Part shown: positions 1 to 64,000 of the stretch, in pieces
Position numbering within the stretch: the stretch's first letter is position 1
Layout of the letters: every line of letters starts with the position of its first letter
Origin: Loxodes magnus
Taxonomy: Eukaryota > Ciliophora > Karyorelictea > Loxodida > Loxodidae
Assembly: GCA_946699065.1 (NCBI GenBank)
Contig: CAMPDV010000708.1
Span: 62,001-126,000 of the forward strand
Reading direction: 5' to 3'
Length of the DNA stretch: 64,000 nucleotides
The notes under the pieces: model-generated
Told to the model about the DNA's origin: nothing
The model's database searches: none
The model's input: only the letters and a program-made list of their open reading frames with translations
Translations under genes and position numbers: made by a program

Positions 1-1040
1 AGATCTTCAAGGCTTTTCTTCTCTAGTCTTCTTAATTTCTCCTTTGAGTATGATGTAGTCCAATATTAAACTACAATTTTTTGAACATTTTTATAAAATG
101 TATAATTTATAATTTGACTATAAAATAATAATTTACTTTTAGAAAAGTTATAAAACAGTTCTTAATTTATTTCAATTGGATCTTTATTTCTGTTTGATTA
201 GTAGATATTTAAAAAAAATTCTCCACATTAGTGTAAAAATAATAAACAGAAATTTAAAAAATGAAATTTTATCAATGAATTAGTTAGTTTTATTTAGTAC
301 CTAAGAAATATTTTTACCTTTTGCTTATTAAAATAATTTAAATTATAATTTTTTCTAGAAATCATTTAAGCTTATTACTAGTTATAGCATTGTTTAGTTT
401 TATATCTGAAATGAGATCTAGAAATAGAATTATAAAAAAATTAAAATTTAATCTTTTAATTATGAAAGAAAACTATTAAATGTAAATGTCTAAAAGGTTT
501 TTCTCAATATTAGCATGTCTTACTGAACCTTTATTTTTTCTTTGGATTAAGCTTTTTTTAATATTTTAAGACATAATATTTAACTTCTTAAATTATCTGA
601 AAATTAACTCATTCATTAAAGACCTTTTTATGAGCATCCTTATAAAATTAATGCTTTTAAATTATTCTAAACGGATTTCAAAGCATTTTACTTATCTGCA
701 AAGTGAAATTATTTTTCAATAATATTTAATAATATTTTATAAAAATAATCATTTTGACTTAGCATAGCTTTTTATAACTAAAGATTAGCTAATTTATTAA
801 TTGAAAATGATTAAGCTTAAAATTTCTAATTATTTCAGATTTATTCTTTGATTTACTCAATATTAATATTTAATATTTTTCTTAAGGAGTAAATATTTCT
901 TTTCATGATTCCTTTTTTGTATTTTTCTAAGTTAGTTTATTAATTAATAAAATCTAAACTAGTAAATATAATAAATATACTTTAATTTAATAAATAATTA
1001 TATATTAAAAATGATGATATGCTTAAATAAGTCTTTTTAT
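1..1040. other. AT-rich stretch, no gene seen
   Basis: Almost pure A/T with short homopolymers. I see no RNA gene, no family motif and no frame with coding character. It is probably intergenic. Confidence 0.5.
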
Positions 1041-1720
1041 TCAATTAAATTGTAGTTCTTTAGTATTATTATTATATAAAAGTTCGGGCCATAGATCCTG
1101 GATAATGGAAAAGTAAATTCTTCCTTCCATCGTAGCACCTTCAATGCTGTTTCTCTTCTTCTTTTCCTTGTATCTTGCAACTCTTATTAAATTGTAAGAA
1201 AATCTCACTCTACTCAATTTCTTAGATACTCTATTCTTTTGGTTATATTCGAAAAATCTTTCTTTTATTTTACCCTTAATATTTTTTTCATTGCCTTCAA
1301 AAGATTTTCTCACTGTTTTTGTATCGATTTTGGATTCTCTTGTTTTTATCGTCTCGGATTAGGAAGAAAGTCTTCTTTTATCTTCTTTTTTATAATTCCC
1401 TATTTTATTGTAAGTATATTTTTTAAAAAGACGTGATTTTTTCTCTGGTTTTTGCTTTTATGGAGCCTAACCCTTTTTTTCTCCTCTGTTCTTTAGTATT
1501 ATATTTTTTTAGCATTAATGAGTAACTCTTATTTTGTAGACTCTTCAAGGATAGAAATTATCCTCTTCCAACTCTATAATATTTTCCTATTTCTTTGTTT
1601 CAAGACTCTTAGAAATTATTTTTCTAAGCATAAGCATACTCTTTTCCTTTGTTCAAGAATATATTTCATGAATTCTTTTATTATTAAATCAACTTTATTC
1701 TACTTTACATTTACAACCTA
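1041..1720 (-). pseudogene. possible basic coiled-coil gene, frame broken
   Basis: On the minus strand two overlapping frames read as Lys/Arg/Gln-rich protein. The upstream frame runs from an ATG near 1673 to about 1330 and the downstream frame from about 1330 to a TGA at 1041-1043, so a frameshift would be needed to join them. No domain is recognised. The A-rich strand of any AT-rich DNA reads as Lys/Gln-rich peptide, so coding status is uncertain; slight support comes from the region being richer in G and C than its flanks. It may be a gene with a homopolymer error, a decayed gene, or chance. Confidence 0.25.
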
Positions 1721-2029
1721 AAATAAGCAAATTAGGAGAAAAGTCATTAGTATCTAAAAAATAGGAGCGCAATCTTATGGTTTTGCAAATATCTAAGGAG
1801 CTTCATTATCCTTAGGAGAATCTTTGTCATTGACTAGGGATTTATAATTTTGTACATATGATGGATTGTAAATTATATATAGATATAAGGGAATAACTTT
1901 AATAAAAAATTGGGGATTGGAATTTAAGGTGCTTTATACCGTATAGCCAAATTTACGTTAATTAAAACCCAAGCAATAAATTAGAATTTTTTGATTTGTA
2001 AATTAAAATATTCTAAAAAATAAATTTGA

Positions 2030-2365
2030 AAGAAGATAAAAATTATTTACGATGATTAAAAGCCTAAAAAAGAAGATGCTGAAAAGAAAAGTTAAAGAAG
2101 AGAGATTACTGAATTAAAAATTAATATCTTTGATTGGAAAAAAATAAATCTAGCATCTGAATTCGCCATCAAGACTTTTAAGTCTTAATTAAAATTAAAT
2201 TAGATTTATGAGATCAAAGAAAGGATAAAAGATAGAAATTTTAAAAAATTCAGGAAAATAATAAGAGTAATCAAGAATAATTATGATGCAACTACTATTG
2301 ATAAATTTATAGACTCAATTGATAACTGTATATTAATCGAACAATTTTATTTAACTTCCAAATAA
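2030..2365 (+). pseudogene. unrecognised coding fragment
   Basis: With TAA/TAG as Gln, the frame starting just after the TGA at 2027-2029 stays free of TGA far beyond this interval, and its first 110 codons have balanced, protein-like composition (a segment such as ASEFAIKTF followed by basic helices). There is no upstream ATG in frame, so this is an internal exon, a gene lacking its 5' end, or a decayed fragment. It runs into a 7-bp tandem repeat at 2418. No family is recognised. Confidence 0.3.
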
Positions 2366-2417
2366 CACACAAGGTCAATGAATAAGGAGTTGAAATACCT
2401 CAAAGATAATAAAACAT

Positions 2418-2456
2418 TTATCTATTATCTATTATCTATTATCTATTATCTATCTA
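2418..2456. repeat. 7-bp tandem repeat (about 5 units)
   Basis: The unit TCTATTA is repeated head to tail about five times and the tract ends in a slightly diverged TATCTATG. It is a simple microsatellite at the 3' side of the preceding coding fragment. Confidence 0.9.
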
Positions 2457-3033
2457 TGATTATAAATACAATTTTATAATTACAACTGATAAGTCTTTTG
2501 ATTTTCATAATATACATTTTTTTCACGTTTACTGTATAATCTAAGCCTTCCTCTTATATTGTTTATTTCCTTCAAATTATTTCCAGAAAATAATCAAAGT
2601 TTATTATTAAGTTAATTATGCATTTCTATTTATCTATAATTTCTAAATTTTATTAAAATAACTTAAAGTTAATAAATAAGCTAGTTAATTATTAAATATA
2701 TGGTTATAAATTACAATCTATAGCTCCACTCTTGTCACACGAAACGTTAATTTTCTCTATTTTAACTATCTAGTAGTTTTTTAGGCTTTATGGATCTTAT
2801 AATTTTCGATCTATAGCTTGATTATCTTTTTCTGTATTTTCTACTTAGTTAATTACAATGAAGTTTCTATAATTGTAATTCTTTAAACTATCACTTCTTC
2901 ACTTGATATTTCTAAATTGAATTAAAGTAATTTATATGAGAAAATGGATATAAATCTATAATGTAATATATAAAGATAGCCGTTTCTATAGCTTAAGTAT
3001 AAATAGTCTGATAAAATAATAAGTTATAATAGA

Positions 3034-5256
3034 ATGTAAAGTAGCACTCAATCATCAACTAGTCACTAAATCTAAAAATTAGATAGCTATAATTATTAGT
3101 CATCTTTTGCTCAATAATAAAAAGAAACTAATACTCCTCATGTAGAAACTTAAGTATCAGCACAAGACCAAAAAGATCTAGCTTAAGAATAAAACTAAGA
3201 AATCAGCTTATTAAATTAAAAAATACCTGTAGAAGATTAAAAAGATTAAGAAATAACATTTAAAAGAAAATAAATTAATGACTGCTTATAATAAAATATA
3301 TCCCTTTTAGAAAACAGCCAAAGCATAAAAATAAGTAAATCAAATCTATCTTCTAATTATTATATTCTTCAGTACATTTGCTAGTTTCTTAAAAATAGAG
3401 ATATAAGTAGACTATAATAAGTTAGTAATTCTCTCAATAAGTTTAAGTATTAATTTCAAAAGTTAGAAATAAAAGAATATTCAAGTAATTAAGACTATGT
3501 TTAAAATAAACTAAACTGAACTATCAAGCAAATTTCATAATCTGATACTAAGATTTTATATATTAATATTGATGACTGAAATTGAGAAGAACAAATGGAC
3601 AAAATAGTAGAAGAAATATAAAAGTAATTATAGCTTAAGATAAATCTAAATCAAAAAGGTTACAAACTAGTAAACGAAATTCAAGTAATTGGACTAACTA
3701 ATTTTGATAGAACTATTAAAGAATATATATAAAAATGTTTAAATCTAAGGAAATTAGTATTAGAAATTTAGCATTTATAAGAAGAAGATTTAAGCTTTTT
3801 ATAAAATTTGACTCATTTGTAATTCTTATAAATTTAATACCAGAATTAAAATAAAGAAAAAGGAAAGTTTTTGATAGACTATTGCTTAGGTTTAAATTTA
3901 AAGGTATTAAGAATATTTAATAGAGAACTTAACTAAGAGGTTTTATTACAATATTTGAAGGAGAAAGGAAGCTAATTAGAAGAAATAATTATTAACTCTA
4001 ATGAGAATTTGGATTAGTATATTGACTTATGTCCTAATTTAAATACAATTGACTTTTATTTTAAGGTATAATATTTTGATTAGATCATACTGAAGCTAAA
4101 AAACTTTAATTTGAAGCATTTAAAAATGAGGCAAAGTTTATAGGCAGAAGTAGTATAAGAATTTTTTTAAAAGTAGCATCATAAGTTATAACGTATAGAG
4201 ATAGACTTTCGCAATTTTAATGATAACAACTTAACATCGTTATTATAGAACTGTCCTAATTTAAAGTCTCTTACTTTAATTCTAATGTTTTAGCTTACTA
4301 ATACATCTCTGAAAAAAATAGGAGATTATGGATAAAACTATGAAGAATTATCTCTAAGTTATGTTGATAAACTTTCTAATAAAACGCTATGCTATATTTT
4401 TGAGAATTGTAGAAATCTAACCAGAATATCTTTTTAAGGCATGCATAAGCTAAAAAATAAGTCTTTGCAATCTATGAGTTGGAATAGTCAATTACTAGAA
4501 AGTGTAAAATTGGTAAACTGTTAATTCTTAGATGAAAATTGAATAAATGAAATAGTTAAACTAAACAAATTAAAAGAATTGAAATTCTAAGCAATTAAAC
4601 TAAGCAATAAAGATTTAATATAAATAGTAACTAATTCTAGTTGTTTGAAAACTATGAGTCTTATAGATATAGAAGATGCTACTCAAGAAGGCTTTCCAAT
4701 CTATGATTAAGAGGGATAAGAATATCCTTTTTATAGAAATCTCAAATATTTAAGATTTCAATAATCGAAGACATCAGAAAAGTGGATCAATTTAATAAAT
4801 AAGTAGTTCGCTAGATTGACAATTCATCTTTGTGAGGATTAAAGTAAAACTAAAGATTAAGTTATAAAGCATGATTAATAATTTAATAAGAAAAAATATA
4901 CAAATAGTACAATTAAAACTAATACTTTTATTTAAATACTAATACATACTATATTAAATTATAATACTCATATAATAAAATTTCACTTAAGAATATTTAA
5001 ATCATTTATAGGATATAAACTTTATTTCTTTTTATTATATAAAAAATAAATAAAGTATGTGAAATTTAAATAATTTGGGATAATTTAAATATTTTAGTTA
5101 ATAGAAATATAAAAAATTCTAAAGAAGTAATGCAAACAAACTCCCTATTTTTATTTATTCAATAATTAATTTACGTTTTAAGCTTTAATTACTAAGACTA
5201 TATAAATCTAGATTACTGTTCTTTAATAATATTTATATTTATTGTTCTTATTTTGA
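3034..5256 (+). CDS. F-box / leucine-rich-repeat protein, copy 1
   Basis: Candidate substrate receptor of an SCF-type ubiquitin ligase (function inferred from domain order). The frame is open from ATG 3034 with TAA/TAG as Gln. It encodes a Gln-rich N-terminus, an F-box-like helix segment (YYILQYICQFLKNRDISRLQ, about residues 105-140), then degenerate LRRs of the form LxxLxLxxxxL with CPNLxxI signatures. In-frame TGAs fall at Trp positions: NWTIK, DWNWEE and DENWINE; the last aligns with a TGG codon in the 29.7-kb copy. Family similarity fades at about 4990, and the first TGA after that is 5254-5256, so the true end may be earlier. This copy lacks the N-terminal CxxC motifs of its relatives. 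All four family members lie on the plus strand. Confidence 0.75.
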
Positions 5257-5452
5257 TCATTTTCTTAAGTAGATATTGTACTTAATAGAAGATATTTTTC
5301 TATAAGCAAATACTTTATATTTTTAGAAATGTAACTAAAACTAAAGAAAATTTTTAGTTTACTTTGTGAATAGAATTTATAAGATACTATAGATTTCATA
5401 GATGTACTTGAAATAAATTTTAAAAAAAGTATAAAAAAGGATAATATTTATT

Positions 5453-6486
5453 TCATGTCATCCATTACATCTACAGACAAAACTCTCTTGTATGTCCCTA
5501 CAAAGTACTCTTGCAAGACCCACTCAGGAAATCTCATATCTTTATTGCTGTATCTGAACTTCCCGATACGATTCAATTTTAATCATTTGCTACAGCTACA
5601 GAAAAAACATAACTCCCATGTTTTTGCAAAGTAGCAAATGATTATGGTGATTCCAGTCATACGTTAGTTAGATTTTCTCCATTAAAGTTTCAATTCACCT
5701 GACATTCGTTACCTAAGTTAAAATCATACATGTTGGTATTTTATAATTTGCAAACTTACAGCAATATATCACTTAAATAAGCATCTTTGATTCCTATTGC
5801 TTCTAAATTTTTTTTATAAACGCATATTTTAAATTCTTCATAATATTTATGGTGTTAGCTGTGACTTGTTCAACATCATTAAAAATTTTAGATAATTCAA
5901 TGACTTTTTTATTTTATATGACAAGTTTTAACTTGAATTCTACTTGAACTGGTTTACAATTTCTTTGTTATAGCATAATTAAATTTTTTCAAAAAAGATT
6001 TTTTTCAACTTTGGACCTGATATAACTTGTTTTGGAAATTTTACTAAAAATATAGCAGCATTCTCTCTTGATATCGTAATCATATTAATCTTTTTAAATT
6101 AAATACACGCCTAATAAATTTTCTAATTATGTATCTACGAAACTTGATTCTTCATTTCAGTTTGCATGAATTTCATGTAGTTGAAACAATTTGGAGCCAA
6201 TTACGTAGTGATTGAATTTACATTAAACTCTTTATTTTCAAATTAGTTAAAAGTCTAAATCATTTATTTTGATTATTTAAAACATACCTTTAAATGAATC
6301 TACAATAATTTCTTAGCAAATTGAGCATCTTAGATTGTTCCATGTAGTGACGTGCTATTTATTTATTCTAGAAAGATTGCTTTGATAAGGAAGATTGGAG
6401 TTAAACATTTCCCAATTTCTACGTTGGATTGCAGAGCCGATGATGGCTTAGCATAGCATATAAGAAGAAGATCAATCTTCAAGCAT
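5453..6486 (-). pseudogene. ARM-repeat (importin-alpha-like) protein joined to a WD40 remnant
   Basis: From a possible ATG at 6486 the frame encodes armadillo-type helices: TTWNNLRCSICQ, IKRECCYIFSKISK, then a helix pair ending KYAFIKK, resembling the minor NLS-site repeats of importin alpha. Near 5810-5820 an A-run lacks one base; after the shift the frame reads NLEAIGIKDAYLSDILL and then one WD40 repeat (HGSYVFSVAVANDQNWIVSG, then SSDTAIKIWDFLSG and a GHT), ending at TGA 5453-5455. The Trp of the diagnostic IWD is encoded by TGA. Only one WD unit is present where a propeller needs several, so the 3' part looks truncated or chimeric. Gene decay versus sequencing error cannot be settled from the sequence. 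Confidence 0.5.
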
Positions 6487-6729
6487 AGCTTCTTGTGAGT
6501 ATATCGTAGTTTATCGTTAATAATTTCTAGAATGATAAAGCTCTGAACCCTTATTTAGATTTAATTAGAATGCTTATATAAAATATGATAATGTAGTTTA
6601 TTAACTCCAAATAAAAGTGGAATTTAATTATAAAAGCTAAGCATAAACTATTATATAAGCTTTATTTTTTTCTTCAATTATATCAACTTAAACCATTATT
6701 ATTATTATTTTAACTAAATGTAAAATTAA

Positions 6730-7519
6730 AGTTTCCATATCCTGGGTTTTCAACCAGGTTTCTGCTGACAAGTTTTTTTCCGTGGTTGTTTTCCACGACC
6801 TTTTTATAAAGTGGACGGCTACCACGAAGAATTCTTTTAGTTTCTTGTAACATAGTTTCTATTTATATATCCCTTACTCAGTAATCCGAATTTTTTTTCA
6901 AGTTTCTTCAGGTCCTTTATTCTTCATTGTACTTGAGTTATCTTCATTTCTTACAATGTCTTAGTAAATGATACCAAGATTATCAGTACCAACAATTTTT
7001 ATATCTTTTTTCTAATTTCTATTTAAATTTTTTTTTCTCCAGCATCCCAATTCTTTTGTTTATGTTTGTATCATTTTTTTCTTAATTTTACTTTTCTTAA
7101 CGTTGTATTTTGTGCTAATTTTCTTCTATTATCATTCTTTGTGATTAATTGAAGTTAGTTTACGACATTTCATAAAGTTAATTTTCTGTTACTACTGAGT
7201 TTTTAATCAGTTAACTTTTGAGAATTAGCAGTTCGTTATTTTAGTCTTCTATGTAATTTATTAGCTCCCGGGTTTTTTTTCTTGATTAAAAATATCTCTT
7301 CATATTCTGCAATTTTTTCTTTCATTTTTTCGATTTCGCTTTGGAGTAAATTGTTATTTTTGGTTTCAGGGTTTTAGAGTTCATTCGGACCAACCATTAC
7401 TTTTCCCTCTGAAGACGAGCTAAATTCTCTATTCTGTCTTTGCTTTTTTAGCTTCTCGTTCGTCAATTTTTTTCTTGTTTTTCTTGTTATTTCTTAGAAA
7501 GACGAATGTTCTTCTCCAT
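6730..7519 (-). pseudogene. degenerate coiled-coil (bZIP-like?) gene
   Basis: Minus-strand reading from an ATG at 7519 gives a basic N-terminus followed by Glu/Lys/Asn-rich helices (EIEKMKEKIAEYEE, then ELINYIEDQNNELLILKSQL) typical of a coiled coil. The good frame changes at A8 runs near 7275 and again near 7000, so no single frame covers it. The order basic segment, coil and later globular stretch is compatible with a ciliate bZIP/PAS-type regulator, but no diagnostic motif is complete. It is divergent to the F-box/LRR gene starting at 7596, with only 76 bp between the two ATGs. Confidence 0.35.
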
Positions 7520-7595
7520 TTTTTTAAAAATCAACTTAAACCATTTATTTCATAATTTTGCTTTATTAATCCCTTACTACTTTTTATTTATAAAT
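7520..7595. promoter_or_regulatory. short divergent intergenic region
   Basis: There are only 76 bp between the ATG of the minus-strand coiled-coil gene and the ATG of the plus-strand F-box/LRR gene. It is T/A-rich with no clear box, and would have to hold both promoters if both genes are expressed. Confidence 0.35.
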
Positions 7596-9872
7596 ATGAA
7601 CTTAAATAATACCGTTTCTTGTACGTAATGCTAAAAATAATTCCTTCAAAGGAAAAATATTCTAGCTATTTCCAAAGATAGCATATGTTAAGACTGTCTT
7701 ACCTTTGAACCTCAATTGAAGAAAAAAACTAAATACACTTAAAATACTGAAGAAACTTAAGCCCAATAAAATTAAGGAATTTAGTAACTATAAAATAGAG
7801 AAGAAGAGTAAGTTAAGGAATTTAACAAGCAAGAATTAAATATTAAAAATGAATAAGTAAATAAGAAGCAGCAGCTAAGAATAGTAATAGGAAATCCTTC
7901 AACAGTATAGTAGAACTTTTGGAAAAATAGATATATTCTAGATTAGATAACTTTGTATTTAGATGAAATATAAATAGCTTAATTATAGTAGGTAAATAAA
8001 TACTTCTATTGATACAATTATTAGTTTTAGAGAATTAGAATACATTCTTTCTGTAAGGATTATTTTGAGGATAAATAAAAACTTGATTGATAGTTTAAGT
8101 AAATAGTAAAATCTGATGTTTAAGGAATATATCTTGATGTATATAGTTTTTCTCCAGATTTTTTCTAATATATATAGAAAATGTTTGATTAATCTATCTA
8201 ACTAAGAAAATAGAATTTAAAAAATCCTTCTCTTTTATATCTAAAAGGCATTGAAATATTACACTGGCCTATTAGTGAACTGGCTTTACCTAATTTATAA
8301 AGTTTGTAAAGTTTAGTAGAATTAAAATTGATTTACATTGATTTATAAGACTCTGACTTATAGTTCGTGAGGGAGTTAATAAATTTAAGAGTTATTGAAT
8401 TAAACTATCTAGAATAAATTACAGGTTAATTTTTAATGGATTATTGTCTAGATCTGAACATAGAAATGTTAATATTGTATAGTTTTCAGATAGACTACTA
8501 GAGAATAGTGAAATGATTAAAGCTAAAAGGATAAAAACTTAATGCAATAGAAGTTAACTAAAATTAACTCATTAATTAATTTTTAGATTTCTGTCCCAAT
8601 CTAGTTTAAATAGACTTATAGGAAGCTTTAGATTAAGAAGATTACATAATAGATAAAATAAAAAGATACGACCTTTAGAGATTATCTATTAATATAACTA
8701 ATTACTCAAATCAAGCATTACTAGATTTATTTTCTAGAGAATATCCTAAACTTGAATATATTAAAGTTATAAACTCTCCTTAGTTTAAAATAGAAATATT
8801 CTAGCAAATTCTTTAGAATATTCCAATTATTAAAAAAATAGATTGATATTAAGGTTTTTATTTTGTTGATAAGTAGCTATAAAATAGTTTCCACTTAAGT
8901 TAAATAAATATTTAGGAGAACTTACTTACTAAACTTGAAGAAATAGAACTAACTGGAATAGAGGAAGAAAGCGAGTGAGTATTAATGCAATTGCTTTTAA
9001 AAGCTCCTAACATAAAAAAGTTAAATGTTACTAATAACTTTGGTTATGGCAAAGACAACTTAGATAGTAAAAAAATATAATTTTTCTAGAAATAGCAATA
9101 CTAAATACCATCCACATTTAATAAATTAGAACATGTTTTCTTCAATGGATGTATAATAATTAGGGATTATATTATTCATCAACTATTTTAAAAATTACCT
9201 AATCTAAAAACATTGAGAGTTTAAAATTTAGAACAAATAAGCAATGAAACACTGAAATAAATAGGGATTTATTCAAAAAGACTAGAGTAAATAGCTATAT
9301 GAGATTTATAGCAAATAAATGTAAAAACTATCAGCTTTATTTTATAAAATTGTTCTGATTTAAAGAAAATTTACATCTAACTTAATTAAAATACATAAAC
9401 AGGATAAAAAGGATATTAATTATCAAAAAATACTTAAACTAATGAAACAACCGAGACATTTTTGGACAAGTAAACATAGTAAAAAGACTTTACTCCTATA
9501 GAAAGTGAGTAAATATAAAATAATTGAATAAAATAAATAATAAAACTTAATCAATTAGAAATATTATGGCTTAAATAATGTAACTTAAGAAATGAAGATG
9601 CTGCTTTAATTATAAAAAATTGTGATAAATTAAAAGAATTAAATTTAGAAAATAATAAAGATATAACAGAAGAAGGATTTCCTTTAAAAGATGAGCAAGG
9701 TATATAATATCCTATTTGGAGAAATTTAAGAAAATTAATTTTAAAAGAATGCCTGTAAATAAACACATAATGAGTAATTTAAATGACATTATAATTTAAA
9801 AAGATAGACATATAAATTTATAAGTCAAAAGAAGCTGAATTGTATGAAGTGTCGGAATTTGAATTGGGATGA
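7596..9872 (+). CDS. zinc-finger / F-box / leucine-rich-repeat protein, copy 2
   Basis: One frame is open for about 760 codons. The N-terminus has paired Cys motifs (CTQCQKQF and CQDCL) like half a RING or B-box, then a Gln-rich linker, an F-box-like segment (NRYILDQITLYLDEIQIAQL, about residues 110-145) and LRRs to the end. Nine TGAs are in frame, most at aromatic positions; NNWIKQI aligns with TGG in the 29.7-kb copy, and copy 1 has TGG where this copy has TGA in QINTQW. The TGA at 9870-9872 aligns in spacing with the last TGA of the 29.7-kb copy, so it is taken as the stop; weak similarity continues 15 codons further, and the next TGA is 10137. It probably recruits substrates to a cullin ligase (inference). 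Confidence 0.8.
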
Positions 9873-10099
9873 TATAGATTTGTGGAAACTTTCTTTAAAT
9901 TTTCACTTAAAATTTTTTAAATCAAAATTGAGTAATCAATATATACTAATTATTTTTAAACTTATTTTTATAGTTTTTTTATTTAAAGCATAAGAAATTA
10001 AATAAAATTAATTAATATTTTTGTTTAAGTAAATAAAATGATTCTTTTAAACATTCTCTATGGTTATTAAAGATCAGTTACCCTGATACCCTAGTTTTA

Positions 10100-10662
10100 A
10101 ACTACTTCACTTACAAGGTTATACTACTTCTATAATTGAACTTTTTCCTTCATATCTTCCGATCATGCATTGGGTTTAATGTAGTTAGGTCTTTTCAAAT
10201 CTACTTGCATTTATCTTGCTTTATCTGCCGTTCCTCCAAAGGTTCCACGTGCTACTATTACAGATATAGTTTTTTATCTTAAATATTTTTAATCTAGTCT
10301 GCACTAGTCCTTTTTAAATCGGATGTTTTTTAGTTGTTTTATTGGATTGCTATTACTATTGCAAACTTGACTCTATTTTCTTTACTATTTTTTATCTTGT
10401 TTTAAATTTCTTGCTTAGTTATATCCTTTTGCTATTACATTACTCAAAAATCTTGGTCTAATTCTTTCGTCTTAATTTCGAAAATCTCATTGGAATTGGA
10501 GAGTTTATTTATATTTCCAATTAAAATCAATTTATTGTTAGATTTAATCAAATTACCTTTTTAGTTCTATGAAAAATCTTATTAAACAGAAAATAATTTT
10601 AGAGATCTGCATTTAGTCATTTAAGAACTTTTTTTAATCAGATCACTCAAATCTTTATTCAT
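10100..10662 (-). CDS. unrecognised protein with one probable frameshift
   Basis: The frame from ATG 10662 encodes a Lys/Asn/Gln-rich protein (KLILIGNINKLSNSNEIFEI, then helical segments). Near 10255 an A-run precedes a change to a second frame, which then reads convincingly: TISVIVARGTFGGTADKARQ and a basic C-terminus ending in the 10.1-kb region. The two halves make sense only together, with one base gained or lost in the A-run. I do not recognise the family; the glycine-rich GTFGG stretch could be part of a nucleotide-binding or extracellular fold, but nothing else supports that. Confidence 0.35.
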
Positions 10663-10899
10663 AGTGAATTTTCATGCCCTAATCTCTGCTTACGTTATTT
10701 TTTTTCGAATATTCTAGTTTAAGTTGTTGATTAATGTTTGTGCTTACGTACCTAATTTTAAAGAGCAGATGGAATAGGTTATGTTGATATGTTTTATGTT
10801 ATTTTATCCTCTTTCGACGTTAATTAAGTTGGCTAAGATAGTTCAAGCTAAGACATATTTCAAAGAAATATAATTTCTTATTTCTCTCCAGATTTGAGG

Positions 10900-11498
10900 A
10901 GGCTGAATAAAAACCCTTTTTGAAGTATTATAGTATTTTATTATAAAACATTAAATAATAAATGTCCAAATCATACAATTTTAAGATTATTTTACAAAAT
11001 ATAGTTTTTAATTTTAATAAAGAATAAACAAATTTAAAGAGATTTATTAGTAATAAAATTAATTTAGAAACTAGAAATAAAACTTATTGTTATATTTTAA
11101 TTTATAACTATTATATTAATTAAAAAAGTTGTATAGTAACTTTATGATAATAGAAGCATATTTATATATTTTAATTTATTTTTAATTAATATTTAAAGAT
11201 ATTTTTTAACTAATAAATTATATTTTACAGTGAAACTATTTAGATACTTATAGATGAATATTTAATTAATTAATTAAAAGTGGAATAATTATTATAAAGT
11301 AATAAATACTTTTATATAGATATATTGTTCTAAAAATTATATGATTTAATTTAAAATAATGATATTAAATTAATATATTTATTATAATTAATAATATTAC
11401 TTTGATGAATTTATTCTAAAAATGCATTTCAACAAAGAAACATTTATATTAACTTTTTTTGTTTAAAAGCTTTGAGCTATTACTTACTACATTTATTT
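10900..11498. other. AT-rich intergenic stretch
   Basis: Over 85% A/T by eye, dominated by TTAATTAA-like words and poly-A/T. Nothing recognisable is present before the short motif at 11500. Confidence 0.5.
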
Positions 11499-11499
11499 T

Positions 11500-11515
11500 T
11501 TATGTTCGCCATATT
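11500..11515. promoter_or_regulatory. 16-bp motif ttatgttcgccatatt, copy 1
   Basis: Exact match to the copy at 11832-11847 in the same orientation; the pair brackets the GC-rich RNA gene. A conserved mixed-composition word in such AT-rich DNA suggests a promoter element of small-RNA genes. If the RNA is on the plus strand this copy lies 32-47 bp upstream of it; if on the minus strand it lies beyond its 3' end and could serve another small RNA. Confidence 0.45.
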
Positions 11516-11546
11516 AAATTAATTAATTTCAACTAAACAAGTTTTT

Positions 11547-11820
11547 GGACCGGAAACTCCTTTCCAATTGCACGATCCGACGCCTCTTTTTATGGAATAA
11601 CGGGGATATCCTGTTGTGCTCCAGGCGCAGCTACTAGGGAGCTCCATCGCTATGAGCAGCTAGGCTTCAAACCCCTACCAAGAACGGATAATATCAAAGA
11701 CAGTATTCCCTTCAGAAAATGACTCTGACCAGGAACTTTCTCAGCGACAGGAAAGGAACTTGTTCCTAGCCATAAAACCAGAAAGTGTTGTCACGAAGGT
11801 CATTCTCAGCTCCTACCATC
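11547..11820 (-). ncRNA. structured RNA resembling RNase MRP (or P) RNA
   Basis: This 274-bp block is about half G+C in surroundings near 20%, has no coding character and is rich in hairpins (AGGAACttGTTCCT). Read on the minus strand it carries, in the right order, a CR-I-like element (GAGAAAGTTCCTGG, about 85 nt from the 5' end), a GAGCTCCCTAGTAGCTGCGC segment close to the human MRP sequence CAGCTCCCTCTAGTTACGCA, and a CR-V-like ACAGGATATCCCCGTTA whose CAGGA can pair with TCCTG of CR-I to form helix P4. These are RNase P/MRP hallmarks recalled from known RNAs, not computed. Against this strand, the only nearby T4 run (11821-11824) would terminate a plus-strand transcript. Confidence 0.5.
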
Positions 11821-11824
11821 TTTT
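11821..11824 (+). terminator. possible Pol III T4 terminator (plus strand)
   Basis: TTTT immediately follows the GC-rich RNA block on the plus strand. It would be a normal Pol III stop if that block were transcribed rightward, which conflicts with the minus-strand RNase MRP reading. It is recorded because it bears on strand choice. Confidence 0.25.
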
Positions 11825-11831
11825 CAATTAT

Positions 11832-11847
11832 TTATGTTCGCCATATT
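11832..11847. promoter_or_regulatory. 16-bp motif ttatgttcgccatatt, copy 2
   Basis: Second exact copy. On the minus strand (aatatggcgaacataa) it lies 12-27 bp upstream of the likely 5' end of the RNA, where a TATA-type or proximal element would sit. Confidence 0.45.
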
Positions 11848-12539
11848 TTGTAATTATATTTCTAGTATTTTGCAAAACTTTTCTTTATATTTTTATTTAA
11901 TTTTTAGTTTATAATATCTTTTATATTTAAGTGTTTTATTTAATTTATTTTAAATTCTCTTATCTTGATATTTATTTAAATATTTTAAATGTTTTTCTTT
12001 ATTTATTTTTCTTTCTTTTGTCTTAATTTTATTTTTTTGCTTTTAATTATTTTAATCCTTTTGTAGCTTTACTATTTCTATATTACAGTTTCTTCATAGT
12101 TAATATGGTATTTTTCACTTTATTTATTATATTTATAATTCTTAAGCTTTAAAAATTGTTAAAAAGCTTCCATTTTTAATTAACGGCAATTGTTTGCTTT
12201 TATAAATTTTAATTCTATTTTTCTTTCTCTATATTAATCTTTATAACTTAATCTTGATAATTTAAACATAATTTTAATTTCTTATCTGACAAGTTTATTC
12301 AAATAAATGAAGGTTAAAATTTAACCTTCAAATAATGTTCTATATGGATATTATCTAATTATTTGTTGATTTTTCTTATAATTAAAATTTTATTATTCCT
12401 TAAAAATATTTGGGCAGCATATTATAATTTAAAACTACTGTTAGATCTCCTTAAATAAAGTAGTAATATGAATTAGAGATAATAGTATTAATTAATTGCA
12501 TATTATATTTTAAGAACTGATTAATTCAATTTTACCTAT

Positions 12540-13290
12540 ACTATAAAAAGATGTCAGGGTTCATATCAGGAATTTTTCGCGGTAAAAAAAGGAGTTAAAA
12601 ACATTCTAGAGAAATAGGGCCAGGAAAAGAGCAACAAAAAATTCACCCACCAAATCAAGAGTTCCATTTCTGAAGAAAAGGCTAGAAAATGATCTAAAAC
12701 TTTCTCCACTTGGAAGTCTCGAAACAGTAAATAAGCTATGATTAGCTGGCAAAAGTGGGACTGAAACCCTGAAGAAGTTTATAAGATGGAGAAAGATAAT
12801 AAAAGACTGATGGAAAAACTTGAAATAGAATTTAGACTCATGACCTAGGGAAGACTTTAATGCCTTCTAAAATATTTCACAAAACAAGAAAAGTAATTTA
12901 TAAAGCTAGTAATAGAAGCAGAAAAAACTTGGAAATAAGATGGAATAATAAAAGAAAGCCATCAAAATTTTAACGCTAAATGGAACTAAGAGAATAAAGA
13001 AATGAATAATGATAGTAATAGAAGAGAAAATTTCAAGTTTTAAATCTAAACGAGAAATGTAAAAATGATATTATTTTAACTATTGAACTCTTTTGCAGAA
13101 AAGATACTTGAATTTTCACATCTTAAATAAGATAACTGATACTGCTGAAATTTTAGAGAAAGAGAGAGATTATTTTACAACAAATTTGGAAAGATATACA
13201 AAAAAAATTCAAGCATTTTTTATACATAGCAAGGAGAAGAGTTGTAGATACATTCAAACTTTTATAATTTACCTCAATTGCAATTAAGAT
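12540..13290 (+). repeat. degenerate dispersed repeat, copy A
   Basis: It shares, in the same order, many blocks with the element at 14878-15772: a start of the form taaaaa-agatgt-agg, ccatttctgaagaaaag, aaataagctatgattagctg, agactcatgacct, and the end block gagaagagttgtagat. The right half of both copies contains remains of one coiled-coil ORF (copy A reads KDNKRLMEKLE and then switches frame; copy B reads KKLKKDNKKLIGKLE), broken differently in each. It is therefore a repeated element or gene family in decay. I could not find target-site duplication around this copy. Confidence 0.6.
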
Positions 13291-13299
13291 TTTGTGGGA

Positions 13300-14540
13300 A
13301 AGATATTGAAATACCACTAAGAATTTCAAACGTATAAATTAGAATTGTATAGTATCCTATAAATTTTAATTTCATCGAACACTAATTTTTTAAATTTATT
13401 ATAATAGAAATTATAATAATATATTTAAATACAATACACAATTAACTTATTAAATTAAAAATGCTTTAGTTAATCAATGCAAATAATAAATATTAAATTA
13501 CATAAAAAACTCATAAATTGCTTTATTAGATTAAATAATAAATAAACAGTATCTACATTTCTTCTATTTTTTATTTCTAGGTTTAATTATATTGTTATTA
13601 ATTAACTCTTAGTATACATAATACGTGCTATTGAAAATAAAACTTTATTTTTCTTCAATTTGCTTAAAGTTAGAGAATAAAATCATAAACTATCTTATCT
13701 ATTTTTTACCTCTTTAAGTAGATTATAAGAAATTTTCAACCTTGTGGAAATAAAATTTCTTAAAATTTACCGTTGAAATAAAGCTTTTTTACAATCTTTT
13801 TTATCGAGGATGCTATTTCTTAATTTTTTTAATTTCCTCCCTACTGGTATATTGTTGATCTAAAGAAGAATGGATTAATTAAAACTAAGACATGGTAAGA
13901 GAAGATGTTTCTGGCATTATATCCTGAGGAAGTGATAAAAACACTTTTTGAGTCTATCATTTAAAAAATAGTATTATAAAATAAAAATATGACTGCTAAG
14001 AAATAAATATCTCCTTCCAAAAGTTATGGATATTTAATTATTTAAAAAGATATAAAATATTTAATATTCAAGTATGAAATAAAGATTATTTTTCTTTTAT
14101 TTTCTATATCTTTTCTACTAAATGTCTATACATTATTACAAACTGCAACTTGGTTTATTTTTCATCTCTGAAAGGTAATCTTTAGTGCTATTTTAACCAT
14201 ATTTTATATATGCTTTAGGATATCTTTTACTTAAAGAAAATACTGATATAAGATTGTTATCTCATGAAACGCTAAGTTTTTATATAATAGATAAGTTTGT
14301 TATTAGATTACAGGTATATCAATCTCTTCCGTTTTATAAAAAATAATTTAATCTTCTTAATGCATTTTCCTTTTTTTATTATTTGTTAAGACCATAAAAA
14401 AATTAAATTAAATTATAAAATATAATAGAATAAAGTTCTGACTAAGTATACTTATGTATTCGATAAAATCAAATAAATTATAAATTCTAACTAGCTATAC
14501 ACAAAGAAAGTTTCAAGTATTGTAACTTGTTAGCATAATT
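13300..14540. other. intergenic, no gene seen
   Basis: Long A/T stretches and short mixed segments are present. No frame keeps a consistent protein-like composition and no structured RNA is evident. Confidence 0.4.
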
Positions 14541-14860
14541 TCTTATTATGGTATCGCCTTTATTTCTTTTCCAATATTAGTCTGCCTTTTAAGAATAAGT
14601 ATTCACCTTAAGATTACCTGGATCTTCACTATCATAATTTTGATAAATTTAAGATTATTGTTCATAATTTTTTCCTTTAGGATAAATCGCAAATATTTTC
14701 TATTGAGTTCACTAATTACTTATTAGATATAGAGAACTTCTTTTTTACTTGAAGTAGTTTTTCCTGTAAAGAATACTTTCTTGATTGCAGTAAATTCTTA
14801 AAATACTCTCCCATTAATTTTCTATTATTCTCTTTGCTTAAAGTGGTTGCAACTTCGTAC

Positions 14861-14877
14861 TTTATATACTAGCCGAT
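14861..14877. repeat. 17-bp direct repeat, left flank of element
   Basis: The word tttatatactagccgat is identical to 15773-15789. It is the likely target-site duplication of the insert between them. Confidence 0.75.
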
Positions 14878-15772
14878 AAAAAAAGATGTGAGGATTAAAG
14901 CAGGATTCTTCGCAGCTCCTAAAAATTAGGAGTTAACGACATCCTAGAGAGGCTAGAATCAGGAAAAGGGTAACAAAAGTTAACCAATCAGGATGAATAT
15001 CCCATCTCTGAAGAAAAGCCTAGGAAATAGGCTAAGAATATTATGTGCTCGGAAATCTCGAATCTCACCACATAATAGTAAATAAGCTATGATTAGCTGA
15101 TTAAAGTGGTGATAGAAGAGGACAAAAAGTTGAAGAAAGACAATAAGAAGTTAATAGGAAAACTTGAACTTGCAGAGGAAATAGAATCGAGACTCATGAC
15201 CTAAGAAAGAGACCTTAACGCATTTTGAAATATATCACAAGACTAGAGCAGTTAATCTCAAAACTAGCAATATAAGCAGAAAGAACTGATCAGCAAATTA
15301 GAAAAAATAGAAAAAAATCAGTACAAATTGCAACTTTAAATGGAATTGAAAGAATAAGGAATGATCCAATGATAATTGAAGGTGAAAATAACTCAAGATT
15401 TAAACCTAAAAAAAGCGAAAAGATGTTACTATTGTAACTCTCAAAAGCATCTGTTGAAAATATGTTAGAAATTTCTCAATTTCAAGTAAGAATATTGAAA
15501 CTGATAGAAGTAGTTGGAAAGCAAAAGGAAGAAGCAATAAAAAATAAAGCTATCAAGAGAAAGAGAAAGATAGTACTGTAAAAAATTTAGGGAAATTTAC
15601 AAGAAAAAGACATCTAGCATCTAGGTGAAAGAAGAATTAAAGGGCAACATGCATGGTAAAGAGAAGAGTTGTAGATTTTTATATTAAGCCTCTAGAGCAA
15701 TCTAGAGGCTAGCGGGAAAGAGGTTGAAAAACCTCCAAGAACGCCAAACGCTTAATTTTGTAATTTTATTTA
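14878..15772 (+). mobile_element. inserted element (895 bp), copy B of the dispersed repeat
   Basis: Bounded by perfect 17-bp direct repeats and similar to copy A at 12.54-13.29 kb. The left third has several short hairpins (ctcctaaaaattaggag; agcctaggaaataggct), the middle holds the broken coiled-coil ORF, and the right end has the hairpin gcctctagagcaatctagaggc-type stem followed by gcgggaaagaggtt. There are no terminal inverted repeats and no transposase or reverse transcriptase, so it is non-autonomous; it could be a retroposed transcript, a MITE-like element or an internal eliminated sequence of the germline. Its upper strand is opposite to the interrupted gene. Confidence 0.6.
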
Positions 15773-15789
15773 TTTATATACTAGCCGAT
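15773..15789. repeat. 17-bp direct repeat, right flank of element
   Basis: Identical to 14861-14877. Together they define the insertion. Confidence 0.75.
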
Positions 15790-16179
15790 TGTAATATCAG
15801 TATATCATTACTCTTTGATAGAGAATATCTTCTGCTAAAGGTTGATATTCTATTTCCATTAGAATATTGAGTAATTAGGATTGCTCTGACTTACAGTTTC
15901 TAGTATTTTAAATTTCCCTACGATCTGTTTCGCCTATAAAATTCTCCCTTAAATTTACTGCAACGAAGAGTTACAACTAATTCATTTCATAAATTGATTT
16001 TTCAAGCATTGAAAATTCTGTAGAGTTTATCAAATCTTAAGGTCATTAATGAAAATCATTAACAGCTTTTGCTAATTTTTATTTCTTCATCTAAGAAAAG
16101 AGAAGATAGTTGGTAACATCCTACTAAGAATTTCTAGTTTTGCGGAAGATTTTTGCTTCTTGAAGCATTTTATTACACA

Positions 16180-16690
16180 AATAAAATAAGCAAAATAATC
16201 AGAAAATATGAATATAAATCTATTCTAATACAAAAAGGGTTTCTATATATAAGCAAAAATTGAACTGCTACGATATGATATGTTCATATTTTTAATAATA
16301 ATACACTTATTTAACAGAAATAGAAATAAAATTGGTTTACAAGCTATTAAATAAATTTAAAAGCATGATGTTTTGAATATATTTACTTATATTTCTAAGT
16401 TATAATTTAAAAGAGCTATTTAATCCTGTTCATTAATTCTTCTAATTATATTTAATATTTAAATATAACCAAAAGTAAAAAAAGAAGATAGTCTATGAAA
16501 GACATTTTTATCACTCTTAAAAGTAGGAGAGAAAGAAAAAAGTGTCAAATATTATCATATATCTTCTTTTAATTAACCCACTTTTTAATGAACTAAAATT
16601 AATGGTTAAATGTATTGAGACAGAAAGAAAACCTTAAACCACAAAAAACGGTAGAAAGACCTAGGAATTAATAAATAGTTGTCCTTCGCT
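16180..16690. other. intergenic, no gene seen
   Basis: A/T-rich, with a short purine-rich segment (16470-16680) that shows no consistent frame. It lies directly downstream of the actin fragment. Confidence 0.4.
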
Positions 16691-16693
16691 CAC

Positions 16694-17466
<773 letters not shown>

Positions 17467-18397
17467 TCTTTATCTGATGTTTCATTGAAAAATTTAAATA
17501 CCATTCAACATTTAATATTAATTGAAAATTGCTTCAACACTCATGGACAAAATAAGAAATAACGATTTCTAATAAAATTAAAATTCTGAAATAATTCCAA
17601 AAGACTTGGTACTAAATATAGAACCTCTTAAGTAATAAACCTTTTCAGCTGACTTAAATATAAATAGACATTGTGAAAAGCTTCTTATTAGTTCATTATA
17701 TAAATCATATTTACTTTTATCTTTTGGTTTAGTATTAATGTTTAGTTCATCAAATGACTGAGTATAAATATCTAAGAGCTTTAAACTTCTAAATTTTTTA
17801 AGGTATTGAGATTTATCTTTGCATTTGAATTATGATCTTAGAAAAAGTCAAAATATTCTAACATGCTCATTAAACCTTTTAAGCTTAATTGAAGCATAAT
17901 GGAGAAATAACTAACCAAACTTAAATAAAAATTTAGCTTAAAATGCTTAGAATTTAGGTAGTTAAGAAGAGCTTAAGACTTAAAATTAATACTTTGAAAT
18001 GAAAATTTTAAACTTAAAGGATTAATCTATCATAAAAGAAGACTCAGAAAATACCTAATTAAATACATTATTAAATTCAGTTATGTAATCCTTCATTCTA
18101 ATTACATCTCAAATCTAAAATTAAATATGCATATTATATAAAAATTATTAATTAATAGGCTACACTAAAACAAATGATAGCAAGTTATTATTAATTATAT
18201 CAACATTTATCATCAACTTTCATACCTTTTACTCTGTTTTATGCATTTTATATAAGTAAATGATTGTGTGTTAATATGAGTATGAATTGATATACAACTA
18301 AATAAAGTTATTAATAAGGTAGAAAAATAACTAATTGTTTATATTTATTCCTAAAGAAAATGCTATTTTGATATCACTAAAGTATTAAATAAAAGCA

Positions 18398-19180
18398 ATG
18401 CTTTATATACACTTTCTAAGGAATCCATTTTAGCCAAACTAAACTTTTTATAAGTAAATAGCACCTTTAAATCTAGAAAGGGTTGTATTATGCTATTAGA
18501 GGGCAAGTAATGATGAAATTGATTTTAAAAAGTTATTAGTTCGCTTTAAAGAGATTATTTTAGAAAATGACTAGAATTTTGATTGCTTTTCTGAAGTTTA
18601 AGTAGAAGCATTAAATCTTAAACATTATAAAATTTATATATCATAACCTTAAATTTATGATATACACTAACTACAAAGCTTTAAAAATGAAACTTCACAT
18701 TATAGTTAATTTTATCATATACTTTAATTACCTTAACCAATTTTTAGTAACTATAATGGCTAATCAAAATAATGGATATAATATTAATTTCTATAAGCCT
18801 CTGACTAAATAGTAAAAATAAATTAACTTTTGAGTAAAAAAGCAAAACTAACCAATATTGAAAATGTTTAAATTTAATAGACTGAAGTAGACTCAAGAAA
18901 TTATATTGTGGTTATTTATTCTAAATTTAGCAGAAAAATTCCAAATTAGGAATATTATTAAAGAAGGAAGGGAGTTGAAAAATAAGTCTTTAGGTTATTA
19001 AATTTTTCAAAATTAAATAGTTAGTATACTATATGATAAAGAATCTAGGATAATTAGGTTGAAAAAAGAAAACAAAGTAGCTTTCATTCAGATTTTTGCA
19101 TAAATACCATTTAATAAAATTCTAAAATTTTAACTAAAATCCCACTAATTTTTAACTATCTTAATTGTATATCAACTTGA
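18398..19180 (+). CDS. unrecognised 260-residue protein
   Basis: One frame from ATG 18398 to TGA 19178-19180 contains only one internal TGA (TIWQR) in 260 codons, fewer than expected by chance, and has balanced composition: LNLERVVLCYQRASNDEIDF, KKLLVRFKEIILEND, then SRNYIVVIYSKFSRKIP. TAA/TAG codons fall regularly and would be Gln. No signal peptide, transmembrane segment or known motif is seen. It is convergent with the kinase gene that ends at 19398 on the other strand. Confidence 0.5.
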
Positions 19181-19397
19181 TTAAAACTTTTATAAAACAT
19201 TAGAAAGAATCTCCATTTAATTATGCTTTGAAATAAAAATAAAATTTTTTCCTTAACTTTTACCTGCAGTAATATCTTATAGATTTTAACTAAAAGATAA
19301 TAATTAATACATTAATTTAAATTTGATAGGTAAACTGCTGCTTTAGAAAATTTAGATTATCAATTTAATTTATTAAAGATAATTACTTAAATAACCT

Positions 19398-21211
19398 TCA
19401 TTGCTCTAACATCATTTCTCTAAATTTCTCGATACTTATGCTATTTTTCTCATCAAACTAAATTTCCTATAAAATGTCATCTATTTATTCTTCATCTAGC
19501 TTTCCTCTAAAGAACTAGTAAAATTTTTGTTTTTCTATTTTAATTTAATTTCTAGGGGCTAATATTTAGATTACTTAGTCAAGTATTTTATCTTCTACTA
19601 GAATTTAGTTCCATTATAAGCAAGCTATAAGAAACTTATCCCATTCTAAATATCCACTATTATTTATATCTAAAATTTTAAAAATCTATTTTCCTTCTTC
19701 TTTACTTACTTTATACTTCCCTACTTTTTTGAAAGAGTTTAATAAGTCTTTGTGAGAAATTCTTCCATCTTAGTCTCTATCTAATGAAATAAATCCTTGC
19801 TTTAGACTATTAAATTCTTAGGTATCTATTAATTAAGACACTATATACCAGTATATAGCTATAGCTATTTTTTTCTATACTGAAAATTAAAGTAACTTTT
19901 CTATAGATTCCTCTATTAAGTTAGGTTCTGCTTTCATTATGTCTCTAAACCATTCATGTTTGAGACATTATTTAGCACTAGGTCTTTGATGTGTATTAAT
20001 TTTAAGCATTTGCTCTATTAAATCTTTAGCTTACTCTGATATTTCATCCCATCTTTCATGTCTGAACTTTACCCATAATTTTTTGAATTCTTCCTACTCT
20101 TCTTTTAGCTTTTATCTATTTTAAAGGTATTTTTCTATATTATAATTTTTAAAGGGAAAGTATCCAGCTAGAAGTAGGAATAGAATGACACCACAGCTTC
20201 ATATATCACTTTTACAAGAATAGTAGCCAGAAATAGACTCAGGAGATAAATATTGAAGAGTTCCTATTATATTTTGATCTTCTAGTCGTAACTAATTAAT
20301 AGAAAACCCAAAGTCTATTATTTTGATTTATATCTAATCCAAACTCTTTTAGTTATAGCATAGTATATTTTCCAACTTTAAGTCTCTATGTAAAACACCA
20401 ATTGAGTGACAATAAGAAACTCCTTAAAGAATCTATTTTATCACAATTTTAGCCTTTTACTCATTTATTAGATTGTGTTGGTTTATTATTTTATTTAAAT
20501 TATATCCCTTTATGTACTCAGTTACGAAAAAGGTTTTATTTCCCTCTTCGTATATTTCGTAAAGCTTCATAATGTAAGGATGAGTCTAAATAAAAAAGTT
20601 ACTATTAATTTTAATATTTAGAATTCTCTTTAAATTCATTTGCAGTTTTAAATTGATTTTGTCGTCTTAACAGCAACTAACTTTTAGTTTAACTTATTTT
20701 TAGCTAAATAAACTTTGCCATAACTACCTTGGCCTATTTGCTATGCTAGTTCGTAATTTTCATAAATTTTACTATTATTTAATTGAATGAAGCTAGAGCT
20801 GCTTATTTAGAATTTCCAAGCTGATAGAGGACTTTTTCGTTCTAGCATTTTCTTTAGAGGAGATTCTGAACCTAAGTCTGAGATCTGATTAGCAGTCTAA
20901 TTTTTTTTAATGCTTATACTCGTAAGTTGCTCTTTAGGTATAGCTTAATCTCAATCAACCAATCTTAGTAAATTTGAATCTGTTTTTTTTAGTGTACTTA
21001 CACCTTGAGAATTTTCGTTTTTTACATGAGGCAATGGAGTTGTTATAACTTAAAGTTTCTTAATTTCCTTGCAGTCTTAAATTTATTTTTCTTAAACTTG
21101 CTTTGTAATCTAATCATTCTGCTACTACTAGTTAAGTTGCTCCACTTACGAACAGCTTAAACAAGTAAAGAAATTTTAGGACTTTAAACTTGAATCTTGA
21201 TTATTTCCCAT
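19398..21211 (-). CDS. calcium-dependent protein kinase (CDPK), copy 1
   Basis: Ser/Thr kinase with calmodulin-like tail, activated by calcium. The 598-residue product begins MGNNQDSS, a possible N-myristoylation site. The kinase domain (about 165-440) has the glycine loop GQGSYGKV, the Lys of VAVK, HRDLKLEN, DFGFS and SPES. The autoinhibitory/EF-hand tail has a canonical loop DRDQDGRISHKDL, a second loop DINNSGYLEWDKF, and a weaker third. The catalytic-core Trp in SDIWSCG and the Trp in CKWIQRE are TGA; the gene also ends with TGA, at the same place as copy 2. A 17-nt intron (20586-20602) splits codons 203/204. Exons are 20603-21211 and 19398-20585. Copy 2 lies at 53.4 kb in the opposite orientation. 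Confidence 0.92.
20586..20602 (-). other. 17-nt spliceosomal-type intron in CDPK copy 1
   Basis: On the coding strand it reads gtaacttttttatttag. Removing it restores the frame exactly between KLI and THPYIMKLYE; exon lengths on both sides are multiples of three. Copy 2 has a 16-nt intron at the same site. Confidence 0.85.
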
Positions 21212-21239
21212 CTTTAACTAAATGAATAGTTATGAAATT

Positions 21240-21843
21240 AAATTTGTAGTGTTTGCTCAGAAAAAAAACTACTTTAAAATTTGTCTTAATAATGATTTTA
21301 AGCATTCTCTATTTTCCTATTGACTTTCGTGCTTAAATTTAACATTTTTTGCAATTTTATCTCTCTAAAAAGTTTAAAACTTCTCATAGGATTTTTCAAC
21401 TTAATGTTCTTTTAGTTCAACCTTTTTACTTCTTTGCTTTAATATTTATTTTTTTACATTGGAATGATTAAAATCTCGCTAATTAATAAAGGGTAGATAT
21501 TAGACTCTAAAGAATGTAAGAATTAAAATTAATTGAAATATCATTCTTCAACTAATTTTCATTATTTTATTCCTTTAATTTTCTATAATTAGAGTTAACA
21601 AATTTTAACAATTCATCCTTTGTAGTTTAAAAATATCCTATCTATTACTTTTTTCAAAAATGATTATTTATCATAAGATGCTTAATTTTACAGTTCAATC
21701 AATTTCTTGCTATTTAAATACCTTACTATAGAAAACAAATTTTCTAACTTTTCTTTTTAATTTTATATTTACCAAGTTCTATTGTAACGATTAACTTAAA
21801 TACTTTTCCTTTAAAGATCTATAACTTTATCTTTACTTTCCAT
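21240..21843 (-). CDS. possible helical protein upstream of CDPK copy 1
   Basis: From ATG 21843 the minus strand reads as a Lys/Gln/Asn-rich protein (KEKLENLFSIVRYLNSKKL, FLKKVIDRIFLNYKGW) and stays open towards the start of the kinase gene at 21211 in a different frame. Three TGAs occur; the third (near 21530) may be the stop. Composition could simply reflect an A-rich strand, so this is weak. No motif is recognised. Confidence 0.3.
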
Positions 21844-21849
21844 ACCTTT

Positions 21850-23890
21850 ACCCAGTATCCTTTACAACTAAACTCGAAACTTATTTAAGTTAGAGATTTA
21901 TACTATCTAAGCAGATTTTAAGCTGATTATGCTTTATATTGATTTACTAGTTTAATTAATTATTTATTTTATTTTCCTTCATCTATTTAGAAAAAACTAG
22001 TTAGCTTTGTATCCCTTCTGCCTATTTTAGATGCTTAATTTTAGATTATAAGCTATTGACACAAAATTACCTTACTTTAATTATTGCTTAATCTTCTTTT
22101 ATACTTACCTATTTTTTTGCTTTAACTTAAATAAAAAAATTGAAGCAAAGTTTAAGAGACACATTAGCATGCTTTTAAGCTGAAAAAGTAAAAACATAAT
22201 TTGAATTAAGCATTAGCTAGACCATAAGCTTTATTAGAGTACTAAATAATATTAAATCACTAACATTAATTGGATCCTAATTAGCTAAAAATTAGCGTTT
22301 GAAGCCTACAAAGCTATAAAGATAATTTAGAAAGGTATAACTTAATAAAATCAAAGATACTAGACGAGCAAGTATAGAGATATTAATTTAAAACATATTA
22401 GGTATAAGTTAGGTAATGCCTAATATAAAATGCTTTAATTAAAATGTATAGCAAATTTTCTTTATACTCTTCTAGTTGTAGTTATAATACTCTTAGGTTA
22501 ATTAATCAGAATATTTGTATAATTCATGTTGCTATTTTTATGTGGAAGACTTTTATATAAAAAGAGGAAAATATAAAAGAACTATTAATTATTTAACCTT
22601 ATAAAGCAATGACTTATTCATATTAGCTCAATCGACTGAAATTAATGTCTTTTATAAATATTTTTATGCAAGTTTTACTATTTTTAATTTAATCACTCTT
22701 GTGGAAGCTCCTTTTGCAATTTATCTATAAAAAGCCAGCTTTATAGTACATTTAGAATTTTTATCTTTAAAGGAAGCAAATCACTTATTTTATGTACCTG
22801 TCAAAGGATTTCATAAGAAAAATAAAAATAGTCATAAAATCATATTACATAATTAGAAGAAAAATTTTGATTCAATTTTATTTACTTGATTTAGATTTGA
22901 TTAAGTAAATTAAAATAAATAGCATTATAAAAATACTTTGGAAATGAAGGTTTTTAGTTTAAAAATATACTTGTAGAAGGACTTTCAATCTATTTAAATA
23001 AATAATTATAAAACTTAATTTACTAAATGTGGTCCTTTTATCTCATGTCTACTTAAATCGCTTCTATAATAGAAAATAAAAATCAGTTCTTTCTATTTTA
23101 AGAATCTTTATCTTATTTGTAGCAATGTTTTCATATTTTATGATATCTTTGTCAAACTAAGAAAAAGGAACAATATTATTTGATGTATTCTCTTTCCCCT
23201 GCTAATGGTATTAATTTTTTAATGGTATTATAAATTTCCACAGACAACTAGTGAATCTTTTTACTTTTTTAATTATTCAATTTTAGAAACTTTTTGGTTA
23301 AAACATATTATGAACATTTATACTCTCAGTTTGAAATGAAATATGAAATATGAAATATGAAAGTACTCTATCATTTCAATTTATCTTACAAATTTTTATA
23401 GATGCTTCCTTATTTTCTTGTTTAATACCTCTTAATTAAATGTAAGTTATTTTATCTTTTTTTAAGTTTCTTTATCATGTCATACTTAAACTTATCTAAA
23501 TCCAAATAATGAGATTATGAATATACATTATTCATATGAACTATTAAGTATTTCGTTGTATCTTCTTAAAATTAAAATCTTTTCAAACAACCTTGTCAAT
23601 TCTAGTTATTATTAACTAGTGGTATAAGAGTAAATATACTAAGTAATAACATATGCCTTATAATTGTCTAGAGGTATAGTAAATAGACTTATATTTGAGT
23701 TTTATAAATTAATTACTAGTTAATTTAAATAAGTATGCTTAACCTTTTATATTCTAAGCTACTTAGATTCTAAGTCTATTTTTATATAATTATGTTTCAA
23801 TTCAGCAATTTATTTATATATTGGTATCAACTCCATAAATCATACATTAATCATACTAGAAAGCTTTTAAATTAATTTCTTACTATTATA
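21850..23890. other. intergenic stretch
   Basis: A/T-rich with no family motif on either strand. The only regular feature is a short tandem repeat at 23333-23362. Confidence 0.4.
23333..23362. repeat. 7-bp tandem repeat (gaaatat)
   Basis: Three to four head-to-tail copies of a 7-bp unit, gaaatat/tgaaata, are present. Simple repeat. Confidence 0.85.
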
Positions 23891-23896
23891 ACTAAA

Positions 23897-23968
23897 TCCA
23901 CATTAGTCTAGCAGGTTAGGATATTCGGCTTTCACCCGAAAGACCCGGGTTCGAGTCCCGGATGTGGA
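23897..23968 (+). tRNA. tRNA-Glu (UUC)
   Basis: A 72-nt cloverleaf with acceptor stem TCCACAT/ATGTGGA, D-arm with GGTTAGGA, anticodon loop CTTTCAC (anticodon TTC) and T-arm GGGTTCGAGTCCC. It has no intron and no encoded CCA. It decodes GAA/GAG and is not a suppressor of TAA/TAG. An identical gene lies at 49958-50029 on the other strand. Confidence 0.97.
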
Positions 23969-23969
23969 A

Positions 23970-25050
23970 TATTTTGGACTTTTATTAATAGGAAGGTAAT
24001 AAAAAAGGACAAAATGAAATAGAGTCTTATTACTTTAAAATAATTTAAGCAATTAACTTCTTTTAAATGATTTCCTTTTTTTAAATAGCTCAAAAATAAA
24101 TTAATATTTGTATATCTATATTTATATAATTAACTTAGTTTAAAATAAAGATTCTATATACTTTCTAACTTTTTCAACTAAGAATTTTTTTAATTTCATT
24201 TTTTATCTAGAAACACATGCTTCTAAATACATTTTAATTTATAAGTATTTAGTTATACTTATAATTATCAGAGTTATCTGTGTAAATGTGAAGGACTAAA
24301 ATTTAATTTTTCCAGCTGCTTATTTTTTGTTTATGATATTTCTTAATAGTATAAGTTAGTTCTTATTGAACATAATTTTCGTAGATACTCAATATGTCCT
24401 TAGTAGTAGATTTCCTTTAATTTTTTTTGGGTAAATTATTTATAAAATTGATTAATATTTTCTTTATGAAATGATTTAAAATGCTCCTATATTTGAAGTT
24501 AAAAGTATCTTATAAGTTTAATAGCTTACTAATAAGATAGTGCGATAATTAATAATCGATAGACTTAACTTCAAATCTATATAGAGTTTCTAACGCTTTA
24601 GAAAGAATTCCAAATTAATTTAGCTTTACAGGCTTAAAATATATGATTCTTTCTTTTAATTAATAAGACTAGTACTTCTTTTGATTTTATTTGCCAAATA
24701 GATTCAACAATTATAATAAGATTTGCTTTATATTTATATATCAACAAAATAAGAATAATTGTCTAAGTAAAAAAATAAAATTAAAATTAGATTAGATTAG
24801 CTTTTTAGCTTAAAAGATTAGAAATATGATAAAAAAGATTTATCATACTAAAATTTTGGTAGTACGACTAATTAAGCTTAAATAAAAATGTACACTGAAG
24901 TATTTTGCCTTTTTTAAATATGTAATTTAAACTAGCCTGCACAATAAGCTTCTATCGTTACTATATAAAGCAAAATGAAAAAGTTAGTTAAATTACGCAT
25001 TTTTTGATAAAACAAAGTTCCTTATTATTTCATAAAAATCTAATAACTTG
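23970..25050. other. intergenic stretch
   Basis: Downstream of the tRNA gene; A/T-rich with no recognisable gene. It separates the tRNA from the 3' end of the fluoride-exporter-like gene. Confidence 0.45.
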
Positions 25051-25056
25051 AAACTC

Positions 25057-27432
25057 TCAATTTTACAAAAAGCTCAAATCGCAATTATTTAAAAATTATG
25101 TAATACACTTTAGTTAGAGAATTTAGGCTTTTATAACTAGAAAGAAGAAGATAATAATTATTAAAATTAAGAACAAAAAATAAGTTTCTTTCTTATAGAT
25201 ATCTCAAATTGGTAAAGAAGTCTTTGGTGCCAATAACTATTTGTAAGCACTACTTGAAACTGATAAAGTGTAGGGATGTGTTGGAGCTGGTAAGTAAGTG
25301 TATTAATTTCATAACATTTCTGCCACTGTTGCGTCTATTACTAACTCTAAAGTTCTCGTTGAAGTTAAGTCTGTTATTCCACCGCAATTACATGTCCCGT
25401 TAAAATCTACAATATTCTCAGTATTGCATCCTTTTATTAAACGTAAAGTTTAAGGACATTTTATATTATCAAAAATGAAAGTGCAAATATTCTCGAAGCT
25501 TTTACATTAATCGAAAACTATAAAGCCTTTTGAAGCTGCATTATCTTTTATCATCAAAGAAGGTAAACGAGGTCTTGTTATAGCGTCTATTATATCTTCT
25601 GCAACACGATCTCCTGGAGTATCAAAGTTTCCACAAGAACATTCACCTTATCATGTAGAATAATCTTAATTATCCGTACAAGAATTTATATATCTTAAAT
25701 CATCTGGACATTAAATATGGTCAAACAAGATCGAACATACTTTAGCATATTCTATGCATAAATTAATGGGTTGTAATGTAGCGTATCCACCATAGCTTAG
25801 AAGATCGTATCTTCTTTATAGTAAAACATCAATTGTTAGTTCTTATAATCGTACATTGGTAGTATCAAAAGTACCACATTGACAGACTCCTTTGAAATTA
25901 TCCATACCTTTTCTTCCACATCCATCTACGTCTCTTTAAGAATGTGGACATCCTATACGATTAAAGTAATGATTGCAAAGATTTTCAAAAGTTAAGCATA
26001 AATCAATAACTTCCGTAGGCTGATTATTTGTGCTTGCATCGTTAGGTCAAACAGTAACAAAACTATTAGTAACATTTGATTTGCATTGTCCATCTATTAG
26101 AACTTCTCCTGTTCTTACTGAGCCATCGAAGTATTGATTGCATATGCAGGTGCCACTTCCATTGAAATTTTTCATTGAAGTTGGTGAATCGCAATTCATT
26201 ATTATTTGAGCTTCAGAAGGACATCCTGATCTAGTTAAGAGTTCTCTGCACATTGATTAGTAATCAGTACAAAATTTAATAGATTTAGGCATAATATAAT
26301 CAGCACTAATTTAGCTCTGCTGATAAATGTTAAGTATGAGAATTATTCCAGCCTAAGCTATTAAATTCGATGAAATGCCATAAATATAAGCGTTTCTCAA
26401 AGGAAGTTAATCAAGTTCATTAACAAAAGTTGATATGGTTGTTAAGCAACCACAGAATCCAGTTGAAAATCCATAAAGAGCTGCTTGCTATGTGGTATTA
26501 TAGTACTCTACAAAATATTTGGAAAGTAGAGTAAATAAAGCAAGTAGCCAAGTTCCAAGAATATTAGCTGTAAAAGTTCCAATAGGAAATGTTTTTATTT
26601 TAGCGTTTTTGAAAGATAATAAATATCTTGAATAGGCACCAAAACAACCAAAAATTGCACTGTATGTTATATGTTCCCAAGTAGGATAAACATATACAGG
26701 TAAAATAATAATTAAAACTGTACCTATCAAATAAAAGAGACAGATTGCTATTTCCATTTTAAGGTGATCCTTTGATTGCTTAAGTAATAAATCATTAGTG
26801 AATGTAGAGTTTTTGTAAGAGGAGATAGATGAGAAATGATGACCTACTCTTAAAGCCATAAGTGGTAAAGTGGATCCGATCCAAAGAGAAATTATTCATT
26901 CAAAGATTCTTCCTCCATTATAACTACCTAAATCATTTCCCCAGCTTAAATCCCATTAAAGGAAGAAGTTTTTATTTGCTTCTATTTACCAAGATGAAAA
27001 AGTAGTTATTGAACCACATAAGCCTGTAGTGATAGAGATGTAAACCATTTTATGGAATTTACTATCAGTTTTATCGTGGAGGTACATTTTATGTCTAACC
27101 ATGAATCCCATAATTATGCAGCCGATTATTTATGCATACATAATGCAATAATTAGTTTCAACTCTTCAAATTTTATAATAAGCAATTCCTACTCTAATAT
27201 AAGTTCCAAGATAAGCTCCCAAACAAATTCCAAATCATATAAGCATTTAACCGTAAAACTTAGATAGCCTTTTTACTGGAACTTTAATTTCTTCCTTTGC
27301 TTCTTATATATTTTGGTCCTCGTTTTGATTTTGTGAATTGGAAACAGTAATCCCGGGCTATTAAATCTTAGCTTCTTTATCCTCTTAATCAGATGAATAT
27401 TGTATATTTTGCATATATTTTTAAATCTTCAT
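25057..27432 (-). CDS. two-domain CrcB/FEX-like fluoride channel with Cys-rich domain
   Basis: Probably exports fluoride across a cell membrane. The frame is uninterrupted for 791 codons. After a 50-residue polar N-terminus there are two CrcB/Fluc domains, as in eukaryotic FEX: domain 1 (about 60-200) with LGAYLGTYIRVG and TGLCGSITTFSSW, and domain 2 (about 225-370) with GCFGAYSRYLLS, FPIGTFTANILGTWLLA and TGFCGCLTTISTF; both keep the TTFS/TTIS signature near the Na+ site. A roughly 370-residue region follows with four repeats of about 90 residues (Cys near 388, 480, 559, 640; each with a CP pair and a CxC), then one hydrophobic helix (YFLFLILIIIIFFFLV) and a short tail to TGA 25057-25059. 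TGA codons lie at aromatic sites (FEWIISLW; STWQGEC aligns with Phe in sister repeats). The extra ectodomain is unusual. Confidence 0.85.
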
Positions 27433-29741
27433 TTTCAGAGCCTTTTAAAGCTAATTAAATTATATTTTTATGATTTGTTTAAATAATCAGTAAATATTTA
27501 TCTCATAAGTTTGCTTATTTATCAGACTTTTCGCATATGAAAGTCTAATAAATAAAATTTCATAGTTGCAAAGCATTTTTACAGAATGTATAAGTTTCAT
27601 TAATTTAAAGTTTAGTAACTTTTTCTTCCTTTTATCAATTTTTATTTAGCATCTACTATATTTTAATCCTCATTAACTATAACTAAAAAAGATATTTATC
27701 TCTTTAATAATTTATGATTATCTACTTTTTCTTTCAAAGTTTACCGAGTAAAATTAATAAATTTTTTTCAACTTAAGAAAAGTATTTAATTTGAGTAGAT
27801 TTAAGTTAGTTCTGTATGAATTATTTAAGAGTGGATCCTTAAGTATATCAGGTAGATATATAAAGTAGAAATGCATTGTTATATATTTTCTTTGACTACA
27901 AATATTGCTTTTTAGTTTAGCTAACTGGAACTTTATTGATAATAATATCTAATTTTGATTCATCAGATTTTGTATAGTAATATTAAAACTCCTAATTTAA
28001 TATACTAGGGATTTTTAAAAAATGATGGCCTTTTGAATTAGGAAATGAAACACTTGCTATTATTTTTGGAGAGGAAATCTTCAGTATAACTTAGAAGTTA
28101 TAGTAAGCATTAGATTCATCTATAATTTTTTTTAATTAAATGAGCTAAAACTGAAGATATTAGATTTAATACCATATCTCATAGCAAATAAATACTATGA
28201 CTTCAAAAAATAAAAATAAAAGTGATAAATAGTTTAATATGAAATATCTAATATAAATGAAGAAAAAGGAAACTGGTTTAATATAAATTACTCTAAGCTT
28301 TCGCTAAAATCACTCTGCACATCATCTAGATTTTTACATTTACTTAAATATGATCGATTAGTGAATAATAAATTGGATACGTATAGCTAGATTAATATCT
28401 ATAATAATATCTAAGATAAAGGACAATGGAATGAAAAGATAAAGCGCTTAATACACTTCAACAATAATTTAGTTATAAGAATATATATCTTAATATATAA
28501 TTAAATAGTTCACTTTTTTTAGCTTTCGGTATAAATTAGTTTATATTTTATAAATAAGAACATCAAATTAAATTAATAAATTACGTCTTTGAGTTTCAAA
28601 AAATATATAGAAATGCAATGAAATCATTTATTATATCAATATATTTTATCTTCTTCTAAAAATTTAAAATATATAAGCTTTAAAATGACAAGCACAAAAA
28701 GGAAAAATAAAAGAGTATTTATATAAAGATATACAAGGAGCAAATGGATTATTTTAAATTACTTAAGTCATTTTATGTAACTTGCTAATAACCCTATAAA
28801 TATATGCTTTAAATAATGATATAAAATAATGTCTACTAATATTTACACATCCATATAGGATCTTTAGAAGAAGTTTATAAGCTTAATAAACTATATTAAT
28901 TTAACTCAGGTTTTTAAATTCGATAATTTACTTTTTCCTAGGTAAAAAGCAAATTAAATTTCGATTATTAAATTTATGAATACTAAAAATATAAAATAAA
29001 ACAGCAAGGCGAAAAGTAAAGCACTAAACCACTAGATAAATATGATAATGATAAATATTCTTAAGATTAATATAATAATTTGATTTCTATCTTAATTTAT
29101 CTATTTAGCTATTTCATTTGATTATTAATCATTCATAGAGATTGTAGTCATAGCTGTGTGATATGTATTATGTTAGTTATTTGAAAGCTAGTCCACTGTA
29201 GGGAGTATACCAATTATTAACTTCTTAGTAAAGCATAAAGAAAAAATATATAATCGATAAATAAAAGTTTTAGTTCTGTAGTATATTAAAAGAAGAGATA
29301 CTTTGATATAAATTGAAACAAAATAAATTTTCTCTAGCAAGTAAAAAACTTTATAGATGTCTATGAGTAAAAAAGCATCTCAGGAAATAAAGTTGAATTT
29401 ATTAAAGTCTTAGTATTTAAGATAATCAATATTGATCTTATTAAGTCGATAAATTATTTCTTTTAGTTCTCCTCTGCATAACCTTAAATCCAAAAAATTA
29501 AAGTTTTATCATAAAACAAAAATTTCATGTTTGTGAATCACTAGTAGTTCCAATAAATATTGATATATATACAAAGTATATTACTTTTACCAATTCTATA
29601 TGATTATTGAAAACATTAGAAAGTTTAAAAATAGAGTAAACACATATAAAGAAAATTATATATCTTTATTATCTCTTTCTAAGCTTTCCTTCGATTATTT
29701 TTTATTTATCTAGCTAACTACTTTTAAACTTAAATTATAAA
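27433..29741. other. intergenic stretch, possible decayed LRR pieces
   Basis: No intact gene is seen. Around 28020-28330 short plus-strand pieces (NETLAIIFGEEIF and similar) vaguely recall the F-box/LRR family but do not align over any length. The rest is A/T-rich. Confidence 0.35.
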
Positions 29742-31964
29742 ATGGAATAAATTACAAGAAACTTATGTACCAAATGTAGAAAATTATTTCTTAAAAATGA
29801 AAAAATTGAAGACGAATCTTGCCAAGGAAATTTATGCTAGGATTGCTTAAAAGAAGAAAACGGAAATTAAGAACTAACAGCAACTAGCAAAGTTAGCTAA
29901 GATTTTGAAGAACTATAAATTGAGAAAAATATAGTAGAAGCTATAAAGCAGAATCGAGAGCATCAAAAGCAAAACCTTTAAAATACACTCATAAGTTAGA
30001 ATTAAACAGTTATACCTCCTTCGATAAATAAGCTATTTTGGAGCAATAAGTATATCCTAGATTAATTTATTAAATACCTAAATTATAAAGATAAAGCAAT
30101 TCTTTAGCAAGTAAATAAGTAGTTCTATTAATTTAACTACTATTTTGAGATTCTGTACATTTAGTTGTATAAAAGCGACGCTATAATTACATAGAATTAT
30201 ATAGAGTGAATCTTAAGATAACTTCAATGCAAAGAAGTAGAAAGGTTAAGTTTAAATGGCTTCTAATTACCTGAAGATATATGTGAAGTTATTTCCAAAA
30301 GAATAGAAGAATCTATTAGCATTAAAAAACAAGCATCCAAAAATTAAATTCTAGCGAGACTGAAAGATATCTTTATATTAAGTTGAAGTAATACCAGATT
30401 TAACGCCTTTCCTGATCTTTCTAATTTGTAGTTCTTGATAATTCTTAAAATAAGCCAGACTACAATAAAAGACTCAAATCTTTTTTTCTTAAAAGAGTTA
30501 CTAAACTTGAAGGTTCTAGACCTCGATGCGGTGTAACTTATAACAGGTGAATTCTTAGTAGATTACTGCCAAAATTTAACACTAGAAGTATTAAAGTTAG
30601 ATAGCTAAAGAATAGACTACAAGTATATATAAGAATACTTACAAATAAAAGGAAAGCACATTAACGAGCTAAAAATTAATAGTAATAAGTTACTACATCA
30701 AATAGTAGATTTATGTCCTAATATAAGCAAAATAGATTTATAGTGAGTATAAGAATTATCAGATTTATTTATTGATAAAATAAGCAAATATGACCTTTAA
30801 TACCTAGCTCTAGATATTACTAATTTATCAAACTAGGCTATTAAAAGATTGTTCTGTCACTAATATCTAAGCCTTGATTCTCTTACAATAATAAATTCAG
30901 ACAATTTTAGACCAGAAGTTTTGCACCTCTTACTTTAGAATGCTAGTAATATTAGAGAATTAGAATGGAATGAAAGAGTAAAAACCCTTTAATTAAGTTT
31001 CTAGGAATAAAGCAAGGATCAATAACAGATTTAAGTAAACACTTCATTTATATAACTAGCAAAACTAGAGTAAGTTACAATTAGTGATTAGAATGAATGT
31101 AGTGATTTAATTCTATAGGAACTATTTCAAAAAGCTCCTAATATAAAGCAACTAAATGTTTTTCAATATAACTATAATAAAAAATATATATAGTAAGCAG
31201 ATATAAAAGAGAATATGTAGAAACTTCCAATAGAAAGTAAATAACCCTTATTTTCAAACTCATTAACGAAACTTTAAGAAGTTAACTTTATTAAATGTAC
31301 TTCAATTAGAGATTAAACCTTCTACCAGATTATCTCAAAGGCTCCTAATCTAAGAATTTTGTTCCTAAGTCAAATTAATCAAATTAAAAACGAAACGCTT
31401 CACTAGATAGGTGTTTACTTAACTAAATTAGAATAAATTTATTTAGAAGAGATATACCAATTAACAGATGAAACTATCACTTTCATTTTTTAAAACTGCA
31501 AGCATTTGAAAAAAGTAAGGATTTCATTAGGAAAAAAATATCAGCAATCATTAACTAAAAATTTATAGCCCCTGCAAATATAAAGTCCCACTCTTAATAA
31601 AAGCAATTAGACGTATAAATCATGGATTTAATAATTGCCATCAATGTAAAATCTAAAAGTTCTAGAGCTTATTTAATACTAAGTAGATAATTAAGATATT
31701 ATTTATATTATCAAAAGCTGCCCTTAGCTTCTATCTTTGAACTTAAAAAATAATAAAGTAATAACTGAAGAAGGACTTCCTTTAAAAGATGAAGAAGGTT
31801 CATTATATCCAATTTGAAATAATTTGAGATATTTAAATATATAAGGATGCTCTAAAATAAATGTATCATGAATTTACTTACTAGCATCATAATTTAGAAG
31901 AATTGAGATTTATAATGAAAACTTAGCTAAGATTAAAAATAGTCAAGAAGTAAAAAGCATTTGA
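29742..31964 (+). CDS. zinc-finger / F-box / leucine-rich-repeat protein, copy 3
   Basis: Best-preserved family member; the frame stays open from ATG 29742 for over 740 codons with many TAA/TAG. The N-terminal Cys motifs CTKCRKLF and CQGNLCQDCL (residues 9-35) look like a partial RING/B-box. An F-box-like helix run follows at about 105-140 (NKYILDQFIKYLNYKDKAIL), then LRRs with signatures LCPNISKIDL and APNLRILFLSQINQI, and a conserved C-terminal EEGLPLKDEEG block. Trp codons mix TGG (KSWIQQL) and TGA (YIEWILRQ, YPIWNNL, NVSWIYL), and the TGG of KSWIQQL aligns with TGA in copies 1, 2 and 4. The TGA at 31962-31964 matches the copy 2 stop in spacing; a TAA follows at 31995 and the next TGA is 32178. 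Inferred role: SCF substrate recognition. Confidence 0.85.
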
Positions 31965-32299
31965 AAATATTTTAACTTAAAATTAAAGTTTAAATAATCA
32001 AATTTTGCTTAACTATAAACATATTTTTGCCTAAATCTTCATTACATTAAACTGAATTAATACATTCGATATATTTTTATCCAACCAAATAGAAACTAAA
32101 ATTGTTTCAAAGTTTATTTTATTAGAGTATTTTTAATTGAGCAGGCAAAACTAAAATAACTCAGCTTCTAAAAAATATGATACCTAATTATATAGATATC
32201 CATGTCTATACCTGAAAGCTTATTATTTTTCGATTGTATTTTATTAGTTTAATTATTAATCTATAAGAGTAAATTACTATCAAATAAAGAACTTATTTT

Positions 32300-32950
32300 T
32301 GAAAAAGGGATAGAATCACTATCTATACTTAAGATCAAATTTTTTTTTGAAGTGAGAAAAAGAATAAAAAGTTAGCTATCTAAAAACTTTAAATTTGCAC
32401 ATTCAAAATGAGAAAAAAAAGGATATTTACCATTTATTCTTCAATGATAAAGAAGAATAATTAGAATATTAAAGTTACACTTTGATAATAAATAGGTTTA
32501 CGAATATTTGGTTGCATGTAAAGAATTAAGTGAAGATCATGTAGCATAAGTATAAATAAATAAAATCTAAATATTACAAGGGTATTTATACTGAGTTTGA
32601 TTAAGTATAAAACTTCAAGCCATAAAAATTAAAATTTAAGAAAGATTTGATTTTAAAGATGAACAAGGTTTAATATCCAGTTGTAATTACTTCAAAATTT
32701 AAACTTTAAAAGCAGTTCCAAATAAAATAAAATTTAACTGGCTACTCAATATATAACAATAAAAAACTAAAGAGGAGCATTTTATTGAGAAACTTTAAAC
32801 ATTAAAGTTAAAAAGATTTTATAGAAAGGTATTCTTTGAAATTAAAAGCATTTACCATCTTTTATTCATAAAGAAGAAAAATCCATCTTAAACTGGAGAT
32901 ATGAGGGAGAAATTTAGAATATAATCTTAAATTAAAAAAAATTATAAATC
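32300..32950 (+). pseudogene. decayed C-terminal fragments of the F-box/LRR family
   Basis: At about 32636-32760 one frame reads ERFDFKDEQGLISSC and, after a gap, KFNWLL, a worn version of the family's EEGFPLKDEQGxxYP ... INxxW block. Upstream and downstream pieces (32300-32500, 32780-32950) are short, in changing frames and not alignable with confidence. It is a relic of a tandem copy just downstream of the intact gene. Confidence 0.4.
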
Positions 32951-32959
32951 AACATACTA

Positions 32960-34080
32960 AGATTATTTTATAATCTATCTAATTTCATTTACTTAATAAG
33001 CTTAAGATATTTCCTAAAAATTCCCATAATTGGAAAGCTATTATAAGTGTAATTAATAGATTACAGGGATTTAAAAACTCCTTAAATTTGATTCTTTTAC
33101 TTTTTTATAAAATTGAATAATTTACACCCATTTAAGTTCGTAAAAATATATCTAATTTTTAATTAAAATAGCAATATTTGAAACTTATAAAATAAAAAAA
33201 TTTAGATATATAGGTACATCTTACATGCATTTATAAAATTGAGTTTTAATTTTAATAATTAATAATAAAACCAAATTTAAGTTTATATATCTAAGTATAA
33301 GCCATTCAACTCCAAATAATGACTTTAGCATAGTAATAATAATTCTATCTACTTGCAAAAATTTAGTTATACTTATTTAAGGTTTTTTGCCTTTAATCTT
33401 TATTATAATTTTAATAATAGCATTCAAATTTAATAAAATACACTTACTCCCTCCTTTAATTTTTAAAGGTTAGTTTATATATTCATTCCATTATGTTTTA
33501 TCTTAACCTATGTAATTTTATATTTTTTCTACTCCTAAATACTTTTTTTGAAAATTCAACAATGAAATATTTATTTATTTCCCTAGTTATTTAATGAGAT
33601 TCTCATTAAATTTAATATTATATATAGCAATGTAGAATATTTAAATGGAAAGGAATATATTGGATAATAGAAATAAATTAGATTAAAACTTAAATATATT
33701 AATATAGAAGTTATTTCTAAGTGTTGCTTTGGTAATATATACTCAGGCTAATTTTTAAGAAACTAACTTAGGTAAAATAAAGATAAAATGTAAATAATAA
33801 TTAAATTGAAAATATTTAAGTATTTCTGTATATTTACATAACTTTGTATAAGATGTTATTAGCTTGAGATATATACAGTTATAGAAGTTTACTAAAGGGA
33901 AAATTAAGAAATTAAAATCGATGAGTTATAAAGCCAGTTTATTTAGTTTTCGATTTAAGATAAATTAACGAGATTATTAGTGCTAGAGACAATATAAAAT
34001 AAATTTTATAAATAGTTGGATAAAATGAAATGATACTAGGAAAAGAAAAGTTTATAAGTGATTTTAATAAAGACAATAAC
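32960..34080. other. intergenic stretch
   Basis: A/T-rich, with no gene, repeat or RNA recognised. Confidence 0.4.
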
Positions 34081-34089
34081 AAGAAATTT

Positions 34090-34480
34090 AAAGTCTTAGT
34101 ATAAAACTAATTATTTCTAAATTAAGGAAAAGCATTTGTTTGTAAAACCCAATATAACTAAAACAAAAAAATAATAAAATGGGTTTACTTATACAATAAT
34201 ATATATCCTTTCTTGGTATGATAACTTTCTTCGGATATTTTTTCCAATTATAAAGAATCTCATTCATATTTTCGAGATTTAATCTCATCTTTCTAACTTC
34301 AATAATTATTTCCTCTTTAAGCATCTCCTAGCAAAGCTCTTTTTCGCTCGTAATCACCAATTTCATATAAAGCTCGATGGAAAATTATCAAATGATTAAA
34401 GAATTTAATATTTAGATCATCTATAAAATTACCCTTTTTTTCAACTCATTATAAAGTCTTAGATATTAAACCTGTTCTCT
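34090..34480 (-). pseudogene. small unrecognised coding remnant, frameshifted
   Basis: Minus-strand frames read convincingly as protein in two pieces: LNIKFFNHLIIFHRALYEIG with ERKRALLGDA (about 34430-34325), then, one frame over, KEEIIIEVRKMRLNLENMN and EILYNWKKYPKKVIIPRKDI (to about 34190). Beyond that the sequence becomes hydrophobic A/T-rich and is probably not coding. Joining the pieces needs one frameshift near 34320. The family is not recognised. Confidence 0.35.
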
Positions 34481-34539
34481 AGTATAAAATTTCATAAATA
34501 GGTTAAGTAATTTGCTGAAAATCTTTTATCCAGTTTCAA

Positions 34540-35640
34540 GTCAGGATATTCTAAGTATCAATGAAAAAATGATTTAAAAATATTAATTTTTATAAATACT
34601 TAAATAGCTAAGCAAGCAACATCAATTTATATTCAAATCATCTTAACATTTTTTATTAATTAGTCTTACCTTAATGTAATTATCCTAAAGCTTATTTTCT
34701 TACTAATAGACTTCTTATATCTTTTTAAAACTTAAACTTAGGAATAGATATGAATTATACTTTGATATATAAACCTAACATCCTTTTATACCCAAAACAT
34801 TTGAACTAAAGACTCATCTTCTAAGAACCTTAAGATATAAGCATTAAATAGAGATATTTAGAAAGTAAGTTGCAAGTTATTTAAACTTATTACGAGCTTA
34901 ATTAATTTTATTCATATTTCACTGTTTTACCAACTTAATTAAATCTGAGACATTATATCTTTATAAAGTAATAATTATCAATTTAATAGTAATAAAATCT
35001 CTTTTGGATATATAAGATTATATCTAAATCATGAGACATAAAAAGTTTTAAAAGAACGAAATCTTTTTTTCGTCCATCTTAATTTAAAATTAGAAATGTA
35101 AAATCAAAAAATAAGGAAAAAAATAGATTTGTCAAATAAAAATAGCCAATTAGAAAAATTTAAAAAAGTCTGCAAAGCCGATTTAATGGATAGTTATAAT
35201 TAGTTGAATTTAAAAAATCAAAAAACAAAAAAAAAAGTTATTATTTATGCTTAGCAAAACATCATAATACTAAATGTAAAAATCTAATTATTTAAAAAAA
35301 ATTACTTGACTAATAAAAGAAAATCTTTAAAATTATAGGAAATGAGAAAAGAAATGAAGAATAAATAAAAGGAAATAAGCAAATAATATTTTAAACTACT
35401 TTTTAATAATTTTTTCAAAATTTGAATGAAAAATCATTCTAATAAAAGATTTTAATTCAGTTTATCACTGAAAATTGATGATAAATAGATAAGATATATA
35501 TAGTATAAAGTTTTTTAAAATAATATAAAAATTGGTTTTACAAGATAAATATATAAAATTTAATAAGAATTACCCCAAATGTTCAAAACTATATTTCAGA
35601 ACAATCTTGCTAATATGCTTGAATTTCTTAAAATTTAATT
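34540..35640. other. intergenic stretch
   Basis: A/T-rich with many A-runs; nothing recognisable. Confidence 0.45.
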
Positions 35641-35706
35641 TAATTTTAATAAATAAATAAATAAATTTGACTATAGAGTGCGTAGCACTCTCATTGGTGC
35701 GCAGTT
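35641..35706 (+). repeat. inverted-repeat partner A
   Basis: About 60 bp that match, in reverse complement and with roughly 90% identity by eye, 52989-53048. It contains the small perfect hairpin gagtgc-gta-gcactc. A GC-rich block in AT-rich DNA; candidate end of a mobile element. Confidence 0.7.
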
Positions 35707-35727
35707 CTTTAAAAAAAAGATGTTTCA

Positions 35728-35850
35728 TACTGACAAGAATGTTTGTTACTGATAAAATTATCAGATACTGGTAGACTTTGTTCAATACTGGTATAATTAT
35801 TCAGTACTGATAAAAATGTTCAATACTGATATAATTTTAGAATACTCGTA
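35728..35850. repeat. diverged tandem repeat (atactgataaaa... units)
   Basis: Five to six imperfect copies of a unit of about 20-25 bp built on tactgataaaattnttcag/tcaata. It lies between inverted-repeat partner A and the GC-rich island, as if part of the same insertion. Confidence 0.6.
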
Positions 35851-35859
35851 AATTATCTA

Positions 35860-36165
35860 CTTGTTGGAGGTCCAAGGACATGGCAGGATTGTGTCTCATT
35901 GCATCACCAAAGCAGAGGAAGACATAAAGTCGATTATGGGTACTTAAATTCCCCAGCTCTGATGAAGCTCGCAATATTATTTCTTTTTCGTTCCAGAATT
36001 AAAAATAAACGAAGCCAAGCCAAGCCAGTGTCGAAGGTCTAAGAATCTTATGTCTCGAAGCCAAACCAAAGCAGAGGAAGACATAAAGTAGATTATGGGT
36101 ACTTAACTTCCCCAATATCTGATGAAGATGACCTCGTTGTTTACCTTCGAACATCTATGGCGGTT
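35860..36165. repeat. GC-rich island with two 62-bp direct repeats
   Basis: Direct repeats at 35907-35968 and 36066-36127 (period 159 bp) share ccaaagcagaggaagaca, gattatgggtactta and tctgatgaag with few mismatches. The island has none of the local codon bias and ends at ggcggttttt followed by a run of about 15 A (36168-36182). It looks like inserted, possibly reverse-transcribed, sequence; no ORF is recognised. Confidence 0.6.
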
Positions 36166-36204
36166 TTTAAAAAAAAAAAAAAATTTTGCTATTATTAGAC
36201 TTTT

Positions 36205-36310
36205 AAATTTTTTGGCTTTTTATATAATCTAGAAATTATGATTTTTTATAATTTTTTAATTTTAATTTTAAAATAAATTTCTAGATTATATAAAAAGCCA
36301 AAAAATTTTA
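36205..36310. repeat. long palindrome (about 33-bp arms)
   Basis: The left arm (36205-36238) and right arm (36275-36310) are near-perfect reverse complements sharing ggctttttatataatctag, separated by about 36 bp of A/T. MITE-like or cruciform-forming. It adjoins the poly-A end of the GC-rich island and lies close to the mirror centre of the kinase/tRNA duplication. Confidence 0.75.
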
Positions 36311-36319
36311 AATTTATTA

Positions 36320-39300
36320 ATTTAAAAATAATTTTTTATTTATTTTCTTCATATTTATATTATTTAATCTTAGTAACTTTTATCATTCTCTAAAGATATA
36401 GTTTTTTTTTATAATTTGAAAATATATTTATTTCAGTTGGTTTTAAAGGTGAAATTTATGTTTTAGTAGTGCTTTTATTATTAAAAAAGCATGTGGTGAA
36501 ATTTGAACTCAAGGAGCTTTTCTCATTAGATTTTTAGTTTAAATTTTGTTCCGTTCAGCCTCAGATAACTGACTTTTTACGAAATTTCTCTTTTTTATTT
36601 AATTTTTTTATATAATAACTAACATTTTTTTAAATACTTATTATCTCTTTAATTTATTTCTTTTAAGCATATCAATGGCTATAACGAAAAAAAAAGACAG
36701 AAGTATTTTATTAAGTTATAAAATTGTTAAATAATATTTGCTTTAATTTTATAAATCCGCCGAATAAAAAGTTTTATGATTTAAATAAATTGAAAAATTC
36801 TTCTGGCAAGCTAAACCTCCTTGTACATTAATTTTTAATGTCATATTTATAAAAAAATTCCCCTGATATATTTCGCTAGAAGTTTGGAAATTAATCTAAA
36901 AGATTTTCTTTGACTCTAATTAAGTTCTTTTTTCATTTCTACTTATATCAACAAAAAAAATAGCTTTTTAAGTCTAAATTTTTATTTTTACTATTCTTTT
37001 ACCAATAATTTTTGAATACAATTTAACACATAATTTCAAACCTTAATTGGATTAAGTTTATAATGTATAATAATTTATAGAAAATCTAACTAAAAATTAT
37101 TTCATAACTGAGTAAATCTTTGCTGCTTTTATCAAAATTATATAAATTATATCCTTTCCAATAATTAAATTCTAAGTTCTTTTAATCTAAAATTAGTTCT
37201 AATATTCCGAAGTTTAATTCAGTTCTAATTATCCTTTTTTTTCCTTTGAAACTTATATAGAAATCAAATTTAATCTAAAAGTAACTTGAAGAGGAAATTT
37301 AAAGGTAGTAAAGCTATTTTTTTGAATTTTATGCTGCTTTAAGGGTTAATATAATATAAATAGATTTCGTCCAAGCATTGAACTTTATTAAGATATAAAT
37401 GAATATTAAAAAGAGATTTGATGTAGATAGAGATAGAGCATAAGAAGGAATTTATAGAACTTAGTATGGGTGTTTTCTAAATGATTAATAATGATTTAGA
37501 TCTTTAAGTTAATTGAGAATATATTTAAATCTAAAGGATATAGATAAAATATACAATAATATAAGGATTCTAGATCTAAGCTAATTATGATAAAGATAAG
37601 CAACGTTTCATATATCAATTGTACTTAAACATATTAATTTAGAAGAATGATAAACTTACTAGATAGAAATTAATGAAAAAATACCACCAATAAAATGAAG
37701 CCAGAAATTAAAATTTACTCTCATAAAATACAAAACCTAGGTACGCATATTTTAGTTTAAGATACTTTCAAGAAGCTTGCTAATTATTAAATTTTATAAA
37801 ACTAAGAGTAGATAATTATCTTAGTTAAATAATAAATCTAAGTCTTATGCATTTTAAATGGAAAATCTTATTATTATAATAAAGAATATAAATAAAAGAA
37901 AACTTAAATAAATAGGAGATTTTTAATTTAATTATTACGCCTTTTAGAATCAACTTGGGTTTATAGAAAAAAGGTAGCACATTTTAAAATTCAATCACCT
38001 AAATTTTAGGATTTTTATAATCGTTGTAGTTTGAATTTATGATTACTGAATAAGAATAGGACTATATTCACTATTTAGTCCAAAGAAAAAACTTAATCTT
38101 AAATTCTTCAGCTACTTTGAATTAACAGGCTCTCTTGAATTGTATATACTTAAATAAATCAAAATATCTAAATACCAAATTTTATAAGGTAACTTGCTTT
38201 TATTAGCAACTTAAGATAACTAGCTTACAAAAAATGAATTAATGTAAATGAATATTTAAAGAATCAAATATAATAACTCATGTAGTTTCGACTCTCATCT
38301 CTTACTTTAAAATTAATAAAACTTATATTTCTAGTGAATTTTGGTATATTAAAAAAATAATTAAAAAAGATTAATAAAATAAATACTTTTCCAATTTAGC
38401 TATACATTTATGGTATTTGTTCTTTGAAATAATTATTGATTCTTGTTTTAAACTCAAAATTATTTACCTTTACTTTATTGTCTTTACTTTAATCTATTTT
38501 TAACCACCATCTAACTTTTATATTAAAGGTATTTATTAGTAGACTCACTATCTAAGTTTATCTTCCAAATTGATTTAATGAAAATTCCGCTGAAAAATAT
38601 TATAGTCAATTATCTCTCCGAGGAGATATTTTAGAATGCTTAATAGAATGCAATTTCTTCATTCTATATCTCTCTAATTTTTTAGCTTTACCTTTATTAC
38701 TAAGCCATACCATTCAACCTTAAATACGTAATTTACTTTAGCTTTATTAATTAATCAATATAGATTAAATAGATTTGAAACGAACTTTATAAAGTTACTA
38801 GTATCTTTTATTTATTTATTGTAAAGAAACTAGAAAATATGATTATATACTCTTCTATCTTTTTAAGTTACTGACAATGATATTGATGTATTGATGATTT
38901 TGATACTTTTTTTATGCTTTATTTTAAATAAAAAATAGCTATTAAAGATAATCACCACTACTTATTTAACCATGAATAATTACCTACCTAAATAATCTTC
39001 TAAGACGAAAGTCATAATATGAAGATTCCAGAATTTACCAGTAAAGGAAGAAAACTGAAAGACCTTTGTTACTTATTCTCAAACTCGGCTAATATGCTTT
39101 AATATTATTATGTTCATTCTTCAAATGGTTTATAAAGCTTTAAATGGAAAAGAGGGTAAAAAATACAAGCAAAAACCAAAAAATTTAATATCTAAATATT
39201 TATTTTGTCAAAATAAATGCACTAAGTTCTTATTTTTAACATTTTACTCTAGAAATTGAAAGTGCGATAAATTTTTTGGATTTTAAGGGAAAATTAAATA

Positions 39301-40060
39301 AATTTTTTAAGAAATTGTAGAAAGTAGGATGAAAGTGATCTATCATAATATTAGTAGGCTCAAACTATTTTTCAGTATAGAAGATATTGAATAGGAATCA
39401 AGCATTTGAATTTTCATATGCATTTATCTAATTCAATCTCATTAACTTTTATTTTAATAAACTAAAAAGTAAAGAAAAAGGTATTTATAATGCTTAAACT
39501 CAAAGTGCTTAGATAGTTGGCAAAAGAAATAGAAATTCAACTTAAAGTCAAAATTAAGTAGATATAATCATAGAGACTGATATAATGTTGTTTAAGACTT
39601 GTTTGTTTCTTAAATATTTCTTATATTTTTAACTTAAACATCTAAATTTCTTTTATAAGTATACATTATTTCAACTTAAAATCCAAGGATTTTATCCAAT
39701 TTATACAAGAAATTTAAAATCTAATCTCTTACTACAAAACACTTAAAATTATAGGAAATCGAGCAATTTTACATTATATAATTTAAAGAGCTAACTAATA
39801 TTAAAGAGCTCCAAATTCTTTAAGGGTTGACCCTTTTTTTTAAAATTACAAAGAGTATAATTGACAGCCATTATATCATCTAATAATTTTAAATTTGCAT
39901 TAAATATAAAAAAATTAGAATGTTTAAGACTTTCATTCTAGATAGAAAAAATAAAAAAAAGTTTCAATTTGAAGAAATGTTTAGATAAGTTCAGAATATC
40001 TCAGCTTATCTCTTTTTTAACTTATATTAAACTTTTAAAATAAAGTTAATTTTAAAAAAG
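36320..40060. other. intergenic stretch with possible decayed gene at 37.4-38.3 kb
   Basis: Mostly A/T-rich. Between 37397 and 38340 the plus strand reads as Leu/Lys/Asn-rich peptide (RILDLSQLWQR and similar) that might be an eroded LRR gene, but I could not align it to the family. No gene is claimed. Confidence 0.35.
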
Positions 40061-40078
40061 TTTGAAGGTTCAAATTAA

Positions 40079-43000
40079 TCAGGAAGGGTTCAGAACTTTT
40101 TCGATTTCTTCTTTTGTCAGTTTATGATTACAAGAGTTAGTCATGCACTTTATTACGCTTTAGCTTATATCAAAGTTTTGATTTATTCTCATTTGTAAAT
40201 AAATTCTTAAGCAAATATCACAAAAAGTATGTCCACAGCCTAGGCTTATTATCACATACTTTTGTACACTTTACTTTTTTTGCTAGCAATCTAAGAATAA
40301 CTAACATTCTAATCTCTTTGGTTGAACTTTATTTAAAATTTTTAACTGAGTTTTTTCAATTTAACTTATATCTTCTTTAGAATATTTTTACTTGCATACT
40401 ATGCACTTGCTTCCTGCATTGTAAGATAAGCAGCAGATACAAAATTTATGCTAGCAGCGTAATAGAATTTTAGGGTTTTGCTGCACATCTTTATCAGAAT
40501 TCTGGCAGTTTCAGCATTTTTCTATCTTTTCTAGATACTCTTTTATATCCTAAATCGCTTGCTTATTATACTTCTTTTTACATCAACAACATTTAGGCTT
40601 CAAAGGATTAGTGTTAAACTCTTAGTAGAGACATTCATCACAAATTTCGTGTTGACAAAATTGCTTGAAACCCTAGAATACTTCTTCATTATCTAGTAGC
40701 TTTTAGCAACTAAAGCATTTTTTCTCGCTTAGTTAGTTTTTCTTAATGTTGTTAAAATATTATTTCAACTACTGCTTGCCTTAAACCTCTTAAATCATAG
40801 TTGAAAAGTACCAATTCATTATATTCTCACCTATTATAGTATTCAATTCTTGCTGTTGCATCTTCTTTAAGCATTAGGGACATTAAAAAAGATAATAAAA
40901 ACTCAGATTCTGATCCCAAATTATATCTTTGTTTACCAAGTTTTTCGAAATTTAATTTATCACACAAACTCTGCAAAAATAGTGTTAGCATGTCAAAGTT
41001 ACTTTTAAGTTCTGCAAGACTGTTTTTTCACACTTTGGCCATAAGCATTTAAAAAACTATTCTGATTGCCATTGCTCGAATTAGTATTCTTGTGTTTAGC
41101 TCTTCTGAATACCGTTATATCTATTGATTGCTTCTTGATATAAAAAGTTATAATTTTCTTCCCCTAAAATATATTTAATTTCTTAGTCTAAATTTAGCTA
41201 ATACTTGCAGACAAAACATTTAAAAGCTTTATATCCCTTTTAGTCCTAAAATATTATCATTTTTCCTGAGGTTTCTTTGTATAATTTATTAATCATACAA
41301 CTCTTGCAAAACGTATGCTTACACTGTAAATAAATTAGATCTTCTTATAATAGCATTTTGCTGCATTTACTATTCTAGCATTTGAGTAAGTCACAATGGA
41401 AATTCTAATCATTTTATTACTGATTTACTGATTATTATTGAATTGGCTATTTAACCACTGGCACTTGGCTTATCACTTGTTTGCTTTCCTCAATCATGAC
41501 TTCCTTTTTTTCTTCTCTTTACTAGAACTAGTTTCCTAAAACTTTAACGTAATCATTCTTAGTTAGTTGTAAAGTACACAGATCACACACTGGTTTTTGA
41601 ATTCTTTCTGTTTCTAGCAATTCCAAAAATCCAGCTGTTGCCTAATTAAGTTTGAACCATAAGCATTACTTGCAGAATTAATGGCTACAATCTAGTTAAA
41701 TTATTTAGTCATTCTAATTTTGATATTTACAATTTCTCATTTGACACTAAGAAGAGATTGATTATATCTATTACTCACTTTGATTAATCATACTCCATTT
41801 GTTTTCTTAGATTAGCTTTCTTTAAGCAGCTTATACACTATATTTATCAAATTCTTCCTAACTAACAGCCTATTTGATATCATTTAATTATATGATATAT
41901 TAACAGTTTTAAACTTGACATTTTGCTTTATAACCTTGTTCTCCTTCGTTGCAAATTAGCAAATCTTTGGTGACTAGCATTAAGTAATTAATAAATATTC
42001 CTTTTTGAAGCTAATGTCCACATTCTAGTATTAATTAATTATCTTCATTCGGTTTTTCTTTATAGCTATATTCACTGATAGATTAGATTTACTGCTTTTA
42101 CTCTAATATTGTCTCTTTTGCTTATTTTTCCAAATTAATATTCTATTAATTTAATGCTTCTGATTCTTATATTACTCTTTATAAATCTAGTCATCTTTTA
42201 AAGGCCATAGAGGAATACTTATCGAAGTCCTGCTTACTTAAAACTCATTAAATATCTTGGATTGTAATGATATAATTACAATATTGTATTTAGCACTTCA
42301 AGTCAGAATCCAACTCTCCTTCATAGCATATAAATTTACCACTAGTTGCTATTTTTAAATGCTCTATAAAGCATTTTTTACAATACGAATGCTTGCATTG
42401 AAGTGTAATTAAATCGATTTCTGCTGTTGATAATTTCTAGCATTTGTCACTATCGCATCATTGTTTTTTTACTTTCTTTTGCTTAATTTTTATTGTTTTA
42501 TTTTGAGATTCTTTAGTCTAATCTTACTTTTGCTTAGGCTTTTCCTGCTGAGATATCTATTAACAAGATTTCCTAGTATTAGCAAGCTTTTGGTAAAATT
42601 CAAACTCATTTTTTTCCAAACTTCTTTACACATCTTCAATTCTGACCAGATTTTTACAGTTCTACATCTAACATTGCAAGCTCTTTTCCAACTCTCCTTC
42701 ATATCATATATAATTTCCTTCAGTAGCTTATTTAACATACTCATTGAAGCATTCTTTACAGAAGTAATGCTAGCACTCTAATAAAATGCTTTCGTCCTCT
42801 TCAATTAGCTTCTAGCATTTACTATTCATACAGCTAATTTTCTTTTAATTCTGATTGATTTAATCCTCTTCTTATATATGATACAGGACTGATACTTAAC
42901 AGAGTTACTTTTTTTTCAAATCTTTTTGCTAAATTTTCTTTGCTAAGCGTTAATAATCCTTTATTATTTTTGCTTAAAATTGATAGTTTTAGTCCTTTAA

Positions 43001-44344
43001 TATAAGTGAAGGCTTCTTTTAGCTTTATACTTCAATATAAAATGGCTTCTTATACCAGTCATATCCTTGTGGAAATATCCTCTAGCTTATGTAAATTCCT
43101 CCTTTGAATCCATCAGCTTTGGATTAATATTTGTCGTATATCAAGTCAAAGCGTACAGGCTTATATAGAATATAAATAATTGGTAAGTTGCCTGTTACAA
43201 TTATTGAATCTAACTATATGGAGTTGAGATATTCAGTGTCTATCACTACGACCTGCATCTTAAATTTCAGCACTACTTGCAAGGTACCTATAGCTAACTT
43301 ATCAGCCTCTTTTCCCATTGTTAAGATATCCTTTAACTGCTCTTCAAAGTTTTCGCTTTGATGCTTGAAAGCATCCTAATGTATCTCTAAATAGTTAGCA
43401 GTTAGAGTTCTCATTTCCCAGACTAAAGCTTCATCATAATTATTCTCATTTTAAGCAATGAAAATTTCTAGCTTCTGGATTAGTTTTGTGTTATTTTTCT
43501 ACTGATAAAGGTTTAGCAATAATTGTATGAATTATATCCTTAAGAATTAATGCTCTTCGTTTGTTTTTGAATTACTTCCAGGCCTTATGGAAAAATATCC
43601 CTTTTTGTTTTTCATTAAGTTTATAAACTCGTAAATCTCATTTAAATGAGTAGTGGGTCTAATTAGATGCTCTAAGTATGCGAATCCTACTGCTCTATAG
43701 TAACTATTTCCATCTTTGCCTAATGGTCTATAAGCGTCAAATTAATATTTTATTTTTTGAATTTGCTCTTCCTTTAGATTTTTATGCTTGTACTTATCAA
43801 ATAAGCATGAAATTACTTACCTTGAATAAAGCTAAACATTTTTTTTGTTTATAAATCTATTGATTTATGGTAAAACGTCAGTTGAATTAGTAGATGAAAT
43901 TTAGGATTTCTAGAATTATAGATTCTCCTACGTTTATTACTTTTCAAATACTTGCTTCTGCAATGAAAGTGCTGAGTTTTATTTTTCTATTATTAGTTCT
44001 TCTGATTGGTTTTGTCCTTCTTACTGAATCCAGGCCTGTTATAATTAATTTTTCTGGATTTTACTACGTAATGAATAATCTTTGACAGTTGAAGCTTTGC
44101 TTTGCTTTCTTTAAATATCTTGATACTTTAGTATTAAATTTTCTTATTCCATTTAATCATTCTATAATGTTTCTTCACTCTGCTATTTCAATTATTCCAT
44201 TTCCAATTAAGACTTTGCTTAACTTACTTCACTATCCCTAGAAAATTCGGAAATGCTGCTTTATTTATCTTCTTAATCTCTCATTCCTTCCTCCTAGACC
44301 TCTTATTCAACTGAGGCTTTCTAGTCATAACTAGATTATGACAT
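40079..44344 (-). CDS. degenerate otubain domain fused to an array of RING/RBR-like zinc modules
   Basis: The frame is exact for 1421 codons from ATG 44344 to TGA 40079-40081. Residues 1-190 are Gln/Glu-rich and coiled-coil-like. About 195-410 match otubains: PLGKDGNSYYRAVGFAYLEH (human OTUB1 has DGNCFYRAFGFSHLE), LVWEMRTLTANYL, KEADKLAIGTLQV, PIIYILYKPVRFDLIY. The nucleophile Cys is Ser214 and the catalytic His of PGHYD is Arg398, so deubiquitinase activity is probably lost. From about Cys505 on, around nine Cys modules follow with the RING pattern CxxC/xC...CxHxxCxxC...CxxxxC (CQHYFCKECF, CKHSYCKKCF, CSHQFCKQCL, CKHTFCKSCM, CQHYFCRVCV, CQHEICDECL, CQHKFCICCL, CGHTFCDICL), paired like RING and IBR units. 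Likely an E3 ligase or ubiquitin scaffold (inference). Confidence 0.85.
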
Positions 44345-44420
44345 TTTATATATTTCAAAAGTACTAGCTTATTAAAGGTCTTTATTAGATCTTTTTTATT
44401 TCATAATAAATTGTATAAAA

Positions 44421-45716
44421 TCAGCTAGATTTTGCATTATATCCAAATTAGCATTCAAACTTGAGAAATGCTTCCCTTAAAAATAGCTTAAGTTTGAAGT
44501 ACCTTATACAATGCACTTTTGATTAGTTTAAATGAGTAGATATAATTTGGGTGGAATAAGGGAGTTATTAAAATAAGCGATATTAAGTTTGAAGATAAGA
44601 AAATTAATAAATTGGTTAGTAATTATTTTGCTCTTATTCTATCTATTTAAGGATATCAAAGATCGACATTATGGCTATACAACCTTCCATATGACTTAAT
44701 ATAGTATTTAATGCATTTAGTTTCATTTGATTCGCAACTTCGATGGTTAATTTTAATTTACAGTGTGGTATTAGTTATTATGTTGTTGTGGCATATGTTA
44801 ATTATAAACCTTCGCTGATGATGGAATGATAGAATGAGCTATTTAATGTTAATTACTAGTAAGCGATTATTAGGTTTATACTCTTTACTATATATTACAG
44901 TTTAGTATAATTCAATTTTTTCTCCTTATATAAATTAAACTTACTCGATAATTATAAAGCTTAGTAGCTTTAATCATTTCGTATATTTTTTCTTTTTATT
45001 ATGCTTTATTCTCTATTATGAAGGCTTTTATTAAATAGTGTTCTATTTATAGTTCTTGTGAAGACTATTAACTATTAAGTTTATTTGATATGCTAATTTA
45101 GAATATAATAGCATATTAGATATTGTGGCTGCTTAGCTTGAGTAGCAAGCTACTTTAGCCTTAATTTTATACTCTATCCTTTACTCCTTTTTTATAATCT
45201 TATATGCATTATCCCACTATGCTCCTTAATTTATTTATTAGGTAAAGAAGATTCAAATAGTAAACTTAAGAGTAAACTTCTAGCTTTGTTAATTAGACTT
45301 TAGTAAGCATACTAAGCAGCCAATTTTAAATTAGATACCTTTTATTATAAGTATCCGTTTAGTATTTAGATACTCAAGTTACTTCCCTTTTTTCAGTTTC
45401 CAACTTTTAATAAAACTAATTAAGTATACAAGCCAAAGCTTTTTCCTTTCTATAGTGTTATATAACCAAACTATCTCCACTACTATCTAATACTAGACTC
45501 ATTGGCTAGCATTCCATCTCTCATAATTCCGCTTACCTTAATATTTTCCTCTTTTTATTCTAATTATCACAGTTAGAGCTCTCTTGCTTAAATTTAGCTT
45601 CTTAAAGAATAGAATTATAGTGCCTTAACTAGATATCTAGTAGATAAGTATATGTATATGGTACTATTAAGGGGCTGATGGGTTCTATAGATAGCCAAGC
45701 TGCTTAATTTAATCAT
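44421..45716 (-). CDS. unrecognised 431-residue protein
   Basis: The frame runs from ATG 45716 to TGA 44421-44423 with only two internal TGAs (LWQLEQ; GNWKKG), both early, so the last 290 codons are free of any TGA. The composition is Leu/Gln/Lys-rich and helical: NSTIYIYLSTRYLVKAL, SGIMRDGMLANESSIRQ, EQSIIKRKNIRND, VANQMKLNALNTILSHMEG. No signal peptide, zinc motif or catalytic motif is visible. It sits 76 bp upstream of the otubain/RING gene on the same strand, so the two are closely spaced but probably separate transcripts. Confidence 0.55.
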
Positions 45717-46134
45717 TAGGGTATTTTTTACTCGAAGCTAGAGTAAAAACCTTTCAACTCTGCCTCGAATAGAGGATTCTTAGCTCCTACTAAAATAAGT
45801 TTAAAGCACTTGCAGCTAAGTTTCTACAAATGTATTTACATATCAACCTTATAATTTGCATAGTTAAGCTTAATCCCAAATCAATCTCTTAAGTAACTTA
45901 TTTAAACTACAAAAGGCATCTTAATAAAGAAAACAGCTTTAGATATAAAAATAGTCAGCTAGAGTAGTAAACGTAAGGGATAATCTCTATCTGTAATACT
46001 TATGATTTCAGGTTATGAATAGGCTTAATTCGCTTTAATAGCAATTAATGATTTTATTATCAAAGGATAAAGGAATTTTTCACTATAGAAGATTGACTTT
46101 AAATTTATATACCTAATATCTTTATGCAGTATTA

Positions 46135-47927
46135 ATGGAATCCAATTGGCGTAAAATTTGGTAATTTGGAAGTATTATTAATAACTAAACCTGTGCTAAA
46201 TTGGAAAAATAGATAAGTGGAGATAGGGCTTATTAGATTAAGACGGAAAAAGAACTAGAAGCTTAAATCCAATCATAATGTGAAAAATGCTAGCAGGGTA
46301 ATTTAAATTAATTAGTTCCACTTTAACTACCAAAAGTTCAGTAAGAAGATACATAAAAGCCATCAATGACTTATCAATAAAGCGAAGGGAAAAGTACTAG
46401 GCAAAAATAAAAGATCTGATAGCACAAATATTTACTCTATACAATATTGAGGTTCCTAAAAAATAGAGAAATTTGCTAATTGTAAGGAGCTAGCAAGTAC
46501 TTTTATAACTTTAACTATCACTATGATAAGATTTAAATTAAGAAATATAGATATAATAGAATAAGCTAGATACTAAATAAGATGCAAGGAACTTTAAGAT
46601 AAGTTGCTAAATCGGAAGTGAAAGGGTTAATTATTGATGCTTGATAGTTATCGGATAATTTGTGTTACTAAATCAAACAATAAATTAACAGGATATTTTT
46701 GCTGAAGGATTAAGGGAAGGAAAATAAGAATGTCAATAAGATTGAATAACTAGAGGTGTTAGGATGGTCTCATTAAATTAAAATTGATTTACCTGAAATC
46801 TCTCGTTGTAGGAATTTAAAGAAGCTAAAGTTAAATATTTTTAATCTTACAGACCAGGATCTAGCCTTTTTAAAAGACACATAAAGATTAGAAGAAATTC
46901 AAATAATCAATAACAACTTAGAAGCGAGCATTACAGGCTAATTTTTAAATGATTATTGCTAGTCTTTGAAGCTTAAGCGAATTATTATATAAAGCGCTCA
47001 TTATAACTAAGATTTTTTTACTCAGTATTTACAGCAAAAAGGTTAAGTGTTAAAGAAATACGGGTAGGGCAGAACGAGATGCTGTAGTAGTTTGTCAGTT
47101 TATGCCCTAATATTCAAAATATTTTTATATCAGAATGGTCAGAAAATCCTGGAGTTATTTTAGAGAAAATAAGTAATATAGAAATCAGATCTCTTAAGAT
47201 TTCTGGAGTTTCTCTTCCGATGAACATTCTTAACAGCTTGTTATCTCAGAAATTTCCCAACCTACTAGAATTTTGTATTTAGCACTGCTAAGAACATATT
47301 TCAAATGAAGCTCTAAAATATTATAGTGTTTATGGATAAAATTATGAGAAAATAGTAATAGAAACAGATTGAATGAAAGAAGAGCTTTTGAAGCTTATAT
47401 TAAATAGCTTCAAAAGCTGCAAATACTTAGAACTTTATCTTAAGTAAATAAGCAAAGAGACTTTAAGTGCCATAAGATAAAACTGTTTAGATCTGGAAGT
47501 TTTTATCCTATATTAATGTGAAGTTATAGGGGAAAACTGAATTTAAGAGATAATATAACTGAAAAAGTTAAGAAGACTAGCTCTAATTGACTGCTAGGTT
47601 AAGAATAAAGACGTAGCTACAATCATTAGAAATTGCTAGAAAATGAGGAATTTAAATTTGAATCATAATAAGCAAATAACATCTGAAGCATTTCCCATTT
47701 GAGATCAATATAACAATGAATTTCCAATTTATAAATATCTTAGAGAGTTCGAAGTTTGTTACTGTAACTTGATAGATGAATAGAAAATAAGAGAGTTAAA
47801 ATAAAGTTTTAGGAGGATTAAAATTTATTGGTAAAGCTATGAGTTTTATTAACTTATTAATGAAGTTGATTTTGAGTTGAGCGATATACTTAAAAGTAAA
47901 GACAGAAAGAAAGTTTTTATAACTTGA
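46135..47927 (+). CDS. F-box / leucine-rich-repeat protein, copy 4 (one frameshift)
   Basis: From ATG 46135 the frame has a single CEKCQQG motif, an F-box-like segment (HKYLLYTILRFLKNREICQL, about residues 110-145) and LRRs. Near 47053, in ttaaagaaa, one base is missing relative to the family (expected KGQVLKEIRV); afterwards the LRRs continue in the next frame (SLCPNIQNIFISEW; NCLDLEVFIL) to the C-terminal block and TGA 47925-47927. The loss is one A from an A-run, so a sequencing error is as likely as a true break. TGA encodes Trp at KIWQHKY and ENWIQEI, the latter at the family's variable TGA/TGG column. Confidence 0.7.
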
Positions 47928-48548
47928 ATAAGTTAGAGTAGCTTAATTTGGTTCTTGACTTTTATTCTCTAATATCAAACTTAATCTGCATTGAAGAAAT
48001 AATAAATACCTTCTATAAACTTTTGTTCTAACTAGCTATTTAGATAATTTATTTCAACAATCTATTCTTCATTTTGCTTAAATAATACTAACCTAATAAA
48101 ATGATAGAGTATCTTTAGTTAGCTTAAGCTATGTTCCTTAATAGCAAATTTTGAGCTAAATTAGTTTTATACTAAATACATAAAATGATTCATATATCTC
48201 TAGTTTATGCTACTAGGATTTAAAAGTGAAATATATTAGTTAAAAGTTAATATCATTTAATATATTAATGCTTTGGTATTTAAATGTAATAGGGTAAATC
48301 ATATAACTATGACCAGTTACTAATTAGAAGGTAGTTATTATTTGGAGTTTTATATGGTTTACATTTTGTTGACTAAATATGTTAATTACTATTATAGATT
48401 ACTTGCTGCTTATTAAAATTCATATTGAGTTTGATTAAAAAAAGCTAATTTATTAGAGATTGTTTGCTTATATTAAAAATGAGATATAGAGATTGCTTTT
48501 TTTAATTTAAAAAATGGATTATTAAGGTGAATAAAAGCGTCACTTCGT

Positions 48549-49199
48549 TCAAATGTCTTTCTTCTTTATTATTGGATTAGAAGATTTTTTCTTACCATTA
48601 GCGGACTAATAATTATTATCCTACTAAAGGAAGCTAAAGCCAGGAATACAATACCTATTTCTCATTTCATCTAATCCAGATTTAACTTCTAAATACTGAA
48701 ATAAATCATATGACAATATAAAAAAAGCATATGATTCAATCAGCTCATGCTACTAAACTTCTTAGTTCTTTACCTTTTAATTCTGTCTATTTGGATTTCT
48801 TTATCATATATCTATAGCTACTGTTCTAGAGCTTTACTATAGCAAAATTAGATGAATAGACATATTAATTCTTAAACTTTCTAGTCATATAATATCTAAA
48901 TACTCTTTAAAATAGAGCTATTATAGCTTTTATGCTTTTAGATTCAAATACCTTGCTTACTCTTTTTCTTATAGCTACTGAATATATAAAGGAAGAAATG
49001 AACTGAAATAAATGTAATTTCTTCCTAACTAAGAGAGATAAGATTGTGAATATTACACTAATACTTAATCAATAATATGAGAGCTATTTCCATAAAGCTT
49101 TATCTAGTAATCTAATTCAACTTTTCATTATTCAATCTGAAACCTTAATCCTTGTTTCTTCACTATATAACTACTATTATCCTTTAATTTCTTAGTCAT
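48549..49199 (-). CDS. unrecognised 216-residue protein
   Basis: Frame-exact from ATG 49199 to TGA 48549-48551 with three internal TGAs. The composition is convincing: VKKQGLRFQIEQWKVELDY, LKAQKLQQLYFKEYLDIIW, SGLDEMRNRYCIPGFSF, ending in a basic tail NPIIKKKDI. No domain is recognised and no membrane segment is clear. The opposite strand is also open, but with poorer composition. Confidence 0.45.
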
Positions 49200-49957
49200 T
49201 ATACAACACAACAAAAGAACAAAGTTATAAGGATAATAATAATTCAAAAACGGATGAGAAAGTAATAAGAGAGAAAGGGAACCTAACTAGATCATATTAT
49301 ACAAGCTATTAAGTAGTTAAAGTGTATTTTCTTATTAATTTTATTAATATGATATTCTTTAGTTTCTTAGCTAACTTGTTTGATCCTTAACTCTTAAATA
49401 AGGGATTAAAGTAAATCACTTATAAAGTGTTGAATTTCTAAAATTTAAATGAAAATGAAAATCATGCAACAGTGTAATTAAGAGCAGTCTGGATTCTTAA
49501 AACTTATAAAATTACGTTGATATCTAATAGACCAGAAATAACGTGTCTTCTATTAAATTTTTGCTTTGAAAATTTAGGCTTCGAATCAAAATTTCAGCGT
49601 TAATATCTAGCTTGAATAAAAAATGACTTTACGTGGCTACTTTTCTAATTTTTAAGATTTTAAATAAAAGCTTCATTTTAATAAAATAGGGAATAGGACT
49701 TATTATCTCTTTTTACACCTCCATTTAGATTAGATTTTAAGTCTTACAACTCAGTTGTTAAATGTGATATTCTATATATAAAAGACTAATATTTATATAT
49801 TTAAAAGCTTTTATAGGAATCAGAATCTCTTAGTGTAATTTTAGAGTTTTAGTTTTTATAAAAGTTCGCATCAATTTTTTCACTAGAAGTACCTTCATTA
49901 ATTTACTTTTTAGATCCTTTTATGAAACCATTTTTAGGAAAAATAATATTAAAAAAT

Positions 49958-50029
49958 TCCACATCCGGGACTCGAACCCGGGTCTTTCGGGTGAAAGCCG
50001 AATATCCTAACCTGCTAGACTAATGTGGA
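49958..50029 (-). tRNA. tRNA-Glu (UUC), second copy
   Basis: Exact reverse complement of the tRNA gene at 23897-23968, over all 72 nt; the flanks differ after a few bases. The same cloverleaf and anticodon TTC are present. With the first copy it is part of a mirror-image arrangement with the two kinase genes. Confidence 0.97.
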
Positions 50030-50449
50030 TCTTAACTAATTTACCACAAGTATGTTAATAATCATATTTCATTACGAATTATATCAGCAACATGAAACAT
50101 TAGCTTGCAGAATATTTTATATTTCAGCTAGTTTATTTTTTAAATGTTTACACTCGAAAATCTAAATTCAACTAATCAAACTAAAATCTACCACATAGAA
50201 AATTGACTTAATATATATCTGCATAGGCTAACAAGAAAGGACTACCTTTAATAGCTTATTTTATTTAGCTTTTAAGTAATAATTTATAAAGTATCATCTA
50301 AGTATCTATAAATAAGCATTTACTTCTTATTTAAGAGATATTTAATTCTAAGCTAAATTCATATTTATGCCTATGAAAATTATATTTAATAAAGATTAAT
50401 AAAATGATTATCTTTACCTCTTGCTAGACTTTAATTACTTATCTCTTCA

Positions 50450-51690
50450 TCATTCTTACATAGAGTGATGGATGTAATTAACTTATTTACGCTTTTGCTA
50501 TTTATTAAACCTTTTAAGTTAACTAAACCAAAAGGATTTTAATTTATACTCTCTCTTCTTTAATTATCTCCTTTTTTATTCTTCTAAATTTAACTTTATC
50601 CATATGTACTTTTTAAGATACTTGATGGCTTATTAAGTTATTTGCAATTTTATAATCTTCAATAGTATATTTAGTTTGTCTGGCTTTAGTTAGCTGCTAT
50701 AGAAGCTGACAATCTTAGTTAATTACTTTTAAAGATGAACATTGTTAGATCAAACTTCCTTATCTTTCTGATATTTTACTTCTTATTACTTCTAAATCAT
50801 TAATCCCTTCTTCCCTATATTTAAACAGCATACTTCCTAAAAACATTCCAAGAAGTCATTAAATAAACAGAAAATATTTTTATTACAATGGTGTATTATC
50901 TCTTCCGAGCTAATTGAAAGTAATTAGATGGTAAACTTAATTATTTTCCTAATTTAATCTAATCTGCTTAATTCTTCATTTCATCTGATAGCTTTAGATA
51001 AATTAAGGGATGGTTTCTTAAGGACGATTTAACGTAAAATTCTTTCATTAATAGTAGAGTTATAGATTTACTCTTTCCCTTCTAAAACTTTCAACCACTT
51101 ATCTTTATCTCCATTAACTACTAAGGCGATAATTTACGCTTGAGAAATCTTTAATTTGTCTGATCTTAATCATTAATATACTACCTCTTGATCGAAAATT
51201 CAGCATTTAAAAAAAGCAAGAGATTAGATATTTCCTTTTATAGTTTTTATAAGAAGCAAGTTTTCCATATTACACTGTTGTTATCTCATATAATAAAAAC
51301 CTAATTAATAACATATTTAAGCTTGAAATGTTCTTTACTCTTTATTGTCTTAAATACCCTTAGAGCTGGATCTTAATATTTCATTTTATTTACTTTTAGT
51401 GGATATGAGTGCTTAAAGATATCTAGTATTTGCTGGCTGTAGATCTTTATCTTTCGTCTTAAATAGACATTCTTTTCAGTTATTTTTCAGGTTTATTCCT
51501 ACTTATAAGGTTTGCTCTCTGTTTCTTTTATTAAAGGTTAGGATTAAAACTGATTGATGCTTAATCCTTTTTTCCTTTAAGTGACTTCAGTCCTTTTGAT
51601 TAATAGTTCCATTTAAACAATTTGCTAATCCCTTGAATACTTAATTCCATATAAGCCCTTTCTCCTCAAAGTCCACTTCTTTTTGGTCTA
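50450..51690 (-). CDS. unrecognised protein of about 410 residues
   Basis: A consistent minus-strand frame from about 51690 to TGA 50450-50452; checkpoints 51688, 51268, 51100, 50845 and 50680 share the phase. Six TGAs occur as possible Trp (KDWSHLK, NNWKECLF, YQWLRSD). Protein-like segments include SQAQIIALVVNGDKDKWLK, NERILRQIVLKKPSL and ISSEEIIHHCNKNIF. No ATG is found at the 5' end; the frame remains open upstream into the start of the plus-strand neighbour, so the start is unknown and one of the two 5' ends must be wrong or overlapping. No family is recognised. Confidence 0.5.
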
Positions 51691-51742
51691 ATTATAAAGA
51701 CCTAATTACAAGAATTATTTCTAACTATACAACTTCAGCTAA

Positions 51743-52680
51743 ATGAAGATATAAATTGAAGTTGGTTATAAATTTTATTAGAGGTAGATAGAAAGTAAGG
51801 ACTAGGAAATGTCTAGCACTTACATGAGCAAACAGCTATAAATAAGAACAAAATTACCTTTGTGAGATTTTTAAAGGCTGTATGAAAAAGCTAAGCTAGA
51901 TTAAAATTAGCAGGTTTAATGAGTAAAATACCAAGATGCTTCAAGTTAGGCCTATAAAAATATTAAGGGGAAAGGATAAAATAGAAATGTGCCAAGATTA
52001 AGCATTTAAGGCTAGCATCATGTTTATAAGTGACTAGCTAGATAAGAAAGACCAATTATATAATACAATAAACTTACCCTGCTTTTTTTATGTATCAATG
52101 ATTCTTTTTAAGACCAGATATCATATAAAAAAGCTAATTCCGTTTGAAAAAAATCTAAAGGTTTATTATTTAAAAATTGATAAGTATATACATATGGAAA
52201 ATACTCATGAGGATTGCTTTTAATAGGTAAGCATGAAGTTAAAAACTACAAATAACTTAAGCTTTACTTAAAAATGGTCTCTAGGGATAACTTTAGTGAA
52301 AGATTAAATAGTTGAATAGAATAAAGCATTTCCTAAATAAATCTCTATAGAATCAGATTCTAAAATAAAAGCTAATCAGTCTTTAAATACTTTAAGTATT
52401 ATCCTTATAAATTAAAAGAGGCTAATATATATCTATGCCAAAGTTAGCTTAAGTAGAGATTAATATAACAATTTAAAAATCAGAGCTAGTCATTATAAAG
52501 TTATTTTATAACCTAAGAATTTAATTATAGATAAAAAGGGTTAATTAATGGATAAAAGAGGATAGTAGATTTATGAAAAGGATGAAAAGAAGTATAGAGA
52601 AATAATTATGATGGTATTAGATAAGCTTGAAAGTAAAGTAAAGCTAAAATCTAAATTACTATATCGTTTAATTTAAATAG
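51743..52680 (+). CDS. unrecognised gene, 3' end lost at a GC-rich segment
   Basis: From about 51819 to 52680 one frame has a single TGA in nearly 290 codons and strong protein character: NTINLPCFFYVSMILFKTRY, FEKNLKVYYLKIDKYIHME, IYEKDEKKYREIIMMVLDKL. A likely start is ATG 51743, whose frame connects if a 22-nt stretch (51795-51816, gtaagg...tctag) is spliced out; this is a guess. At about 52680 the frame runs into GC-rich DNA of different character and the protein sense stops, so the gene appears cut by an insertion or rearrangement. Confidence 0.5.
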
Positions 52681-52681
52681 G

Positions 52682-52939
52682 GTGGAAAGCCCTTTCATTC
52701 GGATGCTGTTTGGAGGCCCAGCAAGGCGACAAAAATGTGTGCGGATGGAGGATAAATCGGAAGAAGAGAAACTAATAACAAGAGAAGAAAGATGTGACAA
52801 GCTGGAGAACTTCGAATGCCAGAAGGAAACTTTCTTCATCATAGGTCGGGGAAATGTACCCGTAATCGCATATTGCATCCTATGTTTTGGGAGGAAATAT
52901 TATAGGGACGTACCGCAGGAAGAGGAAACAAGGTAAGAG
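52682..52939 (+). CDS. short ORF in standard code inside a GC-rich island
   Basis: An 85-codon frame (GTG or internal ATG start) without TAA, TAG or TGA, ending at TAA 52937-52939. Near 48% G+C and using Arg CGG/AGG, Asp GAC and Cys TGC codons, it is unlike every neighbour. It carries scattered Cys (ERCDKLENFEC; YCILCFG), the last like a CxxC knuckle. It could be a piece of foreign or transposon DNA; I recall CxxCFG-type endings in some fungal transposon proteins but cannot confirm that. Too short for a functional call. Confidence 0.4.
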
Positions 52940-52988
52940 AGAAAAAAGAAACCTATAAAAAATTTTTCGACATTAAATAAAATTAATT

Positions 52989-53048
52989 TAAAGAGCTGCG
53001 AACCAACGAGAGTGCTACGCGCTCTATAATCAAATTTATTTATTTATC
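52989..53048 (-). repeat. inverted-repeat partner B
   Basis: Reverse-complement match of 35641-35706, with the same hairpin core around agtgctacgcgctc. It lies just after the GC-rich ORF and before kinase copy 2. Confidence 0.7.
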
Positions 53049-53407
53049 TAATTCTCATCAGAGAAGATTGTATGCTTTATATAGTAATTTAATGTTATTC
53101 ATATAGTAGCATTGCTTCTGTAATCTTTCGAGCATTTAGCTTTTAAATTGTTTTTACTTAGCTATTACGATAATAGTTAATTATAGTAGAATATGAAAAA
53201 AGTTTCAATAGAAATTGCAAAATCTAGAGTAGGATTTAAGGTAAAGGAGATAGTAAAAAGGGATCTATGATTGAGATGGAAAGGGGAGGCTTAATCTAAT
53301 AAATCCAGTTATGCAAGATTCATAGTTAAAAGTATTGAGAATATTAAGAAGAGGGTACAATCTTAAAAGATGACATATTTAATTAATTTTAGTAACCAAA
53401 AATCAAA

Positions 53408-55223
53408 ATGGGAAATAGTAAATGTTATAATTCAAAAGATTTTTACTTTCCTTAAAACATAAACTGCGCTAAGGCTGACTGGAACTTTCAGTAACTACAG
53501 ATGGATGAAATCGCAAGCTAAATCTACGCTTTACAGACTAAATTTTCGTAAGAAGCTGAAGAGCAAAATACTCAAACTAATTAGCATTCGTATTCAGAAT
53601 CTTAAAAGTTAAATCAAATAGAGACCTTAAGCCGTGGAAGTTCTAGGTAAGAATGGGAAGGTAATTGTGATTAATATCCTGCTTAAGAATAATAAACAAG
53701 AGGGCTTCGTAAAAAATGCTCATCAATAAATTAAATACTAGACTTAGGTTCTGATTAATAAGCTTTCCATAGTATCTACAATTTTAAAACTCCTTAATTA
53801 TATGCAAAGCTTTAGATAAACACATCTGATTTTATAAAAGAAAGCAAATCGAAATTTATTTTGAGCTACGATATATTAAACTAAATAGGAAAAGGAAGCT
53901 ACGGTAAAGTATATCTAGCTAGAAAAAAGCTAGACTAAAAAGTATATGCTGTGAAGATAGTAAGCAAATAAAAGAATAGCAAATGAATCAAGAGAGAGTA
54001 AGAAATATTGAAGTTCTTAGTAAGTTTCTATTTAGAATCATCCTAATATAGTCAAATTGTATGAGATCTATGATGAGATAGATTAAATTTTATTCGTTAC
54101 TGAGTTCATTGAAGGATCGAGTATTGCTAGCCTTGTTAATTAAAAGATTCAACTGTCTGAGTTTAAAATTAAGAGTATAATGAAGCAAATTCTTTAGGGG
54201 GTTTCTTACTGTCACTCAATTGGAATTTTACACAGAGATCTTAAACTTGAAAATATGATATGCTAGAGAATTGAGAGTTTTGATAAGGTTTAAGTAAAAC
54301 TAATAGACTTTGGACTTTCGATAAATCAACTATATTCAGATGGATAAAACATTATAGGTACTCTGATTTATCTGTCTCCTGAGTCATGTTCTGGAAAGTA
54401 TTCAACAAAGAGTGATATATGAAGCTGTGGAGTTATCTTATATTTGCTTTTATCTGGAACTTTTCCCTTCAAATAGTATAATATAAAAGAGTATCTAAAA
54501 TCTATTTAGAAACAGAGTAGCAAACATATAGAAACCAGGAAATTTAAAGTAAAGTTCAGACATTAAAAATGGGAACAAGTATCGGAATAAGCCAAAAATT
54601 TAATCTAAAAGATGTTAAAAATAAATCCAGAACAGAGGTTTAATGCTAGAAAATGCTTAAAGCACGAATGGTTTAGCGATCTAATGAAAGTTTAGAATAA
54701 TTTACTAGAGGAGTACTTAGGAAAATTATTCCAATTCTAAGCGAAATAAAAACTAAAAATAGCGGTATATTGGTATATAGTATCCTAATTAATGGATACT
54801 AAAGAATACCATAACTTGTAAGAAGGGTATTTTTCAATCGATCAAGACTAAGATGGAAGGATTTCTTAGAAAGATTTAATAAAGTCTTTTTAAAAGGTTT
54901 AGAGATATAAGGTTAGCAAATAGGAAGCGAAGTAAATATTCTACATCCTAGATATAAACAGTACTGGATATTTAGAATGGGATAAATTTTTAATTGTCTG
55001 TCTTGAATGGAAAAAAATCCTAGTGGAGGATTAAAAGCTTGACTTGGTAATCAAGATTTTAACCTAGAGAAACCTAGGAAAAATTAACAAATGATGCCTC
55101 TATGATTTTTTTAAAGGAAAACTAGACGAAACGCAATTACAGGGTATCATGCAAGAAATAGACTTTGATGCCCAAGATAACATAAGTTAGGATTAGTTTG
55201 AAGAAATAATGCTAAGTCAATGA
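53408..55223 (+). CDS. calcium-dependent protein kinase (CDPK), copy 2
   Basis: A 599-residue kinase joined from 53408-54019 and 54036-55223. It starts MGNSKCYNS, a candidate myristoylation/palmitoylation site, with a Gln-rich linker to about 145. The kinase domain is at about 150-440: GKGSYGKV, AVKIV (Lys183), HRDLKLENM, DFGLS, SPES, and SDIWSCGVIL with its invariant Trp encoded by TGA; NSKWIKRE also uses TGA, as in copy 1. The calmodulin-like tail has the canonical loop DQDQDGRISQKDL, the loop DINSTGYLEWDKF and a degenerate third. The stop TGA falls at the same alignment position as in copy 1. Roughly 55-60% identical to copy 1 by eye, so an old duplicate. Calcium would relieve autoinhibition (family knowledge). 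Confidence 0.93.
54020..54035 (+). other. 16-nt intron in CDPK copy 2
   Basis: gtaagtttctatttag; removal joins LKFL to NHPNIVKLYE, the standard kinase sequence, with no frame change. Same codon boundary as the 17-nt intron of copy 1. Confidence 0.88.
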
Positions 55224-55229
55224 AACTTG

Positions 55230-55655
55230 ATATATCATAATTTAATTGATTATATTTAAATCCTTAAAATAAAGCAAATTTCTCTAATTTTCAATGATGA
55301 ATATCAACTCACTTAATAGTATCAGAAATAAATATTTATTTATTACTTTAATAGACTTTAAGAAATTTAGTCATATGAAGGCTGAAATCTCACTTTATTT
55401 TTCTATATTTGTTCATAGAAGAAAGATTTACTTTGTAATACAGCTATTTTACATAAGCTAAAAAAATAGCAATAGCTCTGTTAAAATTTATTTTATACCT
55501 TTAAGTTAAAAAATTTTTGAAAGCATTTTATAGCTAAAATTCTTTTAAGGTAATAAGCTTTATATAAATCTGTCATTTTTGTAATATTTTATAAATAAAT
55601 TTACTAACCTGAAGGACTATCATCCTTTCTTTTATAGATATTTATCTCATTAATT
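55230..55655. other. intergenic stretch
   Basis: A/T-rich 3' flank of kinase copy 2. Nothing recognised. Confidence 0.45.
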
Positions 55656-55657
55656 TA

Positions 55658-56770
55658 ATGTGTTCCTAGTTTCGAATAATAGTTCGAATTATAAATCCTA
55701 GAATAAACTTAACTCCTTTGATAAAGGTTTTATTACTTGACTTATATATCTACTCTTCTATCTAAGGATAGCTAAAAGGATTGCAATGCTTCCTTTAAGC
55801 ATCTTATATTTATTCTCTTACATCATTATATACATTATTTGCCTTTTTATCTAGAATATTAAATTTAAAGTATTATGAAACAGCTTTTCAACATCATTTC
55901 ACTTCCCTGCTATCTTTATTTCCATTGATATCTTATTAATCCAGTTGGATTGACATCTAAGTTTTATTATCTAAAGCTTATTTCACTAGCCTTTTGACTT
56001 AGAATATTTATAAATCTATCAATCTTTATTTTCATCTTCAACTATATCTACTAAATGTTAACAGTATAGACATCTTTAAATTTAAGCTGAGAAGCCTTTT
56101 GTATTTAATTAAGAGGAAATTAGAAAATACTAAGCTTTTAGTTAATTTTTAAGTATCATATTATTAGTTCTTAATGACCTATTTAAATAGACTTATAGAT
56201 CACTAGATTTGTAGCAAGTAAGTATGCTAATTTTCTTCTCAGTCTTTGATACATAATTTGGTATCTCTTCATGTTCATTTCATACTATATTATCTAGAAA
56301 TATTCTGACTAGTTAGATAAGATTGCTCCTTTCTTCTTTAGTAGCTCTCCTGCTTTACTTTCTAATTCTATTAAACTATTTACTTAGGAATATTGACTCA
56401 CTAACGAGTATTATCTTATAGAGTTAAACTAAAATATCAAATGAATTAGTTAGCTATTTTAGTCTAAACAATTAGAATAAAGAGAATAGCATAATGCTTG
56501 TATATAATGAAATGATCCTAGTATGAGATAGAAGAGGTAAAGAAACGTTGAAGAAATATAATCGGATTTCTTAACTTTCTCTGCCATTTAAGAAAGCAAC
56601 TAAAGGAGAAAATAATCAAGTAAATAGTTAAATAATTTAAGACATCGAAGAACATAAAAATAGCATAAAGTTATAGTTAAAACATTAGAGGTATAGATTC
56701 ATTCTTATTACCTTAATTATTATTAAAAACTACCATAAAGAAGTAAATTATATAACCATTAGATTTATGA
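55658..56770 (+). CDS. possible gene of about 370 codons, frame uncertain
   Basis: From ATG 55658 to TGA 56768-56770 the frame has few TGAs and reads as Leu/Ile-rich helices followed by a basic helical C-terminus (EEVKKRWRNIIGFLNFL, KQLKEKIIKQIVKQFKTSKN). A second plus-strand frame over 55880-56780 is also almost TGA-free and contains a good membrane-helix candidate (LLLSSLVALLLYFLILLNYL). Only one can be right. No family is recognised. Confidence 0.3.
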
Positions 56771-56779
56771 ACCAATGAG

Positions 56780-58130
56780 TAAATCATAACTCATTACTCA
56801 ATTTTGATAATCATAGATATCTTCACATTTTCTTCTTTCCTATATTTGAACTATTTTTACAAATATATATGATAAATATAAACTTAACTTACTATTGTTA
56901 GATATTAGGTATTTAAAGCAGACCCAGCAAATCTTCTAAATATATATTTCCTCTTCTTTTTTATAGCTTCATCTTCCTTGACTATATATATTACAGCTTG
57001 GTTTTCTTATTTAGATAATTGAAAACGCATTTCCTTCTCATTTTTTCTTTTTGTTTAAGACTAGAAAATTCTTAGAGAATGCTAGATTTATTGCAACAAT
57101 TATATTTTATTATTCTTGGAACTGGAATTAAATCAATTAATATCTAAGTTCTTTAATTATAATCTACAGTTGGTCTTTATTCTTTTATAGCCCGCTTTGT
57201 TCTTGGTTTAATTTTCTGAACCATTTAGTCTTTAAAATATTAATGCTTAAATTAACTTTTTTACTCTTCATTTTTCTGATGCTTTATTTTTCTAAGCGAG
57301 GTTATTAAAGCAGATGTAAGATCCTTTTAGTAGTTGCATGACATATATAGATAGGATCTGGATTTGGTTTAGGATTGCTTTACTAGTTTTATTATACTTT
57401 TATTATTCAAATAGCACTATTTCAAATCATCTAGGGAAATTCTTAAAATCTGGCAGCAGAAGGTTGAGAAGATTCTAAGGATCTTATGCGAATTTTTTTT
57501 CTTATAATTATGAATCATAAGAATCCTTAATAGGTTTATCCTTAATAACTACTATACCTTACGGCATTTCTTAGCTATTCCTCAGGCTTATATTTTAAGT
57601 AAGTTTTTTCTTCCTTAGATTTTCTCAGTAATAAGTAGCATTCAATAAGATACGAAAGCAATTTTTATATGCTTCTAATGTTTGAGTTCCTATATAAATA
57701 ATTTAGGTTATACTAGCTTAGATTTAGTTTACCTTTATCGAAATTCTTAATAATTATTAGGTATATTCTACATTCTTCCATCAAGCGCTAAAATCATCTT
57801 ACTTAATTAAATTTCTTAGCTTCTTATTATAGAACATTCTATCTCTTCCCTTTAAATAGCCTAACCCTTCGCTTTTCATTATTAAACTATGTCTCAGAAA
57901 TAGTTAATCCCTCGTTTCTAATAAGATATACCCTAGTGAGTTATATCAGTTTGTTTGACTACAGTACTTATCCTTAGTCAACTATTTCATTATTCAAAAT
58001 GCTTGTACCAAGAATTGATAGATTGAAGACTTAGCTTTATAGCTTATTAGAGCTAATAAAGTTTAACTTTTCCTTTACTACTTGTATTTAGCTTGTATAG
58101 GATATAGCCTTGATAATTTAGTTAAGCAAT
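56780..58130. other. stretch with no gene assigned
   Basis: No motif, RNA or convincing frame was found. Coding potential cannot be excluded under this code. Confidence 0.3.
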
Positions 58131-58139
58131 ATTAGGAGC

Positions 58140-60000
58140 TTTAATTTAATTTTAATCAAATAGATGTTTTGATTTATTTATAAAGAATCAAGAGAAAAAA
58201 GTCAAAAGACTGAGCCATCAACAGCTTGATTGATAATAAGTTTTATATTAAGAGACTTAAAACTTAATATAGAGCAGACTATGCTATAGGATATTTACTA
58301 AGGAGTCTTAATTAATAAGTTAGAGTTCATAGGATAGTACATAAAAGAAAGGCTGAGCATATATAGAAATCATATAGCATTATGATTAAGAGTTATTAGA
58401 AGTGGCTTTAAATATCCAAATATAAATCGTTTAAATCATTTAGTCAAAGCTTGCTCAGTTAAACTCTTTATACCTATTATAGATGGTTAACCAAGTCATC
58501 TTGTCACTCTTAAAACGAGAAAATGCTTAATAAAATAAATTCTAAGTGTATCTAGAATTTTTAGAGGCTTTTAAACGTTGCTTTTTTATGCCTTAGGATT
58601 ATAATACAAGACAAGGTAATATATTATGTAATTTATCTTTTCTTTATTACTGTTTTGATTAAGAGTGGTAACTAATATCCCTAAAATTCTTATTATACTA
58701 GTTCGATTGAGTGCTAGCATATCAATGTTAATCATATACTATCCGCAAAAATCTCAACTTTACTTGCTTCAATAATTATGAAGAAAGTATTGAAGAGTGT
58801 ATCTAAAGACTACGGAGCAACTTTGAACCTACCACCAGCATCTTCTGAGATCTATAGAATATTATAATTTCAGTTGGCGCTGGCTATCCTATTTCCTATA
58901 AAGCCTCTACTCAATTTGCAATCCTTATCTATTATCTAAATCATCCGGATGATAAATAATACTCTTTTCTATCTAACTTTTAACTGAGTAATTTCCTAAA
59001 AAAATTATCCTTTAAAAGGAGTTGATAATGAGATTAGAATACAATTTAAGAATTTAAAAAACTTAAGTAAAATAGATCACCAAGTATCTTTTCAAGTTCC
59101 CTAACTAAATATAAATGATTATCCAATCCCTTCTCAGTTTAGATTTTTTTGATTTACAAATTCAATATTTCACACTTTAAGTAATCCCTCATACAAGAAC
59201 TCTTAGCAGCTTTTGAGATTCAACCTTCTGGTAGTTTGAAAAGTAGCTAATAAATTTGCTGTATTCAACTGGAATCATTGAAAATTAACTCAAATATCCC
59301 TTTTATCTTCTCTCTGGAAATCTTCAATAACAGGTCTTCTTAGTCTAGCCCCAAATTGCAAAAAGAGGAAGATAGGAACTAAAATTAAATCTGCTTAATA
59401 AGTTTCCTTAGCTTGTTACACTCTTGATCTAATCTACTGTCTCTTACTAACTCTTAAGTAGACTCCTAAATGTTAAGCTTCATTTTAAACTTCTAATGAA
59501 GTAATTATTAACACTTAAGTCAAGCTGAGTTTTTTACTCTATCCACTAAATATTAAAATAAGTGAATCTCATCCCTTTTACTCCTCCTTACTGAGCACGT
59601 ACTCTTTAATTAAAAAAGAGCTTGCTCTTATGAAATTTAAATAATGTAGATAAGTAAATTTTATTGCCTTTTATGGATTTTTCTATTCCCTTTTACCTGC
59701 ATATTATGAAGTTACTTAGTCCACTTTACTGCTCACTATTATTGCGCTTTAAAATCCATGCAATTAAGGTTACAATTCTTAGAAATATAAGCTCCTAAAT
59801 TGATCTTCATCCTTAACTCCTTCCGAAATATTTTATTTCTTCCTTGTATTTTAACTAAAACTCCAATTTTGAACTCTCAAAACAAATCAGTTAAACAGCA
59901 ACAGTGAAATAGCCATTACTCACCCTGGTTGCATTCTAATTATAAATTTAAAATAATTTTTTGCTTAAATATGAAATAAATAAAAATGGAAGAGCATTTA
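58140..60000. other. region with coding-like frames on both strands
   Basis: A plus-strand frame is readable without a break from 58140 to 60000, and minus-strand frames over 58.6-59.7 kb also read like protein (for example EYSKFISYFSNYQKVESQKL, YHPDDLDNRQGLQIEQRLYR). TGA frequency in both is near the chance level, unlike the confident genes, so I assign neither. The higher pyrimidine content of the plus strand slightly favours a minus-strand gene. Confidence 0.3.
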
Positions 60001-60009
60001 GCTATTTAG

Positions 60010-62240
60010 AGCAAATAAGCACTACTAGTCTTCTAAGAGAGATATAGCATATTGCTATACCTTGTATCTCTTTAAAGTAATGCAATCATATCTTTACTTT
60101 ATTGTATCATTTGTTATTTAATACTTCCATAAGAACTTCCCATTTATCCTTATACACCTTCATTAAACTCCTTATCTATACCTTATTTACATTTTTAAAA
60201 GGCTCTTCTATTTACCCTTATAATATGATAAGCTGGTTACTTTTTAACTATAAGCTAGAAGTTTCTCTAGATGATTGATTCAATATAAATTCAATTTTTC
60301 TGGAACTATTTATTATTATCTTTTCCTTAAATTAAAGTTGGAACTTTTTATATTAATTAACATTAGATACAAAGTGCTATATATAAAGCAACTTAAGCTA
60401 AATAGATACAATTTCTAGTTCTTAAGGACTAAGTATAGATGCTTTGTGATTCAGTATACTTTATAAACTTAATCTTTTGATCTTTAAATCACTAAGCATG
60501 CTGATTTGTGCTTCTATAGACTTTTTCCTTCTAAGTTGAGTAAGATTTTTTATGTTCTATCTTTTTGGTTATATAGAGAGCTAGAGCTAGTTTGATGCTT
60601 TGCTGGATGATAAATGAAGCTCCAGATTTATGTTCTTCTATATTTGTTTGCTAAATATAGATCAAATAAGTTTAGCTTCCAATTAAATTACAGTTTTATC
60701 ACGCTTCTCCTATAAAGCAAATCTATTTAGATTGTTCTACAGATATTAAATTACAGATTAACTTTTAATTTTATACCAAGACAATAAGCTTTAACTAATT
60801 TTAAGCTCTTTTAGTTGTATAAATAGCTTTTATACCATTAACCTCTAATTTTTTTCTTATAAGCATTACTGTATTTTTGGATATTAAAGTTAGTTCTTTG
60901 ACTATTTTATATGCTTAAGAATTGATTTCTATTTATTTGCAAAGAGGTAATGACTTAGACAATGCTCTTAACCTAAAAGCTAGTTAAACTTAAATTGATT
61001 ATCTAGATTTTTCCCTTTAATCCCATTTACTAGTTTATAGTTCATAAATTACTTATTCGAGCTTCTAATAATCAGCTTATTCCTAACTTTTAATTTTGAA
61101 CATACTATCATCTAGCTTTTCCTTTAAATATCTAGAATTATAAGCTTTAAACATAAATTTTCCTAAGTAAATAGCTTATGCATACTTAAATAGAAGTATA
61201 AGAACTTATGTAACTTTGATAAGCCAGTTAAAGCATAGTTCTACTAGCTTATTATCAAGTCTAAGTTTAAAACTATTGTAGCAAAATATTATCTCCCCAT
61301 TTTAAGTAAGAAAAGCTAAACGCTAGTATTCTCGAAGGTAATATCTAGAGAGCTTTTCCTTATATGAGATGTGATAGTATTAATCAAGATGAAATCATGC
61401 AGTCAATTATGATTTACCTAGATAAGGGTGACTTTAATCTTTGCTAATTATTATGAAAGCTAGAATTTTTATGCTACTTTGTTAAAGCTAGACAGTAGAA
61501 AAGATAATAAGTTCAGAGTTCTAATAGGAATAAAGGGAAATTAAATTTGACTTAATAAGATATAGATGAGAAACTCTAAACTCTTGGCTATTTATATTAT
61601 ATAAAGCAAATTAAACAATCTTGCTAGGTTATGATCCTTTAATTGTAAGAGTCCAATCAAGGGGTCTATATAATTAGAATTTGTAATCAGATCTAGCAAA
61701 ATAAGATATTTGAATATGGAATTGAGAGGTACTCTAGACAGACAGTTTTATATTTAAATAAGGATAAGCGACAAAAGAAAAAATAATATAATGGACTTAT
61801 AAGAATGATATATAAATGATGATCGCCGGTCATTGCGTGCAATATGCGTTTTAATATCATAGGCCTAAATAATGTTACGATGATATTTTCGTGATTGTTG
61901 AGTTAAGAGATTCAATATGAAGAATTTTCCTTTTTTAGATCTGATTCTGGAGAGTATATGTATAAGATTCAAATAGAAGTGCAATTGCTTATTTATAAAT
62001 TCAAACCTCTTTTACATAAAGATGTTTATCAAAGGATTATATCAGACACGTGATTTTTATTTTTAATTATTTTTGTTTGTGGCTTTAGCTGGAGATATTT
62101 AATTATCCTCTTCAAATTTCAATTATAATTGTTTCTTTCGTTCTCTTCCAGCTTATTTATATCTAAGAAGCGGTAATAAATTTTCACTTACAACTTACTA
62201 ATATAATTATACTAACTTAATTCTAAGACTAAACTAGCTT
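60010..62240. other. stretch with no gene assigned
   Basis: A/T-rich; nothing recognised on either strand. A small mixed-composition patch at 61818-61850 (atgatcgccggtcattgcg) is isolated. Confidence 0.35.
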
Positions 62241-62244
62241 CTAC

Positions 62245-63290
62245 ATGCAATTTTCTCTCTTAATAGTTTCTTTTTGTAGCTATCTTGAATTCAATCTTAG
62301 CGATGATTGGAAAGTGTTAATAACAATATTTACCAAAATTCTTTATATCTGCTCTAAAAATTTTACCCTTTACTCTTTTCCCTTATCAGTCTACATGTAT
62401 ATAGTTATAAATGTTAACACATTCAACTTTTGCTTAGTCATGCTCTATTTCAATAGCATTGCGAAGTTTGTAGATATGTATAAAATATTTAAAGGGGGCT
62501 TCAAATAGCTAAGCCTTTTTGAAATTTTATTTTGTCTGCAAAGTGAGTCTCCGAAGGCTCGGAAAGTCTAAAATTTACTTAAATAACAAGCATTAAAATA
62601 AGAATCAACATTTCATTTCCCTAAATCTAGTTGAACTTCCACTTACAAGTAAGTTCTCGAAATAAATTTATCTCTTAAATCACCTTCTAAACATGGTATG
62701 TATCGAATTTTTCGAAATTAGCTTTTTTGATGTATTAGTATCATTACTGATTATGGATCTTGGAAAAAAATTATAGTAATTGATGTTTGAGGTATGATTC
62801 AGAGCATTTACATTTGCTTATCTCGTTTCACAATAAGGAAATTTATACTTTTCGATACTCTAAGTGATGGAATAAATAATAGCAAATCTGAGTGCTTTAA
62901 AAAACAAAATTCTGAATTTGCCTACATTAAGAAATTTACATTTTTGAATCTAAATTACTTCACATTAATTTCATTCATTTGGCCTTTAAAATTTAGAGAT
63001 TAAATTTAGAAGCAAACTCTAACAAAATTTACTGTTTATATATAATTAGCTATGCTAGATACCAATCTTCAGTCATTTATAATTTTTTAAAACATCATTC
63101 AAAAGAAAAGTTTTATACAGAATCTAGAGAGTAAATATCAGGATAGATAGCTGAATTTATATTCTTTTTTCCATATTAATGTAAGGGTTAAAAAGGAGAA
63201 GACGAAAGCTATAAGAAGAAGGTAGAATCTTATAATCTCATGCAAGTCAATAAAATAACTTATATACAAATATGCTTAAAATTATTATAA
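62245..63290 (+). CDS. possible membrane protein
   Basis: From an ATG at 62245 the first 87 codons lack even TAA/TAG, and the same frame continues with only three TGAs to beyond 63290. Hydrophobic segments (ILYICSKNFTLYSFPLSVYM region) are followed by polar stretches (SESPKARKVQNLLKQQ; SDGINNSKSECFKKQNSEFA). The 3' end is unclear, because no TGA occurs in frame between 62791 and about 63660. No family is recognised; the 5' end may also be further upstream. Confidence 0.35.
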
Positions 63291-63359
63291 ATTTACTTTA
63301 TAATTTAAATAAAAGAATTATATGAACTAGGTTTCCTATTTAATTTAATCTCTAAAGCT

Positions 63360-64000
63360 ATTACATAATTTAAGATTTACAATTAGGCAAAACTTTCTTT
63401 TTTTAATTTCTATCTACATTCTTTCATTTTCACTATAGTTTATGCTCATAGTATTAACTATTAAGTTGAAGTACTTTTCATTAGTAATTTCTTTCAATAA
63501 ACTCGATTGGAACATATTGAATAATCTACCTTTTCTTAGTAATTTTTTATTATATTATCTATTTCTCCTTTTTCTTGTCATCAGTGATTCTATCTTAACA
63601 GTGTAAGATTTCTTTTTCAGCAAAAGTTAAAATAAAAATTATTTAATTTCCTTTTTCTTTTGAAAATTTCTTTCAAAACAGAGTGTGATTTTCCGTATAG
63701 TAGATACAAAATTAAACTTGTTTTTTTCGTTGTGTTAGAATTTTACTCAAGTATCCTTTCTTTCCTTTGTAACTCTCTACTAATTTTTAAGTTATAGTCA
63801 TTGAATAGTTTTGAAAATTTCTCTTAAAATGTATATTTGTTTTAAACAAAAATCTTCATAATATAATTTTTCCAGACTACGATTAAATTAGTTATTTCTA
63901 CTATTTTAAATCGAAAATCTTCTCTTCCCTGGACTGTTCATCTATTTTCCTTTTTCATCTAGTATCTTTCACTTAAAGTTAGAATGCATTCTTTATCTAT
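63360..64000 (-). CDS. partial gene entering from the right edge
   Basis: A consistent minus-strand phase from 63998 to about 63360 reads as basic protein (SLEKLYYEDFCLKQIYILRE, LRKGRLFNMFQSSLLKEITN) with three TGAs in about 210 codons. The 5' part lies outside the window. It overlaps the possible 3' extension of the plus-strand ORF before it, so at most one is right in 63360-63660. The family is not recognised. Confidence 0.35.

Follow-up and report, generated by a model that had tools for sequence, protein, structure and literature searches.

Purifying selection maintains an otubain without catalytic Cys and His, joined to nine RING-type modules, in Loxodes magnus

Our analysis identified a maintained pseudo-deubiquitinase in Loxodes magnus, encoded within a 64,000-nucleotide stretch of contig CAMPDV010000708.1 (hereafter, the window). 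Its single open reading frame joins an otubain domain, from which both catalytic residues have been lost, to an array of nine RING-type modules (Table 1). We regard the gene as maintained because its frame is unbroken and purifying selection acts on it, unlike the frameshifted copies elsewhere in the genome that carry the same two replacements. L. magnus has a large family of otubain-RING proteins, to which the encoded protein belongs as a derived member. We favor, with moderate confidence, a protein that works without catalysis, as a binder of ubiquitin or ubiquitin-charged E2 (E2~Ub) and a scaffold of zinc modules, opposing its active relatives.

Table 1. Features of the window gene (positions in the window).
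Feature	Position	Strand	Basis
Whole coding frame, 1421 codons + TGA stop	40079..44344	-	table 27
N-terminal region, residues 1-164, Gln/Ser/Glu-rich, no assigned fold	43853..44344	-	composition; aligns poorly with other intact paralogues
Otubain domain (Peptidase C65), residues 165-405, catalytic Cys and His replaced	43130..43852	-	PF10275; OTUB1 chains
Ser214 codon AGT, replaces catalytic Cys	43703..43705	-	alignment to OTUB1
Arg398 codon CGC, replaces catalytic His	43151..43153	-	alignment to OTUB1
Linker, residues 406-500	42845..43129	-	
M1, residues 500-600, predicted RBR-RING1-type; C505 C510 C524 H526 C529 C532 C558 C563	42545..42847	-	ligands, pLDDT 92.9, structural matches
M2, residues 625-725, eight ligands complete, 43% identity to M1	42170..42472	-	
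M3, residues 752-850, half RING: C775 H777 C809 C814 present, ligand pairs 1 and 3 gone	41795..42091	-	
M4, residues 862-958, eight ligands complete	41471..41761	-	
M5, residues 980-1078, eight ligands complete	41111..41407	-	
M6, residues 1096-1195, eight ligands complete	40760..41059	-	
M7, residues 1204-1275, compact RING, eight ligands complete, TGA-coded Trp1254	40520..40735	-	
M8, residues 1273-1335, compact RING, eight ligands complete, TGA-coded Trp1278	40340..40528	-	
M9, residues 1343-1421, RING-type, eight ligands complete	40082..40318	-	
Stop TGA	40079..40081	-	

Downstream of an N-terminal region rich in Gln (21.9% of residues 1-160), the protein contains the otubain domain that had been proposed for it: the Pfam C65 profile PF10275 matched at 9.2e-23 in the whole protein and at 1.5e-24 in residues 165-412 alone, scoring 87.2 bits against a curated cut-off of 24.3, which identifies an otubain fold. 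OTUB1 chains in the PDB also matched (1.1e-12 to 4.7e-12). The two best-matching chains themselves carry Ser at the catalytic position; the chains with Cys, 2zfy (3.8e-12) and 3von (4.7e-12), align Ser214 to the catalytic Cys and Arg398 to the His of the GHYD motif, confirming that both residues have been replaced as originally predicted. The window protein therefore lacks the catalytic Cys and His of an active otubain. Asp211 and Asp400 are retained, and Gly397, adjoining the catalytic His position, is also altered (to Val), so the active site has drifted. An AlphaFold prediction of the OTU domain, made without an alignment of relatives, reached a pLDDT of only 36.

The L. magnus genome contains 23 multi-RING loci, that is, the window copy and 22 others. 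Four encode Cys/His (L040, L042 with GHYT, L044, and L045), four Ser/His (L043, L046, L047, and L052), and 15 Ser/Arg, including the window copy. The original prediction had taken orthologues with intact Cys and His as a sign that the window copy would be an artefact. Paralogues with both residues intact do exist, but the window copy is not thereby an artefact, since Ser/Arg recurs at 15 loci, Ser alone at four more, and purifying selection is acting. Spliced alignment showed frameshifts at all 14 other Ser/Arg loci (3-10 breaks each) and none in the window copy; these totals are approximate because the aligner bridges insertions and absent modules, and some of its introns are spurious, spanning insertions in L031 and L038 and missing modules in the other 12 copies. 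The frameshifts common to pseudogene copies lie near residues 477, 666, and 767, all in well-aligned parts.

Selection was estimated over the OTU domain and array (1162 codons), using codon model rows for four of the 14 Ser/Arg relatives (two for residues 903-1421) together with L043, L046, and L044. Codons within 4 of a frameshift or 6 of an intron break, as well as low-identity windows, were masked before trees and omega were computed, and the saturated N-terminal and linker codons were left out of the omega estimates. The window branch had an omega of 0.17 (2dlnL = 24.4 versus 1, and 13.5 versus the pseudogene class), the lineages after loss of the Cys 0.28 (2dlnL = 255 versus 1), and the pseudogenes 0.78 (2dlnL = 1.4 versus 1). 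Taken part by part, the signal on the window branch was less clear: omega was 0.14 in the OTU part (2dlnL = 5.4 versus 1, and 2.9 versus the pseudogene rate), 0.19 in residues 501-900 (12.5 and 7.7), and 0.18 in residues 903-1421 (5.2 and 2.4). Because the L044 branch hit its upper bound in every fit but that of the OTU part, no omega can be interpreted for the Cys/His class.

A single origin of the Ser was rejected on a tree of ten of the 23 multi-RING loci (AU p = 0.0016) and within the multi-RING family (p = 0.005), and three changes were required once single-RING outgroups were included (11 rows). On these trees, the Cys-to-Ser change arose at least three times in the otubain-RING family of L. 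magnus. One tree, that of the ten loci, supports an order of loss in which the Cys would have gone first, to Ser, and the His later, to Arg; the OTU columns alone do not place the window copy within the family. Amino-acid branch lengths on the ten-locus tree were 0.031 for the window copy and 0.20 for the pseudogene L031. Raw identities had given a window lineage faster than L031, which we dropped as an artefact of misalignment after residue 902 that disappeared on masking.

The array has nine CxH cores, with 68 of the 72 expected ligand positions occupied; all eight RING ligands are present in eight modules, while M3 keeps four (pairs 2 and 4), one of its zinc sites being lost. Alignment with six other intact paralogues shows that these are one module shorter around M2, which by similarity is the additional one. 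M1 is predicted to fold like RING1 of RBR ligases: the best structural matches to its model were RBR RING1 domains, and the model resembles RING1 of the RBR ligases (RNF216, RNF144A, ARIH1/2, HOIL-1, and parkin), following helix included. In sequence, a profile of the nine modules best matched RNF4, which is not an RBR protein (1.4e-6, over residues 6-42 of 96), and matched ARIH1 (4.5e-3) and parkin (0.011) over longer stretches. Unlike the RBR ligases, the window protein repeats a RING1-type module, and neither the full-length sequence nor a single module gave a Pfam IBR match above the cut-off of 24.3 bits (best scores, 14.9 bits in M1 and 11.1 bits in M9). We therefore consider the modules RING1-type and not RBR, so that of the roughly nine RING/RBR-like modules originally predicted, the number and the RING type hold and the RBR assignment falls. 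No Pfam match of the whole protein or of the modules, of which M1 alone was modelled, points to an Rcat domain; in RBR ligases, RING1, BRcat, and Rcat reportedly always co-occur (PMC3940038, excerpt).

In the original prediction, the RING array acts as an E3 while the dead domain could bind ubiquitin or E2. Taken to mean that the array is active and lengthens or edits ubiquitin chains, this is a reading we find rather doubtful. RBR RING1 is described as the expected E2-recruiting module (PMC3940038, excerpt), which the M1 model resembles; the ligand positions are largely retained, and a hydrophobic residue (V) precedes the second ligand Cys in two of the three sampled single-RING relatives. 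Against this stand the sub-threshold IBR scores throughout and the residues at that same position, which across the eight window modules with complete ligands are K, K, N, K, K, S, N, and D. In RING E3s a hydrophobic E2-contact residue is usual there, though not universal. Since it is missing from all eight intact modules, E3 activity of the window array is doubtful, and this part of the prediction is unsupported; across 54 modules of seven family proteins, the position holds I once.

An otubain fold and zinc modules used for protein-protein contacts alone, as a structural scaffold with no ubiquitin role, seem to us improbable. The loss of the catalytic Cys, His, and Gly397 together, the missing E2 contact, and the similar constraint on OTU domain and array (omega 0.14-0.19) would suit such a scaffold. 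However, the relatives of the protein are otubains that have kept their catalytic residues, and in the paralogue alignment many OTU residues are invariant across dead and intact copies.

Decay of the gene, with Ser and Arg as its marks, is very unlikely, even though every other Ser/Arg locus is frameshifted. We rejected a pseudogene on the unbroken 1421 codons, the omega of 0.17, and the higher conservation of coding sequence (87.9-88.5% identity to the 14 pseudogene copies) than of the 3' flank (78.5-79.1%, ten copies with flank). Neither relaxed selection nor a broken frame was found in the window copy, and the Ser/His loci L043, L046, and L052 are likewise free of frameshifts.

The 1421-codon otubain-RING frame, as predicted, is open under table 27, the karyorelict code (TAA/TAG = Q, TGA = W), whereas table 6 leaves six internal TGA. 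Reading TGA as Trp is independently supported, since two other genes of the window, both encoding kinases, have TGA at the subdomain IX Trp (DIwSCG). With three codons reassigned, an open frame is weak proof by itself, but two joined genes, or a code misread where TGA means stop, are scarcely credible and were rejected, given the identical order of OTU and RING array in six other intact paralogues aligned, the TGA in both kinases, and the TGA-coded Trp inside the CCWC and CWNC knuckles. No in-frame TGA occurs in the 143 codons upstream of the stop; in L. magnus, TGA is depleted for about 20 codons ahead of a true stop (PMC11441545, excerpt).

We thus return to a maintained pseudo-deubiquitinase that most probably acts without catalysis. 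Its ancestor would have been a catalytically competent otubain of the L. magnus otubain-RING family, in which Cys became Ser and His afterwards became Arg. The dead OTU domain may retain binding to ubiquitin or ubiquitin-charged E2, the nine zinc modules could form a multivalent scaffold for partners, and the protein would shield, or compete for, ubiquitin signals otherwise cleaved by its catalytically intact relatives. OTUB1, a single-domain protein, is homologous to the window otubain across almost the full domain length; the window protein differs in its replaced Cys and His and its nine fused modules. FAM105A/OTULINL, a catalytically dead pseudo-OTU of another OTU subfamily with no RING array, may offer an analogy for the dead fold, to which the window protein adds its array. 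To our knowledge, few proteins combine a deubiquitinase with ligase-type modules, A20/TNFAIP3, an analogue with OTU and zinc fingers, being the best known; its OTU domain belongs to another peptidase family, C64, and it has A20-type fingers where the window protein has RING modules. Non-catalytic action has precedents in both OTUB1, which also acts by E2~Ub binding, and A20, an N-terminal OTU with seven C-terminal zinc fingers, whose ZnF4 has E3 activity and whose OTU-dead mice are healthy (PMC10919355, excerpt).

In the same genome, the three sampled loci outside the multi-RING set (L053, L055, and L054 with L056) all have an OTU domain followed by one RING, in contrast to nine; two keep Cys/His and the third has Ser/His. 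The window protein is therefore not a one-off, although the claim that nothing like it had been described holds for the open-licence PMC papers searched, where no otubain-RING fusion was reported. Protein database searches found no homologue with the whole window protein (5607 candidates), the OTU region (316 candidates), or an alignment of seven intact family members (6193 candidates) as query, which does not imply absence elsewhere, since ciliates may be missing from the database.

L. magnus has a surprisingly large otubain family, with at least 150 loci scored, alleles possibly among them; humans have two otubains. One genome holds a graded series of single-RING intact, multi-RING intact, half-dead Ser/His, and fully dead Ser/Arg otubains, for which the matching pseudogenes provide a neutral reference, and pseudoenzyme evolution, the order of catalytic loss, and parallel Cys-to-Ser change can therefore be tested directly. 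More tentatively, proteins that join deubiquitinase and RING in one chain may number well above one hundred in Loxodes, as extrapolated from the three sampled loci; they would form a family of possible ubiquitin editors, whose dead members would recur through the same Cys-to-Ser step and could serve as natural substrate-trap readers competing with active relatives.

The single frame of 1421 codons proposed in the original prediction is open throughout on the minus strand when read in genetic code table 27, in which TAA and TAG encode Gln and TGA encodes Trp, and it ends at a TGA (table below). It contains 85 TAA, 41 TAG, 9 TGG and six internal TGA codons. This code was not assumed from the frame alone, because in two other genes of the window, both for kinases, TGA stands at what we take, from the kinase motif, to be the subdomain IX Trp. 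Loxodes magnus is a karyorelict described as using table 27, with TGA as the sole stop (PMC11441545).

Among the other genes of the window, two kinase genes have EF-hand-like tails (CDPK-like by eye) and each a frame change in the N-lobe; in the plus-strand gene, the translation at this frame change suggests, by eye, a GTAAGT splice site of a tiny intron. An actin-like gene also requires a frame change, and towards its end TAA/TAG stands at a Trp and TGA at the usual Cys; it may be a pseudogene or else a diverged actin. Two tRNA-Glu genes lie inside 80-base inverted repeats that are 99% complementary.

Coordinates of the features (positions in the window, except for the last line)
Feature	Start	End	Strand
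Otubain-RING gene, open frame before the TGA	44344	40082	minus
Module 3 of the array	41795	42091	minus
Actin-like gene	16300	17900	minus
Kinase gene, EF-hand-like tail	19300	20900	minus
Kinase gene, EF-hand-like tail	53300	55200	plus
tRNA-Glu gene	23897	23969	plus
tRNA-Glu gene	49957	50029	minus
TKL-like kinase fused before otubain and RING array, locus L047	2318	5227	minus

The profile PF10275 recovered an otubain domain at residues 176-403 (E = 9.2e-23 for the whole protein, 1.5e-24 for the domain alone), and PDB OTUB1 chains matched it at 1.1e-12 and weaker. The catalytic position is Ser in the two best chains and Cys in 2zfy (3.8e-12) and 3von (4.7e-12). In the alignments to 2zfy and 3von, the catalytic Cys corresponds to Ser214 and the His of GHYD to Arg398, in agreement with the replacements originally predicted; Asp211 and Asp400 are retained, and Gly397 is replaced by Val.

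A search of the genome (705,730,643 bases) with the window protein gave at least 56 matches, with 33 of 846 first-look candidates scored, which grouped into the window gene and 22 further multi-RING loci. The Ser/Arg pair is present in 15 of these 23 loci (the window gene and 14 others); four loci are Cys/His (L040, L042, L044 and L045) and four Ser/His (L043, L046, L047 and L052). In the codons observed, Cys is encoded by TGC, Ser by AGC or AGT, His by CAT and Arg by CGC. L042, a near copy of L040, keeps Cys and His but has GHYT in place of GHYD. According to a spliced aligner written for the present analysis, whose totals are approximate, there are no frameshifts in the window gene, in any Cys/His copy or in three of the four Ser/His copies, one in L047, and 3 to 10 in each of the 14 other Ser/Arg copies.

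These 14 frameshifted copies (L031-L039, L041 and L048-L051) are all related to the window gene, and in the tree a fully supported branch adjoining it has all of them on one side, close together. Residues of about 902-1170, which run from within module 4 through module 5 and across most of module 6, are missing in 12 of them. In ten copies, homology to the window continues into the 3' flank for 1.35 to 1.88 kb, up to the end of the compared stretches, whereas it ends within the gene in the remaining four; most copies are therefore segmental duplicates. Since all 14 carry both Ser and Arg, the two replacements would most simply predate the duplication. Module 3 of the window gene is a half RING, in which two ligand pairs of one zinc site are lost and the other two kept; the frameshifted relatives also lack its ligand pairs 1 and 3.

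A protein tree of ten loci, in which each of the seven inner branches is starred, places the window gene and L031 (Ser/Arg) as sister to a group of three Ser/His loci, L043, L046 and L052, and joins L047, which is also Ser/His, as sister to the Cys/His loci L044 and L045. A single origin of Ser was rejected on this tree (AU p = 0.0016). A second tree, built from the OTU columns alone with three single-RING otubains as outgroup, separates the multi-RING family (support 100/100) and needs three Cys-Ser changes; a single Ser origin inside the family was again rejected (p = 0.005). The window gene has no resolved position within the family on these columns, so the proposed order, with Cys lost first and His later, is drawn from the ten-locus tree.

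Selection was estimated with a purpose-written codon model with separate ω classes and all 64 codons treated as sense. Over the OTU and array (1162 codons), ω was 0.17 for the window gene (2ΔlnL = 24.4 versus ω = 1 and 13.5 versus the pseudogene class), 0.28 for lineages after the Cys loss (255 versus 1) and 0.78 for the pseudogenes (1.4 versus 1). By part, the window gene gave 0.14 for the OTU (5.4 versus 1, 2.9 versus pseudogenes), 0.19 for residues 501-900 (12.5 and 7.7) and 0.18 for residues 903-1421 (5.2 and 2.4). For the OTU domain, the lineages that follow the Cys loss had ω = 0.25 (2ΔlnL = 76 versus 1), showing that purifying selection has continued to act on the dead otubain after the nucleophile was lost. 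The short amino-acid branch of the window gene (0.031 versus 0.20 for pseudogene L031) and its higher identity to pseudogenes in coding sequence (87.9-88.5%) than in the 3' flank (78.5-79.1%) are independent signs of such selection.

In a search with PF10275, at least 150 loci of this genome passed the cut-off as otubains (150 of 474 candidates scored, some possibly alleles, as the assembly is from a diploid), against none in 14 control genomes. Many of these loci are clustered, on contigs C37 (dozens at 0.38-1.15 Mb), C91, C493, C89, C36 and C22; three of the 150 belong to the multi-RING set, namely the window gene and two loci on C408. A nucleotide pattern for DGNC plus two TWY-form codons occurs 318 times versus 12 for a backward control, and its AGY Ser version 80 times versus 42; lists compared by eye place the Ser pattern in five scored otubain loci outside the multi-RING set. 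Three further loci were read: L053 and L055, both of which have Cys/His, and L054, taken together with the adjacent L056, which has Ser/His. All three have one CxHxxCxxC RING after the otubain, so the family prototype in this genome is probably an otubain with a single RING, of which the window gene would be a large derived form. Among Pfam RING models, zf-C3HC4 is over cut-off in L053 and none is in L055. In L047, a complete TKL-like kinase domain (PF07714, 2.5e-58) lies upstream of the Ser/His otubain and RING array in the same frame; the array is frameshifted further on, beside a GAA repeat.

We found no otubain-RING fusion in the open-licence PMC literature, nor a description there of this architecture and family expansion for a pseudo-deubiquitinase with a zinc-module array. 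The window protein can be likened to OTU proteins with non-catalytic roles: OTUB1 is described as inhibiting E2~Ub non-catalytically, and mice whose A20, a protein with seven zinc fingers, has a catalytically dead OTU as healthy, in contrast to A20-null mice (PMC10919355). This genome encodes a protein that is under selection and catalytically dead, alongside relatives whose catalytic residues are intact. By analogy with OTUB1 and A20, we infer as the most likely mode of action that the dead OTU of the window protein would bind ubiquitin or E2~Ub and its zinc array serve as a multivalent platform, so that the protein would shield ubiquitin signals from the same cell's catalytically intact otubain-RING proteins, or compete with them.
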